Assembly: GCF_028618695.1 (NCBI RefSeq)
Contig: NZ_JAQIVI010000413.1
Coordinates: forward strand, 11,443-75,442
Reading direction: 5' to 3'
Length of the DNA: 64,000 bases
Source: Natrinema soli
GTDB taxonomy: Archaea; Halobacteriota; Halobacteria; Halobacteriales; Natrialbaceae
The position numbers were made by a program, and so were the translations under genes. A model generated the notes under the pieces. The model was not told the DNA's origin, did not search any database, and was given only the letters and a program-made list of their open reading frames with translations. Every line of letters starts with the position of its first letter. Positions within the stretch are counted from its first letter, which is position 1. Below are positions 1 to 64,000 of the stretch, one piece after another.

Positions 1-410
1 TCCCAGACGACACAGACGTCGTCGTCCTGATTGGAAACGGTCGTCCGGAGCGTGACGACGCCGCCTTTCTCCTTCTCCTCGAGGTCGGTGACTTCCTGGA
101 CCGTTCGAACGGTATCGCCCGGGAAAACGGGGGTCGGGAACCGCATGTTGTCGATCCCGTAGAGGCCGACGACGGTCCCCTCCGTGTAGCCGATCTGCGT
201 CGTCAGCCCGAGCCCGATACTGAACACGAGCGGGCCGTGGGCGATCCGAGAGCCGAAGATCGTCTCCTCGGCGTACTCCTCGCTGACGTGTATCTCGTTG
301 TAGTCACCCGAGAGACCCGCGAAGGACGTCACGTCGGCCTCGGTGATCGTCCGGGTTCTCGATTCGAACGTTTCTCCGATCTCGAATTCCTCGAAGTATT
401 TGCCGCTCAT
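1..410 (-). CDS. MaoC-like (hot-dog fold) acyl-CoA dehydratase, C-terminus cut by window edge
   Basis: About 136 N-terminal residues are present; the gene runs off the left edge. The start MSGKYFEEFEIGE is typical of haloarchaeal MaoC dehydratases. The hydratase motif is visible: SGDYNEIH supplies the Asp and His, followed by GSRIAHGPLVFS. The family hydrates trans-2-enoyl-CoA or mesaconyl-type CoA esters in the cytoplasm. It is divergent from the CoA-transferase at 575, and the two share a 160-base promoter region holding a tandem repeat. That pairing suggests both act on one CoA ester, which is inference. Substrate is not determinable. Confidence 0.85.
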   Translation of the reverse strand, partial: MSGKYFEEFEIGETFESRTRTITEADVTSFAGLSGDYNEIHVSEEYAEETIFGSRIAHGPLVFSIGLGLTTQIGYTEGTVVGLYGIDNMRFPTPVFPGDTVRTVQEVTDLEEKEKGGVVTLRTTVSNQDDDVCVVW

Positions 411-440
411 CTACGCGTCGACTCTCGCGGGGAGAGGGTA

Positions 441-480
441 TAGACCTTGGTGTGACTGTTTAAACCTTGGTGCGACTGTT
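441..480. promoter_or_regulatory. Tandem 20-bp direct repeat in a divergent promoter
   Basis: Bases 441-460 and 461-480 are two adjacent 20-base units differing at two positions (core ACCTTGGTG, then GACTGTT). They lie between the divergent MaoC gene (start 410) and the CoA-transferase (start 575). A 20-base period puts both units on nearly the same helix face, as expected for a regulator binding side by side. The regulator is unknown. Confidence 0.45.
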
Positions 481-574
481 CCGTCGCCCGTCACTGTGCG
501 ATGGGCTGCGGCCGAAGTGATACTGACGAGTAAGAAGTGATAACCCATTGCGTCACGTGGATCGAATCGTTCGC

Positions 575-1756
575 ATGCAACCACTGAGAGGAATTGACGT
601 GCTTGACTTTACCCAGTCGATCGCTGGCCCCATCTGTACCCAGTCGCTGGCCGTCCTGGGAGCAAACGTTGTGAAGGTCGAACCGCCCGAAGGAGACGCC
701 TTCAGGCCTCTTATCGAGGGATCGATGTTCGCGTCGTGCAACCGCGGAAAGCGAAGTATCAGTCTCGATCTGAAAAGCGAGCCGGGACGGGCGATCGCTC
801 GCGACCTCGCGGCCGACGCGGACGTCGTCGTCGAGAGCTTCCGACCGGGGGTGATGGAGCGCTTCGGCCTCGGATACGAGGATCTCAGCGCGGCAAACGA
901 CGATATCGTCTACTGCTCGATCACCGGGTTCGGGCAGGACGGACCGTACGAGGAGTATCCGGCCTACGACCCGGTCGCACAGGCGATGTCCGGCCTCATG
1001 AGCGTCACCGGTCCCACCGACGGCGACCCGGTTCGAGTCGGAACGAGTGCGATCGATTACTCGACCGGGCTGACCGGCGCGATGCTCGTCATGGGCGGGT
1101 TGATCGGCGACGGATCGGAGAGCGGGACCCACATCGACCTCTCGTTGTTTGACGTCGCCACGACGTGGATGGGGTACTGGGTCGCCCACTATACGTCGAC
1201 CGACGAACTCCCCGAACGCGCTGGGGCAGGTCTCCACGGGATGGCACCGTACGGTATTTTCGAGGCCGGAGACGGACAGCCGTTTTACCTCGCGACGGCC
1301 TCGGAGAAACTGTACGGCCGACTCTGTGATACCCTCGAGCGGCCGGACCTGCTCGAGGACGAGCGCTTCGGGACCGCCGAGGACCGATGGGAGAACCGCG
1401 ACGTTCTTCGGGCGGAACTCGAGTCCGAGTTCGGTGAGTTCGACCGTCGGGAACTCGTCGAATCGCTGGCCGAGTCCGGCGTTCCCGTCGGACCGCTTCA
1501 GTCCATCGACGAACTGGTCGACGACGACCCCCACGCCGACCACCGGGGCCTGTTCGTCGAGACGTACAATCAGCACCTCGAGACCGAGTGTCGGACGACG
1601 CGAATGCCGTTTCGCTTCGCCGATCGCTCGCTCGAGCCCGCATCGTCGCCGCCGCGAAACGGCGAACACACGCGAGCCGTCCTCGGCGAGAACGGCTACG
1701 ATGAGGAGACGATCACCGAGCTACTGGCTGCGGGTGTCCTGGGAGAATCAGCGTAG
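575..1756 (+). CDS. Class III CoA-transferase (CaiB/BaiF family)
   Basis: 393 residues, the normal family length. It moves CoA between carboxylic acids in the cytoplasm through an aspartyl-CoA intermediate. The N-terminal block DFTQSIAGPICTQSL and VEPPEGDAFRP is characteristic, and Asp161 (in SAIDYSTGLTGA) sits where the family's catalytic Asp is expected. An in-frame TTG at 548 would add nine residues, but ATG 575 gives MQPLRGIDV, matching the start of the paralogue at 12419-13594. Divergent MaoC and the downstream TRAP transporter suggest activation of an imported organic acid. The acid itself cannot be read from sequence. Confidence 0.93.
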   Translation: MQPLRGIDVLDFTQSIAGPICTQSLAVLGANVVKVEPPEGDAFRPLIEGSMFASCNRGKRSISLDLKSEPGRAIARDLAADADVVVESFRPGVMERFGLGYEDLSAANDDIVYCSITGFGQDGPYEEYPAYDPVAQAMSGLMSVTGPTDGDPVRVGTSAIDYSTGLTGAMLVMGGLIGDGSESGTHIDLSLFDVATTWMGYWVAHYTSTDELPERAGAGLHGMAPYGIFEAGDGQPFYLATASEKLYGRLCDTLERPDLLEDERFGTAEDRWENRDVLRAELESEFGEFDRRELVESLAESGVPVGPLQSIDELVDDDPHADHRGLFVETYNQHLETECRTTRMPFRFADRSLEPASSPPRNGEHTRAVLGENGYDEETITELLAAGVLGESA

Positions 1757-2047
1757 TTCGGTCTCGCCAACGGTGCTGCCCGTTCATCGGCCGCCGTTTG
1801 AAACGAGTATACCCCCGATCACTGGCCGAGAGATCGGCTCGAGTCGCCTCGGAAACGGCCGCACTCCGCTCGCGATGCTGTCGATTCGTTTCCTCGAGAC
1901 ACGATCGGAACGGGAGAGACCGCTCCGTGCGAATCGGCACGGATCACTGTCGACGGAGTACTGTCGATCGACGGACGGTCGACGCGTTCGTCTCGCAGTA
2001 CTCCGGCGGACGTATCCGATGATCCGTACTCGAAAAAAGAAGGATCC

Positions 2048-4042
2048 TCAGGCGGGAGTGGCCGTTGCTGACTCCTGACGTTCCAGATAATGGAACGCGA
2101 CGACAACGAGGACCGCCAGAACGAATCCCCCCATCTGGATGGTGGACGTTCCCCAGAACATGATGGCGACCAGTACGCCCACTCCGACGGCTTTGATGCC
2201 GCCGGAGACGTACTTGTTGTAGTCGATGTCGAAGTGGATGATGGTGACGATCGCGATGAACGTTACGAGCAGGTAGATGAACGTCAACGGTGTATCACTG
2301 CCCCACTGAGCGATGCTCGGGTGGTAGATGATCGTGTACGGGAGGATGAACAGCGGCGCTCCCATGATCATCGCCTTCTTCGCTACCTGGGTGAAATCGG
2401 CTTCGGCGATGCCGCTGGCGATAACGGCCGCGAGTGCGACCGGTGGCGTGATCGCGGACAGGATCGCGAAGTAGAACACGAACAGGTGCGTGTTGAACAC
2501 CGAGATGCCGAGGTCCCCGACGGCCGGCGCGACGAACACCACGACGACGACGTACGCGGCGACGGTCGGCATCCCCAGGCCGAACATGATCGACAGGATC
2601 ATCGCCACGAGGAGCAGCGGGAAGAGGAGTTCTCCCGAGAGACCCAACATGAGGAACGACAGTTCCTGTACGATGTTTCCGCTGCCGAGCATACTGACGA
2701 AGATCGCGATCGCGCCGAGGACGACCATGATCTCCGCGCTGGCTATCGCACCCTTCTGGAGGCCGACCAGCAAGTTACGACCGTAATCTCGGAGCGCAGT
2801 TCGTCGGTCGCTCATGAGGATCATGTTCCAGACGAGCTGGAGTCCGATGAGGGAGATGACCGAGTGGAAGCCAGCGGTAAGCGGTCCCGTCTGGCGGATT
2901 CCGAGATCGTAGATGAGGATCAGTACGGACGCGAGCAGGGGCAAGTAGACGTACCACGGTTGGTTCGCTGCTTGTGTCGTCTCCAGGATCTGCTCCTCGT
3001 CTGCGTCCGAATTATTGAGATCGTACCCTTTACTGACGTAGTAGACGGTAATCGACACGGTGAGGTAAAAGATGATCGCCGGGAGCAACGCCCCCACGAC
3101 GACGTCGAGGTAGCTGATATTCAGGAAGGAGGCCATGACGAACGCCGAGGCCCCCATGATCGGAGGAAGGACCTGGCCGCCCGACGAGGCGTTCGATTCG
3201 ATGGCCGCAGCGGTCTCGCCGTCCATCCCGTAACTCTTCATCAGCGGAATCGTCACGGCACCCGTCGTCGCGGTGTTGGCCGCTGCACTGCCCGAGATCG
3301 ACCCCATGACGAAACTCGTCACGACCGCCAGTTGCGGCACGCCGGACTGCAGGTGTTTGTTCATCCGTCTCCCGAAGTCGATGGCCAGTTGCAGCGCACC
3401 GAACTCGATCAGGAGACTCGCGTAGACGAGGAAGATGACGATCCACTGCGCGCCGACGCCGGGGAGGAATCCGAAGAGTCCGATGTCGAACACGAGGGAG
3501 GATCGCTCGAGGACTCGAGCGAGTGAGATGCTGCTGTGACCGAACGTCCCGGGAATGTACGAACCGAACATCGCGTATCCGACCGACAGAACGACGATTC
3601 CGGAGACGAAGAACCCGTATCTGAGGTACGTGAAGAGGAGTATTAATACGATTAATGTGAGCGCGAACATGTACTCCATCTGCGTGTAGTTGAGGATCCG
3701 TGACAACATCTCGGAGTACGTCGTCACGAAATAGTACGTGATGTAGAGCAGCAACGCTGACGTGGCTACCTTCGCGACGAACAGCACCTTACCGGTGACC
3801 GCATCCAGGTCGGCTTCGACCAGCTGGACCATCAAAAACACCGACAGGCACAGCGAGATGATGGTATGCTGGTCGCTATTTACGAGATACGTATACCCGT
3901 ACGCGACGTGATAGACCGAGAAGACGAGTGCGCTGAGGGTGAGTAACAGCCACTGCGCGTTCTCGAGAGTAAAATTCAGTGCCGGTAACTGGTCCCCTTT
4001 CTCTTCTAAACTCAGTCCCTGATCGGAGGATGTGTTCGACAT
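2048..4042 (-). CDS. TRAP transporter fused permease, TAXI type (DctQM fusion)
   Basis: 664 residues with roughly 16-18 hydrophobic segments, the length of fused small-plus-large TRAP permeases. It is an inner-membrane symporter subunit driving uptake of an organic acid with an ion gradient. The large-subunit region shows GSISGSAAANTATTGAVTIP and GMPTVAAYVVV, both typical of DctM-like domains. The N-terminal third carries the DctQ-like helices. It lies 25 bases downstream of the solute-binding protein gene, so the two form an operon. TAXI systems of this type are usually reported for glutamate, 2-oxoglutarate or other carboxylates; the substrate here is unknown. Confidence 0.93.
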   Translation of the reverse strand: MSNTSSDQGLSLEEKGDQLPALNFTLENAQWLLLTLSALVFSVYHVAYGYTYLVNSDQHTIISLCLSVFLMVQLVEADLDAVTGKVLFVAKVATSALLLYITYYFVTTYSEMLSRILNYTQMEYMFALTLIVLILLFTYLRYGFFVSGIVVLSVGYAMFGSYIPGTFGHSSISLARVLERSSLVFDIGLFGFLPGVGAQWIVIFLVYASLLIEFGALQLAIDFGRRMNKHLQSGVPQLAVVTSFVMGSISGSAAANTATTGAVTIPLMKSYGMDGETAAAIESNASSGGQVLPPIMGASAFVMASFLNISYLDVVVGALLPAIIFYLTVSITVYYVSKGYDLNNSDADEEQILETTQAANQPWYVYLPLLASVLILIYDLGIRQTGPLTAGFHSVISLIGLQLVWNMILMSDRRTALRDYGRNLLVGLQKGAIASAEIMVVLGAIAIFVSMLGSGNIVQELSFLMLGLSGELLFPLLLVAMILSIMFGLGMPTVAAYVVVVVFVAPAVGDLGISVFNTHLFVFYFAILSAITPPVALAAVIASGIAEADFTQVAKKAMIMGAPLFILPYTIIYHPSIAQWGSDTPLTFIYLLVTFIAIVTIIHFDIDYNKYVSGGIKAVGVGVLVAIMFWGTSTIQMGGFVLAVLVVVAFHYLERQESATATPA

Positions 4043-4067
4043 AATTGGAGAGTGAAGGGACTGCCAC

Positions 4068-5102
4068 TTATCCTTCGATCAGGTCTTCGTTCCAGAGATC
4101 GTTTTCCTGGTACCACTCGACCGCACCCGGATGGACCGGCGACTGCGTGAGCCCCTCTACCGCGTACTCTTCGTTGAACAGTCCGAGCGCGTCGTGGACC
4201 TCCTGTATCTCGTCTACGTTGCTGAACGATATCTCACAGAACTCCTTGACGAGATCGTTGCTGAGGTCCGGGTGAACGTACCACTGGTACGGCGCCGTCG
4301 GCGATTGGACTGTGTCGATGTTCGTTTCGAACCCGAAGGCCTCGTTGACCGGCACCTCGGTGACGTTGAGGTACGGGTCCTCTTCGATCGTCGAAAGCTG
4401 GTCGTCGCTGAACTCGAGGACTCGCAGGCTGTCCATACTGTTCAGCTGTTCGGCCCACCCGGGAAGCGACGTCCCGCTCGCCATCACGTACGTGTATGCG
4501 GCATCGACTCGACCTTCCTCGAGCGCGAAGGGAACGTCCGACCAATCGCCCTGGGTGAGCTCGATGTCTTCGTAGAGCCCGACGCTGTCGAAGGGAATCG
4601 CACCGACGAAGCGGGACCCGGCAGCGCCGTTGTGAACGGTCTTTCCCGCTAAGTCATCGATCGATTGGATGCTATCGTCCATCGTCACCCAGAACGGGCG
4701 GATATCGGCGATCGCCATGACCTGTTGTGGGACGGTCGGAATGGTGTTGTCACCGCCGAACTGGGCACCCGGTCGACTCTCCTCGTTGTAAGAGGCCATC
4801 CCCATCGCACTCGTCCCCCGAGTGATGTGGTTCTCACCCGCGGCACAGAGCCTGTACGCCTCTTCCGATCCACCAGTCGTATTGAGGGTCAGGGTGATAT
4901 CCGTGTCTGCGTTCTCGAAAAGCTGGGCCCACCCGCTGGCTTTTATATACCCGATCGTCCCCTCCCGCGTAATCCCGAAACTCCAATCGGTGGTGTCACT
5001 CTCAACGCTACTGTCACCGTTTCCGCCACCGATACAGCCCGCTAACCCTGCTAACCCCGCTACACCTGCGGCCGCCATAAAGCGCCGTCTGTTGTACGAC
5101 AT
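4068..5102 (-). CDS. TAXI-family TRAP solute-binding lipoprotein
   Basis: About 344 residues. The N-terminus MSYNRRRFMAAAGVAG carries a twin-arginine motif, and LAGLAGC is a lipobox, so the protein is exported folded and anchored by lipid. The body matches TAXI receptors (DLAGKTVHNGAAGSR, then a mature domain ending WYQENDLWNEDL). ATG 5111 is also possible; I chose 5102 because a TATA box (tatatac, 5131-5137) places transcription start near 5107. It heads an operon with the fused permease. Ligand is probably a carboxylate processed by neighbouring CoA-transferases, which is inference. Confidence 0.92.
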   Translation of the reverse strand: MSYNRRRFMAAAGVAGLAGLAGCIGGGNGDSSVESDTTDWSFGITREGTIGYIKASGWAQLFENADTDITLTLNTTGGSEEAYRLCAAGENHITRGTSAMGMASYNEESRPGAQFGGDNTIPTVPQQVMAIADIRPFWVTMDDSIQSIDDLAGKTVHNGAAGSRFVGAIPFDSVGLYEDIELTQGDWSDVPFALEEGRVDAAYTYVMASGTSLPGWAEQLNSMDSLRVLEFSDDQLSTIEEDPYLNVTEVPVNEAFGFETNIDTVQSPTAPYQWYVHPDLSNDLVKEFCEISFSNVDEIQEVHDALGLFNEEYAVEGLTQSPVHPGAVEWYQENDLWNEDLIEG

Positions 5103-5369
5103 CCGTGTCATGATAACCCAATCCAACCCGTATATACTTATCTGTATATATCATGCATATTCCACGAGAATAGAACTGGACCGATGAGAAATCAACGACC
5201 TCCTCAGCCGAACGGCACCACCCGTCGGCCGATTTTGAGTTACTTCGTCCGAGTGAAATGCGGGAGAAGAGACTCAGACGGTCTGCTGTCACTGTGCCCC
5301 GGCGCACCCGCATGGGGTCGCGGCTGCGTCGGAACTTACTGACAGTCGTTCGTCTCCACTGTCCGACCA

Positions 5370-6536
5370 TCAGTAGGACTTCGGCAGCCCCAGTTCTCGC
5401 TCGGCGATGAAGGTCTTCGCCAGCTCGTTGGAGACGGGGCCGATCTGGAAAAAGCGAGCATCCCGCCACAATCGATTGATATCGTACTCCTCGGTCACCG
5501 ACCAGCCGCCAAACGTCTGCATTCCGTGGTTCGCCGCCTCGTATGCGGCGTTCGATGTCGCGACTTTTGCCGAATTCGCAGCGATCCCGACATCGCTGCC
5601 GTCGCGGTCGTAGATGTCAGCCGCCCGCAAGACCTGTAGCCATGCACCCGTGGAATTTACCTTCGCCTCGGCGAGCGGGAGCTGAATGGCCTGGTTCTTT
5701 CCGATCGGTCGGTCGAACACTTCGCGTTCGGCGGCGTACTCCGACGCAAGTTTGATCGCGAGCTCGGCGGCGCCGGCGAGACCGGCCGAAAGGGTAATTC
5801 GCTCGACGTTCAGGAGATCGAGGACGTGGTACCAGCCGCGTCCGCGTTCGCCGATGAGGTGATCCGCAGCGACCTCGACATCGTCCAGGAAAAACTGTGT
5901 CGTCGTCTCCGTCCGTATCGCGACTTTGTCGATAGGCGTTATCGTCACGCCGTCCGCGTCGGTCGGAACCATGAACAGGGAAATTCCCCGGCTTGGGTTC
6001 GCTTCGTCCCTCGAGGCCGTCCTCGCGACGACGAGAACGTGATCCGCGATATCGGCACCGGAGATGAAGACTTTCTCTCCGTTCAGTTCCCACCCGGAAT
6101 CGGTTTCCGTCGCGCGTGTCTTCATCCGGAGCGCGTCGAACCCTGCGCCGGGTTCGGTGATCGCGAAGGCCGGAATCGACTCGCCCGTAACGATGTCCTC
6201 GAGGAACAACTCGCGCTGTCGCTCGTTCGTGTAGTTCGCGAGTACTTCCCCGACGAACATCGTCCGCGCGATCGGAAGGACCGGAACGAGGCCGGCGTTC
6301 GACTCCGCCATCTGCTTCAACATGATCGCGGCGTCCTGTAGGCTCGAGTCGGAGCCGCCGTCGGCTTCCGGGAGCGTCATACTCACCCACCCTGCCCGAG
6401 CGGCGTCCGTCCAGAACGACCACGGGAATTCGTGGTCGATGTCGTGGATCCGCCAGTACTCGCGATCGTAGTCGCTCATCAGCTCGGCGACCGATCGCCG
6501 AATCAGTTGCTGCTCCTCGGAATACTCGAAGTCCAT
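5370..6536 (-). CDS. Acyl-CoA dehydrogenase family protein
   Basis: 388 residues, standard length for the FAD-dependent family that introduces an alpha,beta double bond into acyl-CoA. It shows the FAD-contact block AFAITEPGAGFDALR, the mid-domain substrate loop, and a C-terminal helical domain with GGWSVTEEYDINRLWRDAR. The usual C-terminal EGT-x-x-IQ box that carries the catalytic Glu in many members is absent (FQIGPVSNELAK instead), so the base may lie elsewhere or the activity may differ. A TATA-like element (gatatag, minus strand, about 6559-6565) lies about 26 bases upstream of the start. Confidence 0.92.
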   Translation of the reverse strand: MDFEYSEEQQLIRRSVAELMSDYDREYWRIHDIDHEFPWSFWTDAARAGWVSMTLPEADGGSDSSLQDAAIMLKQMAESNAGLVPVLPIARTMFVGEVLANYTNERQRELFLEDIVTGESIPAFAITEPGAGFDALRMKTRATETDSGWELNGEKVFISGADIADHVLVVARTASRDEANPSRGISLFMVPTDADGVTITPIDKVAIRTETTTQFFLDDVEVAADHLIGERGRGWYHVLDLLNVERITLSAGLAGAAELAIKLASEYAAEREVFDRPIGKNQAIQLPLAEAKVNSTGAWLQVLRAADIYDRDGSDVGIAANSAKVATSNAAYEAANHGMQTFGGWSVTEEYDINRLWRDARFFQIGPVSNELAKTFIAERELGLPKSY

Positions 6537-6570
6537 GGCTGTGTTTTCTCTACGACGCTATATCAAACCG

Positions 6571-6750
6571 CTAGCCCGTCTCCCGGATGCGGTTAAAACG
6601 GTCCATCCGCCCTGCCTGTGGGCAGTCCCGGAGCGCGGCTGGGAACTCGTCTACCGCTTCGTATTCTCGCCCATCCGTCTCGGTGAACTCCTCGAGGACT
6701 CCGGACAGGCTCGAGGTCAGCTTCGCTTCCGGAAATCCGCCAGCGGTCAT
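6571..6750 (-). CDS. Small 59-residue protein, unrecognised
   Basis: ATG at 6750 opens 59 codons ending TAG at 6571-6573. It contains GGFPEAKL, VLEEFTETDGREY and a basic end RMDRFNRIRET; it looks soluble and helical. An in-frame stop just upstream fixes the start. Promoter support comes from a TATA box (6813-6820, minus strand) followed by the TGGTACCA motif at 6791-6806. A shorter ORF at 12116-12220 shares the GGF-x-E core and the same promoter design. It precedes the acyl-CoA dehydrogenase by 34 bases, so co-transcription is likely. Function unknown. Confidence 0.5.
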   Translation of the reverse strand: MTAGGFPEAKLTSSLSGVLEEFTETDGREYEAVDEFPAALRDCPQAGRMDRFNRIRETG

Positions 6751-6790
6751 CGGTCATGGTAACTCGGCTTCGGGTCATTTCCGGCTAACC

Positions 6791-6806
6791 GTGGTACCAA
6801 TTCACA
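6791..6806 (-). promoter_or_regulatory. Candidate operator with TGGTACCA core (site 1)
   Basis: On the minus strand the 16-base site reads TGTGAATTGGTACCAC and starts about 10 bases downstream of a TATA box at 6813-6820, so it overlaps the expected transcription start. The same motif with one change (TGTGAAATGGTACCAC) and the same spacing lies at 12222-12237 in front of the acyl-CoA synthetase operon. Confidence 0.5.
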
Positions 6807-6995
6807 TATCCAGATATAAGCGTTTCTCACGTAAGTTGACAGGTCGCGTTTCGACCGCCGATTCGAGCGCAGATGAGTTCCCCGTCGAACGATGCCTGCT
6901 CCTCATTCTCTTCCCCTCGTATTATTCCAGATACTCGTTTATAGTATTTATTGCAACACTTATGGTCGTCGCTCGTGTCCGTTGAGCTATCCGCT

Positions 6996-8285
6996 ATGAT
7001 CGGGGAAGACACAGTCCTGACGGACGAGGAAGAGACGTATCTGGCCGACGCGATAACCACCCTCGAGACCGAGGTGTTCGTCGACGGGCTCGGACACGAC
7101 CACTTCCGGGCGCTCGACGAGAACGACGGCTCTCGCGAGGAGTGGCAGGAGTACGTCAGCCGAATGGGGGACGCCGGCTTCAACGCGATCTCGGTTCCCG
7201 AAGCGCACGGCGGTCCGGGCGGGACGATCATCGAGACGGTGCTGGCCGAACAGGCGATCGGCTACTGCGGCAATATCGTCCACGCCTGCCAGACGTCGCT
7301 GACGCAACACGTCGGGCGCACGATGTACGAACACGGGAATCAACACATCAGGGAGGCCTATCTCGAGCCGATGGCCGCGGGCGACCTCGTCGTGGCGCAG
7401 GCCTACACGGAACCCCGGAGCGGGACCGATCTCGCCCATCTCGAGACCGACGCCGAGAAGGACGGGGACGAGTGGGTGATCAACGGCGAGAAGCGATTCA
7501 TCGACTTCGCGCCCTACGCCGACTTCTACTTCACGCCCGTGCGTACGAGTGGTGACGACGGCGACCGCGAGGGTGTCTCGATCATCGTGATCGATCGCGA
7601 TACCGACGGTATCGAACTCCTTCAGGATCAGTCCGATTGGCACGGCTTCCGGGGAACCGGAGCGTCGTGGATGCGGTTCGACGACGTCCGCGTGCCCGAG
7701 GCAAACCTCGTCGGAAACGAGGGCGAGGCGTGGTCGTACATCACCGACGAGCTCAACCTCGAACACCTGACCGTCGCCCGCTACTGTCTCGGGGCGAGTC
7801 AGCAAGCACTCGAGATCGCCGCCAACTACACCGCCAACCGAGAGGTCAACGAACGGCCGGTCTCGCGGTACCAGGCCGTCAACCACAAGGTCGCCGAGAT
7901 GGTGACGAAGCTCGACGGGGCGTACCTTCTCAACACCCGTGCAGCCCGGATTATGGACGATCGCGGCGTCTCCGCCGGCCGGATGGAGAGCGCGATGGCG
8001 AAATGGCTCGGTAACGAACTGGCCCACGAAATCGCCGACACCTGTATCCAGATCATGGGCGGAATCGGGACGACCACGTCGTATCCGGTCGAGCAGACCC
8101 AGCGCGACGTCCGCGCTGGCAGGTTCATGGGCGGTGCGACCGAGGTCATGAAGAGCGTCGTCCAACACGACGCCTACAAACTGCTTCTGGACGAGGAGTT
8201 CGACGCCGAGCTCGTCGGCAACGAACGCGAGGGGCTCCCCTGGTTGAACGAAGACGAGCAGCCGGCACAGATCGCGGACGAGTAG
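6996..8285 (+). CDS. Acyl-CoA dehydrogenase family protein
   Basis: 429 residues. It shows AQAYTEPRSGTDLAH, the FAD-binding TEP-x-SG-x-D block, and the helical C-terminal domain (QIMGGIGTTTSYPVEQTQRD). ATG 6996 (MIGEDTVLTDEEE) is preferred over TTG 6951 because the latter abuts an A/T-rich TATA-like stretch (ttatagtattta, 6939-6950). The catalytic-Glu EGT box is replaced by MGGATEVMK. It is divergent from the small ORF and dehydrogenase to its left, and a convergent SDR gene follows. Substrate unknown. Confidence 0.92.
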   Translation: MIGEDTVLTDEEETYLADAITTLETEVFVDGLGHDHFRALDENDGSREEWQEYVSRMGDAGFNAISVPEAHGGPGGTIIETVLAEQAIGYCGNIVHACQTSLTQHVGRTMYEHGNQHIREAYLEPMAAGDLVVAQAYTEPRSGTDLAHLETDAEKDGDEWVINGEKRFIDFAPYADFYFTPVRTSGDDGDREGVSIIVIDRDTDGIELLQDQSDWHGFRGTGASWMRFDDVRVPEANLVGNEGEAWSYITDELNLEHLTVARYCLGASQQALEIAANYTANREVNERPVSRYQAVNHKVAEMVTKLDGAYLLNTRAARIMDDRGVSAGRMESAMAKWLGNELAHEIADTCIQIMGGIGTTTSYPVEQTQRDVRAGRFMGGATEVMKSVVQHDAYKLLLDEEFDAELVGNEREGLPWLNEDEQPAQIADE

Positions 8286-8402
8286 CAGCGATCGATCACA
8301 CCGCAGCCGAATCGCAACGATCGATCGCATCGCTCGCACGGGGAAGCCGTGGGCTGTCAAACGTGACGCCGAAGCGCCGACTCATCGAGTCACACTGTCC
8401 TG

Positions 8403-9317
8403 TCACTCGACGATCTCGTTCAACAGGCCACCGGGTTCGGTCTTCGACCGCGGCGCTCCCTCGAGCAGGTCGTCAAACTCGGCCGCGAGGGCGGACGGAC
8501 TCCAGCCCCGTTCGGTCGTCAGTGATCGATCCAGTTCGGGATCGGTGACGGTGAAGACGGTATCGCCGCCGATCGCGAACGTCCACCCGGTGACATCGGT
8601 CGCGTCGTCGGACAGCAACACGATGGGCAACGCGACCACCTTTTCGGGGCCCAGTTCGTCTCGCGGCAGTCGCTCGAGAACGTCGTCCGGAACGTTCGCA
8701 TCGAGCATTCTGGTGATCGCTGCCGGCATCATCGCGTTGACGCGGACGTTGTACTGATGGAGTTCGCGGGCGGCCGTTCGAGTGAGCCCGAGCACGCCCG
8801 CCTTCGCCGCGGAGTAGTTGAGCTGTGCGGGACTCCCTCTGGACGACGCCGACGACACCGAAACGAACGAGCGTTGGGTCTCGAGGCCCTCGGAATTGCT
8901 GCGCTGGCGCCAGTGACTTCCCAGATGGTGAATGAGGTTGAAGTGACCGGTAAGGTGGACATCCGTCACCGCGCTCCAGTCTTCCGGGTCCATATTGAAC
9001 AGCATGTCATCCCGAAGGAAGCCGGCGTAGTTGACCGCGCCGTCGATGCGACCGTACGCCGCGACCGTTTCCTCGACGAGCGAGCCGACGTACTCGTAGT
9101 CCGTGATGTCTCCAAAACTCGCCGTCGCCTCGCCGCCGTCCTCGGTGATTTCGTCGACGACGTCGCGAAGCGGTTCCTCGTTCGCCCCCTCGCCGTGGGG
9201 CTCCGAACCGAGGTCGCTGACGACGACGCTCGCTCCCAGCTCGGCCATCTGAACCGCCGTTTCGCGCCCGAGGCCGCTGGCACCGCCGGTAACGATGACC
9301 ACCTTGCCGTCGATCAT
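8403..9317 (-). CDS. Short-chain dehydrogenase/reductase (3-hydroxyacyl-CoA dehydrogenase-like)
   Basis: 304 residues from ATG 9317 (GTG 9320 is an alternative). It has the Rossmann motif TGGASGLG, an acidic residue after beta-2 (VSDLG) that favours NAD, and the catalytic set SVSSASSRGSPAQLNYSAAK with Tyr and Lys. The long insertion after beta-2 and the C-terminal extension resemble the SDR domain of peroxisomal-type multifunctional enzymes, which oxidise 3-hydroxyacyl-CoA. The start overlaps the TGA of the citryl-CoA-lyase-like gene, so translation is probably coupled. It is the last gene of the operon starting near 12220. Confidence 0.9.
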   Translation of the reverse strand: MIDGKVVIVTGGASGLGRETAVQMAELGASVVVSDLGSEPHGEGANEEPLRDVVDEITEDGGEATASFGDITDYEYVGSLVEETVAAYGRIDGAVNYAGFLRDDMLFNMDPEDWSAVTDVHLTGHFNLIHHLGSHWRQRSNSEGLETQRSFVSVSSASSRGSPAQLNYSAAKAGVLGLTRTAARELHQYNVRVNAMMPAAITRMLDANVPDDVLERLPRDELGPEKVVALPIVLLSDDATDVTGWTFAIGGDTVFTVTDPELDRSLTTERGWSPSALAAEFDDLLEGAPRSKTEPGGLLNEIVE

Positions 9318-10078
9318 CACGGCTCACCCCGGTAGTCGACGTTCTCCTCGACGACGTCCCAGATGCCGCGGGCCATCGGCTCACGGGCCTCCTCGTTGAG
9401 GTGGCCCACGAGTCCCGCCGAACGAGAGACCAGCGCGATTCCGCGAGCGACGAGCGGATCGAGACCGAGTTCGGACACTCCGACGCCGATCGCTCCCGTC
9501 GCATTGATCAGCGGACGGGACCCGAACTGCTCTTCGGCCGCGTCCTGAACGTCGTGGATAAACTCGAGGTATGGACCGTCCATCCCTTCGGCCTCGAGGA
9601 TGTCGAAGATTCGCTCGGTCCGCGGGTCGGTCGGGTCGTGTTCGGGGTGTCCGAATCCCGGCAAGCGATCGTGCGCGGCGACGATATCGCGTGCAACGGC
9701 ATCGCTCGGCTCGCCGTCGTCGATCCGCGAGACGCCGTCCTGAACCATTTCCGCGACGTCCTGCATCGATCCGAGGAACGTCTTTCCCGCGCCGAGCAGA
9801 CCGCTCGCGACCGCACCCTGTACCGCCTCCGGCGCGGAGTCGTACGTGAGCCGCGCCGCGATCACGCTCGGAGTGATTCCGTGTTCGACGACCGTGACCA
9901 GGAGCGTGTTGAACACTCGAGACTCCGAGTCGGTCGGCATCTCGCCCGTCAGCTGGAAGTAGAAGAACTCGCCGAAATCGAGGGTTCCCATCAGCTCCTC
10001 CGTGAGATCCGCCCCTCTGACGGTGATACGCTGCTCGTCCGACGTCGCTATCGATGTTTGCAAGGGTTTCTCACCCAT
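9317..10078 (-). CDS. Citryl-CoA lyase-like protein (citrate synthase superfamily)
   Basis: 253 residues, shorter than citrate synthase and matching the stand-alone citryl-CoA-lyase-type domain found in ATP-citrate lyase. Visible landmarks are GTLDFGEFFYFQLTG near the N-terminus, HDRLPGFGHPEHDPTDPR, where the GFGH-P block holds the catalytic His, and RPLINATGAIGV. The family cleaves citryl-CoA or related 3-hydroxy-3-carboxyacyl-CoA esters into acetyl-CoA and a keto acid, or runs the reverse condensation. Operon partners (acyl-CoA synthetase, SDR) fit catabolic cleavage of an activated hydroxy-acid; the exact ester is unknown. Confidence 0.82.
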   Translation of the reverse strand: MGEKPLQTSIATSDEQRITVRGADLTEELMGTLDFGEFFYFQLTGEMPTDSESRVFNTLLVTVVEHGITPSVIAARLTYDSAPEAVQGAVASGLLGAGKTFLGSMQDVAEMVQDGVSRIDDGEPSDAVARDIVAAHDRLPGFGHPEHDPTDPRTERIFDILEAEGMDGPYLEFIHDVQDAAEEQFGSRPLINATGAIGVGVSELGLDPLVARGIALVSRSAGLVGHLNEEAREPMARGIWDVVEENVDYRGEP

Positions 10079-10109
10079 GCGAAGAGCGTCTCCGAACTGC
10101 GGCTTATAT

Positions 10110-10425
10110 CTACTCCCCGCGGAACTCCGGGTCGCGGTCCTCGAAGAACGCGTCGACGCCTTCGCGGTGGTCTCGAGGCGACTGGAGTATGACGTTCCGT
10201 TCGTGACAGCCTTTCATCCGACCGATGTCGCCGCCTGCACAGAACGCACTGCCGGCGCCCGACAACACGACGCAGTGGACGTCAGGATCGCGCTCGACCA
10301 GTTTCGAGGACGTCCGACAGACGCTCGACCAGGGCGTCGTTCAGCGCGTTGTACTTGTCCGGGCGGTTCAACTCGACGCGTGCCGGACCGCTGGTCACGT
10401 TCAGAAGAACGGGTTCGTCAGTCAT
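10110..10425 (-). pseudogene. Enoyl-CoA hydratase remnant: frameshift and internal deletion
   Basis: ATG 10425 begins MTDEPVLLNVTSGP and VELNRPDKYNALN, the N-terminus of crotonase-fold hydratases, but the frame ends in a TGA after about 46 codons. Shifting frame continues LVERDPDVHCVVLSGAG and AFCAGGDI, the CoA-binding and oxyanion-hole region. It then jumps directly to the usual C-terminal ending EGVDAFFEDRDPEFRGE and TAG. About 130 central residues are missing, so no active hydratase can be made. The start still overlaps the acyl-CoA synthetase stop (ATGA), showing that this was a functional operon member. Confidence 0.85.
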
Positions 10426-12116
10426 TGCGCCTCGCCGCCGTCTCGGAGCCGGTTTCGTTTTATCTTGCCGGTTATCGTCTTCGGCAGGTCGTCGACGAAC
10501 TCGATCTCGCGGGGATACTGGAAGCGGGCCAGATTCGATTTAACGTGTTCCTGAAGCTCTTCGACCAGGTCGCCGGACGGTCGGACGCCCGCCGCCGGCT
10601 CGAGGACGGCTTTGACGATGTTCGTCCGCTCGGCGTCGGGAACGCCGACGACCGCCGCCTCCTTTACCGCCGGATGGGCGTTCAGGCTGGATTCGACTTC
10701 CGCCGGACTGATCCGATAGCCGGAACTGATGATCATGTCGTCCCTCCGGCCGAGGTACCAGACGTAACCGTCGTCGTCGATTCTCGCCGAATCGCCGGTC
10801 CGATGCCACCGGCCCTCTCTGACGGCCTCCGTCTCCGCCGGTCTGTCGAAGTATTCGAGAGACATGGTCGGGTTGTCGTCCGTCGCGACCGCCAGTTCGC
10901 CCGCCTCGCCCGCGGGGAGTTCGTTCCCGTCGTCGTCGAGGATCGTCACCTCGCAGCCCGGCAGCGGCTTGCCGAGCGCGCCGAGCTTCTCCGCTCGCTC
11001 GTCGCCGAGGGGCGGATATCCGACGCTGTAACACTCGGTCTGCCCGTAGCCGAGCGTCCCGAACGCGTCGAAGCGCTCCTCGGCCCACTCGAGCATATCG
11101 GGCGTGACGCGCTCTCCGCCCGCCGAAACGACGCGAAGGGAGAGATCGTACGAATCGATGGTCTCGCGGGGCAGATCCATCATCTGCCGGAGGGCCGTCG
11201 GCGCAGTGACGAAGATCGTCACGCCGTAGGCCTCGAGTAACGCCAGCGCCCGCTCCGGATCGAACTTGCCGTCGTACTTCACGATGGGCATCCCGAGCGT
11301 CCACGCCTCGAGCAGGTTCGCGAAGCCGCCCGCCCAGGCGAGGTCTCCCGAGTGCCAGAGGAGATCGGTCTCGTGGAAGTCGCGCATGTACTGGCCGACG
11401 TACCGGTGTCCCAGGGCGTACCGGTGGGCGTGGAGGACGCCTTTCGGATCGCCGGTCGTTCCGGACGTGTAGAACAGCTGCGCCGGATCGGCCGGCGACG
11501 TCTCGACGGGATCGAACGAACTCGAGCGATCGGCGAGCAGCTCCGCGAACGGAATCGGCCGGTCGTCGAGAGCGGGTCCGGTATCGGTCTCTGATCCATC
11601 GTCGGAAGCGACTCCGTGCCCGTCGTCGCCCCGAACGACGACGACATCGAGCGACTCGGGAGCGTCTATTTCCGCGAGTTTCTCGAGGCCGCACTCGTCG
11701 GTGACGATGAGTTCGGGTGATGCGTCCCGCAGGCGATCCGCGATCCCGTCGGGCGCGAACAGGTGATACAGCGGCATGTTGATCGCACCGAGCTTGTGAC
11801 CGGCCAGCGTCACGATCAGGGATTCGGGAAGCGTCGGGAGGAAGATCGCGACGATATCCTCGCGGTCGATCCCGCGGTCGCGAAACGCGTTCGCGCACCG
11901 ATTCGATAGCCGAGAGAGTTCGTGGAACGTGTATGACTCCGCATCGCCAGCGGCGTTCTCCCAGTAGAGAGCCACGGCGGACCGATCGGTCGCCCACCGA
12001 TCGCAGACGGCCTCCGCCATGTTGTACGTCTCCGGAATCTCCCACTCGAACGACTCGTAGACGGCGTCGTAGCGACCCGGTTCCAGCTGTCGGAGATCGG
12101 ACGCGTTCCCGGTCAT
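10422..12116 (-). CDS. Acyl-CoA synthetase (AMP-forming), medium-chain/acetyl type
   Basis: 564 residues. It adenylates a carboxylic acid and transfers it to CoA in the cytoplasm. Motifs in order: P-loop-like FYTSGTTGDPKGVLH (about 215-229), YGQTECYSVGYPP, GDSARIDDDGYVWYLGRRDD (hinge), and PKTITGKIKRNRLRDG with the catalytic C-terminal Lys near 551. ATG 12116 is chosen because homologues start near MTGNASDLRQ, and because it overlaps the stop of a small upstream ORF (TAATG), implying coupled translation. Downstream it overlaps the hydratase remnant by four bases. Acyl chain preference cannot be read. Confidence 0.93.
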   Translation of the reverse strand: MTGNASDLRQLEPGRYDAVYESFEWEIPETYNMAEAVCDRWATDRSAVALYWENAAGDAESYTFHELSRLSNRCANAFRDRGIDREDIVAIFLPTLPESLIVTLAGHKLGAINMPLYHLFAPDGIADRLRDASPELIVTDECGLEKLAEIDAPESLDVVVVRGDDGHGVASDDGSETDTGPALDDRPIPFAELLADRSSSFDPVETSPADPAQLFYTSGTTGDPKGVLHAHRYALGHRYVGQYMRDFHETDLLWHSGDLAWAGGFANLLEAWTLGMPIVKYDGKFDPERALALLEAYGVTIFVTAPTALRQMMDLPRETIDSYDLSLRVVSAGGERVTPDMLEWAEERFDAFGTLGYGQTECYSVGYPPLGDERAEKLGALGKPLPGCEVTILDDDGNELPAGEAGELAVATDDNPTMSLEYFDRPAETEAVREGRWHRTGDSARIDDDGYVWYLGRRDDMIISSGYRISPAEVESSLNAHPAVKEAAVVGVPDAERTNIVKAVLEPAAGVRPSGDLVEELQEHVKSNLARFQYPREIEFVDDLPKTITGKIKRNRLRDGGEAQ

Positions 12117-12220
12117 TAGGGGCCCACCTCCGACGCGATCGTCTCGAGTCGAATCTCGGTGAACCCACCCGGGGGCGTCTCCAGCAGTTGTCTCTCCTCG
12201 ACAGGGTCGAACGGGATCAT
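12116..12220 (-). CDS. 34-residue leader ORF, likely translated, translationally coupled
   Basis: ATG 12220 opens MIPFDPVEERQLLETP, PGGFTEIRLETIASEVGP and ends TAA, which shares its last A with the ATG of the acyl-CoA synthetase (TAATG). A TATA box (TTTTATG on the minus strand, 12246-12252) lies 27-29 bases upstream, the spacing for a leaderless transcript starting at this ATG. The PGGFTEIRL part resembles AGGFPEAKL of the small ORF at 6571-6750. It may be a truncated relative of that protein or a regulatory leader. Function unknown. Confidence 0.5.
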   Translation of the reverse strand: MIPFDPVEERQLLETPPGGFTEIRLETIASEVGP

Positions 12221-12221
12221 C

Positions 12222-12252
12222 GTGGTACCATTTCACACAACAGCGCATAAAA
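12222..12252 (-). promoter_or_regulatory. Operon promoter: TATA box plus TGGTACCA operator (site 2)
   Basis: The TATA element is at 12246-12252 and the operator-like TGTGAAATGGTACCAC at 12222-12237, directly before the leader ORF. It matches site 1 (6791-6806) in 15 of 16 bases and in distance from its TATA box. It should drive the operon leader ORF, acyl-CoA synthetase, broken hydratase, citryl-CoA-lyase-like, SDR. Confidence 0.6.
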
Positions 12253-12418
12253 CTAGGTCTCAGCCGGGTCCGAACACCGCTTATTGAGGAAGACCGCCGG
12301 TTTCGTCGGTGACCGCTCGTCGGTGATGTCCGATCGGTACTGTCGCATCGGTGCGGCCGCTGACGGAGAGCGGACCGCGCTCGCTCGCCGTTTCGTCGCG
12401 GACTTTGTGCCGGAGCGA

Positions 12419-13594
12419 TTACTCGATAATGCCGTTGATTCGGAGGGTTTCGATCCGTTCGTCGGAATACGCGAACTGCTCGAGCACTTCCGTCGTGTGC
12501 TCACCCTTCGTCGGCGGTGGGCTGCTGTATCCGGGCCGTTCGCCGTCGGACTCGAACGTGAACGGGAGGGCCGCGATGTCGACCGGTTCGTCCACTTCCG
12601 GGTTGTACGATTCGGTGAGCATGGATCGCGCCTCGAGATGCGACAGTTCGACGACCTCGTCGATCGATCGCACCGCGGCCGCGGGAACGCGCGCCTCTAA
12701 CAGGAGCTGCTCGAGTTCCTCGGCGGTGTACGAGGCGAACGCCTCGTGTAGCTCCTCCCGCAACGTCGGACGGTGTTCGATCCGATCGTCCATCGTTTGA
12801 TACTCGGCTCTGTCGAGCAGATCGGACCGATTCACGGCCTTACAGAGCCGTTCGAACATGGTCTGGGTCATCGTAATCAGATACACGTATCCGTCCGATG
12901 CCTCGAAGAGCCCGTTGGGTGCGCTTCCGATTCCCAGCTCGCCGTTTCGTTCCGGGACTTCACCCGTCGTGTCGTAGTTGGCGATCCAGTAGGACATCCA
13001 GGAGATTCCGACGTCGAACAGCGAGACGTCGATGTGATCACCCTCGCCCGTCTTATCTCGCTCGCGGATCGCGGCCATGACCGCGAAGGCGGCGTTGGTC
13101 CCGGTGCCGCAGTCGATCAGGCTCGAGCGGATTCGGACGGGCGGTTGGTCCGGGTAGCCCGTCGTCGCCATCAGACCCGACATCGCCTGAATACACGGAT
13201 CGTATCCCGGAAAGCTGCGGTTCGGTCCCGTCTGTCCGTACCCCGACAACGAGCAGTAGACGATGTCCGGATTGTCCGCGGAGATGGAGTCGTAGTCCAG
13301 GCCGTACTCGTCCAGGACGCCCGGACGGAAGCTCTCGATCAACACGTCGGCTTTCGCGGCGAGGTCCGTGAGGAGCTCCTGTCCCTCGTCGGTCTTCAGA
13401 TCGACGCAGATGCTCTTCTTCCCGTTATTGTACGCGGAAAAGAGGCTCCCTTTCATCAGGGGCCGAAAGGCATCTCCGCTCGGCGGCTCGACCTTGATCA
13501 CTTCCGCACCCATCTCACCGAGCATCTGCGTGCAAACCGGCCCGGCGATCGATTGAGTGAAATCTATCACATTTATGTCTCCTAACGGTTGCAT
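12419..13594 (-). CDS. Class III CoA-transferase (CaiB/BaiF family), paralogue of 575-1756
   Basis: 391 residues. It begins MQPLGDINVIDFTQSIAGP and aligns through most of its length with the transferase at 575-1756, including VEPPSGDAFRPL and the expected catalytic Asp161 (SLIDCGTGTN). An upstream extension to GTG 13702 exists but reads like non-coding sequence and is not conserved. It faces the TPP-enzyme gene at 13833 divergently over about 240 bases. Having two close transferases flanking the island suggests alternative acids or a duplicated pathway. Confidence 0.92.
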   Translation of the reverse strand: MQPLGDINVIDFTQSIAGPVCTQMLGEMGAEVIKVEPPSGDAFRPLMKGSLFSAYNNGKKSICVDLKTDEGQELLTDLAAKADVLIESFRPGVLDEYGLDYDSISADNPDIVYCSLSGYGQTGPNRSFPGYDPCIQAMSGLMATTGYPDQPPVRIRSSLIDCGTGTNAAFAVMAAIRERDKTGEGDHIDVSLFDVGISWMSYWIANYDTTGEVPERNGELGIGSAPNGLFEASDGYVYLITMTQTMFERLCKAVNRSDLLDRAEYQTMDDRIEHRPTLREELHEAFASYTAEELEQLLLEARVPAAAVRSIDEVVELSHLEARSMLTESYNPEVDEPVDIAALPFTFESDGERPGYSSPPPTKGEHTTEVLEQFAYSDERIETLRINGIIE

Positions 13595-13832
13595 GCGAAG
13601 TAGTCGCATAGATGAGTATATAAACATTCGGTCGCGGACGCTTCGTCGCGTTCGTCCCGGCGGGCTCGTCGTCCGCGTTCGTACTGCGGGCCGGTAATTC
13701 ACGCGTCACTGACGGCTGCTCCCACGCTCGAGCACACCGGCGACGCGACGACTGTCATCCCGGTCGAGTCGGGACGGACCGCGTTCACCGGTACTACGAT
13801 AACGGTGGGAACCTAGTATCGAGGAGAAGACT

Positions 13833-15509
13833 ATGAAAGTCCACGAAGCAGTCATCAGGCTGTTCAACGAGGAGGGAGTCGAGACGCTGTTCGCGCTGAT
13901 GAGCGAGGATACGATGCGCACGCTTTCGACGGTACACGAGCAGTGGAGCGGAGAGATGGGCGTCGTCCACACGCGCCACGAGCAGGGTGCCGTCGCGATG
14001 GCCGACGGCTACTCGCGGGCGGGTGACGACGTTGGCGTCTGTCTCATCGGTCGAGGGCCCGCCGTCGCACAGACCGGCACCTCGCTCGTCACGGCTCGGA
14101 AGAAGGGGTCGAAGCTGCTCGTCATCGTTCCGGAGATGTCCGTGTCCGACACCTACGATATCAAGGACTTCGAACAGGAATCCTTCCTGGAGTCGACGGT
14201 CGGCACCGTCCGTTCCGCTCGAAGCCCCGAAACACTGCTTCCGACGCTCGAGGAGGCCTTCCGGAGCCTCCGAGTCGGAGAGGGGCCGATAGCGGTACAG
14301 GTTCCGTGGGACGTACTGGACGGCGAACTTCCCGATTCCGACGTCGAGATCGACCGAAATCGATCGGCGACGGCGACGAATGCTGCGACATCGAACGCTC
14401 GACTCCACCCCGACGACGACGCGATCGATGCGGCCGTCGACCTGTACCTCGATTCGGACGCGACCAAAATCCCGATGGTCGTCGCCGGTCGCGGCGCGAT
14501 CGAGGCGGACGCGAAGGAGGCGATCGAGTCGTTCGCTGAGCGGACGAACGCCGTGCTCGCCACCACCCTGCAGGCTCGAGGCTACTTCGACGATCATCCG
14601 TTCTCGCTCGGGGTCGTCGGCGATTTCGGGAGCAACATCGCGAACGAACACCTGCACGAAAGCGACTTCGTGCTGGCGGTCGGCTGTAGCCTGAACCCGT
14701 ATACGACGGATTCCGGACACCTCATCGAGGACGAGACCAAAGTCGTCCACGTCGATGCGGACCCGAGCGCAATCGGTCGGTACGAGTCCGTCGATCTCGG
14801 CGTCCGAGGGGACGCCCGGCTGACGGTCGACGCGTTGACCGCGCAGCTAGAGGCGCACGGAATCGACCGAAGCGGCGAGTTCTGGACCGATCGGTTCCGG
14901 AATCGGATCGCGGACACGCCGGCGCTGGACGAGGGCGAGTTCCCCGAACAGGAGGGGCGAATCGATCCGCGTGAGCTGGTCCGAGGTCTCGATCGCATCC
15001 TGCCCGAAAACCGGGTGGTCGTCAGCGACGGTGGGCACTTTTCCCGGTGGGTCCTCGACGGGGTTTCGACGCCGGAACCGGCCGATTTCCACTGGACGCT
15101 CGACTTCGCGGCGATCGGGCAGGGACTCTCCCACGGGATCGGGGCAGCGTTGAACTCGGGTGACCGCACTCCCGTCACGATCTGCGGCGATGCGGGATTC
15201 ATGATGGCGCTTCAGGAGGTGGACACCGCCGTCCGCCACGAGATACCTGTGACGATCGTCGTGATGAGCGACAGCGCGCTCGGAACGGAGTATCACAGTC
15301 TGCAAACCGCCAACAAGTACGCCGACGTCGCTCTCCTGGAGGCACCCGACATCGCAGACGTCGCACGGTCGCTCGGCGCGGACGGCTACACCGTTCGCTC
15401 GAGCGGCGATCTGGACGCTCTCAGCGACGTTCTCGACCACCAACCGGACGGGCCGGTCGTCGTCGACTGCAAGACGAACAGCGCCGTCCGCCATCGAAGC
15501 AAGATGTAG
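13833..15509 (+). CDS. Thiamine-pyrophosphate-dependent enzyme, acetolactate-synthase-like, with altered cofactor motif
   Basis: 558 residues with the three-domain layout of the family: PYR domain at the N-terminus (HTRHEQGAVAMADGYSRA, Glu expected to activate TPP), central domain, and C-terminal PP domain. The Mg-TPP motif normally reads GDG...NN; here it is GDAGFMMALQE followed by VVMSDSALGTEYH, with Ala for the second Gly and Ser-Asp for Asn-Asn. Asp can still bind metal, so activity is possible. Relatives include oxalyl-CoA, benzoylformate and phosphonopyruvate decarboxylases. Next to a class III CoA-transferase, an oxalyl-CoA-like decarboxylase role is tempting but unproved. Confidence 0.85.
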   Translation: MKVHEAVIRLFNEEGVETLFALMSEDTMRTLSTVHEQWSGEMGVVHTRHEQGAVAMADGYSRAGDDVGVCLIGRGPAVAQTGTSLVTARKKGSKLLVIVPEMSVSDTYDIKDFEQESFLESTVGTVRSARSPETLLPTLEEAFRSLRVGEGPIAVQVPWDVLDGELPDSDVEIDRNRSATATNAATSNARLHPDDDAIDAAVDLYLDSDATKIPMVVAGRGAIEADAKEAIESFAERTNAVLATTLQARGYFDDHPFSLGVVGDFGSNIANEHLHESDFVLAVGCSLNPYTTDSGHLIEDETKVVHVDADPSAIGRYESVDLGVRGDARLTVDALTAQLEAHGIDRSGEFWTDRFRNRIADTPALDEGEFPEQEGRIDPRELVRGLDRILPENRVVVSDGGHFSRWVLDGVSTPEPADFHWTLDFAAIGQGLSHGIGAALNSGDRTPVTICGDAGFMMALQEVDTAVRHEIPVTIVVMSDSALGTEYHSLQTANKYADVALLEAPDIADVARSLGADGYTVRSSGDLDALSDVLDHQPDGPVVVDCKTNSAVRHRSKM

Positions 15510-15565
15510 CGGGATGTCGAACGACGCATCGTCGAACCTGTCCCGCCTTCACCGTTTCCTTTTCT

Positions 15566-15640
15566 CGCGTCCGCCCATCCACCCGTCCGCCCGTTTGCCG
15601 TCCGCCCGTCTGCTGTCCGCCCGCTCGTGCCCGTCAGTAG
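15566..15640. repeat. Imperfect short repeats, unit gtccgcccg/t
   Basis: In the intergenic space after the TPP-enzyme gene, units close to gtccgcccg recur about every 13-17 bases. It looks like slippage-type low-complexity DNA with no visible product. Confidence 0.4.
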
Positions 15641-15729
15641 TCCGAAGTGGTTGTTTCCGAAAATCCGGCGTACTGCCGACTCAGCGTCAGTACCGGTACG
15701 CTTTCGTTCGGTTACCGACATGGTAACGC

Positions 15730-16092
15730 ATGGATCTCGGACTGGACGGTACCGTCGCGCTGGTTACGGCCTCGAGCAGCGGTCTCGGAAAGGCGTCCGC
15801 GAAAGCCCTCGCGAGGGAGGGCGCACACGTCGTTATCAACGGGCGAGACGAACAGCGGTTGGCCGACGTTGTCGAGCAGATCGGCGATCCGGACGCGTTC
15901 GGCGATATCGTCGCGTTTCTGCTCTGGCGGCACCGTCGCGACCATCGTCGCGACGATTGTCCTCCACGCCGGTGGTTTCGCCTGTCGCTGGGATCGTTGT
16001 GGTCGCTGAGACGGACTGTTGGAAGTCATTCCCGGAGCAACCACGCACTGTCCTGCGGTCGCGCCGGTAAATCGTTACAACAGCCCGTATGA
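15730..16092 (+). pseudogene. SDR remnant (N-terminus joined to C-terminal fragment)
   Basis: ATG 15730 begins MDLGLDGTVALVTASSSGLG, then KASAKALAREGAHVVINGRD, a clean SDR N-terminus with the glycine motif. After about 50 residues it jumps to GDPDAFGDIVAFL, which normally lies near residue 210, so the catalytic Ser-Tyr-Lys region is missing. What follows is arginine-rich and unlike any SDR. The end coordinate is the next stop and has no meaning. It is probably non-functional. Confidence 0.65.
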
Positions 16093-16307
16093 GGCGGTAG
16101 CGGCCGGAACACTCGAGATCGGAGCCGGAATCGAATCTACTCGACCCGAAGCACGGAGTGCGAGCGTTCTATTCGGGCCGGAAGCACAGATAGTTACGAA
16201 ACCGATCGAATTCACCGAAATCGTTCGGAAAAGCCAGATCTCGGTCGGGACAGATAGGTGTTCGAGTATACGGAATCTTTATGGAACAAGATACGTTACC
16301 TGTTCGC

Positions 16308-17075
16308 ATGGAAACGTACACGGATCCGGGGACGGTGAAGGCGACGCGGACGACGTTCGAGATCATCGAAACGCTCGCCGAAGCGGACGGCGGTCAGATC
16401 ACCGAGATCGCGGACGAACTCGGTCTCGCAAAGAGCACCATCCACCGGCATCTGGCGACGCTCGAGGACCTCGAGTACGTGGTCAAAGACGGGGACCGGT
16501 ATCGAATCGGCTTTCGATTCCTGGAACTGGGTGAAGGGACGAAAAAGCGCACCGACACGTACCAGATGGCGAGTCAGAAAGTCAAGAAGATCGCCGAACA
16601 AACCGCCGAGCGAGCGCAGTTCGTCGTCGAGGAACACGGCAAGGCCGTCTACGTGTTCGGAGAGACCGGTGAACACGCCGTGCAAACCGACTCCGTGATC
16701 GGCAAGTACCGGCCGCTTCAATCGATGGCTGCGGGAAAAGCGATCCTCGCATACCTCCCCGAGGAGCGCGTCGAAGAGATCATCCAGCAACACGGGCTGC
16801 CGTCGTTGACCGAGAACACGATCACGGACGAGGACGAACTCTACGAGGAACTCGAGGAGATCCGAGAGCGAGGGTACAGCATCAACGATCAGGAGACGAT
16901 CCCCGGGCTTCGGGCGATCGGTGTCCCGATCGAGTGCCCGGACGGCGGCGTCTTCGGCGCACTCAGCGTCTCCGGCCCCACACACCGCGTGCAAGGTGAT
17001 CGCCTCGAGGAAACGATTCCGAATATCCTTCTCGGAACGGCGAACGAACTCGAACTGGATATGAAATACTCTTGA
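16308..17075 (+). CDS. IclR-family transcriptional regulator
   Basis: 255 residues from ATG 16308. The N-terminal winged helix (VKATRTTFEIIETLAEADG, LGLAKSTIHRHLATLE) binds DNA; the C-terminal GAF-like effector domain includes GKAILAYLPEERVEEII and LRAIGVPIECPDGGVFGAL. ATG 16281 is also in frame, but a TATA-like cttta (16277-16281) lies about 28 bases before 16308, and the IclR paralogue at 58591-59349 starts at the equivalent place. It is likely to control neighbouring acyl-CoA genes in response to an organic acid; the target is unknown. Confidence 0.92.
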   Translation: METYTDPGTVKATRTTFEIIETLAEADGGQITEIADELGLAKSTIHRHLATLEDLEYVVKDGDRYRIGFRFLELGEGTKKRTDTYQMASQKVKKIAEQTAERAQFVVEEHGKAVYVFGETGEHAVQTDSVIGKYRPLQSMAAGKAILAYLPEERVEEIIQQHGLPSLTENTITDEDELYEELEEIRERGYSINDQETIPGLRAIGVPIECPDGGVFGALSVSGPTHRVQGDRLEETIPNILLGTANELELDMKYS

Positions 17076-17148
17076 ACCCGCACTGTGACGGTCGACTCAG
17101 GGAACAACGCACCGTGTTCCGAATTTCGGCCCGATCTGACCGTATCAT

Positions 17149-17213
17149 CCCAAAACCCGTCCCGATCGGTCCGTAGCGTATCTTCCCCAAACCCGTTCTG
17201 ATCGGTCCGCAGC
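17149..17213. repeat. Two imperfect direct repeats of about 28 bases
   Basis: Bases 17149-17177 and about 17185-17213 share CCCAAACCCGT-x-x-x-GATCGGTCCG-x-AGC with few changes. They lie between the IclR gene and the convergent SDR gene. They may be a terminator-region duplication or a binding site; nothing else is visible in this gap. Confidence 0.4.
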
Positions 17214-17287
17214 CGTTCGATTCACCGACGCGGCGCTATCGATCGTTCCTCGATGGAGAACGGAATCCGCTCACGCGTCGGGACGAG

Positions 17288-18037
17288 CTAGCCGGAAAAC
17301 TTGTCGCGACGGTACAGGCCCAGTTCGCTCACCGTGTTCGGCGTCTCCTGACGCGCGACGAACGCGATCGCGTCGGCGACGTCTCGAGGTCCGGTGACTT
17401 CGTCCCGTTCGTACCGTTCCTCCGAGGTCTGTTCTCGGAACTCCTTGCCGAACTCCGTCCTGACTTCCGACGGGTTGACGATGCTGACGGCGATGTCATC
17501 CGTCCCGACCTGTCCCGCGAGGCTCTTCGCGAATCCGCGGGTCCACCACTTCGACGCCGCGTACAGCGGCGCGTCCGGACGCGGGTTCTTGCCCGCGTAG
17601 CTCGCGACGAAAATCGCCGTTCCGTTCGTTTCGCGGAGGTGCGGAATCGCCGCTCGGGCCGTGTAGAACATCCCGTCGACGTTCACGCCCATGACGGTTC
17701 GATACTGATCGGTCGGAAACTCCTCGACGGGCGTCTCGGAATCGGTCGCGATCCCCGCGTTGTTCACCAGCACATCGAGGCGGCCGAATTCCGAGACCGT
17801 CTGCTCGACGGCCGCCTCGACCTCGTCTTCGTCGCTCACGTCTGCGGGACAGACGAGCGCCGACGCATCCGTCTCGGACTCGATTTCGGCGGCGAGTGCC
17901 GTCAACCGATCTTCGCGACGGGCGACGAGTGCGACGTCGGCACCGTCGGCCGCGAGTGCACGAGCCGTTTCCCGTCCGATTCCCGCACTCGCGCCGGTAA
18001 CGATCGCTCCGTTGTCTGCCAGTGGGTGGGTAGCCAT
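17288..18037 (-). CDS. Short-chain dehydrogenase/reductase
   Basis: 249 residues, a classical SDR. It shows TGASAGIG (cofactor loop), NNAGIA, the catalytic Ser in FVASYAG and Tyr/Lys in YAASKWW. ARRED after beta-2 has basic residues, which favours NADP(H). It is convergent with the IclR gene and upstream of an MFS gene on the same strand. Substrate unknown; no operon partner is close. Confidence 0.9.
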   Translation of the reverse strand: MATHPLADNGAIVTGASAGIGRETARALAADGADVALVARREDRLTALAAEIESETDASALVCPADVSDEDEVEAAVEQTVSEFGRLDVLVNNAGIATDSETPVEEFPTDQYRTVMGVNVDGMFYTARAAIPHLRETNGTAIFVASYAGKNPRPDAPLYAASKWWTRGFAKSLAGQVGTDDIAVSIVNPSEVRTEFGKEFREQTSEERYERDEVTGPRDVADAIAFVARQETPNTVSELGLYRRDKFSG

Positions 18038-18212
18038 CGGTGAGACATTGTCGCGGTGATGCTAAACTCTACGTGTTACTGCTGTGAGCGTATTCAGACT
18101 CGTGTCGTTTCCGACGGGTCCGCTCGAGGGGCTTCTCCTACCCACGGCACACGCGCTTCCATCCGCGGTGTGCGTCCGATGATCGACCACCGGAAGACGA
18201 CGGAACGGTCGG

Positions 18213-19391
18213 CTACAATCCGAGCCGAAAGATTCGATTCGCCGCGAGGATACCGAGGCCGAGGATCATGATTCCGGCGAGTAACGTGAACGAGACGTCC
18301 CACCCGTACAGGTCGGCGAGAATACCGATCACGACGCTGCCCGTCGCGCCCGTCGTCATGTACGCGGTCCTGACGAGCCCGAATCCGGTACCGCGCTCGG
18401 ACGCCCCCAGGAGATCCATGAATCGCGACTGGATCGGCGCTCCCCAGCTCATCGCGAGTCCGATGAACAACACGCCCGCGACGAACTGCGGGAGGCTCCC
18501 GGCGACGACGAGCAGTCCGTACCCGGCGATACCGGCGCTCATCGTCACGATCGCGGCCGAATCGCGACCGATTCGATCCGAGAGCGCGCCCATCAGCGGT
18601 TGCGTGAGCCCGTGGACGACGAAGTACAGCGAGAAGAGCGCGCTCGCGATCGCCGGTGAGAGTCCCTGTCCCTCGGCGAAAAACGTCGGCAGGAACGATG
18701 CCGTCGCCTGCCAGACGAAGGCGCAGAGAAACGAGAGCAGCGTCGTGTACGCGATCGACGGTCGGAAGAGCAGCTCGAACATCGCGCCGAGTTCGGCCCG
18801 TTCGCGCATCGGCTGCTCGGGTCGATCCGGTTCTGTCGGGCGGATTCGCCACGCGAACAGGACGAAAATCGGGGCTGCGACGGAAAAACCGAGTAACACG
18901 CCCGCTCGCCACCCGTACCGAACGGCGATCAGCGTCGCGGCGACCGGCGCGACGAGGCCCGCGACGGGGCCGCCGGCGATGTGCAACCCGATCGCGCGAC
19001 CCGTGTCCGCGAACTGCTTCGTGAGATACGTCGTTGCGACCGTGTAGTGGAGCCCGGCACCGACGCCGAGAACGATCGTAAAGAGGACGAAAAATTCGTA
19101 CGACGGAGAAACGGCGAGCAGTACACTGGCGATTGCGGTCAATCCGAGCGCGACGAGAATGACCCGTCGTTCTCCGAACCGATCACCGAGGATGCCGCTC
19201 GGGAACTGGGTGAGCGCGTACGTCCCCCACATCAGCGATAACGCGGTTCCGAGAGCCGCGTTCGAAACGGCGAAATCGTCCGTGATAGCGGGAACGAGCG
19301 GGCTGATCGCGAGCCGAGCGGCCATCGTCGCCATGAACGCAAACGTGCAGAGAAGCAGCGCCGTACGTTGATATCGCCAGTTCACAGGCAC
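18213..19391 (-). CDS. Major facilitator superfamily (MFS) transporter
   Basis: 392 residues with 12 predicted hydrophobic helices. The MFS loop 2-3 motif is seen as GILGDRFGERRVI, and its repeat in the second half as GALSDRIGRDSAA. The protein should be a proton-coupled transporter in the cytoplasmic membrane. Neighbouring SDR and acyl-CoA dehydrogenase genes suggest an organic-acid substrate, which is weak inference. Confidence 0.9.
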   Translation of the reverse strand: MPVNWRYQRTALLLCTFAFMATMAARLAISPLVPAITDDFAVSNAALGTALSLMWGTYALTQFPSGILGDRFGERRVILVALGLTAIASVLLAVSPSYEFFVLFTIVLGVGAGLHYTVATTYLTKQFADTGRAIGLHIAGGPVAGLVAPVAATLIAVRYGWRAGVLLGFSVAAPIFVLFAWRIRPTEPDRPEQPMRERAELGAMFELLFRPSIAYTTLLSFLCAFVWQATASFLPTFFAEGQGLSPAIASALFSLYFVVHGLTQPLMGALSDRIGRDSAAIVTMSAGIAGYGLLVVAGSLPQFVAGVLFIGLAMSWGAPIQSRFMDLLGASERGTGFGLVRTAYMTTGATGSVVIGILADLYGWDVSFTLLAGIMILGLGILAANRIFRLGL

Positions 19392-19591
19392 CCTACAGAG
19401 AGCCGATGAAAACGATTTGCGGTATCGGACTATCTGGCCGAATTACGAGTCGTCGCCGTCGGAACGCGTTGCGCCGGTCCGTACAGACAGGCCCGGGACG
19501 GACATTAACGGGCTCGAGACGGACACTGACTGAATCGGGATGGACACTGACGGGCTACCGACGGACGACGGGGAGGACTCGATGGCGATCA

Positions 19592-20752
19592 TTACGACGA
19601 TAGCAGGTCGTCGGCGATGATACGTTTCTGTATCTCGTTGGTTCCCTCGAAGATGCGAGTCACTCGAGCATCCCGCCAGTATCGCTCGACGTCGAAGTCA
19701 GTCGTGTAGCCGTAGCCGCCGTGAATTTGAATCCCTTCGCTGGTGACCTCCTCGGCGATATCGCTGGCGAAGAGTTTCGCCATCGCGGCTTCGGCGTCTG
19801 CTCGCTCGCCGGAGTCGACCGCGTCGGCGACGAGCAGCGTCAACGCCCGCGCGGCCTCGACCTGCGTCACCATGTCCGCCAACTTGAATCTGATCGCCTG
19901 AAACTCCGAGATCGGCTCGTCGAACTGCACGCGTTCCGTCGCGTACTGAACCGAGTCTTCGATCGCGCCGCGCGCTAATCCCACCGACCGGGCGGCGGTG
20001 TGGACGCGGCCTTCCTCGAAGAAATCCATGATCTGATAGAAGCCGTTTCCTTCCTCACCGCCGACGAGCTTGTCGGCGCTGACGCGCACGTCGTCGAAAT
20101 TCACCTCCCACGTTTTCCAGCCGTGGTAGCCGATCTTGTCGATCGCCTGGCCGCTGAGACCGTCGCGATCGAACGTCCCGGCCGGCTTCTCGACGATGAA
20201 GCCGGAAATGCCGCGATGGGCCGGCTCCGCGTCCGGGTCAGTGACAGCGTACGTGAGAATGAAATCCGATCCCTTCGCGAACGTCGTCCACGTCTTCTGG
20301 CCGTTGAGGACGTACTCGTCGCCGTCGCGCTCGGCGCGGGTCTGCATGTTCGCGACGTCGCTGCCCGCGTTCGGCTCGCTGATCGCGATGCTCTTGAGCG
20401 CGTCTCCGGAGGCCATCTTCGGCAAATACTCCTCTTTCTGCTCGTCCGTCGCTCCCGCAAGGCTCTGTCCGCGGGCGATGATACTGCCGACGCTGAGCCA
20501 CCCTCGAGAGAGCTCCTCGGCGATAACCGCGTACGACTTCAGATCCATCCCGAGTCCGCCGTATTCCTCGTCGATGAGGATGCCGAAAAACCCCATCTCG
20601 CCGAGCTGAGAGACGAGTTCGGCCGACATCTCCTCTTTTTTCGGGTCGCGTTCGCTCGCCTCCGGGCGGACCTCGTTCGTGACGAACCGCTTCGTTTCGT
20701 CACGCAGCAGCTTGTGTTCGTCTGACAGTATCGTGTCCGAAATGTTGTTCAT
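19592..20752 (-). CDS. Acyl-CoA dehydrogenase with complete catalytic motif
   Basis: 386 residues, classical length. It has AISEPNAGSDVANM (FAD block), the QIHGGYGYTTDFDVERYWRD block and RIFEGTNEIQKRII, whose EGT Glu is the expected catalytic base. Of the four dehydrogenases here it is the only one with this canonical box. The upstream gap contains a strong A/T-rich promoter (gatatttattaaacc, 20771-20785) shared with the divergent VOC gene. Likely an acyl-CoA oxidation step, electrons passing to ETF. Confidence 0.94.
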   Translation of the reverse strand: MNNISDTILSDEHKLLRDETKRFVTNEVRPEASERDPKKEEMSAELVSQLGEMGFFGILIDEEYGGLGMDLKSYAVIAEELSRGWLSVGSIIARGQSLAGATDEQKEEYLPKMASGDALKSIAISEPNAGSDVANMQTRAERDGDEYVLNGQKTWTTFAKGSDFILTYAVTDPDAEPAHRGISGFIVEKPAGTFDRDGLSGQAIDKIGYHGWKTWEVNFDDVRVSADKLVGGEEGNGFYQIMDFFEEGRVHTAARSVGLARGAIEDSVQYATERVQFDEPISEFQAIRFKLADMVTQVEAARALTLLVADAVDSGERADAEAAMAKLFASDIAEEVTSEGIQIHGGYGYTTDFDVERYWRDARVTRIFEGTNEIQKRIIADDLLSS

Positions 20753-20988
20753 ACGTGTTCCACGTTGCGCCGATATTTATTAAACCTTTTAATATATTCC
20801 GGATCAGTCACTCAGTGAGTGAAGGACGGCGGTGATTTGCGATGGGGTTCGTCATCCGCCGGGGCCGTCGGCGTCCCACATCTCCGTCGAACAGTTCGAA
20901 GCAGCGCTCGAGCGGTGCTCACGCAGCATTCGAGCGGCGACCGATCCGACTAAACGAATATAAGTGCGGTCCGCATTGCCATACCACG

Positions 20989-21450
20989 ATGGATGAAATC
21001 GATCACATCGCACACGCAGTGTGGGACCTGTCGGACGCGCTCGAGACCGTCACGGCCGCGGACGGCGTCGAACACGTCTGGACCCTCGAGAGCGAGAAAT
21101 GGCAGTACCGAACGGCGTACATCCTGTTCGGCAGCGATATATTCACCCTGCTTTCCCCGACGAGCGAGGCGAGTTTCGTCGCCGACTACCTCGAGCGCAA
21201 CGGCCAGGGGCTTCATCACATCGGTGCAACCGTTTCGGACCTCGAGACGGCCGTTGCACAGCTGACGGCGGTCGGCGGGGAGGTCATCATGGAGGACGTG
21301 GTTTCGGGTGTCCGAAGCGAGGCGACCCTGCATCCGAAATCGCTGTTCGGCCTCCAACTGCAACTCATCGAGTGGCACGACGACGTCGGTCCGACTGCGC
21401 GCGACCACATCGAGGCGATGCGCGCCGCCGCGGCGGACGATCGACTCTGA
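20989..21450 (+). CDS. VOC-superfamily protein (glyoxalase / methylmalonyl-CoA epimerase-like)
   Basis: 153 residues. MDEIDHIAHAVWDL and GQGLHHIGATVSDLE are the two paired beta-alpha-beta modules with metal His residues, and LQLQLIEWHD supplies a further acidic/His position. Methylmalonyl-CoA epimerase-like members have this length. A TATA box (aatataag, 20957-20964) about 28 bases before ATG 20989 supports this start over the longer in-frame extension to 20842. It is divergent from the acyl-CoA dehydrogenase and shares its control region. Confidence 0.85.
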   Translation: MDEIDHIAHAVWDLSDALETVTAADGVEHVWTLESEKWQYRTAYILFGSDIFTLLSPTSEASFVADYLERNGQGLHHIGATVSDLETAVAQLTAVGGEVIMEDVVSGVRSEATLHPKSLFGLQLQLIEWHDDVGPTARDHIEAMRAAAADDRL

Positions 21451-21459
21451 GTCGACGAG

Positions 21460-22467
21460 TTACGCGATCGTCTCGCCGACGTTGTCGATCGTCTCGCGTA
21501 TCTCTTCGACGGTGGCGGTGGTCGGCGGAAGCAGTGCGAGCGTGTCGGCGATCCCCTCGTATCGCTCGAAGCGGTCACCGACGGTATCCGGACTGCCGGC
21601 GATCGCGATCTCGTCGAGGAGGTCGTCGCTGACGGCCGCCCGGGCCGCATCCTTCTCGCCGGCCTCCCACTCGTCCTGGATCCGGTCGGCGGCGTCCCGG
21701 AACCCGTGATCGGCCACCGCATCGTAATGGAACGCTCCCATCGCGCCGACGTAGAACGCGATCATCTCCCGGCACCTGTCCCGAGCCCGCTCGCCGTCTT
21801 CGAGGACGCATGTCGTCACCCACGGGATCGTCGCGACCGCTTCGGGATCGCGATCTCGCTTTCGAGCGCCGCGATCGACGTGTTCGCGCTTCGCCGGGAG
21901 CGCCGACACCGGAATGCGGTTCGGCATCCATCCGTCGCCGAACCCGCCCGTCAGTTCGATGTTCGTCTCGCCCTGTGCGGCGACGTAAATCGGAACGTCC
22001 GAGCGACGCGGTTCGAATCGGAGACGGAAGTGCCGGAGGTCGAATAGCTGGCCGTCGTAGCTCATCTCGTTTCCGGAGAGGACGCGTCGGACGATCTCGA
22101 TCGTTTCGCGCTGGCGGCGCAACGCCGGTCGAAAGTCAACGCCGTGCCAGTTCTCGATGACCTTCGGCCCCGACAGGCCCAGCCCGAGTACCGCCCGTCC
22201 GTCCGTGAGTTCGTCCAGCGTCGCCGCTCCCTGGGCGATCAGCGCGGGCGACCTCGAGTAGACGGGGATGATTCCCGTTCCGAGCCCGATCGTTTCCGTG
22301 CGGGCCGCGAAGTAGCCGAGGCGGGTAAACGCTTCTCGGCCCCACGTTTCGGGGACCATCACGAGATCGTATCCGGCGTCCTCCGCCGCGAGCGCGAGGT
22401 CACACTGCTCCACTGTGGTGACGTCGCCGGTGGCTGGCAACGGCAGCGCGAGGTCGTACGATGGCAT
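21460..22467 (-). CDS. LLM-class (F420-dependent) oxidoreductase
   Basis: 335 residues, luciferase-like TIM barrel. LGLGLSGPKVIENWHG and RIPVSALPAKREHVDRGARK are typical of the F420-using branch that reduces or oxidises small organic substrates. The gene ends 10 bases from the stop of the convergent VOC gene. A palindromic GGTATACC lies at the start codon. The substrate is unknown; assignment to F420 rather than FMN rests on family resemblance. Confidence 0.88.
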   Translation of the reverse strand: MPSYDLALPLPATGDVTTVEQCDLALAAEDAGYDLVMVPETWGREAFTRLGYFAARTETIGLGTGIIPVYSRSPALIAQGAATLDELTDGRAVLGLGLSGPKVIENWHGVDFRPALRRQRETIEIVRRVLSGNEMSYDGQLFDLRHFRLRFEPRRSDVPIYVAAQGETNIELTGGFGDGWMPNRIPVSALPAKREHVDRGARKRDRDPEAVATIPWVTTCVLEDGERARDRCREMIAFYVGAMGAFHYDAVADHGFRDAADRIQDEWEAGEKDAARAAVSDDLLDEIAIAGSPDTVGDRFERYEGIADTLALLPPTTATVEEIRETIDNVGETIA

Positions 22468-22560
22468 GGTATACCAAACGAGAAGAGACCGTCTTAGCTG
22501 TTTCCCACCCGCTCGAGTGCCGTCCCATTAATGTGGTCACCGCTCGCTCTAGTCGATACG

Positions 22561-23118
22561 ATGTCGAACGAAGGAACGTCCAGGGTGCCGTACATCACCG
22601 CCAAAGAGCAGCTTTCGGACGACTGGCACGACCACTACGATCGGATCGCGGCCAGCCGGGGCCACGTTCGCGGTCCCTTCAGCGTCCTCATGAATAGCCC
22701 GGCGGTCGCGACCGAGATTGCAGACGTCGGAACGTACGTGCGCTTCGAGGGAACGCTCCCGGGGACGGTGCGAGAACTCGCGATCATCACGACGGCCCGG
22801 GAACTCGACTGCGCCTACGAGTGGGCGATACACGAGCCGCTGGCACGAGACGAGGGGGTCGCTGACGACACGATCGATATCGTCGCCACTCGAGAGTCGA
22901 CGGCTCCCCTTCCGGCGGTCGACGCGCTCGTCGTCCGCTACGGCCGCGCGTTGTTCCGCGAAAACGAGGTCCCGGAGTCGCTCGTTCGGTCGGCGAGAGA
23001 CCGGTTCGGCGTCGAAGGGGTCACTGAACTGACGGTGACGTTCGGCTACTACAGTATGCTGGCCTGCGTCCTGAACGCCTTCGCGGTCGACCCGGGAGAA
23101 TCGCTCGAGCAGTGGTGA
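22561..23118 (+). CDS. Carboxymuconolactone decarboxylase-family protein
   Basis: 185 residues. The family signature GTVRELAIITTARELDCAYE followed by WAIHEPLARDEGV is clear. It has a single Cys in the place where AhpD peroxidases carry Cys-x-x-Cys, so a disulfide reductase role is unlikely and a decarboxylase-like or structural role is more probable. ATG 22561 is preferred because homologues begin near RVPYITAKEQL. It is divergent from the LLM oxidoreductase. Confidence 0.85.
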   Translation: MSNEGTSRVPYITAKEQLSDDWHDHYDRIAASRGHVRGPFSVLMNSPAVATEIADVGTYVRFEGTLPGTVRELAIITTARELDCAYEWAIHEPLARDEGVADDTIDIVATRESTAPLPAVDALVVRYGRALFRENEVPESLVRSARDRFGVEGVTELTVTFGYYSMLACVLNAFAVDPGESLEQW

Positions 23119-23191
23119 TCCCGTCTCGAGTGCGGGTCTCACAGGCATCGACGCGACAGTACGAACCACATTCTCAGTCGTTTGATCTCCG

Positions 23192-24427
23192 TCAATCGTT
23201 CGATCTAGCGACCAGTACCACGGCGAGGCCGGCACAGAGTACCGTCACGCAGGTGAGCACTCCGAATAACGCGGGAGTACCGCCGTAATCGAGCGTGACG
23301 CCGGCGACGGCCGAGCCGACCGCGCCGATGCCGAACAGTCCCATGTAGATGTACCCGAACGAGAGACCGTGGCTTTCCGCTGGGACGTACTCCGCGATAA
23401 GGCTCTGCACGATCGGTGCGAACATGTAGATGAAAAAACCGAGTGCGACGCAGACGGCCAGCAGCGGGAGGACGCCGATTTCGGAGGCGGGAACGAACAG
23501 CGCGGATGCGATACCGAGTGCGATAAACGTCCCGAGAAGGGTCATTTCAGAGCTTCCCCTATCGCTGATCTTGCCGCCGGTGTACTGCCCGAAGATGCCG
23601 ACCAGCAGGAGCCCGGAGTACGCGATCTGGCCCGCTTCGATCTCCCGGTCGCCAACTGCGACGGTCTCGAACATCGGCAGGTCCGTGAGGACGTCGGGAA
23701 GGAACGTGAAGATCCCTCGATAGTAGACGCCGTACAGTATCTGTATCGCGAACACGAGAACGAACCCACCGATCAGCAGGGTCCGAGTGTTCGTCACGAC
23801 GTCACGAAGCGACGTTACGAGAGCCGGATTCGCCGTCCGGTCCGGATCGCGCTGCTCCGAGGCCGCCTCGGAAACGGTGTCGTCGAACGAGACGAAGAGG
23901 CCGACGATAACGCAGATCGCTGCCGGGGCGGTGAGGAGGAGCGCGACCAGCCGCCACTCGAAAAACGCGAGCAGGACGATCGCAGCGAGCGGAACGACGA
24001 CCATTCCGACGTTTCCCCCGGCACCGTGGTACGCGAGCACCGTCCCTCGTTGCTTCGCGCTCCGACTGATGAGCGACAGTCCGGACGGATGGTAGAGACT
24101 CGCCATCGCGCCCCAGATCATCAGCGTCACGGTGAGCGCCGCGACGGACTGAAGCACGCTCAGCGCGGCGAACGAGAGCCCCATCCCGCCGGTAGAGAGC
24201 AAGACGAGCCGTTTCGATCCGTATACGTCCGCCAACACGCCCGCGAGGGGTGCGAACAGTCCGATGAGAGCGTACCCCGCACCGACGACGAGTCCGAGCG
24301 TCGTCGCCGAGACGTCGAACATCGAGAGCCAGATCGGGACGAAGAGCGGAATTACCAGCTCGAATCCGTGAAACACCCCGTGACCGAGACCGGTGAAGAC
24401 CGCAATAGACGAGTCGTTATTCTTCAT
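23192..24427 (-). CDS. MFS transporter
   Basis: 411 residues with about 12 hydrophobic helices. Loop 2-3 reads GVLADVYGSKRLVLL. The second half has GGKISDRGSSEMTLLG. It is a membrane transporter, substrate unknown. It ends about 70 bases from the convergent carboxymuconolactone decarboxylase-family gene; upstream is a universal stress gene transcribed in the same direction. Confidence 0.9.
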   Translation of the reverse strand: MKNNDSSIAVFTGLGHGVFHGFELVIPLFVPIWLSMFDVSATTLGLVVGAGYALIGLFAPLAGVLADVYGSKRLVLLSTGGMGLSFAALSVLQSVAALTVTLMIWGAMASLYHPSGLSLISRSAKQRGTVLAYHGAGGNVGMVVVPLAAIVLLAFFEWRLVALLLTAPAAICVIVGLFVSFDDTVSEAASEQRDPDRTANPALVTSLRDVVTNTRTLLIGGFVLVFAIQILYGVYYRGIFTFLPDVLTDLPMFETVAVGDREIEAGQIAYSGLLLVGIFGQYTGGKISDRGSSEMTLLGTFIALGIASALFVPASEIGVLPLLAVCVALGFFIYMFAPIVQSLIAEYVPAESHGLSFGYIYMGLFGIGAVGSAVAGVTLDYGGTPALFGVLTCVTVLCAGLAVVLVARSND

Positions 24428-24524
24428 TGTCCGTTTCTCACGGAGGCAATGTTCAATATTCTACTGATCGCGGAACGGTGCGGCGTCGACGCGTCTGATC
24501 TCGACGTTCCGGCTCCCTCGAGAC

Positions 24525-24944
24525 TCAGTCACTCGTGGCGACGATCACGGGGCGGTCGGCGGAGAGGAGCAGGGACTGCGTGACGCTTCCGAAGATAGCC
24601 TTCCCGGCGGGGCTCCGCTTTCGTCCGCTGACGGCAATACTGTCGGCGTCGATTTCCTCGGCGACCGCGAGGATTACTTCGGTGGGTTCGCCGTGTTCGC
24701 GTCGCTTCACCGGGTCGATACCGGCCGCTTCGAGGATCTGCGTCGCGGCCGTCACGCTCTCCGGGAAGTCGTCTTCGTCGTACAGTTCGGACGAATCGAC
24801 CCGCGCATCGCCATCGCTCACGTTGAACTCTTCGAACACGTTCACGAGGACGACCTCGATCTCTCCCGGGAGATTCGCGACGGCTTCGGCCGCCAACGCT
24901 GAACGATCTTCGTTCGTATCGACCGCTAGTAGTACGTTGTACAT
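24525..24944 (-). CDS. Universal stress protein (UspA family)
   Basis: 139 residues, single Usp domain. MYNVLLAVDTNEDRS opens the nucleotide-binding fold, and the end SGRKRSPAGKAIFGSVTQSL matches the ATP-binding G-2x-G-9x-G(S/T) pattern in diverged form. Such proteins often sit beside transporters in haloarchaea and may modulate them; here the MFS gene at 23192-24427 lies just downstream. Confidence 0.92.
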   Translation of the reverse strand: MYNVLLAVDTNEDRSALAAEAVANLPGEIEVVLVNVFEEFNVSDGDARVDSSELYDEDDFPESVTAATQILEAAGIDPVKRREHGEPTEVILAVAEEIDADSIAVSGRKRSPAGKAIFGSVTQSLLLSADRPVIVATSD

Positions 24945-25245
24945 AGGTGTACTACCAGTTCTATCTACTTATCTCTCCGGGCAGCTCCGTCGACGGTCGC
25001 CCGCGAGTCGATGCGAACGGGTCCAACGCGCAGTTCCATCGACGTTCCCGACGAACGTCGAGCGACGAGGGCTCGAGAAGACGCGTCGCACGGACGGAGC
25101 CGATACGTTCGATTGGGTATCGACGGTTCGGCGGACAGTGCGAGTCGGAAGGTATCGATGAGTGAACGACGACTCACCGCGGGACCCCGGTCCGCCATCC
25201 GAATAAACAGAAGACTTTACTGTGAGAGCCGTAATATTCGCTGTA

Positions 25246-26388
25246 ATGCTGTCGCTATCGGCGGAACAGGAGATGGTCGTATCGTCACTGGAAGCGCTCG
25301 CCCACAACGAGTTTTCTGACGCCGCGTTCTCGTGGGACGGGAACATTCCGCTGGAGAACATCGAACTGCTCGCAGACCGCGGCTATCTCGGACTGAACAT
25401 CTCCGAAGAGTACGGCGGCGGCGGCATGGGCGAATTCGAGGCGATGCTCAGCATCGAAGCCGTCGGGCAAGTCTGTCCGGATACGGCCGAATACCTCTAC
25501 AACCAGCAGATGGTCGCCCCTCGCGGTATCGAGATGTTCGGGAGCGACACCGTGAAGGACCGGTACCTCCCCGGCGTCACCGCGGGCGAAGACGCGATCG
25601 CGATCGCGATTTCCGAACCCGAAGCGGGATCGGACGTCGGTGCGATGAATACCACGGTCGAAGCGGAGAACGGAGAACTCGTCCTGAACGGCGAAAAAGT
25701 ATGGGTGAGCAACATTCCGCACGCATCTGCTTGCGTCGTCTGGGCGAGATTCCCAGACGGACTCGGTTCGGTCGTCATCGACCTCGATGACAACGAGGAC
25801 AGCGTCGAGATCGAGCAACACTACACGAACATGGCGAACCACACCCAGACGCAGTTCCGCATGCACGACATCGTGATTCCCGAAACGCACGTCCTGACTC
25901 GAGGGACGGACGGGTTCAAACAGCAGCTCCAGGCGTTGAACTGGGAACGCCTCGGAAGCGCGACGCTCTCGAACGCCATCGGCCGATGTGCACTCGACAA
26001 GGCGCTGGAGTACGGCCAACAGCGCGAACAGTTCGACCAGCCGATCGCGGATTTCCAGGGCATCGAGTGGAAGCTCGCCGATATGGTCAAGGAACTCGAG
26101 GCGTCGCGTTCGCTCACGTACCGGGCGGCGCTCAACGCGGAAGAGCAGGGCCGGATCCCCGATCGGATGGACGCCTCGCTGGCCAAGCTCTACTCCGGGG
26201 AAATGGTCGAAACGGTGGTCAGCGAATCGCTGCAGATCCACGGTGCGAACGGCTACCAGCAGGGACACGCGCTGGAGTACCTCCACCGGCTCGCGCGGGG
26301 CCGCCGGCTCGCGGCGGGGACCGACGAGATCCAGAAGAACCAGATCGCGGCGGCCCTCAAACAGGATGGCCTCCCCTCGCTCACGTAA
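25246..26388 (+). CDS. Acyl-CoA dehydrogenase family protein
   Basis: 380 residues from ATG 25246 (MLSLSAEQEMVV); an in-frame GTG at 25222 is less likely. It has IAISEPEAGSDVGAMN, QIHGANGYQQGHALEYLHR and a C-terminal AAGTDEIQKNQIA, which keeps the GT-x-EIQ box but has Ala where the catalytic Glu normally sits. Glu at another position is used in some subfamilies (isovaleryl type), so activity remains possible. It is divergent from the universal stress gene. Confidence 0.92.
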   Translation: MLSLSAEQEMVVSSLEALAHNEFSDAAFSWDGNIPLENIELLADRGYLGLNISEEYGGGGMGEFEAMLSIEAVGQVCPDTAEYLYNQQMVAPRGIEMFGSDTVKDRYLPGVTAGEDAIAIAISEPEAGSDVGAMNTTVEAENGELVLNGEKVWVSNIPHASACVVWARFPDGLGSVVIDLDDNEDSVEIEQHYTNMANHTQTQFRMHDIVIPETHVLTRGTDGFKQQLQALNWERLGSATLSNAIGRCALDKALEYGQQREQFDQPIADFQGIEWKLADMVKELEASRSLTYRAALNAEEQGRIPDRMDASLAKLYSGEMVETVVSESLQIHGANGYQQGHALEYLHRLARGRRLAAGTDEIQKNQIAAALKQDGLPSLT

Positions 26389-26743
26389 CTCCCCTCGCGG
26401 AGACACCGATCCCTCGTCGATCGAGTCGTGACGTGTCTTCTCGGTCGAAGTTGGCTCCGGACCGACGTTTCCTGCCTGTCACCGACGAACGCCCGTATCC
26501 CCACGAGACGGTTTACTTCGATTCTACGTTCCAGCAGCCGTCGATACCTTGGGCCCGGCCCAGTTCGGGCTCGTCCGACGTTCGGCAGGGAACCGGGTCG
26601 TATCTCGAACCGCGTCGGTCGAGGCGTCTCGAACCGTTTCGAACCGCTCTCGAGTCGGCTTCCGCGAACGGTTTCGGATAGCAAAACGGGACAGCCAGCC
26701 GGGAGAGGGGTCCCTCCGTGACGGACGGGGAATCCCCAACCGA
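26389..26743. other. Intergenic, 355 bases, nothing recognised
   Basis: GC-rich spacer between convergent genes (acyl-CoA dehydrogenase and MFS). No credible small gene, repeat or strong terminator was seen. Confidence 0.5.
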
Positions 26744-28015
26744 TCAATCGGAATCGGCGAGTGCGGGCTGCTGTGGAAGGGGTGACGCCGTGCGGGCGAC
26801 GACGAGACAGGCGATGCCGATGAGCCCACCGCCGACGCCGATGCCGCCGACCATGAGCTGTAACGATTCCGTCTGGGGAACAGCCCCGTCGAGGAGTTTG
26901 ATTCCGAACCCGACTACGATCGGTGCCGTGGTCGCCGAAAGCCGCCCTACTGATTCGAACACGCTCACGAGACCACCCCTGAGTTCCATGGGCGCGAACC
27001 CGGTCGCGACGCTCCGTAAGAGCGACAGCGAAAGCCCGAACCCGGCCCCGAGTGCCAATGCACCGACCGTCGCCAGGGCGACCGTCGGGACGAACGCGAC
27101 GATCACGAGTCCGAGCGCCATGAGCGATATTGCGGCCGTAAGGGGGAGTATCCGCCCGGCGAACGACGAGCCGAATCGCCCGGCTTGCGTCGCCGCAACG
27201 GCGTAGGTGGCGCTGGCCAACGCGACCAGGATACCGGCCTGCCCCGCCGTGCCGCCCATCGATCTCACGACTAACAGCGACACGTACGTCATGAACGTGA
27301 TATACAGGAGTATCGGAATCATGCGAAACACGAGAACCGAGGCGACGCGCGGTCGGAGCAGGACGGTAGTCAATTCGCGAACGTAGGTCCCACGGTCGGC
27401 GCGATCGACCGCTGAAGCGGTCTCCCGCGACGGCGCCGTCGGTTCGGTAAACCACAGCGCGAGAACGATCGAGATCGGGATACCGATCGCGTACAGCAAC
27501 AGCGGATACTGCCACGCGACGCCGACCAGTATACCGCCGATCAGCGGGAAGAACCCCTGCGTCAGGCCGGATACCGAAAACCGTAATCCCTGCCCCGTCG
27601 CTTCGGCACGACCAGTGTATAGGTCGCCGATACTCGTGATGATAACCGGCGTCACCGCGGCGAAGCTGACGCCCTGACAGAACCGAAGGAACAGTACGAC
27701 GCGAAAATCCGTCGTCACCGTGAGTGCGGTTCCGGCGATGGAAAAGACGAACAGCCCGGCGACGAGAAACGGCTTCCGTCCGTACCTGTCGGCCAGAACA
27801 CCGACCGCCGGAATCATCAGGATACCCGGGGCGGTGAACACGGTCATCAGCAATCCGATGGTCGCGTCCGTCGCGCCGTAGGGGTGCTGGAGTGACTCGA
27901 GAAGCGGAGAGATCAGTGCCGTGCCGAGTGGTGCGACGAGGTTCGCCAACAACAGAAGCTGGAAATCCGTGTCGCGTAAAACCGCCGCTTTCTCTCCGAA
28001 GAGCGACTGTATCAT
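26744..28015 (-). CDS. MFS transporter
   Basis: 423 residues from ATG 28015, about 12 helices. It shows GVLADRYGRKPFLVAG, the MFS loop 2-3 motif, and RFCQGVSFAAVTPV. An in-frame TTG at 28048 would add MSLAEKLGDVP, and the sequence there still looks like the cytoplasmic N-terminus of related carriers, so the true start may be 11 codons earlier. Upstream on the same strand lies an LLM oxidoreductase. Substrate unknown. Confidence 0.88.
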   Translation of the reverse strand: MIQSLFGEKAAVLRDTDFQLLLLANLVAPLGTALISPLLESLQHPYGATDATIGLLMTVFTAPGILMIPAVGVLADRYGRKPFLVAGLFVFSIAGTALTVTTDFRVVLFLRFCQGVSFAAVTPVIITSIGDLYTGRAEATGQGLRFSVSGLTQGFFPLIGGILVGVAWQYPLLLYAIGIPISIVLALWFTEPTAPSRETASAVDRADRGTYVRELTTVLLRPRVASVLVFRMIPILLYITFMTYVSLLVVRSMGGTAGQAGILVALASATYAVAATQAGRFGSSFAGRILPLTAAISLMALGLVIVAFVPTVALATVGALALGAGFGLSLSLLRSVATGFAPMELRGGLVSVFESVGRLSATTAPIVVGFGIKLLDGAVPQTESLQLMVGGIGVGGGLIGIACLVVARTASPLPQQPALADSD

Positions 28016-28269
28016 CGGCACGTCACCGAGTTTCTCGGCGAGGCTCAAAAAGATTCCCTCACCGACGCCGTCGAAAATCGTGCCGATCGCAGGATGGGAG
28101 GATGATCGCTTCCGAAAACGACGCGTCGTCCATGTCGCGGGACGATGCGACCGCGTCGAGCAGGTCCGTGTATCGCTCGACGCCCCTTCCAAATGGCACG
28201 ATCGAGAGCCCGGCCTCCGAGAGAAACGTTTTCCGGGAACGTGTTGGAAATAGTGCTAGTTCGTTTTCC

Positions 28270-29235
28270 CTACAACAGTTCTCGAAACCGGCGGAGTTGC
28301 GCGTGCTGATCCGTCGTCGCGAACCGCGTGACGAACGTCTCGACGCCCGCGGCGGCGTACCGTTCGAGATGCTCGGCGACGGCCGACGGCGGACCGAACG
28401 CGCCCCGGCGCTCGAGTTGCTCGTCGGACAGCTCTCCCCACTCGGGATAGTACGCCGCGATGAAGTCACGAGCCTGATCGAGCGCCGCCCGGCGCGTCTC
28501 GGCGATAACGACGTCCTGGTAGTACGCCGCATCGAACGGCGACGGGTCGCGACCGGCATCCGCGACGATCTCTCGAGCGTGGTCGATTCCGTCGGCGTAC
28601 ATCTCCGGTGACTTCGAGATCGGCAGCCAGCCGTCGCCGTGGTCCGCGATCCGCCGACGGATCTGTTTCGGATACCCGTCGCGCGGGTCGAACGTCGCCG
28701 ATGCGACGTAGATCGGAAGATCCCCCGTCGGCCGTAACCCGATATCAGCGTTCTCGAGCGTGACGAAGTCACCGTCGTACGTGGCTATCGCGCCGTCCCA
28801 CAGTCCGCGAATCACATCGAGGGTCTCGTCGAGTACGCGACCGCGTCGGTCGAACGGGACGTCGAGTTGTTCGTGTTCGGTCGCGACCGATTCACCGCTT
28901 CCGACGCCGACTCCGAGCGACAGACGGCCGCCCGAGAGCAAATCGACCGTCGCCGCCTGCTGGGCGACGGCGACCGGACGCCGGAGATGCGGGAGGTGAA
29001 TCGCAGTCCCCAGTTCGATCGCATCCGTCGCGGCCGCCACGGCCGCGAGCGTCGACAGCGGATCGAGGCGCGGTTTCGCGAGAACGCTGTCGCCGGCCCA
29101 GACCGATTCGAATCCCATTGACTCGGCCGCTCGAGCGAGCGTCGAACACGACTGCGTGCGTGCGAGCTGGTCCTGTGCCCCATCGGAGTCGAGTACGATG
29201 CCCCGCGTCGGAAGGACGTATCCATGATCCACCAT
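28270..29235 (-). CDS. LLM-class (F420-dependent) oxidoreductase
   Basis: 321 residues from ATG 29235 (MVDHGYVLPTRGI). Luciferase-like barrel with ESVWAGDSVLAKPRLDPLST and LGVGVGSGESVATEHEQL. It differs considerably from the LLM protein at 21460-22467, so they are unlikely to be recent duplicates. A GTG at 29250 is the only longer start. Substrate unknown. Confidence 0.88.
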   Translation of the reverse strand: MVDHGYVLPTRGIVLDSDGAQDQLARTQSCSTLARAAESMGFESVWAGDSVLAKPRLDPLSTLAAVAAATDAIELGTAIHLPHLRRPVAVAQQAATVDLLSGGRLSLGVGVGSGESVATEHEQLDVPFDRRGRVLDETLDVIRGLWDGAIATYDGDFVTLENADIGLRPTGDLPIYVASATFDPRDGYPKQIRRRIADHGDGWLPISKSPEMYADGIDHAREIVADAGRDPSPFDAAYYQDVVIAETRRAALDQARDFIAAYYPEWGELSDEQLERRGAFGPPSAVAEHLERYAAAGVETFVTRFATTDQHAQLRRFRELL

Positions 29236-29939
29236 ACAATCCGTTCTCACGAGTTCCTCCGTAACAGCTCCATCGGTCGAAGTCCTTCTCGACGGTGATT
29301 TTCAAAAGGCCCCGTTTTCGATCTCGTTCTGCACACAGGAACGGGATGATCCACTCGATAAATAGTCTCTATATCGCTCGATATTTTCCGAATAGAGCCA
29401 TAGATGTACAGAATATAGGGAAGAATGGAAATGGCTAGCTATTCAAAAGCATGTTGGTACCAATCACCAAGGAAAAGCTCGTTCGAGATTATCGAACGTG
29501 ATCATTGATGCACGAACGACACGAACGATCACTGCCTATTGCTTCTCGAGCTGTCAGTTGCGACGGCGATACTGTGACTGAATCCACGGTGCGGTCACGT
29601 GGCATTGACCCGCGACGATAGTCTGTTCGACGCATTCTTCGGACCGGAAAGACAACTGGGAAAGTAGCCGCACACCGAGTGTCGCCAGCACGGTGGAGAG
29701 ATCGGTAAGTTTCGTCCCGCGGAACGAACCGTGACGGCGCTCGCTATCGACGACGTGATTTACAACAGTACTACTGGAAAGCAAGTGCTGCGCGATCGGG
29801 ACGTGAGTCGCCAGAAGGGAAACGGTTTTCCCCGTGATACACTATGAACAATCTGAGATGACAAGTCAGGGTTCAGGCGGTCGTTGGCGGTATCTGGAGG
29901 CGAAACCAGAACGGGTGACGCTATCGAATCAGGGGTGGA
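29236..29939. other. Intergenic, about 700 bases, AT-richer, with one TGGTACCA site
   Basis: No convincing gene. Bases 29454-29467 read TTGGTACCAATCAC, a third occurrence of the TGGTACCA motif, although no TATA box with matching spacing was found. Bases 29914-29930 and 29949-29965 are a short near-duplication (gggtgacgc-x-atcga) that runs into the next gene start. Confidence 0.4.
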
Positions 29940-30593
29940 ATGGTGATGGGTGACGCCATCGAGAACGAACACCAGTGCACGTGCAAAATCGGTCGCGACA
30001 TCGATCGGTACGATCTCGACGGACTGAACGGAGAACTCCAGCACCGACGCGACGTCGCGGATGCGAGCCTTCGGACGCTCGCGGATTATATCAACGAGCG
30101 GATCCTCGAGACGGCGCTCGCCGAGGCAGAGACCGATCTGACGGACGTCGCGTACGGGGCAGTGAGCGCCGACGACGCCCTCTCAGCGGTGTATGAAACG
30201 CTGACGAGCGACACAGCGCCGGCCGATCGCGAAGCGCGGGTCCGGAAGCGCTTCGAACAGAACGGAATCGATCTCGAAGAGCTCGAGTCTGACTGGGTCA
30301 CGCATCCCACCGTCCGATCCCACCTCAACGATTGCCTAGAGATCGACACGGCCCGTCCGACGAAGATCACGGCCGAATCGGCGCGAAATACGATCGAATG
30401 GGCGCGAACGCGATGCACTCGAGTCGTCGAACAGACGATCTCGCGGCTCGTCAGCGCAGGGATCGTCTCGATTCGCGATACCGAAGTCGCCGTCACGATT
30501 CAGATAACGTGTTCCGACTGTGGTTCGACGTTCCGATTCGGAGAGTTACTCGAGCACGGATCGTGTCCTTGCTCCGCCGACGAAACGACCTGA
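29940..30593 (+). CDS. rdfA: Rod-determining factor RdfA family protein
   Basis: 217 residues (29946 is an alternative ATG). The family pattern is clear: CKIGRDIDRYDLDGLN, then ASLRTLADYINERILETAL, ARVRKRFEQNGIDLEELESD and VTHPTVRSHLNDCL, with a C-terminal CSDCGSTF and HGSCPC that could bind zinc. RdfA in Haloferax volcanii was identified as required for the rod cell form. In haloarchaea such genes commonly lie beside an archaea-specific SMC-like gene, as here (30885). The exact biochemical role is not established. Confidence 0.85.
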   Translation: MVMGDAIENEHQCTCKIGRDIDRYDLDGLNGELQHRRDVADASLRTLADYINERILETALAEAETDLTDVAYGAVSADDALSAVYETLTSDTAPADREARVRKRFEQNGIDLEELESDWVTHPTVRSHLNDCLEIDTARPTKITAESARNTIEWARTRCTRVVEQTISRLVSAGIVSIRDTEVAVTIQITCSDCGSTFRFGELLEHGSCPCSADETT

Positions 30594-30884
30594 TCGGATC
30601 ACCATAGCGCTTCCCCGTTCCCCGCCACGCTATCGCGACTTCCGTTTCCGGCATACGCGATGGATTTCGCGAGTGCGCACTGAGACCGCGTCACGAGTCG
30701 GCCGTCCCCGTGAGGCCGTGTTATCGATCGGTGGTGGGTGTAGAAACACGCACATTGATTTACAGTTCGATTCCCAGTCCGCCGGAACAGCCCCGTCAAC
30801 GAAAACCCGATTTCTGTTCAAAGATGTTTTCGTAACCACCCTCATGCGATGGATATAAATGTGCGAGCTGTGATAATACGAACA

Positions 30885-32828
30885 ATGGGACACTCGGATA
30901 GGACCGTACAGAACACGCATGTCGGGGAACCAGTCGAGTTAGCGGCCGAAAACATGGGCGGAATCGATTCGTGCGCTATCGAGTTCCAGAGCGGGGTCAA
31001 TCTTCTCACCGGACGGAACGCGACCAATCGAACGAGCCTGCTTCGAGCGGTTAGCGGCGTCCTTGGTGGAACAAGCGCCACGCTCAAGAGCGACGCAGAC
31101 GAGGGCCACGTGACGCTCACCATCGGCGATCGGGAGTACTCACGCCGGTACAACCGCACGGAAACCGGCGTCCAGGTGACGGGCGACCCGTACGAGGAGA
31201 ACAGTGAACTCATCGACCTCTTCATCTCCCTCCTCGAGAACAACCCGGCCCGTCTGGCGGTCGAACGCGGTGACGACCTCCGCGAGCTCATCATGCGACC
31301 GGTAGATACGACCGAGATCGAACAGCGGATCCAGCGCTTACAACGCGAGCGCGACGAAATCAGCGACACGGTGGATCGCGTCGAACGGCGCTCCAAAAAG
31401 CTACCGGCACTCGAGGAACAGCGGCAGACGCTGACGTCGGAACTCGAGTCGCTCGAGGAGGAAATCGAGTCGCTTCGGTCGGAGGTAACCCAGTACGAGG
31501 CCGACGCCGAAATGGCGGAAGAAGCCGAGGAGCTGGTCGACAGGCTCGATGAGCGGCGGAAAGAGCGAAGCGAACTCACGGACCAGATCGATCTCGTGAC
31601 GGCCGAAATCGAAGCCCTCCAGGAACGGCCCGAGGAACTCCGCGCTGAGCGCGACGAACTCCCCGAGTACTCTCAGGCCGATCTGGAAACCGTCCAAGAG
31701 GAACTCCAATCGGTCAGAACCCGGAAACGAGAGCTCGAAAATACGGCTGCGGATCTCTCCGCGATCGTCGAATTCAACGAGGACATTCTCTCCGACAGCC
31801 TCTCGAATCTGCCCGAGGAATCGACCAGCGACGATCCGGTCGCGGAACTCGCTCCCGAAGCGGACCAGGAGGTCACCTGCTGGACCTGCGGAAATCGGGC
31901 CGAACGCGGGGCGATAGCCGATCGTCTGGAGAACCTTCGGAACATCGTTACGGAAAAGCGAAACGAATCCACCGAACTCGAGTCTCGGATCACCGAACTA
32001 GAGCGCGAACAGGAGGAGATTCGAGCGGCAATCGAGGAACGAAACGAACTCGACCGGAAACTCGACGACATCGAACGGAAACTCGAGGCGAAAGAGAAGC
32101 GGAAGGAAGCCCTCGAGGAAGAGGCCGAGGAGGTACGCGAAACGATCACCGAACTCGAGACCAAAGTAGCGGACACCGAAGAGTTGCGCGACAGCGATCT
32201 GTTGGAGACGTACGAGCGAATAAGCGAATTACAGTACGAGCAGGGCCAGACCCAACAGGAGCTAGCGTCCGTCGAAGACGAAATCGAGGAGATCGAATCG
32301 TTGCCGGACAAACCGACGCTGCAAGAGCAACTCGACGAGATCCGCAAGGAACTCAACTACGAGCGCGGACGGGTGGCCGAACTCGAGTCCGAATCAGTCT
32401 CGAAGTTCAACGAGCACATGGACGAAGTGCTGGACATCCTCAACTACCGAAACATCTCCCGGGTCTGGATCGAGAGAAAAGAAGCGGAAAGCGGGAGTCA
32501 CGGGTCGAATGCGACGTTCGACCTTCACCTGGTCCGAGAGTCAGACACGGGATCCGTATACGAGGATACGGTAGCGAATCTGAGCGAAAGCGAACGCGAA
32601 GTAATCGGTCTGGTAGTCGCACTCGCCGGCTATCTCGTGCACGAAGTGTATCAGCAAGTGCCGTTCATGCTACTCGATTCGCTCGAGGCGATCGACTCGG
32701 AGCGTATCGCCGACCTCATCGATTACTTTTCGGAATACGCACCGTATCTCATCGTCGCACTGCTCCCCGAAGACGCATCCGAAATCACGGACAAGTATAC
32801 GCAGATTACGGCTGCGGAACTGAATTAA
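30885..32828 (+). CDS. Archaea-specific SMC-related ATPase (Sph-like)
   Basis: 647 residues. N-terminal ATPase half (GVNLLTGRNATNRTSLLRAV, 37-56) has a degenerate P-loop, GRNATNRTS in place of GxxGxGKS. A long acidic coiled coil (about 135-290 and 350-520) is split by CWTCGNRAERG near 331, a possible zinc-hook-like turn. The C-terminal half has FMLLDSLEAID near 594 as Walker B. ATG 30885 is favoured over 30849 because gatataaatg (30850-30859) is a TATA box at the right distance. It follows rdfA; a role in chromosome or cell-shape organisation is inferred. Confidence 0.87.
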   Translation: MGHSDRTVQNTHVGEPVELAAENMGGIDSCAIEFQSGVNLLTGRNATNRTSLLRAVSGVLGGTSATLKSDADEGHVTLTIGDREYSRRYNRTETGVQVTGDPYEENSELIDLFISLLENNPARLAVERGDDLRELIMRPVDTTEIEQRIQRLQRERDEISDTVDRVERRSKKLPALEEQRQTLTSELESLEEEIESLRSEVTQYEADAEMAEEAEELVDRLDERRKERSELTDQIDLVTAEIEALQERPEELRAERDELPEYSQADLETVQEELQSVRTRKRELENTAADLSAIVEFNEDILSDSLSNLPEESTSDDPVAELAPEADQEVTCWTCGNRAERGAIADRLENLRNIVTEKRNESTELESRITELEREQEEIRAAIEERNELDRKLDDIERKLEAKEKRKEALEEEAEEVRETITELETKVADTEELRDSDLLETYERISELQYEQGQTQQELASVEDEIEEIESLPDKPTLQEQLDEIRKELNYERGRVAELESESVSKFNEHMDEVLDILNYRNISRVWIERKEAESGSHGSNATFDLHLVRESDTGSVYEDTVANLSESEREVIGLVVALAGYLVHEVYQQVPFMLLDSLEAIDSERIADLIDYFSEYAPYLIVALLPEDASEITDKYTQITAAELN

Positions 32829-32988
32829 GCCGGTTACGGAATTCGTTTCGGAAAAAGCTACCGCTCCAGAGGCGGCGACGGCTCCCCGGACCGAGACGCA
32901 GTGTAGCGAACCGCTCTACGGAGCACCGTCTAACGTAGTGCTTTCGTTGGTCTATCCACTGACTGACTCGTGATGCTTCGAAGCGCCG

Positions 32989-34042
32989 TCTATAGTATAT
33001 TAGAAATAATTACTCGATCCTGAACTGAGGATTGAGTAAGAGCGATATCAGTCGCTGTTGGTAACTCGCCGAGGGTGTCGAAGAACCGATTGCTGGAGAC
33101 GTTTGCAGCCGTCGATAACACGCACCGACTGGAATCGATTCCGGCGAATACGCCGGTAACATGACGAAAGCAGGGTCGCCGCGGACCTCGCGGCCCGTGA
33201 CGACCGACGTCAGGACGGACGGTGCCCCCTCCAGAACTACGATCGAGTCATCTCTGAATTCTTTGTATGATGGGAAACTGAAATTTTCCAGGTGATCGCC
33301 GGTAACATAGCCTTCGGATCGAGAAAAAGCGATCACCGTCCTCGGTGATCGCGCCCGAGAGACATGTCCGGCCGATTGCCCGGGTAATTCGACAGACGGC
33401 CGCGAACCTGCGGAAACCACGTAGCATGTGGATCGATTTGGACGGATTTCTTGGTTCGGTCGAGAGAGACTACTGTAGCGTCCATTTCCCGCCGCTTTTT
33501 TCGGGTTCCTTGCGCAACGTTTCTTGCTCATCAGCATCAGATTCAGCGGCTGTCAGGCGTGATTTTTGATACCTCAATCCCGCTTCTTTAAGCAGCCGGC
33601 GACAACTCGGAATCGAGTATTCGACAGCATAGGTCTCGTCGAGAGATTGCTGGACGAGCGCCGGCGTCCACGCCGGCGCATCGAAACCAACGTCCTCGGG
33701 TGATTCGTGGACAGCTTCTTTGAATTCTTTTTGCTCTTTTTCTGAGAGTTTCCGCTTTCTCCCAGATCTATGAGCATCAGTTACTGCCTGTTCGAGCGAC
33801 TCGTCGGTGTCGAGTCGTTTGAGCCAGCTATAGATTGTCCGTCGTTGAACGTCATACCACTCGGCTAGCTCAGTCTGCGTGAGTCCATTTTGTACGCTAT
33901 CGCCGCTAAGAGCCGTTGTGTCGGCTTTTTATCTCCACGTTGTCGAGGGCATCTTACAATTCCTCGACAGAGATTTCGTCGAGATGTTCCACTGTGATCA
34001 ATACTAATTTCTGAGTAAAAAATTCTAACGGATACTATCGAC
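32989..34042. mobile_element. Decayed IS630-family insertion sequence with terminal inverted repeats
   Basis: The left end (about 32989-33007: gtctatagtat then ttagaa) and the right end (34022-34042, read on the minus strand: gtcgatagtat then ttagaat) are inverted copies with small differences. They enclose the transposase pseudogene at 32990-33992. The 12 bp immediate match gtc-x-atagtat is seen directly; family assignment comes from the transposase. Confidence 0.65.
32990..33992 (-). pseudogene. IS630-family transposase, multiply frameshifted
   Basis: Starting at GTG 33992 the reading gives VEHLDEISVEEL, an in-frame TAA, then after frame changes KKPTQRLLAAIAYK and NGLTQTELAEWYDVQRRTIY, the helix-turn-helix half. 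The DDE half follows as DATVVSLDRTKKSVQ, RPSVELPGQ, VVLEGAPS and LPAYSPESIPVGACYRRLQ, ending NRFFDTLGELPTATDIALTQ. At least three frameshifts and a stop are present, the second catalytic Asp is Glu and the last Glu has become Gly. It cannot encode an active enzyme. Confidence 0.88.
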
Positions 34043-34345
34043 ACTCCAACACCGAGATCTCCGAGATCCGTGAGGACGTTCGATTCCCACAGTACAGCGG
34101 CTGTGGTAACATTCAGGGACGATTCTAAGAGAGTTGGAATCGGGGCGAAGTTGACAACAGTCGCACCGGATAGGTTTACTGTCGCGTTTCCCACCACGCG
34201 ACATGGCCGATCCAATTGCACCCTTGACATTGTCCCAGCCTCACCCGGCTGCGGCCGTTGCCCCCGGCCCTCCGGGTCTTTCGAGGCTTTTCGAGAATAC
34301 CACCAAACTTCGAGTGACGGCTCTCCGATGTCTGTTGTATCGCGA

Positions 34346-34560
34346 GTAGAACCGTCTTCCCGGTAGATCGGTGCTCGAGAAACGCTGGCCGGAGGCCAGC
34401 GTTACATCCCCCTCCCCGTAGGTGATCTGTCTCAGGGATGGGTCCGAGACCGGTGCATGTGACAACTGGCTTCACGCCAATCCGATCTCGGCAGGCGAGG
34501 GACCGTCTGTCTCGAGTCGGGCGGATTCTGTCGGCAACGACTGAATCCTCTCCCCTCGCC
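34346..34560 (+). ncRNA. Duplicated structured element, copy 1 (candidate non-coding RNA)
   Basis: Homologous over about 200 bases to 48889-49115. Three conserved pairings are visible: a perfect 10-bp hairpin at 34381-34403 with a GGA loop; CATCCC (34405-34410) with GGGATG (34435-34440); and CCGAGA (34444-34449) with TCTCGG (34486-34491). No open frame is shared by the two copies. The strand is assigned only from the orientation of the homologous copies. It could be an RNA gene or a non-autonomous mobile element. Confidence 0.5.
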
Positions 34561-34669
34561 ACGTACACAATTCGAATATCACATAGTAAGCTCATTGCCT
34601 ACATAAGCAGGTAACACCGATTTTATTGGATACTGACAGCAGCGGCATTGGCGCGGCATCGTATATACG

Positions 34670-34745
34670 CCTCTGGCTCGGCGCTACTGGACCCGGACGC
34701 TCGTAGACGGGAATGAGAAGGGTGGTATGCCGGCAGGGCAGTATG
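34670..34745 (+). repeat. Second duplicated segment, homologous to 48760-48840
   Basis: Bases around 34683-34740 (GCTACTGGACCCGG ... GCCGGCAGGGCAG) match 48772-48835 with scattered changes. In the right-hand copy this segment lies before the structured element; here it lies after it, so the order is permuted or two tandem units have partly decayed. Confidence 0.5.
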
Positions 34746-34768
34746 CGTGTCTGGTGTAGGGATGATGT

Positions 34769-34980
34769 GGCAATCGATCTGTTGCCCTGCCGTACTCTGT
34801 CTATCGACTCGATACAGCAACAGCCCCGTACGATCCGAGCTATGGTCCGAACAAACGAGAGGTCTACGCGGTGCTCGAGGAACTGACGGCGAACGGCGCA
34901 GCCCTCCGCGGCTCTCTCGTCTCACCCCTTTATCGCCGACAACGACGGTTGACGGGGCCGTTTGTATGCTCGAGTGAGAG
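34769..34980 (+). other. Possible coding remnant, unrecognised
   Basis: One frame reads LPYSVYRLDTATAPYDPSYG then PNKREVYAVLEELTANGAAL, which has gene-like composition, but there is no good start and the remainder becomes arginine-rich before running into the RND gene region. Treated as a possible gene fragment of unknown family. Confidence 0.25.
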
Positions 34981-35175
34981 GGACGCAGGTGTTTCCCACG
35001 GGCTGGTCGATCTCTCACGACCGTTTGACAGTATCTTCGGGATCGAACGATCGGCGGTTCCCGGATCGAAGATCCTGATCTACGAAACACTCCGAGAGAC
35101 CCAGAAATGGTATCAGAGGATACCAACCAGCCATCCGCTATCGACCGAAGAATACCACCGGCGTCTGTGGTCCGT

Positions 35176-37941
35176 CTACGAGTCGTCTGAGTCGCTGGAA
35201 CGAGTGGGTTCCGTTCCGGACTCCTCGACCCGCCCGCCGTCGCTAGCTGCGGGTGCGGTCGAATCGCTACTCGGCGCCTGGAAGGAGACGTCGGGGCCGA
35301 GATATTTCGTCCAGACGACGAGCAGACTCGGGAGGACGAGCACGCTCGCGAGGAACGCGTAGATGATCGTCATCCCGGTAATGATCCCGAACTGCTGTAG
35401 CGGCGGGAGGATGGCGAACGCGAGGACACCGAAGCCGCCGACGGTCGTCGCGGCGCTGCCGAGCAGCGCGCCGCCCGTCCCGGTGACCGTCCGGGACATC
35501 GCTTCCCAGACCGATCCCGTCCGTTTCAGCTCCAGGCTGTACCGTTCGCTCATGTGAATGCTGTAGGCGACGCCGAGTCCGACAGTGAGGCTCGTGATCA
35601 TCCCCGTCATGACGTTGAACGGTATTTCGAGCAGGTACATCGTCCCGAGAATCCACGAGACGCTGAACACGACCGGAAGGAGCGTCACCGCACCGAGGGT
35701 CGCACTCCCCTCCCTGATCCGGTAGCTGACCATCAGGAAGGCGAAGACGGCCACGAGCGTGATCAGCAGGCTCTGGATGACCGTGTCCATCAGCTGCTTC
35801 TGCACGATATCGAACAGGATCGTCTGCCCGGTCGCGGTCGCCTCGAGCCCATTTCCGTCGATCCCGTCCGCGATGGATCGCATTTCGGTCGTGACGTCGC
35901 TCATGGCGGCCGTCCCGCTGGTCGAGATGACCATCCGAACGGCCTCGTAGTCGCCACCGGTGGACGAGTCGTCCACCGTGGATCGGGATCCGTCGGATCC
36001 CTCTCCGTCATCTGTCCGATGAATGACGGCGGCCGCTTCGTCGGGGGCGACCTCGAACAGTTCGTCGTACACCTGCTCGAGGTTCCGATCGGGCACTCTG
36101 TCGCCGTCCGTATCGGCCGCGGTGAACGTCGCGTTGAACGACTCGTTCTCGGCGGCGACCTGTCGCATCGTCCGGAGGGGACTCTGGACGTCGGCCTCGC
36201 CGCTCGAGAGGGTGACGGCAACGTCGCTGTCGGCGGTCTCGTTCTCGGCGTCCGAGACCCGCTGTAACGTCTCGGGATCAGTTACGTTGCCCTCGATGAG
36301 GATCTGCGCCTGGGAATCCTCCCGAACGAAGTTCTTGTTGACGAACTCGAGATTCTCTTTCATCGAGTAGTCGCCGGGCTTGAACGGCTCGGGGAGGTTT
36401 TCGGTCCACTCCGGCGGGTCCTCCGCGATGAAGTCCTCCTGATTGAAGCTGGTGTCGACTTGCGTCGCGCCGTACGCGCCGCCCGCGCTCATGAGGGCCG
36501 CGATCAGGATGATGATGATCGGTATCCGTCGCGCCGCCGTCGAGCCGATCGAGAGCGTTTGGCTGAATCGGCCACCGCCCGTTCCGAACGCGCGCTTTTT
36601 CCGATCGAACCCGCGATTCTCGAGGAACTCGTCGAGTTCGGCCTTGAGTGCCGGAACCAGGGTGCCGAACACGAGCAGGGCGACCGTGATGCCGACCGCG
36701 CTCACGACGCCGAAGTCCTGAATCGGCGGGACTGGGCTCGTGAGGTTCGAGAGGAATCCGATGGCCGTCGTCGCAGTCACCAACACGAGCGCGATGCCGA
36801 CGCCGGCCAGCGCCACGCGCATCGATCCTCGAGCGTCATCGTCGCCGTATGCACCACCGTGCTGGCGCTGCTCGCGGTGGCGCATGAATATGTGTATCGC
36901 GTAGTCGATAGAGAGCCCGATTAGCAGAACCGGGACCGCGATGAACATCTGGTTGAAGTCGATACCGGCCCACCCCATGAAGCCGAACGTCCAGACGAGG
37001 ACGGCGGCGATTCCGAACAGGCCGAGCAGGATATCCAACACATCGCGGTACGCGACGATCAGGGCGACGACGACGAACAACAGCGCGAGCGGACCGACGA
37101 TCGCGAGGCTATCGCCCATCGAGTTGTTGATCTCTTCGCCCATGATCCCGCCGCCGAAGACGATAACCTCCGATCCGCTCGCCTCGACGTTGTCGTTCGC
37201 GATGGACTGCATGGCCAACTGCGCGTCGACGAGCGCATCGGATGCCATTCCGCCCTGACCGCTATCGCCCTCGGACTGGTGCGTGACCAGCAGCATTGTC
37301 GCGTTCGCGCTCGTCGAACCCGCCTCGTAGTTCGTCGGCATGAACGCCAGCCCGCTCGTCTGGCCGGCGGAATCCTCGCTCAGTACGGCACCGAGTGCGC
37401 GTTCGTACTCCGTGGCGTTCATCGACTCGAGCGCGTCGATCTGGTCCTGCAGCGTGGGCGACGCGCGCGGGGCTTCCTGGGCCGCCTGCTGTTGACTGGT
37501 GCCGTTTTCCTGGGTCGCTTGCTGTTGACTCGAGCCGTTCTCCTGGGCCGCCTGTTGCCCCCCGGAGAGCGACGCGAGCGCGACGAGGTTCGCCGCGCCG
37601 ACCGTCGGCTGTTCGTCGACGAGCGTCCGATTGACCGTCTCGTTCTCTCGGAACGACTGTTGCAATCGGAGTTGTTCGACCATCGACTCCTGAGAGAGGA
37701 CGTTTTCGCCTCTGACGATCACTTGTGCCGACGTCGTATTTTCCTGCCCGGTCGTGAAGTTCTCCTCGACGTAGCTCAGTTTCTGCGCTTCCGTCGAATC
37801 GCTCTGGAACTGGTCGAGTGACGAGGACTGCTCGATCATACCGGCACCGGCGCCCATGACGACCGTGAGAACGAGCATGATGGCGATCACGGCCCGACTG
37901 TGAGCCATAATCGCCTCGGAGAAGCGGTCGACCCAACTCAT
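35176..37941 (-). CDS. RND superfamily exporter (MMPL-like)
   Basis: 921 residues with the double-module RND layout: one N-terminal helix, a large external domain (about 35-270), five helices, then the same again. LLIGLSIDYAIHIFMRHREQ and SLTVGLGVAYSIHMSERYSL are the paired conserved helix-4 segments. It is a cytoplasmic-membrane proton-driven exporter of lipids or hydrophobic compounds. The first external domain holds three 11-residue repeats (QQAAQENGSSQ, QQATQENGTSQ, QQAAQEAP). A TetR-type operator at 38223-38240 with a TATA-like element beside it lies upstream, so repression by the TetR at 38502 is likely. Confidence 0.92.
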   Translation of the reverse strand: MSWVDRFSEAIMAHSRAVIAIMLVLTVVMGAGAGMIEQSSSLDQFQSDSTEAQKLSYVEENFTTGQENTTSAQVIVRGENVLSQESMVEQLRLQQSFRENETVNRTLVDEQPTVGAANLVALASLSGGQQAAQENGSSQQQATQENGTSQQQAAQEAPRASPTLQDQIDALESMNATEYERALGAVLSEDSAGQTSGLAFMPTNYEAGSTSANATMLLVTHQSEGDSGQGGMASDALVDAQLAMQSIANDNVEASGSEVIVFGGGIMGEEINNSMGDSLAIVGPLALLFVVVALIVAYRDVLDILLGLFGIAAVLVWTFGFMGWAGIDFNQMFIAVPVLLIGLSIDYAIHIFMRHREQRQHGGAYGDDDARGSMRVALAGVGIALVLVTATTAIGFLSNLTSPVPPIQDFGVVSAVGITVALLVFGTLVPALKAELDEFLENRGFDRKKRAFGTGGGRFSQTLSIGSTAARRIPIIIILIAALMSAGGAYGATQVDTSFNQEDFIAEDPPEWTENLPEPFKPGDYSMKENLEFVNKNFVREDSQAQILIEGNVTDPETLQRVSDAENETADSDVAVTLSSGEADVQSPLRTMRQVAAENESFNATFTAADTDGDRVPDRNLEQVYDELFEVAPDEAAAVIHRTDDGEGSDGSRSTVDDSSTGGDYEAVRMVISTSGTAAMSDVTTEMRSIADGIDGNGLEATATGQTILFDIVQKQLMDTVIQSLLITLVAVFAFLMVSYRIREGSATLGAVTLLPVVFSVSWILGTMYLLEIPFNVMTGMITSLTVGLGVAYSIHMSERYSLELKRTGSVWEAMSRTVTGTGGALLGSAATTVGGFGVLAFAILPPLQQFGIITGMTIIYAFLASVLVLPSLLVVWTKYLGPDVSFQAPSSDSTAPAASDGGRVEESGTEPTRSSDSDDS

Positions 37942-38222
37942 GCGTCGAACCGTTCCCCGTGAGCCGCGTCCCCGGCCGTGTTATTCGAACGGAATGCGAG
38001 TCGTTCGCGGAGTTGATGTGCTAATACCGCGGACGATAGCCGTCTGGTCTGCACCGGGCTCATCGCCACCCACTCCGTCGAGAGTCGGATTCGGATCGAC
38101 GGTACTGGGGAGCGATTCGCGCTCGTCCCGACACGACTCCCTGCAATGGGCGCGAGGATCCCGTGGCGTCACACGCCAGGCACCTCGTTTCGGTCGCCCG
38201 TCTCGGTTCTTCGGTCATCTTG

Positions 38223-38240
38223 TGACTAACTATTCAGTCA
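38223..38240. promoter_or_regulatory. TetR-type operator O1 (RND side)
   Basis: TGACTAACTATTCAGTCA, 18 bases, same layout as the perfect palindrome O3 at 40704-40721. On the minus strand a TATA-like gttcataagg lies directly upstream (about 38244-38253), so the site would overlap the RND-exporter transcription start. Confidence 0.6.
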
Positions 38241-38318
38241 GCCCTTATGAACCTTCTCACTACAGGCCGCTGTACAACGGCTAACACGGGGGATGAGAGG
38301 CTCTCCCACGTCCGGAAC

Positions 38319-38343
38319 TGACCATTCAATCAATATTTATAGG
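38319..38343 (+). promoter_or_regulatory. TetR-type operator O2 and TATA box
   Basis: TGACCATTCAATCA (38319-38332) abuts atatttata (38333-38341), a TATA box about 31 bases before ATG 38368. It is the likely promoter of the leader ORF plus TetR gene, with the operator at the BRE position. Confidence 0.55.
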
Positions 38344-38367
38344 TGGCGATAGTATACCGTTTTCAGA

Positions 38368-38505
38368 ATGGGAACTGCTACAGAACCGAATCGGAGTCGG
38401 CGTCGCTCCGAAATCGCCACGAACGGTGTGATCGTGGGTATCCCCGTCGCCGCTCTGAACACGCTGGAAACCGCACGCCTCGGCGCTGGGAGGATGTCGA
38501 TATGA
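38368..38505 (+). CDS. 45-residue leader ORF coupled to tetR
   Basis: ATG 38368 (MGTATEPNRSRRRSEIATNG then VIVGIPVAALNTLE) lies about 31 bases after a TATA box and ends TGA overlapping the TetR start (ATGA, 38502-38505). A hydrophobic centre VIVGIPVAAL is visible. Position and overlap suggest it is translated; function is unknown. It could equally be a chance frame in a long leader. Confidence 0.4.
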   Translation: MGTATEPNRSRRRSEIATNGVIVGIPVAALNTLETARLGAGRMSI

Positions 38506-39110
38506 CGCACCCACCACCGTTCCTCGAGGATCCAGACGATACGCGGGACGCGATCATGAAAGCGACGTACGTCGCGCTCTGTAAACACGGGTACAGCGAT
38601 CTCACGATCCAACGGATCGGGGACGAGTTCTCGAAGAGTAAGTCGCTGTTGTACCACCACTACGACAGCAAGGACGACCTCCTCCTCGATTTCCTCGAGT
38701 TCATGCTGGACCAACTCGAGGAACAGCTGCCGACGTACCGAGAGGGGGGAGCCGACGACTACATCGAAGAGATCGTCGATAGCACGTTCTCGTTCGGCGA
38801 CGGCAGACCGGACACCGATTTCACGCAAGCGCTCGTCGAGCTCCGAACACAGGCCGCACACGACGAGGACTACCGCGAGTATTTCACCCGGAGCGACCAG
38901 TTCGTCAGAAAACACGTCGTTCACACGATCCGCTCGGGTATCGAACAGGGCGTCTTCCAGGAGGTGGATCCGCAGGAAACGGCAGCGCTCTTCCAGATCG
39001 TGTTCTCCGGAACGATGACCCAGCGCGTAACCAGTGATGACGACATCTTCGAGGACGCCCGTGCCGAGTTCGAGCGATACGTGCGGGACTGTCTCCTCGC
39101 AGCGGAGTAA
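38502..39110 (+). CDS. TetR/AcrR-family regulator (paralogue 1)
   Basis: 202 residues. N-terminal helix-turn-helix: MKATYVALCKHGYSDLTIQR then SLLYHHYDSKDDLL, a standard TetR DNA-binding domain; the rest is the ligand-binding helical domain. It aligns closely with the regulators at 41169 and 41973 through this region. Operators O1 and O2 lie between it and the divergent RND exporter, so it probably represses both itself and the exporter until a ligand binds. ATG 38502 is set by the overlap with the leader ORF and by alignment. Confidence 0.92.
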   Translation: MTHPPPFLEDPDDTRDAIMKATYVALCKHGYSDLTIQRIGDEFSKSKSLLYHHYDSKDDLLLDFLEFMLDQLEEQLPTYREGGADDYIEEIVDSTFSFGDGRPDTDFTQALVELRTQAAHDEDYREYFTRSDQFVRKHVVHTIRSGIEQGVFQEVDPQETAALFQIVFSGTMTQRVTSDDDIFEDARAEFERYVRDCLLAAE

Positions 39111-39321
39111 GACGGCGAGCAAACGACCGGATTCTCCGCAGAATCCTCGAGACGTTCGCAACGCGACGCGCCGATCGCTCCCATTTCTCCCGACTCACCG
39201 CGTGATCCAAGCCCGCAGTAGTGTCCCTTCGCGTTGCCGACCGCCCTCGAGGAACTCGGCCCGTCTCATTTCCGACCCACAGGTCGAGGTATTCCGGGTG
39301 CCTGCTACGTCTGGGTGCCTG

Positions 39322-40359
39322 CTACGTTCCCTTGAGGAGATGTGTTACGCCGACGGTTTCGGCGACGATCCACGTGACGAACAGGCCGTAGGCTAGGAGT
39401 AACACGGCGGACTCCCGTTTCGTAACCGAGAGATCGGTACGCAAAAACGTGAATAAGAGAACGGTGGCCAGGGTCAGGACTCCGAGCATCGGGACGGCAA
39501 CCGCGAAATCGACGGCCACGCTACCGACGATGAGAACGCCGATCGGAATCGCTACCAGGAGGTCGAACGTGTTCGATCCGAGCACGTTCCCGAGACTCGT
39601 GATCCCCTTGTCCGCTTTGGCAGACCGGACGCTCACGAGCGTGTCGGGAAGGCTCGTGGACGCCGCGATGATGGTGACACCGGCGAGAAACTCGGGGATA
39701 CCGAACGTCTGGCTGAGCGATTCGACGCCGCCGACCAGCTGCTCGACGGCCACGAGGATGACGAGTAAGCCGACAGCGAGTTTTCCCCACTCGCGGCCGA
39801 CGGAAATCCCAGTCGGTGCGTCGTCGGCCTCGTAGTCGCTGACGTCTTGCCACTGGATGAAGAGATACAATCCGTAGAGAAAGAGGGGGAGCAGCGCCAA
39901 CGGACGCGTGAGCCGCCCGGCGAGTTCGGGTCCGTCGGGAACGGGAACGTAAATCACGGCGAGTGCGAGGGTGATGATCAGTGCGGCGACGGCGATCATG
40001 TAGAACTGGGCTTCCTTATATACGATGGTTCGGTTCGTTTCCAGATCACCGTTCGTCGCGATTCCGGACAAGGCGGGGATGACGAGAATATTGAAGATAG
40101 CGGAACCGACGATCGCGCCGATGCCCATGTTGAACGTTCCGGCGAGCGCCGTAAAGACGACGCTCGACAACTCGGGAAAGCTCGAGCCGATAGCGACGAC
40201 GATTGACCCCTGGACGACCGCTGGCAATCCGTAGTATGCCGAGAGGTGTTCCGCCGAGTCTTCGAGCCAGCCGCTGCCGAACCAGATGAGGCCAGTTGCG
40301 ACGACGATGACGAGCCCGTTGACAACGGGCACGTCAGGGAGTACACCACCGAGGACCAT
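39322..40359 (-). CDS. Sodium/calcium antiporter (CaCA family, YrbG-like)
   Basis: 345 residues, about 10 helices in two inverted halves. Alpha-repeat 1 is IGSSFPELSSVVFTALAG with GAIVGSAIFNILVIP; alpha-repeat 2 is AASTSLPDTLVSVRSAKADK with GNVLGSNTFDLLVAIP. These supply the acidic and polar ion ligands. It exchanges Ca2+ (or another cation) for Na+ across the membrane. It sits within the TetR block, but no operator is seen at its start. Confidence 0.93.
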   Translation of the reverse strand: MVLGGVLPDVPVVNGLVIVVATGLIWFGSGWLEDSAEHLSAYYGLPAVVQGSIVVAIGSSFPELSSVVFTALAGTFNMGIGAIVGSAIFNILVIPALSGIATNGDLETNRTIVYKEAQFYMIAVAALIITLALAVIYVPVPDGPELAGRLTRPLALLPLFLYGLYLFIQWQDVSDYEADDAPTGISVGREWGKLAVGLLVILVAVEQLVGGVESLSQTFGIPEFLAGVTIIAASTSLPDTLVSVRSAKADKGITSLGNVLGSNTFDLLVAIPIGVLIVGSVAVDFAVAVPMLGVLTLATVLLFTFLRTDLSVTKRESAVLLLAYGLFVTWIVAETVGVTHLLKGT

Positions 40360-40703
40360 TGCCTGTCGGTACCGACTCGAGTCCTTTTAATTATTCTATG
40401 TGTCGTTTGCCTCAATCCCGGATCTCTCGTAGAAGACGCCCCTCGTTGTGGTTCCGGCTCTCACAGGTAGCGATCGAAGAGTCACTGGAGGCGGGGAACG
40501 CGTTCGTTTGCCGATCACTCAGATAGTGAGATGTGTGAACCCACGGAGAGGCGAAACTAGACCGGTCACTTGAGCGTCTCGAGCGATCAAGCGAATCGAT
40601 CCGCAGCAGTAGAATCGGTCCGAGCAGTACGACTCTGCATCGGGCGTCGTCGACAGGTGAGCGAAGCTGTTCGAGGTGAGCCGAGATGGAGAAGGCTTAT
40701 TGC

Positions 40704-40721
40704 TGACTAACTGGTTAGTCA
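40704..40721. promoter_or_regulatory. TetR-type operator O3, perfect palindrome
   Basis: TGACTAACTGGTTAGTCA: 8-bp arms, 2-bp centre. It lies between a TATA-like gcttattg (about 40695-40702) and ATG 40726, the ideal place to block transcription of the gene at 40726. Confidence 0.7.
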
Positions 40722-40725
40722 ATAT

Positions 40726-41157
40726 ATGGCCCAGTCGCTACCACAGAAACGACCGTGGTTCGCAGCGCTCCTCGCAGCGCTCGCTACCGGCCTCGGCCAC
40801 CTCTATCTCCGCCGGTGGAGTCGCGGGATCGGATGGCTCGTTGCCTCTTTCGGCGCGAGTATACTATTCGCCGATCCGGCGGCGGTCGACGCGTTTCTGA
40901 CCGGGAACTGGACGCTCGGAACGCTGCTGGCGGTCGCACCGATGTTCATCGTCATCGGACTCAGCGTCGTCGACGCGTATCGGATCGCTCAGCGACAGAA
41001 CGCTGCCGCCAGTTCGTCCGACGGTTCCGCCGAAAGCGCGGTCGCCTGTCCCCACTGCGGACACGATCTCGACCCGGAACTCGAGTTCTGTCACTGGTGT
41101 ACGAATTCCGTCGAGGACGTCGACCGGAAGCGACCGGCGGCGTCAGAACAGCGGTGA
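40726..41157 (+). CDS. Small membrane protein with C-terminal zinc ribbon
   Basis: 143 residues. Two to three hydrophobic segments (about 12-30, 36-50, 62-85) precede a linker and a zinc ribbon CPHCGHDL...CHWCTNS with four Cys. Such DUF7575-like proteins are common in haloarchaea and of unknown function. The transcript is probably leaderless (TATA about 28 bases upstream), and operator O3 lies between the TATA box and the start, so it is a clear target of one of the neighbouring TetR proteins. Confidence 0.85.
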   Translation: MAQSLPQKRPWFAALLAALATGLGHLYLRRWSRGIGWLVASFGASILFADPAAVDAFLTGNWTLGTLLAVAPMFIVIGLSVVDAYRIAQRQNAAASSSDGSAESAVACPHCGHDLDPELEFCHWCTNSVEDVDRKRPAASEQR

Positions 41158-41168
41158 GTAGTACCCCG

Positions 41169-41792
41169 TTAGCCGCGCTGTGACCCGTCTCCTCGACGGT
41201 CGTTCACCAGCACGTTCGCCACGTAATCGTCGGCGGTCCGCCTCGCCGTCGTCAGCGCACGCTCCTCGTCTAGCACGACCGCTCGAGTGCGGGCGCCATC
41301 GACGATCGTCATGAGTGCTCGCGCCTCGTGTTCGGCGTCGACGGCTGCGAACACGCCCTCGTCGATCCCGTGGTCGATCACCGTCTGAAGCATATACCGG
41401 ACGTACTCGTCGTTCTGCCGAAACCGTTCGCGAAACCGTTCCTTATACGGCGCCTGACTGCGCATTTCCAGTATCGCGACGAGCAGGTCAAGGTGGTCCT
41501 CGGGGTCGACGAGCAGTTTGTCGAGTAGCAACTCGAGTCGCTGTTCGGGGTCCGTCGTTTCGACCTCGTGGACCGCATCCTTGAATTGCTCGAGGATGTA
41601 GTCCAGAAACGCCGCGAGTAGATCCTCTTTCGTATCGTAGTGATAGTGGATCGCAGCGGTCGACTTCCCGTACTCGTCGGCAATCCGTTGGATCGTGAGA
41701 TCGGCGTACCCGTGCTCTCGGAGTGCACGGTACGTTGCCCGCATGATTGTCTCGTTTGGGTCAGAGACAGCCTCTGTCGACGGATCAGCCAT
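41169..41792 (-). CDS. TetR/AcrR-family regulator (paralogue 2)
   Basis: 207 residues from ATG 41792; GTG 41807 is an alternative. The DNA-binding part MRATYRALREHGYADLTIQR then AAIHYHYDTKEDLL is very close to the paralogues at 38502 and 41973. It converges on the zinc-ribbon gene with 11 bases between stops. A diverged operator-like palindrome (O4, TGACCCACTCGTCA, 41829-41842) is 37 bases upstream of its start, suggesting self-control. Confidence 0.92.
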   Translation of the reverse strand: MADPSTEAVSDPNETIMRATYRALREHGYADLTIQRIADEYGKSTAAIHYHYDTKEDLLAAFLDYILEQFKDAVHEVETTDPEQRLELLLDKLLVDPEDHLDLLVAILEMRSQAPYKERFRERFRQNDEYVRYMLQTVIDHGIDEGVFAAVDAEHEARALMTIVDGARTRAVVLDEERALTTARRTADDYVANVLVNDRRGDGSQRG

Positions 41793-41828
41793 CGTATCGC
41801 TACTCACGTGGGCGAGGGATAACAGTTT

Positions 41829-41842
41829 TGACCCACTCGTCA
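41829..41842. promoter_or_regulatory. TetR-type operator O4
   Basis: TGACCCACTCGTCA, sharing TGAC, ACT and GTCA with O5. It lies in the divergent region between TetR paralogues 2 and 3. Confidence 0.45.
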
Positions 41843-41936
41843 GGATAAACCGTTTCGGTATCACCTCGATCGCCGCCGACTGAACGAACGCGATACGAAA
41901 CGATAGTTTCGGGACGATCCTGTTTCCGAACCCTTT

Positions 41937-41950
41937 TGACTAACTAGTCA
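41937..41950. promoter_or_regulatory. TetR-type operator O5
   Basis: TGACTAACTAGTCA, a perfect palindrome with 6-bp arms, 23-36 bases before the start of TetR paralogue 3 and its MATE operon. Confidence 0.6.
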
Positions 41951-41972
41951 GTAAGCACCCGTATCGACCGAC

Positions 41973-42572
41973 ATGAACGACGAACCAACCAGTGAAATCC
42001 TGAACGCAACGTATCGTGCCCTCTGCAAGCACGGATACGCTGAACTCACGTTGCAGTGTATCGCTGCCGAATCCGAGATGAGTAAAGCAGCTATCCACTA
42101 CTACTACGAGAGCAAGAACGAGCTGTTCGTTGCGTTTCTCGATTTTCTCTACGACCGGTATACGACCCAGATAGACTCGACTGCCAGGGACTCTCCTCGA
42201 GAGCATCTCCGCTCACTACTCGAGGTGTTGCTCACTACTGATGAGGACACTCCCGGGACGGAGTTCCGCACTGCGATGCTCGAAGTGAAGGCACAGGCTC
42301 CGTACGACGACGAAATCCAGGACCGACTCGTCGAATTCGGCGACTATCTCTTCGAACGGATCCGAGAGATAATCGCGGCTGGCATCGACGCGGGCGAATT
42401 CGACGAGAGCGTCGCCCCATCGCGTATCGCCGAGGTGTTCACAACGATCATCGTGGGATCTCACACACGTCAAGTCGCGGTCGATTATTCGACGGATCGA
42501 CTCGGTGAGACCATCACGTCGTATATTGAGACGCATCTACTGATCAGTACGGCGGTGGAGGGAACGCAATGA
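41973..42572 (+). CDS. TetR/AcrR-family regulator (paralogue 3)
   Basis: 199 residues. DNA-binding domain LNATYRALCKHGYAELTLQC then AAIHYYYESKNELF, paralogous to the two other TetR proteins of this block. Its TGA overlaps the ATG of the MATE pump by four bases (ATGA), so regulator and pump are one operon. Operator O5 sits just upstream, making this a self-regulated efflux operon. Ligand unknown. Confidence 0.92.
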   Translation: MNDEPTSEILNATYRALCKHGYAELTLQCIAAESEMSKAAIHYYYESKNELFVAFLDFLYDRYTTQIDSTARDSPREHLRSLLEVLLTTDEDTPGTEFRTAMLEVKAQAPYDDEIQDRLVEFGDYLFERIREIIAAGIDAGEFDESVAPSRIAEVFTTIIVGSHTRQVAVDYSTDRLGETITSYIETHLLISTAVEGTQ

Positions 42573-44041
42573 CGGATATTCGACGTCGCATCGGTTCTCT
42601 CTTCAAGGGGCGCGAGGAGTTCGATCTCACGTCGGGCGACATCGGAAAACCGCTCTTCTTCCTGTCGATGCCGATCGTCGTCACGAACCTGTTTCAGACC
42701 GCGTACAATCTCGCGGATACGTTCTGGCTCGGTCAGTATAGCACGGATGCACTCGCGGCGATCAGCTTCGCGTTCCCGATGGTGTTCCTCCTGATCTCGC
42801 TCGGAATGGGCATCTCAGTCGCCGGAAGCGTTCTCGTCGCCCAGTATACGGGTGCCGGCGAGGAGAGGGAAGCCGAATACGCTGCGTCACAGACGGTGAC
42901 ATTCGCCGGCATTGCGTCGGTCATCCTCGGCGTCGTCGGCTACTTCTTCGTTGGAGACTTCCTCGGGTTCATGGGCGCGTCTCCCGACGTGCTCCCGATG
43001 GCCTCGAGTTACATGGAAGTCATCTCGCTGGGCCTCCTGTTCATGTTCGGGTTCGCCGTGTTCGTTTCGCTCATGCGAGGCTACGGCGACACGATCACAC
43101 CGATGCTGGTCATGTTCGGCTCGGTGGTTCTCAACATCATCATCGACCCGTTCCTGATCTTCGGGTGGACGGTCGTCGAGAACGCACCGCTGGTGGGTAC
43201 GATTTCCTTCCCCGAACTCGGAATCGAAGGTGCCGCAATCGCGACGGTGTTCTCGCGCGCGCTGGCGCTTGTCGTCGGCCTCGCGATCATGTTTCGCGGC
43301 GAGCGCGGCGTCCAGATCAACCTCCGAGACATGGCGCCCGATTTCACCTATCTCCGCCGCCTCGCTCGGATCGGCGTCCCCGCCTCTATCGAGGGGACGG
43401 GACGAGCCGTGTCGATGAATCTGCTATTGTTCATCGTCGCGTTCTTCCCCGATACGGTCGTCGCCGCGTACGGGATCGGTACGCGCGTCTTCTCGGTCGT
43501 CTTCCTGCCCGCGATCGCGGTCGCCCGCGGTGTCGAGACGATGACCGGACAGAACATCGGCGCTGACAAGCCCAACCGAGCCGAGCAGGCGACGGCACTC
43601 GCAGCGAAGGCTCTCTTCGGTATCCTCACGGGTGCGGGAATTCTCATCTGGTTCGGTGCGGTCCCTATCGCCGACCTGTTCACGACGGATCCCGAAGTGG
43701 TCGAAATTTCCGCGGCATTCCTGCGCTACGTCGCGCTGACGTTCGGGTTCATCGGAATCATGCGGGCGTACACGGGTAGTTTCCGCGGTGCCGGGAAAAC
43801 GCTCACTGCGGCGGCGATCTCCGTGCTGATGCTCGGGGTCATCCGCTTCCCGATCGCGTGGATTTCAGCCAGTTCGATCGGCGAATCGGGCATCTGGCTC
43901 TCGTTTGCCGTCTCTAACGTCGCCGGCGCAGCGATCGCGTACGCGTGGTATCAGCGCGGGACGTGGCGGAAGGGCGATCTAACCGAGTCGGACGTCGATA
44001 TCGATGATACCAATATCGAGGTCCCGACAACGGACGACTGA
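42569..44041 (+). CDS. MATE-family efflux transporter
   Basis: 490 residues, 12 helices in two bundles. It shows GKPLFFLSMPIVVTNLFQTA in the first helix and repeated MATE features (LADTFWLGQYSTDALAAI, SFRGAGKTLTAA). MATE pumps export cationic drugs or metabolites with Na+ or H+. It lies in an operon with its TetR regulator (overlap of 4 bases) and the polyprenyl-synthase-like gene 3 bases downstream. Confidence 0.93.
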   Translation: MTDIRRRIGSLFKGREEFDLTSGDIGKPLFFLSMPIVVTNLFQTAYNLADTFWLGQYSTDALAAISFAFPMVFLLISLGMGISVAGSVLVAQYTGAGEEREAEYAASQTVTFAGIASVILGVVGYFFVGDFLGFMGASPDVLPMASSYMEVISLGLLFMFGFAVFVSLMRGYGDTITPMLVMFGSVVLNIIIDPFLIFGWTVVENAPLVGTISFPELGIEGAAIATVFSRALALVVGLAIMFRGERGVQINLRDMAPDFTYLRRLARIGVPASIEGTGRAVSMNLLLFIVAFFPDTVVAAYGIGTRVFSVVFLPAIAVARGVETMTGQNIGADKPNRAEQATALAAKALFGILTGAGILIWFGAVPIADLFTTDPEVVEISAAFLRYVALTFGFIGIMRAYTGSFRGAGKTLTAAAISVLMLGVIRFPIAWISASSIGESGIWLSFAVSNVAGAAIAYAWYQRGTWRKGDLTESDVDIDDTNIEVPTTDD

Positions 44042-44043
44042 CG

Positions 44044-44862
44044 ATGGCTCGCGAGCTTTCACTCACTGACCGACGGGCCGAAATCGACGGCCGACTCGAG
44101 CTGGCGCTCGACGCTGCAGATAGCGGCCGGTTAGCTCCTGCCTCGACGACGGTTCTGGAACGTGATACTCGGTGGTACGGGCAACTGGTAGCCCTTTCAC
44201 ACAACTCTCTGGCGACGACGCCAGATCGGCCGGAAGTGGTTCCCGCCGCGACAGCGATCGAACTGCTTCGTGGATACCTTCGGCTTCGCGAGGAACTGAT
44301 ACTCCAACTCGGCACCGAGGCCACCGACTCGGTGCAGTGGGAGGTGACGCCTGCATTGCTGGCCTCGGATTACCTCTATACGTCCGCGTATTCCACGCTC
44401 GGAACCCTTACCGCTGATCGCATCGCGGAGTGCGTCGAAGAACTCACGACCGTCTCGGAGTCGATCATCGAGGCGTTGGGAAGCGACTGTCTGCCGTCAC
44501 CACCGTCGCCGGCCGAGTACTGGTCGTCTATCGATAACACTGCCGGCGCACTCGGACGAGGGGCGGCCGTTATCGGTGCAACGCTGGCGGATATCGATGA
44601 CCCAGACGGCGACCACTTTGCGACACTGGGGCGCGGATTGGGAACGGTATGGCAGATACAGGACATCCTCGCTTCTGATGGGCCAGCTGTCCGGGCGGGT
44701 ACGTCACTTACTGAACGGCGACTCCGTCAGCATGCGAAACGACGCCTCCGAGAAACGGATCACGCGCTCCAACAGCTTTCGTCCGCTGTCGACGTAACCT
44801 CCTTGCGAGCGTTCGGTGCGGAAACGGTCTCGGAGAGTATAGCAGGTAGCAACGGGGACTGA
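44044..44862 (+). CDS. Polyprenyl-synthase-like protein lacking the Asp-rich motifs
   Basis: 272 residues, shorter than typical synthases (about 320-350). LLASDYLYTSAYSTL, GAAVIGATLADID and LGTVWQIQDILASDG align with the all-helical isoprenyl-diphosphate-synthase fold (usual form LAGD-x-LL and QI-x-DD). The first DDxxD is missing and the second is reduced to QDILASD, so Mg-diphosphate chemistry looks lost. Only 3 bases separate it from the MATE gene, so they are co-transcribed. It could bind an isoprenoid ligand or be a pseudo-enzyme; both are inference. Confidence 0.65.
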   Translation: MARELSLTDRRAEIDGRLELALDAADSGRLAPASTTVLERDTRWYGQLVALSHNSLATTPDRPEVVPAATAIELLRGYLRLREELILQLGTEATDSVQWEVTPALLASDYLYTSAYSTLGTLTADRIAECVEELTTVSESIIEALGSDCLPSPPSPAEYWSSIDNTAGALGRGAAVIGATLADIDDPDGDHFATLGRGLGTVWQIQDILASDGPAVRAGTSLTERRLRQHAKRRLRETDHALQQLSSAVDVTSLRAFGAETVSESIAGSNGD

Positions 44863-44983
44863 ACACAGCGGTCAAGTACGAGTGAGTAGTCGCGACGAAG
44901 CAGCGCCGCGTGACACGTCTTCTCTCGAGTTGGTCCCAGCGAAATACGACTCCTCTCTTCCGCAACAGCGACTACCGAGTCGG

Positions 44984-47128
44984 TTACTGCGGGCTCGGAT
45001 TCGAGCCGGCGGTAGAGCCGACGGTGCCCTGATCGAACGTCGTACCGGTGATCGACTTGAGGCGGTCGACCAGCGAGTCCTTCTTCGGTTCGCCCATGAG
45101 GGCGACGTCGAGGACTTCACTGATGTTCGAACAGGGGATGATCTCGACCATCTCCTCGTACTCGTCTTCGATCATCACGTCCTGCTCGTTCGCTTCGGGG
45201 ATGATGATCTTGGTGCAGCCGGCCTTCGCGGCGGCCTCGATCTTGTGGGTGACCCCGCCGACCGGTAGCACGTCGCCGCGCACGGAGAGCGAGCCGGTCA
45301 TCGCGATCGACTGGTCGATCGGGATGTCCTCGAGCGCGCTGATGACGGCCGTCGCCACCGTGATGGAGGCGGAGTCACCGTCGACACCGCCTTCGCCGGC
45401 CTGAACGAACTGGATGTGGACGTCTTTTTCCGAGAGATCGACGTCGGAGAACTTCTTGATGATCGCGGAGACGTTCTGGACCGACTCCTCGGCCATCTCT
45501 TGCAGTTTGCCGGTCGCGATCACCGTTCCGCCGGCCTGTGCGGGCGCGATTTCGGCCATGACGGGGAGCATGATACCGGAGTCCTCGCCCATGACGGCGA
45601 GGCCGTTGACGCGGCCCTCGACGCCGCCGTCGTTGATCTGCAGCTCGTAGTCCTTGCGGCGCTCGATGTAGTCGTCGGCGAGCTGTTGCTCGATCGAGCG
45701 CGAGCGGTCTTTGGCTCGAAGAACGTCGTCTCGAGTGGTGTACTCGCGATCCTCTGCGCGGGCGATGTCGCCCGCGACGCGGACCAGCCCGCCGAGGGTA
45801 CGGAAGTGCAGTGTGAGGTGGTTTTTCCGACCCGAGCGCCGCTTGGCTTCGAGGAGAAGTTCCTCGACGGCTTCGTCGGTGAAGTGGGGGAGGCGGCCGT
45901 CGCGTTCGACCTCCTGGGCGATGAAGCGGGCGTACTTGCGCCGCATCTCGGGGGTGTCCTCGATGGTGTCGTCCATGTAGACCTCGTAGCCGTACCCCTT
46001 GATCCGGTTGCGGAGCGCGGGGTGCATGTTCTCCATGGCGTCGAGGTTACCCGCGGCGACCATGATGAAGTCACAGGAGACGGGCTCGGTCTGGACCATC
46101 GCGCCCGAGGAGCGCTCGGACTGGCCCGTAATGGAGAACTCGCCTTCCTGGATCGCAGTCATCAGCTTCTGCTGGGTCCGGATGTCGAGCGTGTTGATCT
46201 CGTCGAGGAACAACACGCCCTTGTTGGACTTGTGGATCGAACCGGGTTCGACCCGTTCGTGGCTCGGCGTCCCCATACCGCCGGACTGGAAGGGGTCGTG
46301 GCGGACGTCGCCCAGCAGCGCGCCGGCGTGGGCACCGGTCGCGTCCTCGAAGGGAGCGACGCGCTGCTCGCCGTTGTTGACGAGCAGGTTCGGCACCATC
46401 GCATCCCCACTATTGCCCATGGTCCGAAAGATTAGCCAGATGACCCCCGCCGCGAGGAAACCGAGCAGGAGGGGACCGACGATGATGGCGTAGCCGATGA
46501 TGGCTGCGATGATGACCCACATCAGGATCGAGCGCCGCCGGTTGTGCTTGTTCGCCTCCTCCCTGTGAGCGGCGACGATCTGGTCGCCTTTTCCGGCAGG
46601 GACGGTCCGTACTTTCGGCTCGTTGTCGTCGTCCGGGTTGGGATAGACTAAGACGTCCTGCAGGTCTTCCTGCGGAAGCAGTTGGCTCATCGCCTTCGCC
46701 AGCATCGACTTGCCGGTCCCCGGCGAGCCGATCATCATGACGTGACGGCGCTGCTTCGCCGCCTTGATAATTATATCTCGTGCTTCGTCCTGACCGATGA
46801 CCTGATCGACGAGCCGATCTGGGACTTCGATGTCCTCCGTCGAGTCGATCTTGAGGCCACCCAGCAGGTCGTCCTCGGCGATCTCCTCGTCGACCTCGAC
46901 GCCGGGATCGACCTCGACCGTACTCCCCAGGTCGTCGACGGTCTCGATATCGTCTCCCTCCGCCTCGTCGGACGACGGCTCGAACTCGTCGATCGAATCG
47001 TCGCCGCCGGGACGCCGGTCGCCGTCTTCCTCGAGCGGCGACTGATCTCCCTGCCGCTCGGACCGTTCCTCGTCGGTGGTGTCCGAAGCGTCTTCAGGAG
47101 AGTCATCAACGTCTGTATTGTTACTCAT
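44984..47128 (-). CDS. lonB: Membrane-bound ATP-dependent Lon protease, archaeal LonB
   Basis: 714 residues. A very acidic N-terminal tail (1-85) precedes an AAA+ domain with Walker A GSPGTGKS (134-141) and Walker B VLFLDEIN. It is interrupted by two membrane helices (about 201-234) that anchor it to the inner face of the membrane. The C-terminal peptidase domain has the Ser in GVDGDSAS (about 600) and the Lys in [11 protein letters not shown] (about 640). It degrades misfolded and regulatory proteins; in haloarchaea LonB is essential and controls carotenoid synthesis. The gene stands alone. Confidence 0.97.
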
Positions 47129-47375
47129 AGAACTCGATTCAGTATCGAAGACGAGGGGATTGCGACAGATATACTTTCTCCATATGGTAGATAGTAGCAG
47201 TTGCGTCTGTCGCGGAATACAACGGTTATAGCCGGAGAACGGGCCGCCGATGGCGACTCCGCGTTTTGTCCGTGGGAAAGCGGAGAGACGATCACCGAAG
47301 CGAGATCGTGCGAACGGACGAGCGATGAGGTTCCATTAACCGAACCGTTATCCCTCGTAGTCACCGAGATCGAAT

Positions 47376-48404
<1,029 letters not shown>

Positions 48405-48759
48405 CGGGGGCTGCCAGTATCGGAGACCGCTGTCGGGATTCGCGGCCTTCAGCGGAGCGGCTCCCCTCTCGGTGAACCGCTCTCCAGGATTCTCCCTTCC
48501 AGTGACTGACAGCCGCCGATATCCCCTCCAAACGAGTGGTCTACCGTTTCCCGTACCGGCCCCGGAGTGATAAACGAACGATCCTCGGAGCGGACGCTGG
48601 ACGAAGTCAGTACGACTGCAACGAGAGGAGTCACTGAACGTCATTGCACACCTGATCGAACGACGGAAGCGCGGTTCGGGGCGATGCGCGGTTCGGAGCG
48701 AACACAGTAGGCGAGAACCGTGGACTATGCGATCAGTATGTGAATCGTTTCAGTGGCTG

Positions 48760-48850
48760 CGATAGCTCCGTGCTACTGGACCGGGTCGGTCGTCGAAGGG
48801 ATGGAAAGAGGGGTGGGGGTACGCCGGCAGGGGCGCCGCGTAGTGCGGCG
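48760..48850 (+). repeat. Duplicated segment, homologous to 34670-34745
   Basis: GCTACTGGACCGGG ... GTACGCCGGCAGGGG matches 34683-34740. It ends with a hairpin, CGCCGC/GCGGCG at about 48835-48851, absent in the left copy. Confidence 0.5.
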
Positions 48851-48888
48851 ACCCGCCGTGCTTCTGTCTTACGGGGTACCGAGGATAG

Positions 48889-49115
48889 AACTGTCTCCAA
48901 AGTGGATTGGTGTCTCGAGAAACGCCGGCCGAAGGCCAGCGTTTGAGCCCCCATCCCCCGCAGGTGATCTGCCGATCAGGGGGATGGATCCGAGACCGAG
49001 GTGACAATGCGGCAAGTGACATCACGTCGGAACGTGCTTCGATCTCGGAAGGCCAGGGATCGTCTGTCTCGAGTCGGACGGATCATGTAGGTAGACTGAT
49101 TCTATTCTCCGCTAT
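48889..49115 (+). ncRNA. Duplicated structured element, copy 2 (candidate non-coding RNA)
   Basis: Pairs: AACGCCGGCC (48921-48930) with GGCCAGCGTT (48934-48943, one mismatch); CCATCCCCC (48951-48959) with GGGGGATGG (48979-48987), a perfect 9-bp stem; TCCGAGA (48989-48995) with TCTCGGA (49043-49049). The second stem differs in sequence and length from copy 1 yet pairs in both, which favours a conserved RNA structure over chance. Strand is assumed. Confidence 0.5.
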
Positions 49116-49180
49116 TTCTATCTCGTAACCGTAGAGTTACCAATCTATTGGATTTATCACACTAAATCGAACATCTACTG

Positions 49181-50042
49181 AAAATAACGGCTCTGTTGAA
49201 ATGATTAGAACATGATGTGTTTGGCACCCTCTGCGATAAGTACAGCTAATACAGGTAACGGAACCGGCATTTATTCCCCTGATAGTTGTCAGGAAGAGTG
49301 TGCTGAATCTAGAAGTTACATTCAGCAAGATTACGGCGGGTTCAGAATAAAAACCCGGATACCGATTTATACTAAGTCAACGTATCTATCGTATGGCACG
49401 GAATCGTTCTCAGCCAGATGAATCGAGAGTGATTACTAGACCTGGTATCAAAATGTCACTGCTCGCCACCAGTGACGATACCGACGGTGCGTGGAGTCTA
49501 ATCGAAAACGAGGCCAATCCCGGCCAAGGTCCCGCACCCCACTGGCACAAGGAGATGATTGAGGGATTCTACATTCTAGAGGGGAAGGTCGATTTCGAAA
49601 TCGATGACGAAGACCGGCGGGCGGGGCCAGACGAATTCGTCTTAGTGCCACCTCGGAGGGTCCACACGTTCACCGTAGTTTCGGACGAACCGGCGAGGTA
49701 TCTGATCTTGGTCTCGCCTGGTGGACTCGAGGAATACTTCAAGGAAATACAGGAGTTGAGAGCCGGAGTAGATGAGTGGCCCCCATCTGATATGGCCCCC
49801 GTTATTGAGGTGATGGAACGCTACGATACCTACCTTCCACCTGTTGAGTAATACGTGCTAACCGCCAAGCCTGCATTTTAATGTCTCAGTTGGTCACCGG
49901 GTTACGCTATGCATTCAGCACGGTTCTACAAATATATTCGATATCTGATATATGGGCTAGCGTTAGGTTCGCACATGTAGTGAGCATGCGTTTCACACTA
50001 AAATACATATGAAGAATAGGATTTCAACAGAGCCAAAATAAC
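49181..50042. mobile_element. 846-bp non-autonomous transposon carrying a cupin gene
   Basis: The element spans 49189-50034. Its ends are perfect 14-bp inverted repeats: GGCTCTGTTGAAAT at 49189-49202 and ATTTCAACAGAGCC at 50021-50034. It is flanked by identical 8-bp direct repeats AAAATAAC at 49181-49188 and 50035-50042. An 8-bp duplication is characteristic of IS6-family transposition, and the termini resemble haloarchaeal IS6-type ends as I recall them. No transposase is inside; the only gene is the cupin at 49393-49851. The element must be moved by a transposase elsewhere. Confidence 0.85.
49393..49851 (+). CDS. Cupin-domain protein, passenger of a mobile element
   Basis: 152 residues, single cupin barrel. 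Motif 1, PHWHKEMIEGFYILEGKVDF, has two His and a Glu as metal ligands; motif 2, PRRVHTFTVVSD, provides the last His. Enzymatic role (isomerase, dioxygenase or sensor) cannot be told. A TATA box (tttatacta, 49366-49374) about 23 bases upstream supports ATG 49393. Codon use (att, cta, gag-gga) is more AT-rich than neighbouring genes, and the gene lies inside a transposon-like unit, so recent acquisition is likely. Confidence 0.88.
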   Translation: MARNRSQPDESRVITRPGIKMSLLATSDDTDGAWSLIENEANPGQGPAPHWHKEMIEGFYILEGKVDFEIDDEDRRAGPDEFVLVPPRRVHTFTVVSDEPARYLILVSPGGLEEYFKEIQELRAGVDEWPPSDMAPVIEVMERYDTYLPPVE

Positions 50043-50320
50043 CAAACGGAACAGAACACGTCCGATTTTCTCTTACCTCCCGCTGAAGGGATGCTCCATA
50101 CCCTCTCCTCCTTCGTTTTCGGAGGGAGACGCGATCCGCGGACAGCGCGAGCGACCCGAGAGATCGCTCGCTCGCATCGACACCCACCGGAACGAACTCG
50201 AGCGACGGGAGCAGGGTCTCCCTGGAGCGGACTGCTTGATACGAAACTTATTTTGGTTACTAACCGGCAATCATGTACCCGATATTGGTTATTTATTGGG
50301 GCGCTCTCCGAGAAAGGAGT
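50043..50320. other. Intergenic, nothing recognised
   Basis: 278 bases between the mobile element and the DUF2061 gene. It holds an imperfect inverted repeat of gagcg/cgctc blocks (50145-50180) but no convincing gene. Confidence 0.4.
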
Positions 50321-50560
50321 ATGGGACGGAACGTGGTTTCCCGGTCCGCTATTCAGGCCCAGAAACGGGCTATCGTCAAGACGCTCTGCTATCGGCTGTT
50401 CATGATGCTGATCACGATACTCGTCGCGTGGTTGATCGTTGATGACGTGAGCGCCGCGATAAATATTGGAATTCTAACTAATATACTGAAGACGGGCACG
50501 TACTACGTCTATGAGCGGACATGGGACCACATTACGTGGGGAGTACTGCCCGACTCGTGA
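50321..50560 (+). CDS. DUF2061 small membrane protein
   Basis: 79 residues. AIVKTLCYRLFMMLITILVA and YVYERTWDHITWG are the signature of DUF2061, a two-helix membrane protein family (some homologues are fused to APS kinase). ATG 50321 (MGRNVVSRSAIQAQKRA) gives the usual length. Function unknown. It is isolated in a gene-poor, decayed region. Confidence 0.85.
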   Translation: MGRNVVSRSAIQAQKRAIVKTLCYRLFMMLITILVAWLIVDDVSAAINIGILTNILKTGTYYVYERTWDHITWGVLPDS

Positions 50561-52039
50561 TCTCCGTCGGGTCCTCGTTCTTCCCGGCCGCTCGGCGTCT
50601 GGGCCGACGAGAGTACTCGATCCGTTCGCAGATCCACTCGAATCGATCGGCGGTACTAATGAGCGGGACTGCAGATCCATCGGAGACCAGTCACACGGTC
50701 TCGAGGCGGACGATGGACTATAGTAGCCACTGAAAGTCAATCCACGCCTGATCGCATGACAGCGTTTCGATCAGGTGAACAGTGGATTTCAGTAACAACT
50801 ATAGTTCGTGCGGCGTCGCTTCGCGCGTCACAGCGTAGGATCGCCGGCGGAGACGGGAGTCGGCAGAGCGATGGTGAGTCGAAGCGTGACCGGTTGGAAG
50901 CCGAAACCGATCCCGCGACGGATATCCGCGAGCGTTTCGACGGCGGCAGCCACGCGCCCGACGTGCGCGAACTGATCGGCCACGAGCACATGCTGCCGTC
51001 GTCGACGAACCCGTCGATACCCTACACCGAGATTATCAACACGTTCGACAAACTGGACGAGCGAACGTTTCGACGATACGCTCGAGAATGCTCGTATCCG
51101 GATCGATATATGGTATTCTCACCGGTGATTCGTCTGAATTTACTTCTGAATGCCATCAAAACTCGATTCCCCTCCAAACTATATCTGGCAAAGACCAAAT
51201 TTTCGGTTGAGGTTCGTTGGATTCCGATGTGTATACGTTGTTTCGACTCACACCTCCGTTTCCGATCATCAATTACGTGTCTCATCATCTATTTCATATT
51301 ATAGTAGTGTATAAAACCCGCAATTCTTTTACTACTGCTCACTCGACTGCTCATCCACGAACTCTGAAAGCTGGTAATGCCCCTTTCGAGAGTAGGAGGC
51401 GCGTTGTAATTCAGTTTCGCTCGGTATATTTGAGCGAACCGTTCTCCACTAATTGAGCGAGGAAAATCAAAAGACCGTAACCCTCGACGAGAACCAGATG
51501 TCAGAGAGATCGTTGCTCTCGGTCAATCGATGCAGAAATACGGCAGTAGGATGAGGCCCTCGTCGTCCGAAGATTGCGGCATCAGGAATCAGCATCGACC
51601 CGGTATGTATTGTAGTATATTCTCAATATAGACGCCGGTCAAATAATGGAAATTATTCATCATTTATTCCTCTAACTATATGATTTCCTCATAATTGTAT
51701 CTTGTTGGATATAGAAATACTAAAATAAAAGTATAAAATTTACATAAATGAGAGGTCTAGGGCTAACTAGCCGATTCATACGGTGTGAGCCGGTAACCGT
51801 TCCAGTTTTGACCCTCCAGATGACCGCGCCGGGTCGCAGAGTTCGTCAACGGAGACGGGCTGGACCCCGTCACCCGTTTCGACATCATCGGTGTCCATAC
51901 TCGAGACGTAGCGATGGTCGACAGCGTCGGTGTCGGCGCTCACGTCACTGAGACACTCGAATTCGGATTCTACGAGGAGATCCACCCCCCTCGCGCTGTT
52001 CGAACTAGGGACGAATCCAGTGTTCTCGTTTACGGCGAC
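50561..52039. other. Gene-poor AT-rich stretch
   Basis: No recognisable intact gene. An open frame at 50756-51304 reads ELIGHEHMLPSSTNPSIPYT then KLDERTFRRYARE but matches no family I know and ends in AT-rich sequence; it may be a relic. Bases 51600-51760 are the most AT-rich part of the window. A frame on the minus strand at 51780-52035 (RYVSSMDTDDVETGDGV) continues from the FabG remnant and is also unrecognised. Confidence 0.4.
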
Positions 52040-52560
52040 GAATCGCTCGAGGGGGACGTCGTCGCGCAGTACCTCTTGGATCTCGTCGGGGATTGCCTCG
52101 ATATCTCGGTGCGCGTGAAGCCGGTGCGATGCAGTTCGCCGTCGCCCCGACCCCGCAGTTCGAGTGCGAGCGAGCGGGTGAAGCCGAAGAGGCCGCTTTT
52201 CGCCGCTGCATAGTTTGCTTGACCGACGTTGCCCTGTATCCCGATCACGCTCGAGATGGTGATTACTCGGCCGTCGTTGACGGTCTCGAGGTCGTCGTAG
52301 AACGCCTTGGTGCAGGTAAACGCCCCGTAGAGCAAGACTCAATCACGCTGGGCCAGTCATGGGACTCATTCTAGTGAGCGGACAGTCGCTCGTGATACCC
52401 GCGTTGCTGACGAGAATGTCGATCGGTCCGAACGTCTCGAGGACCGCCTCGCGCATCGCGTCGATCTCGGCGCGATCGGTGACGTCAACTTGGATCGGAT
52501 GGGCCGCTCCCTCGGCGTCGGCGTCGGTGTTCGCGTCGGCGACCCCGTGAGCTCCGGTCA
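52040..52560 (-). pseudogene. FabG-type SDR remnant, several frameshifts, C-terminus lost
   Basis: Pieces in order: GAAHPIQVDVTDRAEID and FGPIDILVSNAGIT (52343-52560 frame), then GRVITISSVIGIQGNVGQAN, YAAAKSGLFGFTRSLALELR (52100-52335 frame, catalytic Ser-Tyr-Lys), then DIEAIPDEIQEVLRDDVPLE (third frame). The glycine-rich N-terminus and the last 30 residues are missing. The remnant abuts the aldehyde dehydrogenase gene divergently and was probably a 3-oxoacyl reductase or sugar-acid dehydrogenase. Confidence 0.8.
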
Positions 52561-52614
52561 CCGGCGACCGATACCACAATTCATGTATACGAGCGCCCCG
52601 AACACTCGCATGAA

Positions 52615-54063
52615 ATGTCGACGGTGCACGCCAATTATATCGACGGCCAGTGGAACGAATCGGAAAGCGGTGACACCTTCGAGGTTCGAAATCCTGCAAA
52701 TACCGACGAAGTCGTGGGACAATATCAATCGTCGACGCGAGCGGACGTCGAAACGGCGATAGACGCAGCGGTCGCCGCTCAAGACGAGTGGGCCGATACG
52801 CCCGGTCCGAGCCGCGGACAGATCCTCAAAGAAACCGGAAACCGCCTCGCGGCGCGCAAAGATGAGGCGACGGAGACCTTGGTCAGAGAGGAAGGTAAAA
52901 CCCGCAGCGAGGCCGCCGGCGAAGTCCAGCGTGCGATCGATATCTTCGCATACTACGCCGAGAAGGCCCGCGACCTCGGTGGAACGTCGAAGGCCCCGAG
53001 CGCGCCCGGAAAGGATCTCTATACGAAGCCCGAGCCGCTGGGAACGGTCGGCCTCATTACGCCGTGGAACTACCCCATCGCGATTCCGGCTTGGAAACTG
53101 GCGCCCGCGCTCGCGACCGGAAATACGCTGATCATCAAACCCGCTTCGGAGGCGCCGAACGTGACCCGGATCGTTTTCGAGTGTCTCGACGAAGCGAGAC
53201 TGCCGGACGGCGTCGCGAACTTCGTTACGGGTTCGGGAAGCGAAGTGGGTGCACCGCTAGCGTCCAACGACGACATCGACGCCGTGTCGTTTACCGGCAG
53301 CACGGAGGTCGGAACGACGGTCGCCCAAACGGCGGCGGACGATCTGAAGCGCGTCCAGTGTGAGATGGGCGGCAAAAACCCCACGGTGGTCATGCCGAGT
53401 GCCGACATCGACAACGCCGTCGACATCGTTGGCGTCGGTGCGTTCGGAACGACCGGCCAATCCTGTACTGCCTGTTCCCGCGCGATCGTCCACGAAGACG
53501 TCGCCGACGAGTTCGTCGACGCGATCACCGACTACGCGGAATCGCTCGAAGTCGGCCCCGGTCTCGAGGACCCCGACATGGGACCGCACGTCAGCCGAAG
53601 CGAACTCGAGTCGACGCTCGAGTACGTCGATGTCGCTCGAGAGGACGGGGCGACGGTACGGACCGGTGGCGGCGAGCCCGACGGTGACGGGTACGACGGG
53701 TTCTTCGTCGAACCGACCGTCGTCACCGATGTCGAAAGCGAGATGCGGATCGCTCAGGAGGAAGTCTTCGGGCCAGTGCTCGCTGTCATCACGGTCGGCG
53801 ATTTCGAGGAGGCCCTCGCGGTAGCGAACGATGTCGAATACGGACTGTCCGCGAGCATCGTCACGCAGGATCTCACGGAGGCCAACCAGTTCGTTGAGGA
53901 TGTCGAGGCCGGCGTCGCGAAGGTAAACGAGAAGACGACGGGGCTGGAACTTCACGTTCCGTTCGGCGGCTACAAGAACTCTTCGACGAACACGTATCGG
54001 GAACAGGGCGATGCCGGACTCGACTTCTTCACGAGCACGAAAACGGTCTACATGAACTACTGA
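52615..54063 (+). CDS. Aldehyde dehydrogenase, 2-oxoglutarate-semialdehyde (2,5-dioxovalerate) dehydrogenase-like
   Basis: 482 residues. It shows TPWNYPIAIPAWKLAPALA (cofactor binding), FTGSTEVG, the general-base Glu in CEMGGKNP and the catalytic Cys in TTGQSCTACSR, then EEVFGPVLAV. Resemblance is to the haloarchaeal 2-oxoglutarate semialdehyde dehydrogenase of pentose oxidation, and the next gene is a DHDPS-family enzyme that can supply this semialdehyde. A TATA box (tgtatac, 52583-52589) about 29 bases before ATG 52615 supports the start. Confidence 0.9.
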   Translation: MSTVHANYIDGQWNESESGDTFEVRNPANTDEVVGQYQSSTRADVETAIDAAVAAQDEWADTPGPSRGQILKETGNRLAARKDEATETLVREEGKTRSEAAGEVQRAIDIFAYYAEKARDLGGTSKAPSAPGKDLYTKPEPLGTVGLITPWNYPIAIPAWKLAPALATGNTLIIKPASEAPNVTRIVFECLDEARLPDGVANFVTGSGSEVGAPLASNDDIDAVSFTGSTEVGTTVAQTAADDLKRVQCEMGGKNPTVVMPSADIDNAVDIVGVGAFGTTGQSCTACSRAIVHEDVADEFVDAITDYAESLEVGPGLEDPDMGPHVSRSELESTLEYVDVAREDGATVRTGGGEPDGDGYDGFFVEPTVVTDVESEMRIAQEEVFGPVLAVITVGDFEEALAVANDVEYGLSASIVTQDLTEANQFVEDVEAGVAKVNEKTTGLELHVPFGGYKNSSTNTYREQGDAGLDFFTSTKTVYMNY

Positions 54064-54278
54064 CGTCCCGTCAAGGGACGTGCGGAGCCGAATAGCCAAT
54101 TTCGATCATCTCGAACGATTCCTCTCTTGGGCCTATTTTCGCAGGTTAGTAGTCGAAGCGGAACGAGCCACCGATCCGGACCGTACGGTCCGACGGCCGT
54201 TCGTCGAACGCCGGCGATTTCGTCGCTCAATTGGCCGTAGACGATGGTTTTATGCCAATTGCCGCCACAAACCAATCT

Positions 54279-55217
54279 ATGGCCTTGTCTGCCGAGCAGG
54301 TGCAGGAGCACCTCCGTGGCGTAGCTGTCGGATTGCTTACACCTTTCGATGAAGACGGCGAAATCGAATACGAGAAGATAACGGAAAACGCGAGAGCGCT
54401 CCACGACAAAGGAGTCGGAACGTTCCTCGCGACCGCAAACATCAGCGAGTACCACTCGCTGTCACAGAGCGAACGGGTCGCAGCCGCCGAAGCAACCCTC
54501 GACGGCCTTCCGGAAAGCGCCTGTGTGCTTGCGGGCGTCGGCGGGAGCACGGCCGGCGCTCAGGAACTCGCTCGAGAGTACGAACAGCTCGGAGTCGACG
54601 CGATGATGGTCATGCCGCCCGACCACACCTACCTCCACGAAGAGGGACTCCTCGAGTACTATCGGAAGCTCGGAGCGAGTACCGAACGACCGCTCGTCCC
54701 CTACGTCCGCGGGTTCAATCCGTCCGTCGACTACCTCGGGAAACTCACGCGACTCGACTGCGTCGTCGGTATCAAGTACGCGCTGAAAGACAGCGTGAAA
54801 CTCGGCGCCGGAATCGCAGCGGGTAACGACGACGTCGTTTGGGTCAACGGCCTCGCGGAACCCTTTGCAGTCGCCTACTGGGCGGAAGGTGTCGAAGGGT
54901 TCTCTGCGGGTGTGAGCAACTTCCGTCCGGAGATCGGACTCGAACTGTTCGACGCGCTCTCCGACGGTGACTGGGACCGTGCGCGGGAGCTCCGAAACAT
55001 CTGTCTCCCGTATCAGAACCTCCGCGACGAATACGGTGAGAACAACGAGATTCCGGGAGCCGTCAGCGTTCCCGTCGTCAAGAAGGGGCTCGAACTTGCC
55101 GGGCTCCACGGCGGGGACATCCGCGAGCCGATCCGTCCGCTTCCCGATCAGATCGAACGCGAAGCCGAAGAGCGCTACGACGAACTCGAAGATAACATCG
55201 ACCGCTTGATCACGTAA
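54279..55217 (+). CDS. DHDPS/NAL-family enzyme: keto-deoxy sugar acid dehydratase or aldolase
   Basis: 312 residues from ATG 54279, a (beta/alpha)8 barrel. VAVGLLTPFDEDGEIEYEKI is the family start; the Schiff-base Lys lies in VVGIKYALKD and the Tyr in VPYVRGFNPSVDY. Candidate reactions are 5-dehydro-4-deoxyglucarate dehydratase, 2-keto-3-deoxypentonate dehydratase (both give 2-oxoglutarate semialdehyde, used by the preceding gene) or KDG aldolase. TTTTATG at 54247-54253 is a TATA box 27 bases before 54279, so the in-frame ATG 54252 and TTG 54231 are unlikely starts. Confidence 0.88.
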   Translation: MALSAEQVQEHLRGVAVGLLTPFDEDGEIEYEKITENARALHDKGVGTFLATANISEYHSLSQSERVAAAEATLDGLPESACVLAGVGGSTAGAQELAREYEQLGVDAMMVMPPDHTYLHEEGLLEYYRKLGASTERPLVPYVRGFNPSVDYLGKLTRLDCVVGIKYALKDSVKLGAGIAAGNDDVVWVNGLAEPFAVAYWAEGVEGFSAGVSNFRPEIGLELFDALSDGDWDRARELRNICLPYQNLRDEYGENNEIPGAVSVPVVKKGLELAGLHGGDIREPIRPLPDQIEREAEERYDELEDNIDRLIT

Positions 55218-55261
55218 GACGACGATTCGCCGTCTTCAGTGCAGTCGACTACCTGTTTTTT
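55216..55261 (+). terminator. Hairpin plus T-run after the DHDPS-family gene
   Basis: AAGACG (55216-55221) pairs with CGTCTT (55231-55236), and a T6 run follows at 55256-55261. Archaeal termination needs mainly the T-run; this is the clearest case in the window. Confidence 0.5.
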
Positions 55262-55361
55262 GTTGTCGCAGTACATCGCGTCTACGATCATGCCTGCATC
55301 GCAAGCGATTCTACTATCCACCCTGCTGATCAACCCGACGGAAACAGAAACGGAACGGTCG

Positions 55362-56657
55362 TTAGAAGAAGTAGTTGTTCGGGACGTAGACTGAGACCTC
55401 CGGCACGAGTGCGACGATCAGAATGACAATCAAGAGCGGAATGTAGAACAATACCATCGCTCGCATGACCGTCTCGAGGGACGCGTCGGTCACCTTCTCC
55501 AGCACGAAGAGGACGGAGCCCAGCGGTGGTGTGACGACGCCGGTCATGAGCGAGAGGATCATCACGATCCCGAAGTGAATCGGATCGATCCCGAGCGTTC
55601 CGATGATCGGCATCAGGATCGGTACCATAATCATGATCGTAGCAGTGATGCTCATGAACGTCCCGATGAGCATGAACAGCGGGACGAAGATCAGGATCGC
55701 AATCGTCGGATCCGTCGTGAATCCTGTGATTGCGTCGGCCAGCAGTATCGGGATCCGGAGCTGCAATGCGACGAGGCCATACAGCATTGCCAGGGAGATG
55801 ATAAACAGAATGGAGAACGTTTCGACCATTCCTTCCTGGAACTCCTCGAGGAGAATTTCGCCGGTCAGCGAGCCCTGATAGAAGCCGAGTGCGATCGCAT
55901 AGACGACCGCGACCGCGCCGGCTTCCGTCGCGGTGAACATCCCGGAGAGAATACCGCCGACGATGAAGACGGGAATGAGTAGCGCGGGTAAGGCGTTGAC
56001 GAATTCCCGTCCGATCGTCCGAAGCCCGACGGCCTCACCTTTCCCGTATCCTTTCCACCGGACGACGAGATACGTGAAGATGGAGAGGACGCCAGCCAGT
56101 AGGAGCCCCGGGACGATCCCGGCGAGAAACAGGGCACCGATCGACTCTTCGGCTAACACGCCGTACAGAATGATCGGCACGCTCGGCGGGATGATCGGGC
56201 CGATAATCGACGACGCACCGGTGACACCGATCGCCGTTTTCTTGTCGTATCCTTGATCGCGCATCGCGTTGTACTCGACTCGACCGAGCCCCGCAGCGTC
56301 GGCGACTGCCAGCCCGGACATCCCCGAGAAGATGACGCTCGCGCCGATATTGACCTGAGCGATGCCGCCGCGGACTCGCCCGAAGATAGCGCTTGCGAAG
56401 TCGAAGACCTCTGTGGTCATGTCCGTTCTATTCATCAGTCGACCTAACATAAGATAGAACGGGACTGCAAGCAACGTAAACGAGTTCAGCCCGTGCATCA
56501 ACTGATTCGACATCAAGCCGTAATTAAGGGGCGGGCCAAACGGGGAGAGCATGATGAGGATACATGCTGACCCGATCGCGACCGCGACGGGCATGCCAAG
56601 CGCATAGAGGACCAACAATCCCCCGAGGAAAATGAGCCCGATCAGTACTAGCTCCAT
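55362..56657 (-). CDS. dctM: TRAP transporter large permease (DctM)
   Basis: 431 residues with about 12 helices. GASSIIGPIIPPSVPIILYG and SLMTGVVTPPLGSVLFVLEK are DctM hallmarks. It forms the ion-coupled channel of a DctPQM importer. One base separates it from the DctQ gene upstream, so translation is coupled. With the sugar-acid enzymes on both sides, the solute is probably a hexuronate or aldarate, which is inference from context. Confidence 0.95.
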   Translation of the reverse strand: MELVLIGLIFLGGLLVLYALGMPVAVAIGSACILIMLSPFGPPLNYGLMSNQLMHGLNSFTLLAVPFYLMLGRLMNRTDMTTEVFDFASAIFGRVRGGIAQVNIGASVIFSGMSGLAVADAAGLGRVEYNAMRDQGYDKKTAIGVTGASSIIGPIIPPSVPIILYGVLAEESIGALFLAGIVPGLLLAGVLSIFTYLVVRWKGYGKGEAVGLRTIGREFVNALPALLIPVFIVGGILSGMFTATEAGAVAVVYAIALGFYQGSLTGEILLEEFQEGMVETFSILFIISLAMLYGLVALQLRIPILLADAITGFTTDPTIAILIFVPLFMLIGTFMSITATIMIMVPILMPIIGTLGIDPIHFGIVMILSLMTGVVTPPLGSVLFVLEKVTDASLETVMRAMVLFYIPLLIVILIVALVPEVSVYVPNNYFF

Positions 56658-56658
56658 C

Positions 56659-57219
56659 TTACTCTCCCTCCTTATTCGCGTGGGTTCCCTTGTTCATGAG
56701 TTGCTGACTGAAGTCATTCGTCGTTAGTAGAGAACGGAGATTGATTAACTCGTAGAATACCATCATCACGATGAAGGCCGTTATTGTCCCGTATATCCAT
56801 CCCTGTTGTACCGCTGCAACACCGATCATAGGCGTATCCCAGTTCTGAAGTGCCGCACGCAATCCGGCATACCCCAACATGATCAGGAAGACGATCGTCA
56901 AGACCTGTGCAATAGTATCAACGATCATTCCGATCAGCGGAGATCGTTTTTCGAACTGGTCAGAGACGATTGTCATCTTGATATGTTCGCCGTTCCTAGA
57001 GGCGACTGCGGCCCCACCGTATGTTCCGACGATGAGCAAATACCGTGCGAGGGGTTCTGTCCACCATGCACCCCCGCTGATTGGGAGATCGAAGCCACGG
57101 ACGATTATTTGAGCGATCGTCAGCAGCAACATTAGAACGAAAATGAATGTTGCCACATTTAGCACGATCCAATCGTACCATGTGTCTTTTTTTAACCCTA
57201 ATGATTGGTCGATATCCAT
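56659..57219 (-). CDS. dctQ: TRAP transporter small permease (DctQ)
   Basis: 186 residues with four helices (about 20-40, 55-72, 95-115, 140-160). The pattern GGAWWTEPLARYLLIVGTYG then AAVASRNGEHIKM is typical of DctQ. It is the middle gene of dctP-dctQ-dctM. The gap to the receptor gene (57277) is 57 bases. Confidence 0.93.
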   Translation of the reverse strand: MDIDQSLGLKKDTWYDWIVLNVATFIFVLMLLLTIAQIIVRGFDLPISGGAWWTEPLARYLLIVGTYGGAAVASRNGEHIKMTIVSDQFEKRSPLIGMIVDTIAQVLTIVFLIMLGYAGLRAALQNWDTPMIGVAAVQQGWIYGTITAFIVMMVFYELINLRSLLTTNDFSQQLMNKGTHANKEGE

Positions 57220-57276
57220 GGTTAATAATAATGGTCGCTGTAGTATAATAGCACCGATTCAGTGGGACTGTCTCAC

Positions 57277-58311
57277 TCAGATGTTACGCCATTTATCCCA
57301 CGAACCCGCGTAGGTGTTTTCGAATAACCGTTCGACCGCAGGAGCGGCTGCCTCGTAGAACGCCTCTGAGTCGACGCCTTCGACGATTTCCATCCCGTTA
57401 TCTTCGGCTTCAGTGAGTAATTCTTCTTCCGAGTCTCGGGCCCACTGTGTTGCCTCTTCGGTAACTTCATTGACTATTTCGTCGAACAGATCCTGGTCAG
57501 ACTGATCTAATCCGTCATAGAAACGGGTACTGACGTACATCTGCCCACTCTGGGGAAGATGGCTAGTGAGGCTGTAGTAGTCCTGCACTTCCCAGAGGCT
57601 AAGCGAGGCGATTTGGGCCGGTGGACCTTCGGAAGCTCCAACAACTCCCTGCTGAAGGGCCGAATACAGTTCATCGAGTGAGACAGGTGATGGACTCGCA
57701 CCGACCGAGTCCCACGCGTTAACCCATGAATCGTGACTCGGAAGCCGGAGATCCATCCCTTGAACGTCCTCTGGAGTGCGAACTGGCTCGTTCGACGTGT
57801 AATGTCGCATCCCTCTATAGATCCGAGGACCAGCGACCATAATCCCTTCTTCCTCGAGAGCCGGGAACACATCTTCCTGGAACTCGTCCGACTCCATGAT
57901 TCGCTGTTGCTGTTCGAAACTCTCGAGGACGAACGGCGAGTTGAAGAAGTAGTACTCGGGCGCGTGAAGATCGTACGCGTCCGATCCACCGGTGTACATG
58001 TCAATTGCACCTTGCGTCATCAGATCGAATGTCTCGGTCTCTGATCCGTACGAACCGCCGTAGGAGAACTCGACGCTGATGTCACCGTCCGATTCCTCTT
58101 CGATGCGTTGTTTGAATTGTTTGCCCGCGTAGACCGGCGAGGTTCCCTCTTCCATCACGCTAGCAAGCGTGATACTTGTCCCACTGCTGCTACCCCCCAT
58201 ACAACCGGCGAGAGTTGCGATTCCGGACGCGCCGATGCCCATTTTGACGGCTTGGCGGCGCGTCACGTTGGCTAAACGACTGTCCCTACCGGTTGCCTGA
58301 TTGCCAGACAT
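57277..58311 (-). CDS. dctP: TRAP transporter solute-binding protein (DctP), Tat lipoprotein
   Basis: 344 residues. The signal has NVTRRQAVKMGIGASG and lipobox TLAGC, so the mature protein is a lipid-anchored receptor outside the membrane. PEDVQGMDLRLPSHDSWVNA carries the conserved Arg that clamps a carboxylate in DctP receptors. ATG 58311 is the start that gives a normal Tat signal; longer in-frame starts add unrelated sequence. First gene of the transporter operon. Confidence 0.93.
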   Translation of the reverse strand: MSGNQATGRDSRLANVTRRQAVKMGIGASGIATLAGCMGGSSSGTSITLASVMEEGTSPVYAGKQFKQRIEEESDGDISVEFSYGGSYGSETETFDLMTQGAIDMYTGGSDAYDLHAPEYYFFNSPFVLESFEQQQRIMESDEFQEDVFPALEEEGIMVAGPRIYRGMRHYTSNEPVRTPEDVQGMDLRLPSHDSWVNAWDSVGASPSPVSLDELYSALQQGVVGASEGPPAQIASLSLWEVQDYYSLTSHLPQSGQMYVSTRFYDGLDQSDQDLFDEIVNEVTEEATQWARDSEEELLTEAEDNGMEIVEGVDSEAFYEAAAPAVERLFENTYAGSWDKWRNI

Positions 58312-58590
58312 ACTCACACTGTTGTACTGGTAGTATATGAATTTACCCCTATTTTTCCTATGATACCGCGTTGGTCTCTGCCCAGATTTATATCCAAGCC
58401 GCAATCTGAAGTAGTGGGATCGTTCTCAGCGAGTCGAACCGCCACTGGGGCTAGACAGCCTCTGTTCGTCTTGACCGAACCACGACGGTCCTCTAGGAGA
58501 GACATCCGTTGCAACCGACCGATAACACACCTCGAGACGAGCGACCGTCGCCACGGATCACCGATCGAGGGGCAGATGAAACGGAATCGA

Positions 58591-59349
58591 TCAGTAGCTC
58601 AAATCGAGCTCGATCAGGTTCGCTTTCTGGGAGAGTTTGTTTGGGATTTCTTCTCGGAACCGTTCATCGGTCATCCGACTTCTCGGACCGGAGACGCTTA
58701 TCGCACCGATAGCCTTCCCGTCGTCTAGGAGCGGAACCGCAACGCATCGGAGTCCGTTTATCCGCTCTTCGTCGTCGAACGCGAAACCTCGGTCTCGAAT
58801 CTCCGCAAGCGTTTCGAACAGTTCGTCGACGTCCGTGATCGTTCGCTCGGTCGCAGACGGAAGTCCGTGGCGATCGACGATCGCTTCGACTCGTTCTTCC
58901 GGAAGGTATGACAAAATCGCCTTTCCAAGCGCGGTGTTGTGGAGATATACGGACTCACCCGTGTACGTATTGATCTGAATCGCTTCGTTTCCCATGGATC
59001 GGTAGATATAGATCCCGAGCCCGTGCTCTTCGACCAACAGGTTCGTCTTTTCACCTGTCTCCTCTGCCAGCGATTTGAGTTCCGGTTTCGCCGCATTGTA
59101 GCGTTCCATCCGATGGCGCGTGTATCCACCCAACTCGAAAAACCGGAGCCCTAACCGGTACTCCGATCTGTCTTTGACGACGTATCGGTGCTCCTGGAGG
59201 GTGCTGAGGTGTTTGTGAACGGCGCTGGGGGCGAGATCCAGCTCTGTGGCGATTTCTGTCACGCCCGCTCTATCAAACTCTTGGAGGAGATCGATGATCT
59301 CGAGAGTCGTCTCGGTTGCTTTGACCGGGTATTTTGCTTTGTGTCCCAT
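58591..59349 (-). CDS. IclR-family regulator of the sugar-acid cluster
   Basis: 252 residues from ATG 59349 (MGHKAKYPVKATETT). Winged helix: TEIATELDLAPSAVHKHLST; effector domain: TALGKAILSYLPEERVEAIV and NGLRCVAVPLLDDGKAIGAI. It is a paralogue of the regulator at 16308-17075. IclR proteins (for example KdgR) often control uronate and KDG genes. The position just upstream of dctP on the same strand fits local control, though the operator was not identified. Confidence 0.93.
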   Translation of the reverse strand: MGHKAKYPVKATETTLEIIDLLQEFDRAGVTEIATELDLAPSAVHKHLSTLQEHRYVVKDRSEYRLGLRFFELGGYTRHRMERYNAAKPELKSLAEETGEKTNLLVEEHGLGIYIYRSMGNEAIQINTYTGESVYLHNTALGKAILSYLPEERVEAIVDRHGLPSATERTITDVDELFETLAEIRDRGFAFDDEERINGLRCVAVPLLDDGKAIGAISVSGPRSRMTDERFREEIPNKLSQKANLIELDLSY

Positions 59350-60868
59350 AGATATGGGTTTGATACGAGTCCCCATAAGGTTTCTTCATGAGAGAACGAT
59401 GAAGCGCAGCGGACGAATTGCGGTGCTATTCGGCGTGTGACGGCACACGATCCCGACAGAGATGGCCGAAACCCATGATTCCGGTTCAGATCGTATCCCT
59501 GAACCTTCCGGTTTGAGGGACGACGATAGCGTTCTGGGCGAAACGAGCGTCCGCCGCTACCCACAGTGACGCTTCGAACAGAAATTATCTAGCAGAGAAA
59601 CACCTGCCGATACGTCGTCTAACAACTATAATTACATACATACAATTGTAATGGATGTGCGAGCTGGATTACAAATATACTATCGTCAATACCGGGTAGT
59701 GTTTGATGCTGGTGCAAAGTAGATGTAAACCATCCTGGAAATTAATCGATCAGGAAGGACGGAAATTACAATTCTATGGTCGTAAATGGAGAGTGAGGGG
59801 TATAGCTGATACGAGATCGTTTAATTCTCTCTCAGAGAAAATCTGATTTCCCACTCGTTGTTCCGACGACGTGAGTGTGGCGGGCATACTATCGAAAATC
59901 TAGTTGCTGACAGCGAACTCCTGCCAATCTCCGAGATCCGTGCAGAGACACGCCAATATGAACGCGTTCAATCGCTTTCGCATCGAATTTACCCAGAGTG
60001 AATATCGTGTGGGATAAGCGCGATGATCGGAGAGGGCACGAAAGCCACTGCCAGAGAGTTCCGCATGTTCGTTCCGTACTTACGAGAACTACCAGACACT
60101 TTCCAGAGTTGTTGACCGCGTACTACGAATCGAATTTCTCTGCCAGAGAACCCTAACGACTCCGCGATTGAGCGGCGGTCCGACCGTCGACACGACTGCA
60201 GGGACGAGCGAGCCAACGGTGCGAATCGGCCGAGGGATCAGGTAGAGATACGCACACACGTCTGGAACGACCGGTATCGCCAATCGCTATGTCTGAGGAA
60301 CTGCCGGTCGATTCGAACGAGATCGAACGCGAAACCGTATTTGATGGGATGATCGAATCCGTCACGACGCGTGATTGGGCGAGCGATGAATTCCGTTATC
60401 GTCGATTCGGAAACAGACGAGTGGGACACGGCAGCAGACGGCAGCGAGTGTACGAGGGCAGACGAGAAAGTGGACGAAGGGATCGCAGGAATCGATACTG
60501 AGACTGCTACTCGCTGCCTGAAAGAAATGGGCGACACGACGATACCAGACATTGACGGCCCCACGGTGTCGCTTTCGTCCGGCAGTTAGTCGGTCCTTGC
60601 GGTGGAACGAACCCACACCCCTCGCACCGAAAGGGGTATTCGTATGGCGCAACCAACGCACAGTTACAACCGTGCAACACATCACGTCCCACGTGAGCAC
60701 GGCATCAAATAAAGGTATACACGTCAAATTGCGATGACAGAGCAGGATGAGTCGTTCGAGCGAAAACGGTGAATAGGACCACCGAGCAGACGGAGAGAGC
60801 CGTGAGACACTCGTTTCAGAACGTTGAGGCCGGATCCGGACGGAACGTTTCGAGGGAAACTACAGCGG
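59350..60868. other. About 1.5 kb without a recognisable gene
   Basis: AT-richer DNA. Bases 59889-59898 (atactatcga) and 59928-59942 (tctccgagatccgtg) echo 34032-34041 and 34059-34073 beside the IS630 right end. An inverted pair aattgtaat / attacaatt lies near 59643 and 59766. A possible small acidic protein (60386-60589, MNSVIVDSETDEWDTAADG) has no known relative and no clear promoter. Confidence 0.4.
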
Positions 60869-61945
60869 CTACTCCGTTTCGGCTACCTGCGTCGTCCGGG
60901 ACGATTCCGATCGGACCGTCTCGATAACCCCTCGGAGGTAGCCGATAGTAAACCCACGAGCGCGGTGTCGCCAGTCGTCGTCACCCTCCATTTTCGGTAC
61001 GTGGTCGGGGATGACGGGACCATCGAAACCGACATCGTGGAGCGTCCGGACCGCCTCCGCGGTGTCGAAGTTACCCGTATCAACGAACGTCTCGTGGAAT
61101 TTCGGTACCGTTCCAACGACGTCCCGGAAGTGAATGAAGACGATCTGATCACGTTCGCCGAAGCGGCGGATGACTTCGGTTACGTCCTCACCCATCTGCG
61201 AGAAACACCCCAGACATAGCTTGAGCCCGTGGTTATCGCTTGGAACGAGATCCATCGCCTTCTCGAAGTTTTCCACGTTCCGGAACAGACGCGGGATACC
61301 ACCGAGCGACTCGAGGACCGGTGGATCAACAGGGTGAAGTGCGAGGTCGACGCCGGCTTCTTCCGCCACGGGGAGAACTGTCTCGAGGAAGTACTGGTAA
61401 TTCTCCCAGAACTCGTCTTCGGTGTAGGCTCGATCGAGACCAGGTGCGAGCTCGTCTGGATCGTCAAGTTCATCGTAATCGAAGGCGGTTGCCTCCGCGC
61501 CGCCACGGGTCTCTACGGGCGACGTCCGCATCGGAACGACGCTGCGGGGGTTCCACTGGTAGCCTAACACCGGAATGTCGGCTTCACCGAGGTTTCGAAT
61601 CAGAGTGGTGATCTGATCGAGCGCCTCGTCCGTACCGTCGCGACCGAACATGATATCGCCGTACATCGAATACGGGAGCGACTGGATTCCAGTAAAGGAG
61701 AGACCGGCGTCTTCGATACGTTCTCGAGCAGCCGTGAGTTCCGAGACGGACGGAATCTGATTTGGGCCGACCGCGATCGTATCGGTCCCATCTCGGTCGT
61801 TGAACTCGTCGGGCTCTTCAGCCGTGTCTGCGTGATCCACGAAAATATCCGCCACTCCGAGTTGACTAATGTATCGTAGTCGAGACTGCGAAAGCGATCG
61901 TGTTCGAACACCGACGCTGACAGCCGTGTTGCTATTGCGATTCAT
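60869..61945 (-). CDS. uxuA: Mannonate dehydratase (UxuA-like)
   Basis: 358 residues, TIM barrel. It begins MNRNSNTAVSVGVRTRSLSQ, with LALHPVDPPVLESLGGIPRL, LKLCLGCFSQMGEDV (metal Cys region), FIHFRDVVGTVPKFHETFVD and GPVIPDHVPKMEGD (metal His). The family dehydrates D-mannonate to 2-keto-3-deoxygluconate in hexuronate breakdown. With the DctPQM importer and DHDPS-family gene nearby it points to uronic acid use. It lies alone, transcribed in the same direction as the transporter genes. Confidence 0.9.
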   Translation of the reverse strand: MNRNSNTAVSVGVRTRSLSQSRLRYISQLGVADIFVDHADTAEEPDEFNDRDGTDTIAVGPNQIPSVSELTAARERIEDAGLSFTGIQSLPYSMYGDIMFGRDGTDEALDQITTLIRNLGEADIPVLGYQWNPRSVVPMRTSPVETRGGAEATAFDYDELDDPDELAPGLDRAYTEDEFWENYQYFLETVLPVAEEAGVDLALHPVDPPVLESLGGIPRLFRNVENFEKAMDLVPSDNHGLKLCLGCFSQMGEDVTEVIRRFGERDQIVFIHFRDVVGTVPKFHETFVDTGNFDTAEAVRTLHDVGFDGPVIPDHVPKMEGDDDWRHRARGFTIGYLRGVIETVRSESSRTTQVAETE

Positions 61946-62358
61946 ATCCGATGACTCGTTTGAAACACCTAAACTATTTCGGAGAGGCTATCGGACCGGC
62001 CCGAGTGATATCGCTTATCCAGAAGTACCGGACGGAATCTGATCTCCGGACGAAAGCCGAAAAGCTAGATTGGCAGCCGTTGCTATGGGACAGGATACGG
62101 GGCTAGCGTTTTCGGTGAGCTACGACAAGTGGCGCTTGGAGTGCTCAAGGGGTTTGAGGGTCAACAGTGAGCAACCCTTAATCTGACACCTCGCTGCATC
62201 CCGTAGCGCCACGTAATCAGCTGTCGTCTTTTGATATAAGAGCTTCCATCCAGTTACTGCTCACGAAAAGAAAATTATAATCATATTTCCGCTTCGTATC
62301 GATGCTGATCTATCCTTCCGCCTGAGTCCCGCACTGATTCTCGGTGGATTCGATCGCG
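61946..62358. other. Intergenic, 413 bases, nothing firm
   Basis: An inverted pair gtggcgct (62130-62137) / agcgccac (62206-62213) is present but is short. No gene seen. Confidence 0.4.
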
Positions 62359-62802
62359 TTACAATGACTGTGTCGTCACGGTAACCGGTCCGTCGAACTG
62401 GAGGATGATCGACTGCGCTACGTCGCCGAAAAGTGCTTTTCCGGCCGGAGAGCGTTTCTTACCGCTGACAAATACGATCTCGCAGTTTTCCTTTTCAGCG
62501 ATCTCAATGAGATCACCTGGAATCGTCCCGACGACGCCTCGTGCCGTGTACGGAATATCGGGGCCGAACGCATTTTTCGCGACCTCGTTGGCCTCGGCTG
62601 TCGCGATCTTCTCCATCTCGTCGATGCTTTCGACCTCTCTGTCCGACTTCGCCTGTCGTTGCAGGTTATTCTGAAATTGCTTCTCGTCGATGATCCTGCA
62701 AAATAGGATCTCTTTCTCCGTTCCAGTGACGTGATTCTTCGCTGTGCGCATCAGTTCCTGATCCGGCTCATCACCTGTCTGGATGACGAGTACTTTCTCC
62801 AT
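62359..62802 (-). CDS. Universal stress protein (UspA-like)
   Basis: 147 residues from ATG 62802 (MEKVLVIQTGDEPDQ). The C-terminal FVSGKKRSPAGKALFGDVAQ is close to the UspA at 24525-24944 (SGRKRSPAGKAIFGSVTQ), including the modified nucleotide loop, so the two belong to one subfamily. It stands in an otherwise empty region. An extension to 62907 lacks support. Confidence 0.88.
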   Translation of the reverse strand: MEKVLVIQTGDEPDQELMRTAKNHVTGTEKEILFCRIIDEKQFQNNLQRQAKSDREVESIDEMEKIATAEANEVAKNAFGPDIPYTARGVVGTIPGDLIEIAEKENCEIVFVSGKKRSPAGKALFGDVAQSIILQFDGPVTVTTQSL

Positions 62803-63699
62803 ACTCTCTATACAGTCGGGGCAATATATAAAATTCCGCACTACCGAGAGAGTTATGTTCGGTTGATATTTTTCGCGTTCACGCGGAGGAATCCTCCGGC
62901 ACTGCACGCTGGTGGTAGCTGGTGGTAGAAATTACTGTTTGTCGTTTTCCGCCTTTGTCCGAAATTGGAATTCGCGGGAGCGGTCGTGAGGATTGACTGA
63001 AGGCTGTGAGAACCACCTGTCGCTCTTCTTCCTCCTTGATTAATTAACACGCTGACTGAGTCAATCAGCGATCGGGTACGGACGACTCGAGCCGATTGCG
63101 ATCCGTTTGAAACGCGACCTGACGTTTACGCAAGCGAAACTTTCGTGTGGCCCAGTAGAATGCTCGCGTTCCGAAGACGGCACGTCGTTCCCGGCCAAAA
63201 TTGATAAGATAGCAACCATAAAGGAAAATACTCAGTAGTGTGAATATAGCACAATAAAGCATGGGTCAAAATGAGCTATCGATGATGCAGTCGATGGAGG
63301 TTGAGGAACTAACTCTGCCTTACCTCCTCATAGAGTAACTGCGAACGCATTTCTCTGACAAGGGGTCTCTCGTCGATGGTGTTAGCTACTCAATTACCCT
63401 TGTTCGGGCAAGATCACGTAATTATCTCGACTACTTCGGAAAATCTGCCGAAATATAATTCATTCCACCAAAATATGTGTCGAGTACTTCTACAATCCGT
63501 GGGCGAGCAGTCGATCAAGCACCAGATGAATATTGATCACTCCACTCATTATTATATCCCACAATAACCGAAATAGTTTCATTTCTGTTGAATTCGGCGA
63601 ACAGCGTTGGTGTGCTACTCCACGAGAAAATTTCTTGGCATATTTTTATCCTACATTCGTGTAGTTGCCGAACACGAACTCAGAAAGGAATAACAACGA
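62803..63699. other. About 900 bases without a gene
   Basis: AT-rich. A 10-base unit gctggtggta is tandemly duplicated near 62908-62927, and an imperfect palindrome CGCTGACTGAGTCAATCAGC starts at 63050. No coding signal seen. Confidence 0.4.
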
Positions 63700-63930
63700 G
63701 CGACTGGAAGCTCGAGCAAGTTGCAGCGAAGTACGATGTATCCGATCTCGACAAGACGATAGTTGACCGAGTTCCTGCTGCGCACCGAGTTACGTAGTCC
63801 AGCTCGGTATATGAGCATCCTTGAGTTAGTCCCAACGGACCACACGACTCCGAACGAGATTGCTGGCGCGACGGGAGTCGATTCAGGGCCGTTATCGAAG
63901 TTCTCCTCTTCTCGAAGGGCGGATTCGTTG
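63700..63930 (+). pseudogene. Fragment of an archaeal ATPase (DUF234-type) gene
   Basis: Two frames give DWKLEQVAAKYDVSDLDKTI then EFLLRTELRSPARYMSILEL and HTTPNEIAGATGVDSGPLSK, which resembles the winged-helix linker of haloarchaeal STAND-like ATPases followed by DUF234. A deletion and frameshift separate the pieces, the ATPase domain is absent, and the reading is lost after SGPLSKF. It is a relic. Confidence 0.6.
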
Positions 63931-64000
63931 ATGGGCATCCGTTCTAGTTTAGCAGATCGGGGGATCCAGAGACACCAAGCTAGAATAGTCAGTAACTAGA

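Follow-up and report, generated by a model that had tools for sequence, protein, structure and literature searches.

The window, the whole 64-kb stretch of Natrinema soli DNA that we analysed, contains a transposon-like unit at positions 49189-50034 (846 bp between the target copies). We regard this unit, with a probability of about 0.87 and on the strength of sequence comparison, as a non-autonomous cassette that carries the ends of an IS5-family insertion sequence (the ISHla2/ISHxa2 lineage) and is moved in trans by an IS5 transposase. On this reading, the place of the transposase between IS5-type ends would be taken by a cupin gene that brings its own start region, a transposase made elsewhere in the cell would recognise those ends and move the unit, and the cupin would be a working gene useful to the host or to the element. 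We favour it because the ends, the duplication and the cargo are all seen directly, and because autonomous relatives have the same repeat and the same 8-bp duplication.

Table 1. Layout of the 846-bp unit and its target copies in the window (P and R are our own labels for end types).
Feature	Position	Strand	Remark
Target duplication, left copy AAAATAAC	49181..49188	.	direct repeat, 100%
Terminal inverted repeat, left, GGCTCTGTTGAAAT	49189..49202	+	14 of 14
Left element end, P type, 57 bp	49189..49245	+	common to units with other genes
Internal inverted repeat TGCTGAATCTA/TACATTCAGCA	49300..49327	.	within the unit
Cargo block	49356..49919	+	83% identical DNA on a Haladaptatus caseinilyticus plasmid
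TATA-like box TTTATA	49366..49371	+	about 24 nt upstream of the ATG; function inferred
Cupin gene, 152 aa, Cupin_2	49393..49851	+	ORF and domain match
Right element end, R type, 68 bp	49967..50034	-	sequence comparison with other units
Terminal inverted repeat, right	50021..50034	-	perfect reverse complement of GGCTCTGTTGAAAT
Target duplication, right copy AAAATAAC	50035..50042	.	identical to left copy

The preliminary description of this locus had reported 14-bp repeats, an 8-bp duplication and 846 bp with one complete cupin gene and no transposase, and we confirmed each of these in the sequence. The terminal repeats are perfect (14/14 bp), the target copies are identical (8/8), and the cupin is the only complete ORF. 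A tblastn search with an IS5 transposase as the only query (E ≤ 1) gave no match anywhere in the 64-kb window. The 14-mer occurs at up to three mismatches in two places in the window, both of them exact and both ends of the unit; taken alone, this count is no more than chance would give. The gene had also been called promoter-equipped: the TATA-like box is present ahead of the ATG, and from it we infer promoter activity. The arms of the internal inverted repeat resemble a hairpin, GTGCTGAAT/TTCAGCAC, found near the ends of several other units, and a search of Rfam with positions 48500-50700 gave no match up to E 1.

The end sequence recurs widely among haloarchaea. Of 125 genomes from the Natrinema (N. 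zhouii) family, 97 contained the 15-mer GGCTCTGTTGAAATC and none the same sequence read backwards; in the class as a whole, a 17-mer of the end was present in 258 of 391 genomes and its control in none. Among end pairs with at most one mismatch at each end and less than 4.6 kb apart, 54 of 87 were flanked by a duplication of at least 7/8, and none of the 174 shifted controls was; the 33 pairs without such a duplication include some wrong pairings and some rearranged copies. Since the two oligomers are frequent, their controls are zero and the duplications are absent from the shifted controls, the ends are not a product of chance. Compared with the corresponding end of 12 other copies, the window's left end shows 75-91% identity, and its right end is 90-94% identical in L081, L082 and L172 and less so in others (L and G numbers are our handles for loci and genomes). 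When plasmids were searched by blastn with the unit, the matches comprised one cupin homologue and units alike only in their ends. On Natrinema plasmids, the same ends enclose a different cupin (L081, 7/8 duplication), a response regulator (L082, 6/8), an uncharacterised ORF (L083, 8/8) and a HalOD1 protein (L084, 8/8), so that the predicted units with shared ends but differing passengers do exist.

We then surveyed 140 regions around part of the listed matches, pooled with loci fetched earlier and mostly from Natrialbaceae. A unit was accepted when its ends had at most five mismatches in total, at most four at one end and at most two at the better end, with a duplication of at least 7/8. This sample, which was seeded by the window's end sequence, cut at 4.6 kb and is not a census, yielded 68 distinct units (124-4353 bp), of which the window's is one; the duplication is 8/8 in 54 and 7/8 in 14, and L082, at 6/8, lies outside the 68. 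An IS5 transposase was matched, in whole or in part, in 32 units and not in the other 36. An ORF of at least 60 aa is present in 32 of these 36, and none in L206, L267, L269 and L270, which are MITE-like, 124-125 bp long, with related ends and duplications of 7/8 or 8/8. Also among the 36 are L160, with an IS110 transposase inside, and L274, with an inner end inside.

The cargo of these units is diverse. In a scan of 21 units without an IS5 transposase other than the window's (L082 included), 12 had Pfam matches above the cut-off and nine had none. The families were Cupin_2, Response_reg, HalOD1, alpha/beta hydrolase (twice), Amphi-Trp, PAS/histidine kinase, SCO1 with YtkA, HNH repeat, DUF7344 with HTH, PQQ_2 and HNH. 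Transposase-bearing units can carry passengers as well, as in L155, L165, L201 and L263, where both lie in one unit. Such passengers include DUF6498, MFS, DUF2270, RDD, PALP and BAT/HTH_10 with DUF7344, and no family was found for those of L155, L157, L166 and L199. Cargo stretches are shared between transposase-bearing and transposase-less units in the pairs L201/L259 (82%), L181/L242 (86%) and L149/L275 (74%). Together, the cassettes and the ISs with passengers form a large haloarchaeal family, to which the window's unit belongs.

This family also includes a full IS with these ends, whose transposase is of the IS5 type. In complete elements, all five copies tested matched the IS5-family model NCBIfam NF033579 at 214.7-220.8 bits (cut-off 140), and plasmid annotation names the lineage ISHla2 / ISHxa2, "IS5-like". 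In 29 of the 32 units, the start of the transposase lies 51-52 bp inside one end; the exceptions are L151 (a remnant), L211 (541 bp) and L226 (a nested composite, 989 bp). Near full-length, stop-free transposase frames at 78-86% identity were found in five of six relatives (G001, G073, G076, G079 and G052, not G075), and G073 is syntenic with the window. The end next to the transposase, which we call T type, differs from the window's P-type left end inside the shared repeat; the argument for recognition by the same transposase is therefore drawn from the 14-17 bp that the ends share and from the length of the duplication.

The preliminary description had a single-gene cassette moved in trans by an IS6-type transposase. 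The transposase-less passenger unit stands and its movement in trans remains the probable course, but the ends belong to an IS5 lineage, and we consider it very improbable that an IS6-family element supplies the transposase. The idea draws on the GG tip, the CTGTT and AAA motifs and the 8-bp duplication, which resemble the description of IS6 in the accessible part of PMC7986276, and on IS6 transposases (190-192 bits, cut-off 125) lying 330-4325 bp from the end in two rearranged alleles, L322 and L323. With two IS6 queries (tblastn, E ≤ 1e-3), however, an IS6-type transposase was found in only one of the 68 units, as against 32 with an IS5 match, and the five transposases of these elements tested by HMM were all IS5. 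That one unit, L222, has an IS6-type ORF (35-38% over 191 aa) but also carries an IS5 transposase at the usual 52 bp. An IS6 gene lay under a two-piece match in one of 40 listed plasmid records. The length of the duplication cannot discriminate between the families because both can yield 8 bp. Among IS5 elements, those of the ISH1 group make 8-bp duplications. In L222 (601-2589), the presence of both transposases may represent a nested element or a passenger.

The unit could also be a deletion derivative, that is, an IS5 element that once carried both the transposase and the cupin and has since lost the transposase. In its favour, 29 of the 32 transposase-bearing units hold another ORF (60 aa or longer) beside the transposase, though not every one is a convincing gene. 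The window, however, holds no detectable transposase remnant, and its left end is of the P type, while the transposase adjoins a T-type end in 29 of 32 units. We consider this origin improbable, though less so than an IS6 helper.

The cargo itself is a putatively functional gene. The 152-aa protein contains a Cupin_2 domain (E 1.6e-16; 60.2 bits, cut-off 27.2), and its nearest solved structures are quercetin 2,3-dioxygenases (E 5.7e-14). The closest named homologue is from Haladaptatus (80% aa), and dN/dS against it, by a simple count, is 0.32, a value in keeping with a putatively working protein. We looked for a pair of element ends around the cargo homologue on the Haladaptatus caseinilyticus plasmid and found none. 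We found the cupin unit nowhere else, no close cupin relatives appeared in a scan of the genome contigs, and at E ≤ 1e-20 the cupin was matched in 0 of 391 genomes of the class, a set without a positive control. Of the 20 protein matches, the window's own included, 18 lay on contigs no longer than 8.1 kb that gave no context.

Signs of mobility of units with these ends are seen at other loci. The HalOD1 unit occurs in L084 and L134, in two genomes, at 88.8% identity over 438 bp and in different targets, AGTGCAGT and ACTATTTC. For L171 there is a clean empty site: the joined flanks match a 486-bp stretch of G052 at 92%, with a single TCTCGATT. The same flanks match an uninterrupted stretch of G094 at 81% with the target changed, and in G058 and G038 the alignment spans the site with gaps that delete part of the target. 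Relatives of the flanks of the unit in L278 are uninterrupted in L287 and L217. A third empty-site candidate, L175/L180, was rejected at about 75% identity with the target not preserved. In G056, the 1471-bp copies L162:601-2071 and L163:601-2071 are inverted and have exchanged targets, TATCGAAT/GGTTATAA and their complements, which is the mark of an inversion of about 404 kb by recombination between the copies.

For the window's own insertion, an empty site with one AAAATAAC, to which the preliminary description had looked for support, was not found in 80 lonB loci, the other fetched loci or 125 genomes. The syntenic relatives G073 and G076 match the window up to 48583 and resume at 50061 or 50156, so that both are without the whole block 48584-50060, which is the unit plus about 600 bp on its left. 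This missing block fits an insertion; because the target itself is missing there, the insertion cannot be dated from these two genomes, and the earlier view that it is recent draws only on the intact repeats. The insertion point is a repeat-rich intergenic stretch, and short stretches at 48619-48724, 48918-49110, 50718-50808 and 50942-51053 recur in many of the 125 genomes. The window's lonB is 92% identical to the copy on N. zhouii plasmid unnamed2 (L003) and 89% to the chromosomal copy, and DNA of the neighbouring luciferase-like gene also adjoins lonB on that plasmid.

At one plasmid site, TCTCGATT, in replicons of Natrinema zhouii and Natrinema sp. SYSU A 869, the same ends and target enclose unrelated cargo. 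The complete alleles are L171 (3501 bp, PAS histidine kinase), L082 (688 bp, response regulator) and L213 (1398 bp, DUF7344 + HTH). Their flanks are 90-96% identical, and their cargoes have only stray matches of up to 23 bp in common. Five further alleles have a single recognisable end: L331/L087, with a second response regulator; L183, with a PIN domain and another IS5-family transposase; L322; L323; and L324 (G053), where ORFs with ArsR-type HTH_5, SBF and LMWPc domains lie directly inside the end, a set that we would read as arsenic-operon-like. Matched flank places in G076, G053, G094 and G100 cover only part of the TCTCGATT flanks. All eight alleles with an element end abutting the TCTCGATT flank have the same orientation, for which the chance in eight independent insertions is 2 x (1/2)^8 = 0.008. 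Because the target copies differ in two of the three complete alleles (L082 at 2 of 8 positions, L213 at 1 of 8), we suppose an old shared insertion followed by a change of cargo. End identity at this site is 0.906 and 0.917, against 0.856 and 0.853 across sites. Cargo at TCTCGATT may have been exchanged between resident ends.

The same could be proposed for the window: homologous recombination with another cassette would have brought the cupin in between ends that were in place beforehand, and these ends would have last transposed without the cupin. Unrelated cargo within one pair of ends, the single orientation, the apparent age of the insertion and the somewhat greater likeness of the ends all speak for such exchange, but they come from the TCTCGATT site and not from the window's. 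In the window, the two target copies match exactly, as a single plain insertion would leave them, and the right end is 0.90-0.95 identical to the TCTCGATT-site ends, as close as those are to one another. An orientation-biased hot spot, or differing deletions of one larger cassette, would moreover look similar. We judge in-place exchange at the window to be unlikely on balance, though by no means negligible. A more general picture, which we offer tentatively and at less than even odds, is that IS5 end pairs serve as a platform: the ends would stay put, genes or small operons would be swapped by way of the 57-68 bp ends, and an IS5 transposase would occasionally move the loaded cassette, the cupin unit being one state of this system.

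We also examined the subterminal regions of the ends. Perfect stems of at least 6 bp were present in 14 of 45 P-type ends, against a shuffle mean of 1.3 and maximum of 5 (300 rounds), in 0 of 30 T ends and in 5 of 53 R ends (shuffle mean 1.8, maximum 7); the shuffles are approximate and the end types were set by simple patterns. The arms in P-type ends vary yet stay complementary (CGGTAA/TTACCG, GTGCTGAATA/TATTCAGCAC and AATCGGTACGT/ACGTACCGATT), and a terminator or protein-binding hairpin is possible. The idea of structured ends was set aside, given the approximate shuffles, the pattern-assigned end types and the window's left end, which has no stem there. Internal end-like sites at up to two mismatches numbered eight, compared with a control mean of 0.56 and maximum of 3 (300 rounds); L226 and L274, among these eight cases, are plainly nested elements. 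At up to three mismatches there were 15, within the control range (mean 7, maximum 16). In L201, L181, L211, L242 and L278, end-like relics lie inside passenger units, for example between transposase and passenger. These relics look as if neighbouring elements had fused, the inner ends having decayed and the outer ends having taken over.

The layout is that of mobile insertion cassettes (MICs), such as MIC231A1/IS231A in Bacillus cereus and mic-qnrD, in which IS-type repeats and a target duplication bracket a passenger that replaces the transposase and the helper acts in trans (accessible text of PMC3913671). The window's unit has the bracketing repeats, the duplication, a passenger without a transposase and an IS with the same ends. 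What differs is the archaeal host and the IS5-family ends, together with the 8-bp duplication, the 36 units without an IS5 transposase, the many cargo types and the same-site cargo variants. Cargo modularity itself is not new, since a 2004 title in the reference list of PMC3913671 already calls IS231-MIC231 elements modular. With ISHla2 and ISHxa2 the unit shares the terminal repeat and the duplication length; those encode a transposase and the unit does not, making it a derivative that uses IS5 ends rather than an IS5 element. The ISHxa2 unit (L300, identical with L201) is flanked on either side by CACCGTCT and holds two additional genes; in L299, the copy annotated as ISHla2 has its two ends but no duplication.

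Transporter ISs also combine IS-type ends with passenger genes (excerpts of PMC3129680 and PMC7986276) but retain the transposase; several relatives fit this type, and the window's unit does not. Nor is it a member of the IS6 family, as among the 68 units an IS6-type match lies between these ends in L222 alone, which also has the IS5 transposase, or a short, non-coding MITE, being 846 bp long with a 152-aa gene. The haloarchaeal ISH2-type MITE HqIRS32 is likewise a non-autonomous archaeal element with a non-transposase ORF, but is about 520 bp long with one kind of ORF, whereas here the ends are constant and the genes vary; among five MITE families in Haloquadratum, the ISH2-type alone has a likely protein-coding ORF (PMC3119063, in the part available). 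The accessible parts of other sources class MICs and transporter ISs as IS derivatives (the ISsaga paper, PMC3129680), mention one passenger-carrying member and two MITEs (the IS6 review, PMC7986276) and name one passenger gene in a Halorubrum lacusprofundi transposon (PMC10544981). A search of titles and abstract openings, with subscription papers mostly outside it, found no published description of archaeal IS5 cassettes with varied cargo.

These findings turn one odd locus into an example of a widespread vehicle, with its end sequence in 258 of the 391 genomes of the class. Short one-gene cassettes with their own start region are a plausible route of gene exchange that annotation based on transposases misses. 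Haloarchaea are known for heavy gene exchange. The ends provide a simple motif for locating cassette genes in haloarchaeal genomes, and cargo exchange can be tested directly on the same-site alleles that one strain's plasmids carry. If the platform described above is real, it would amount to an archaeal analogue, built from transposons, of integron gene cassettes.
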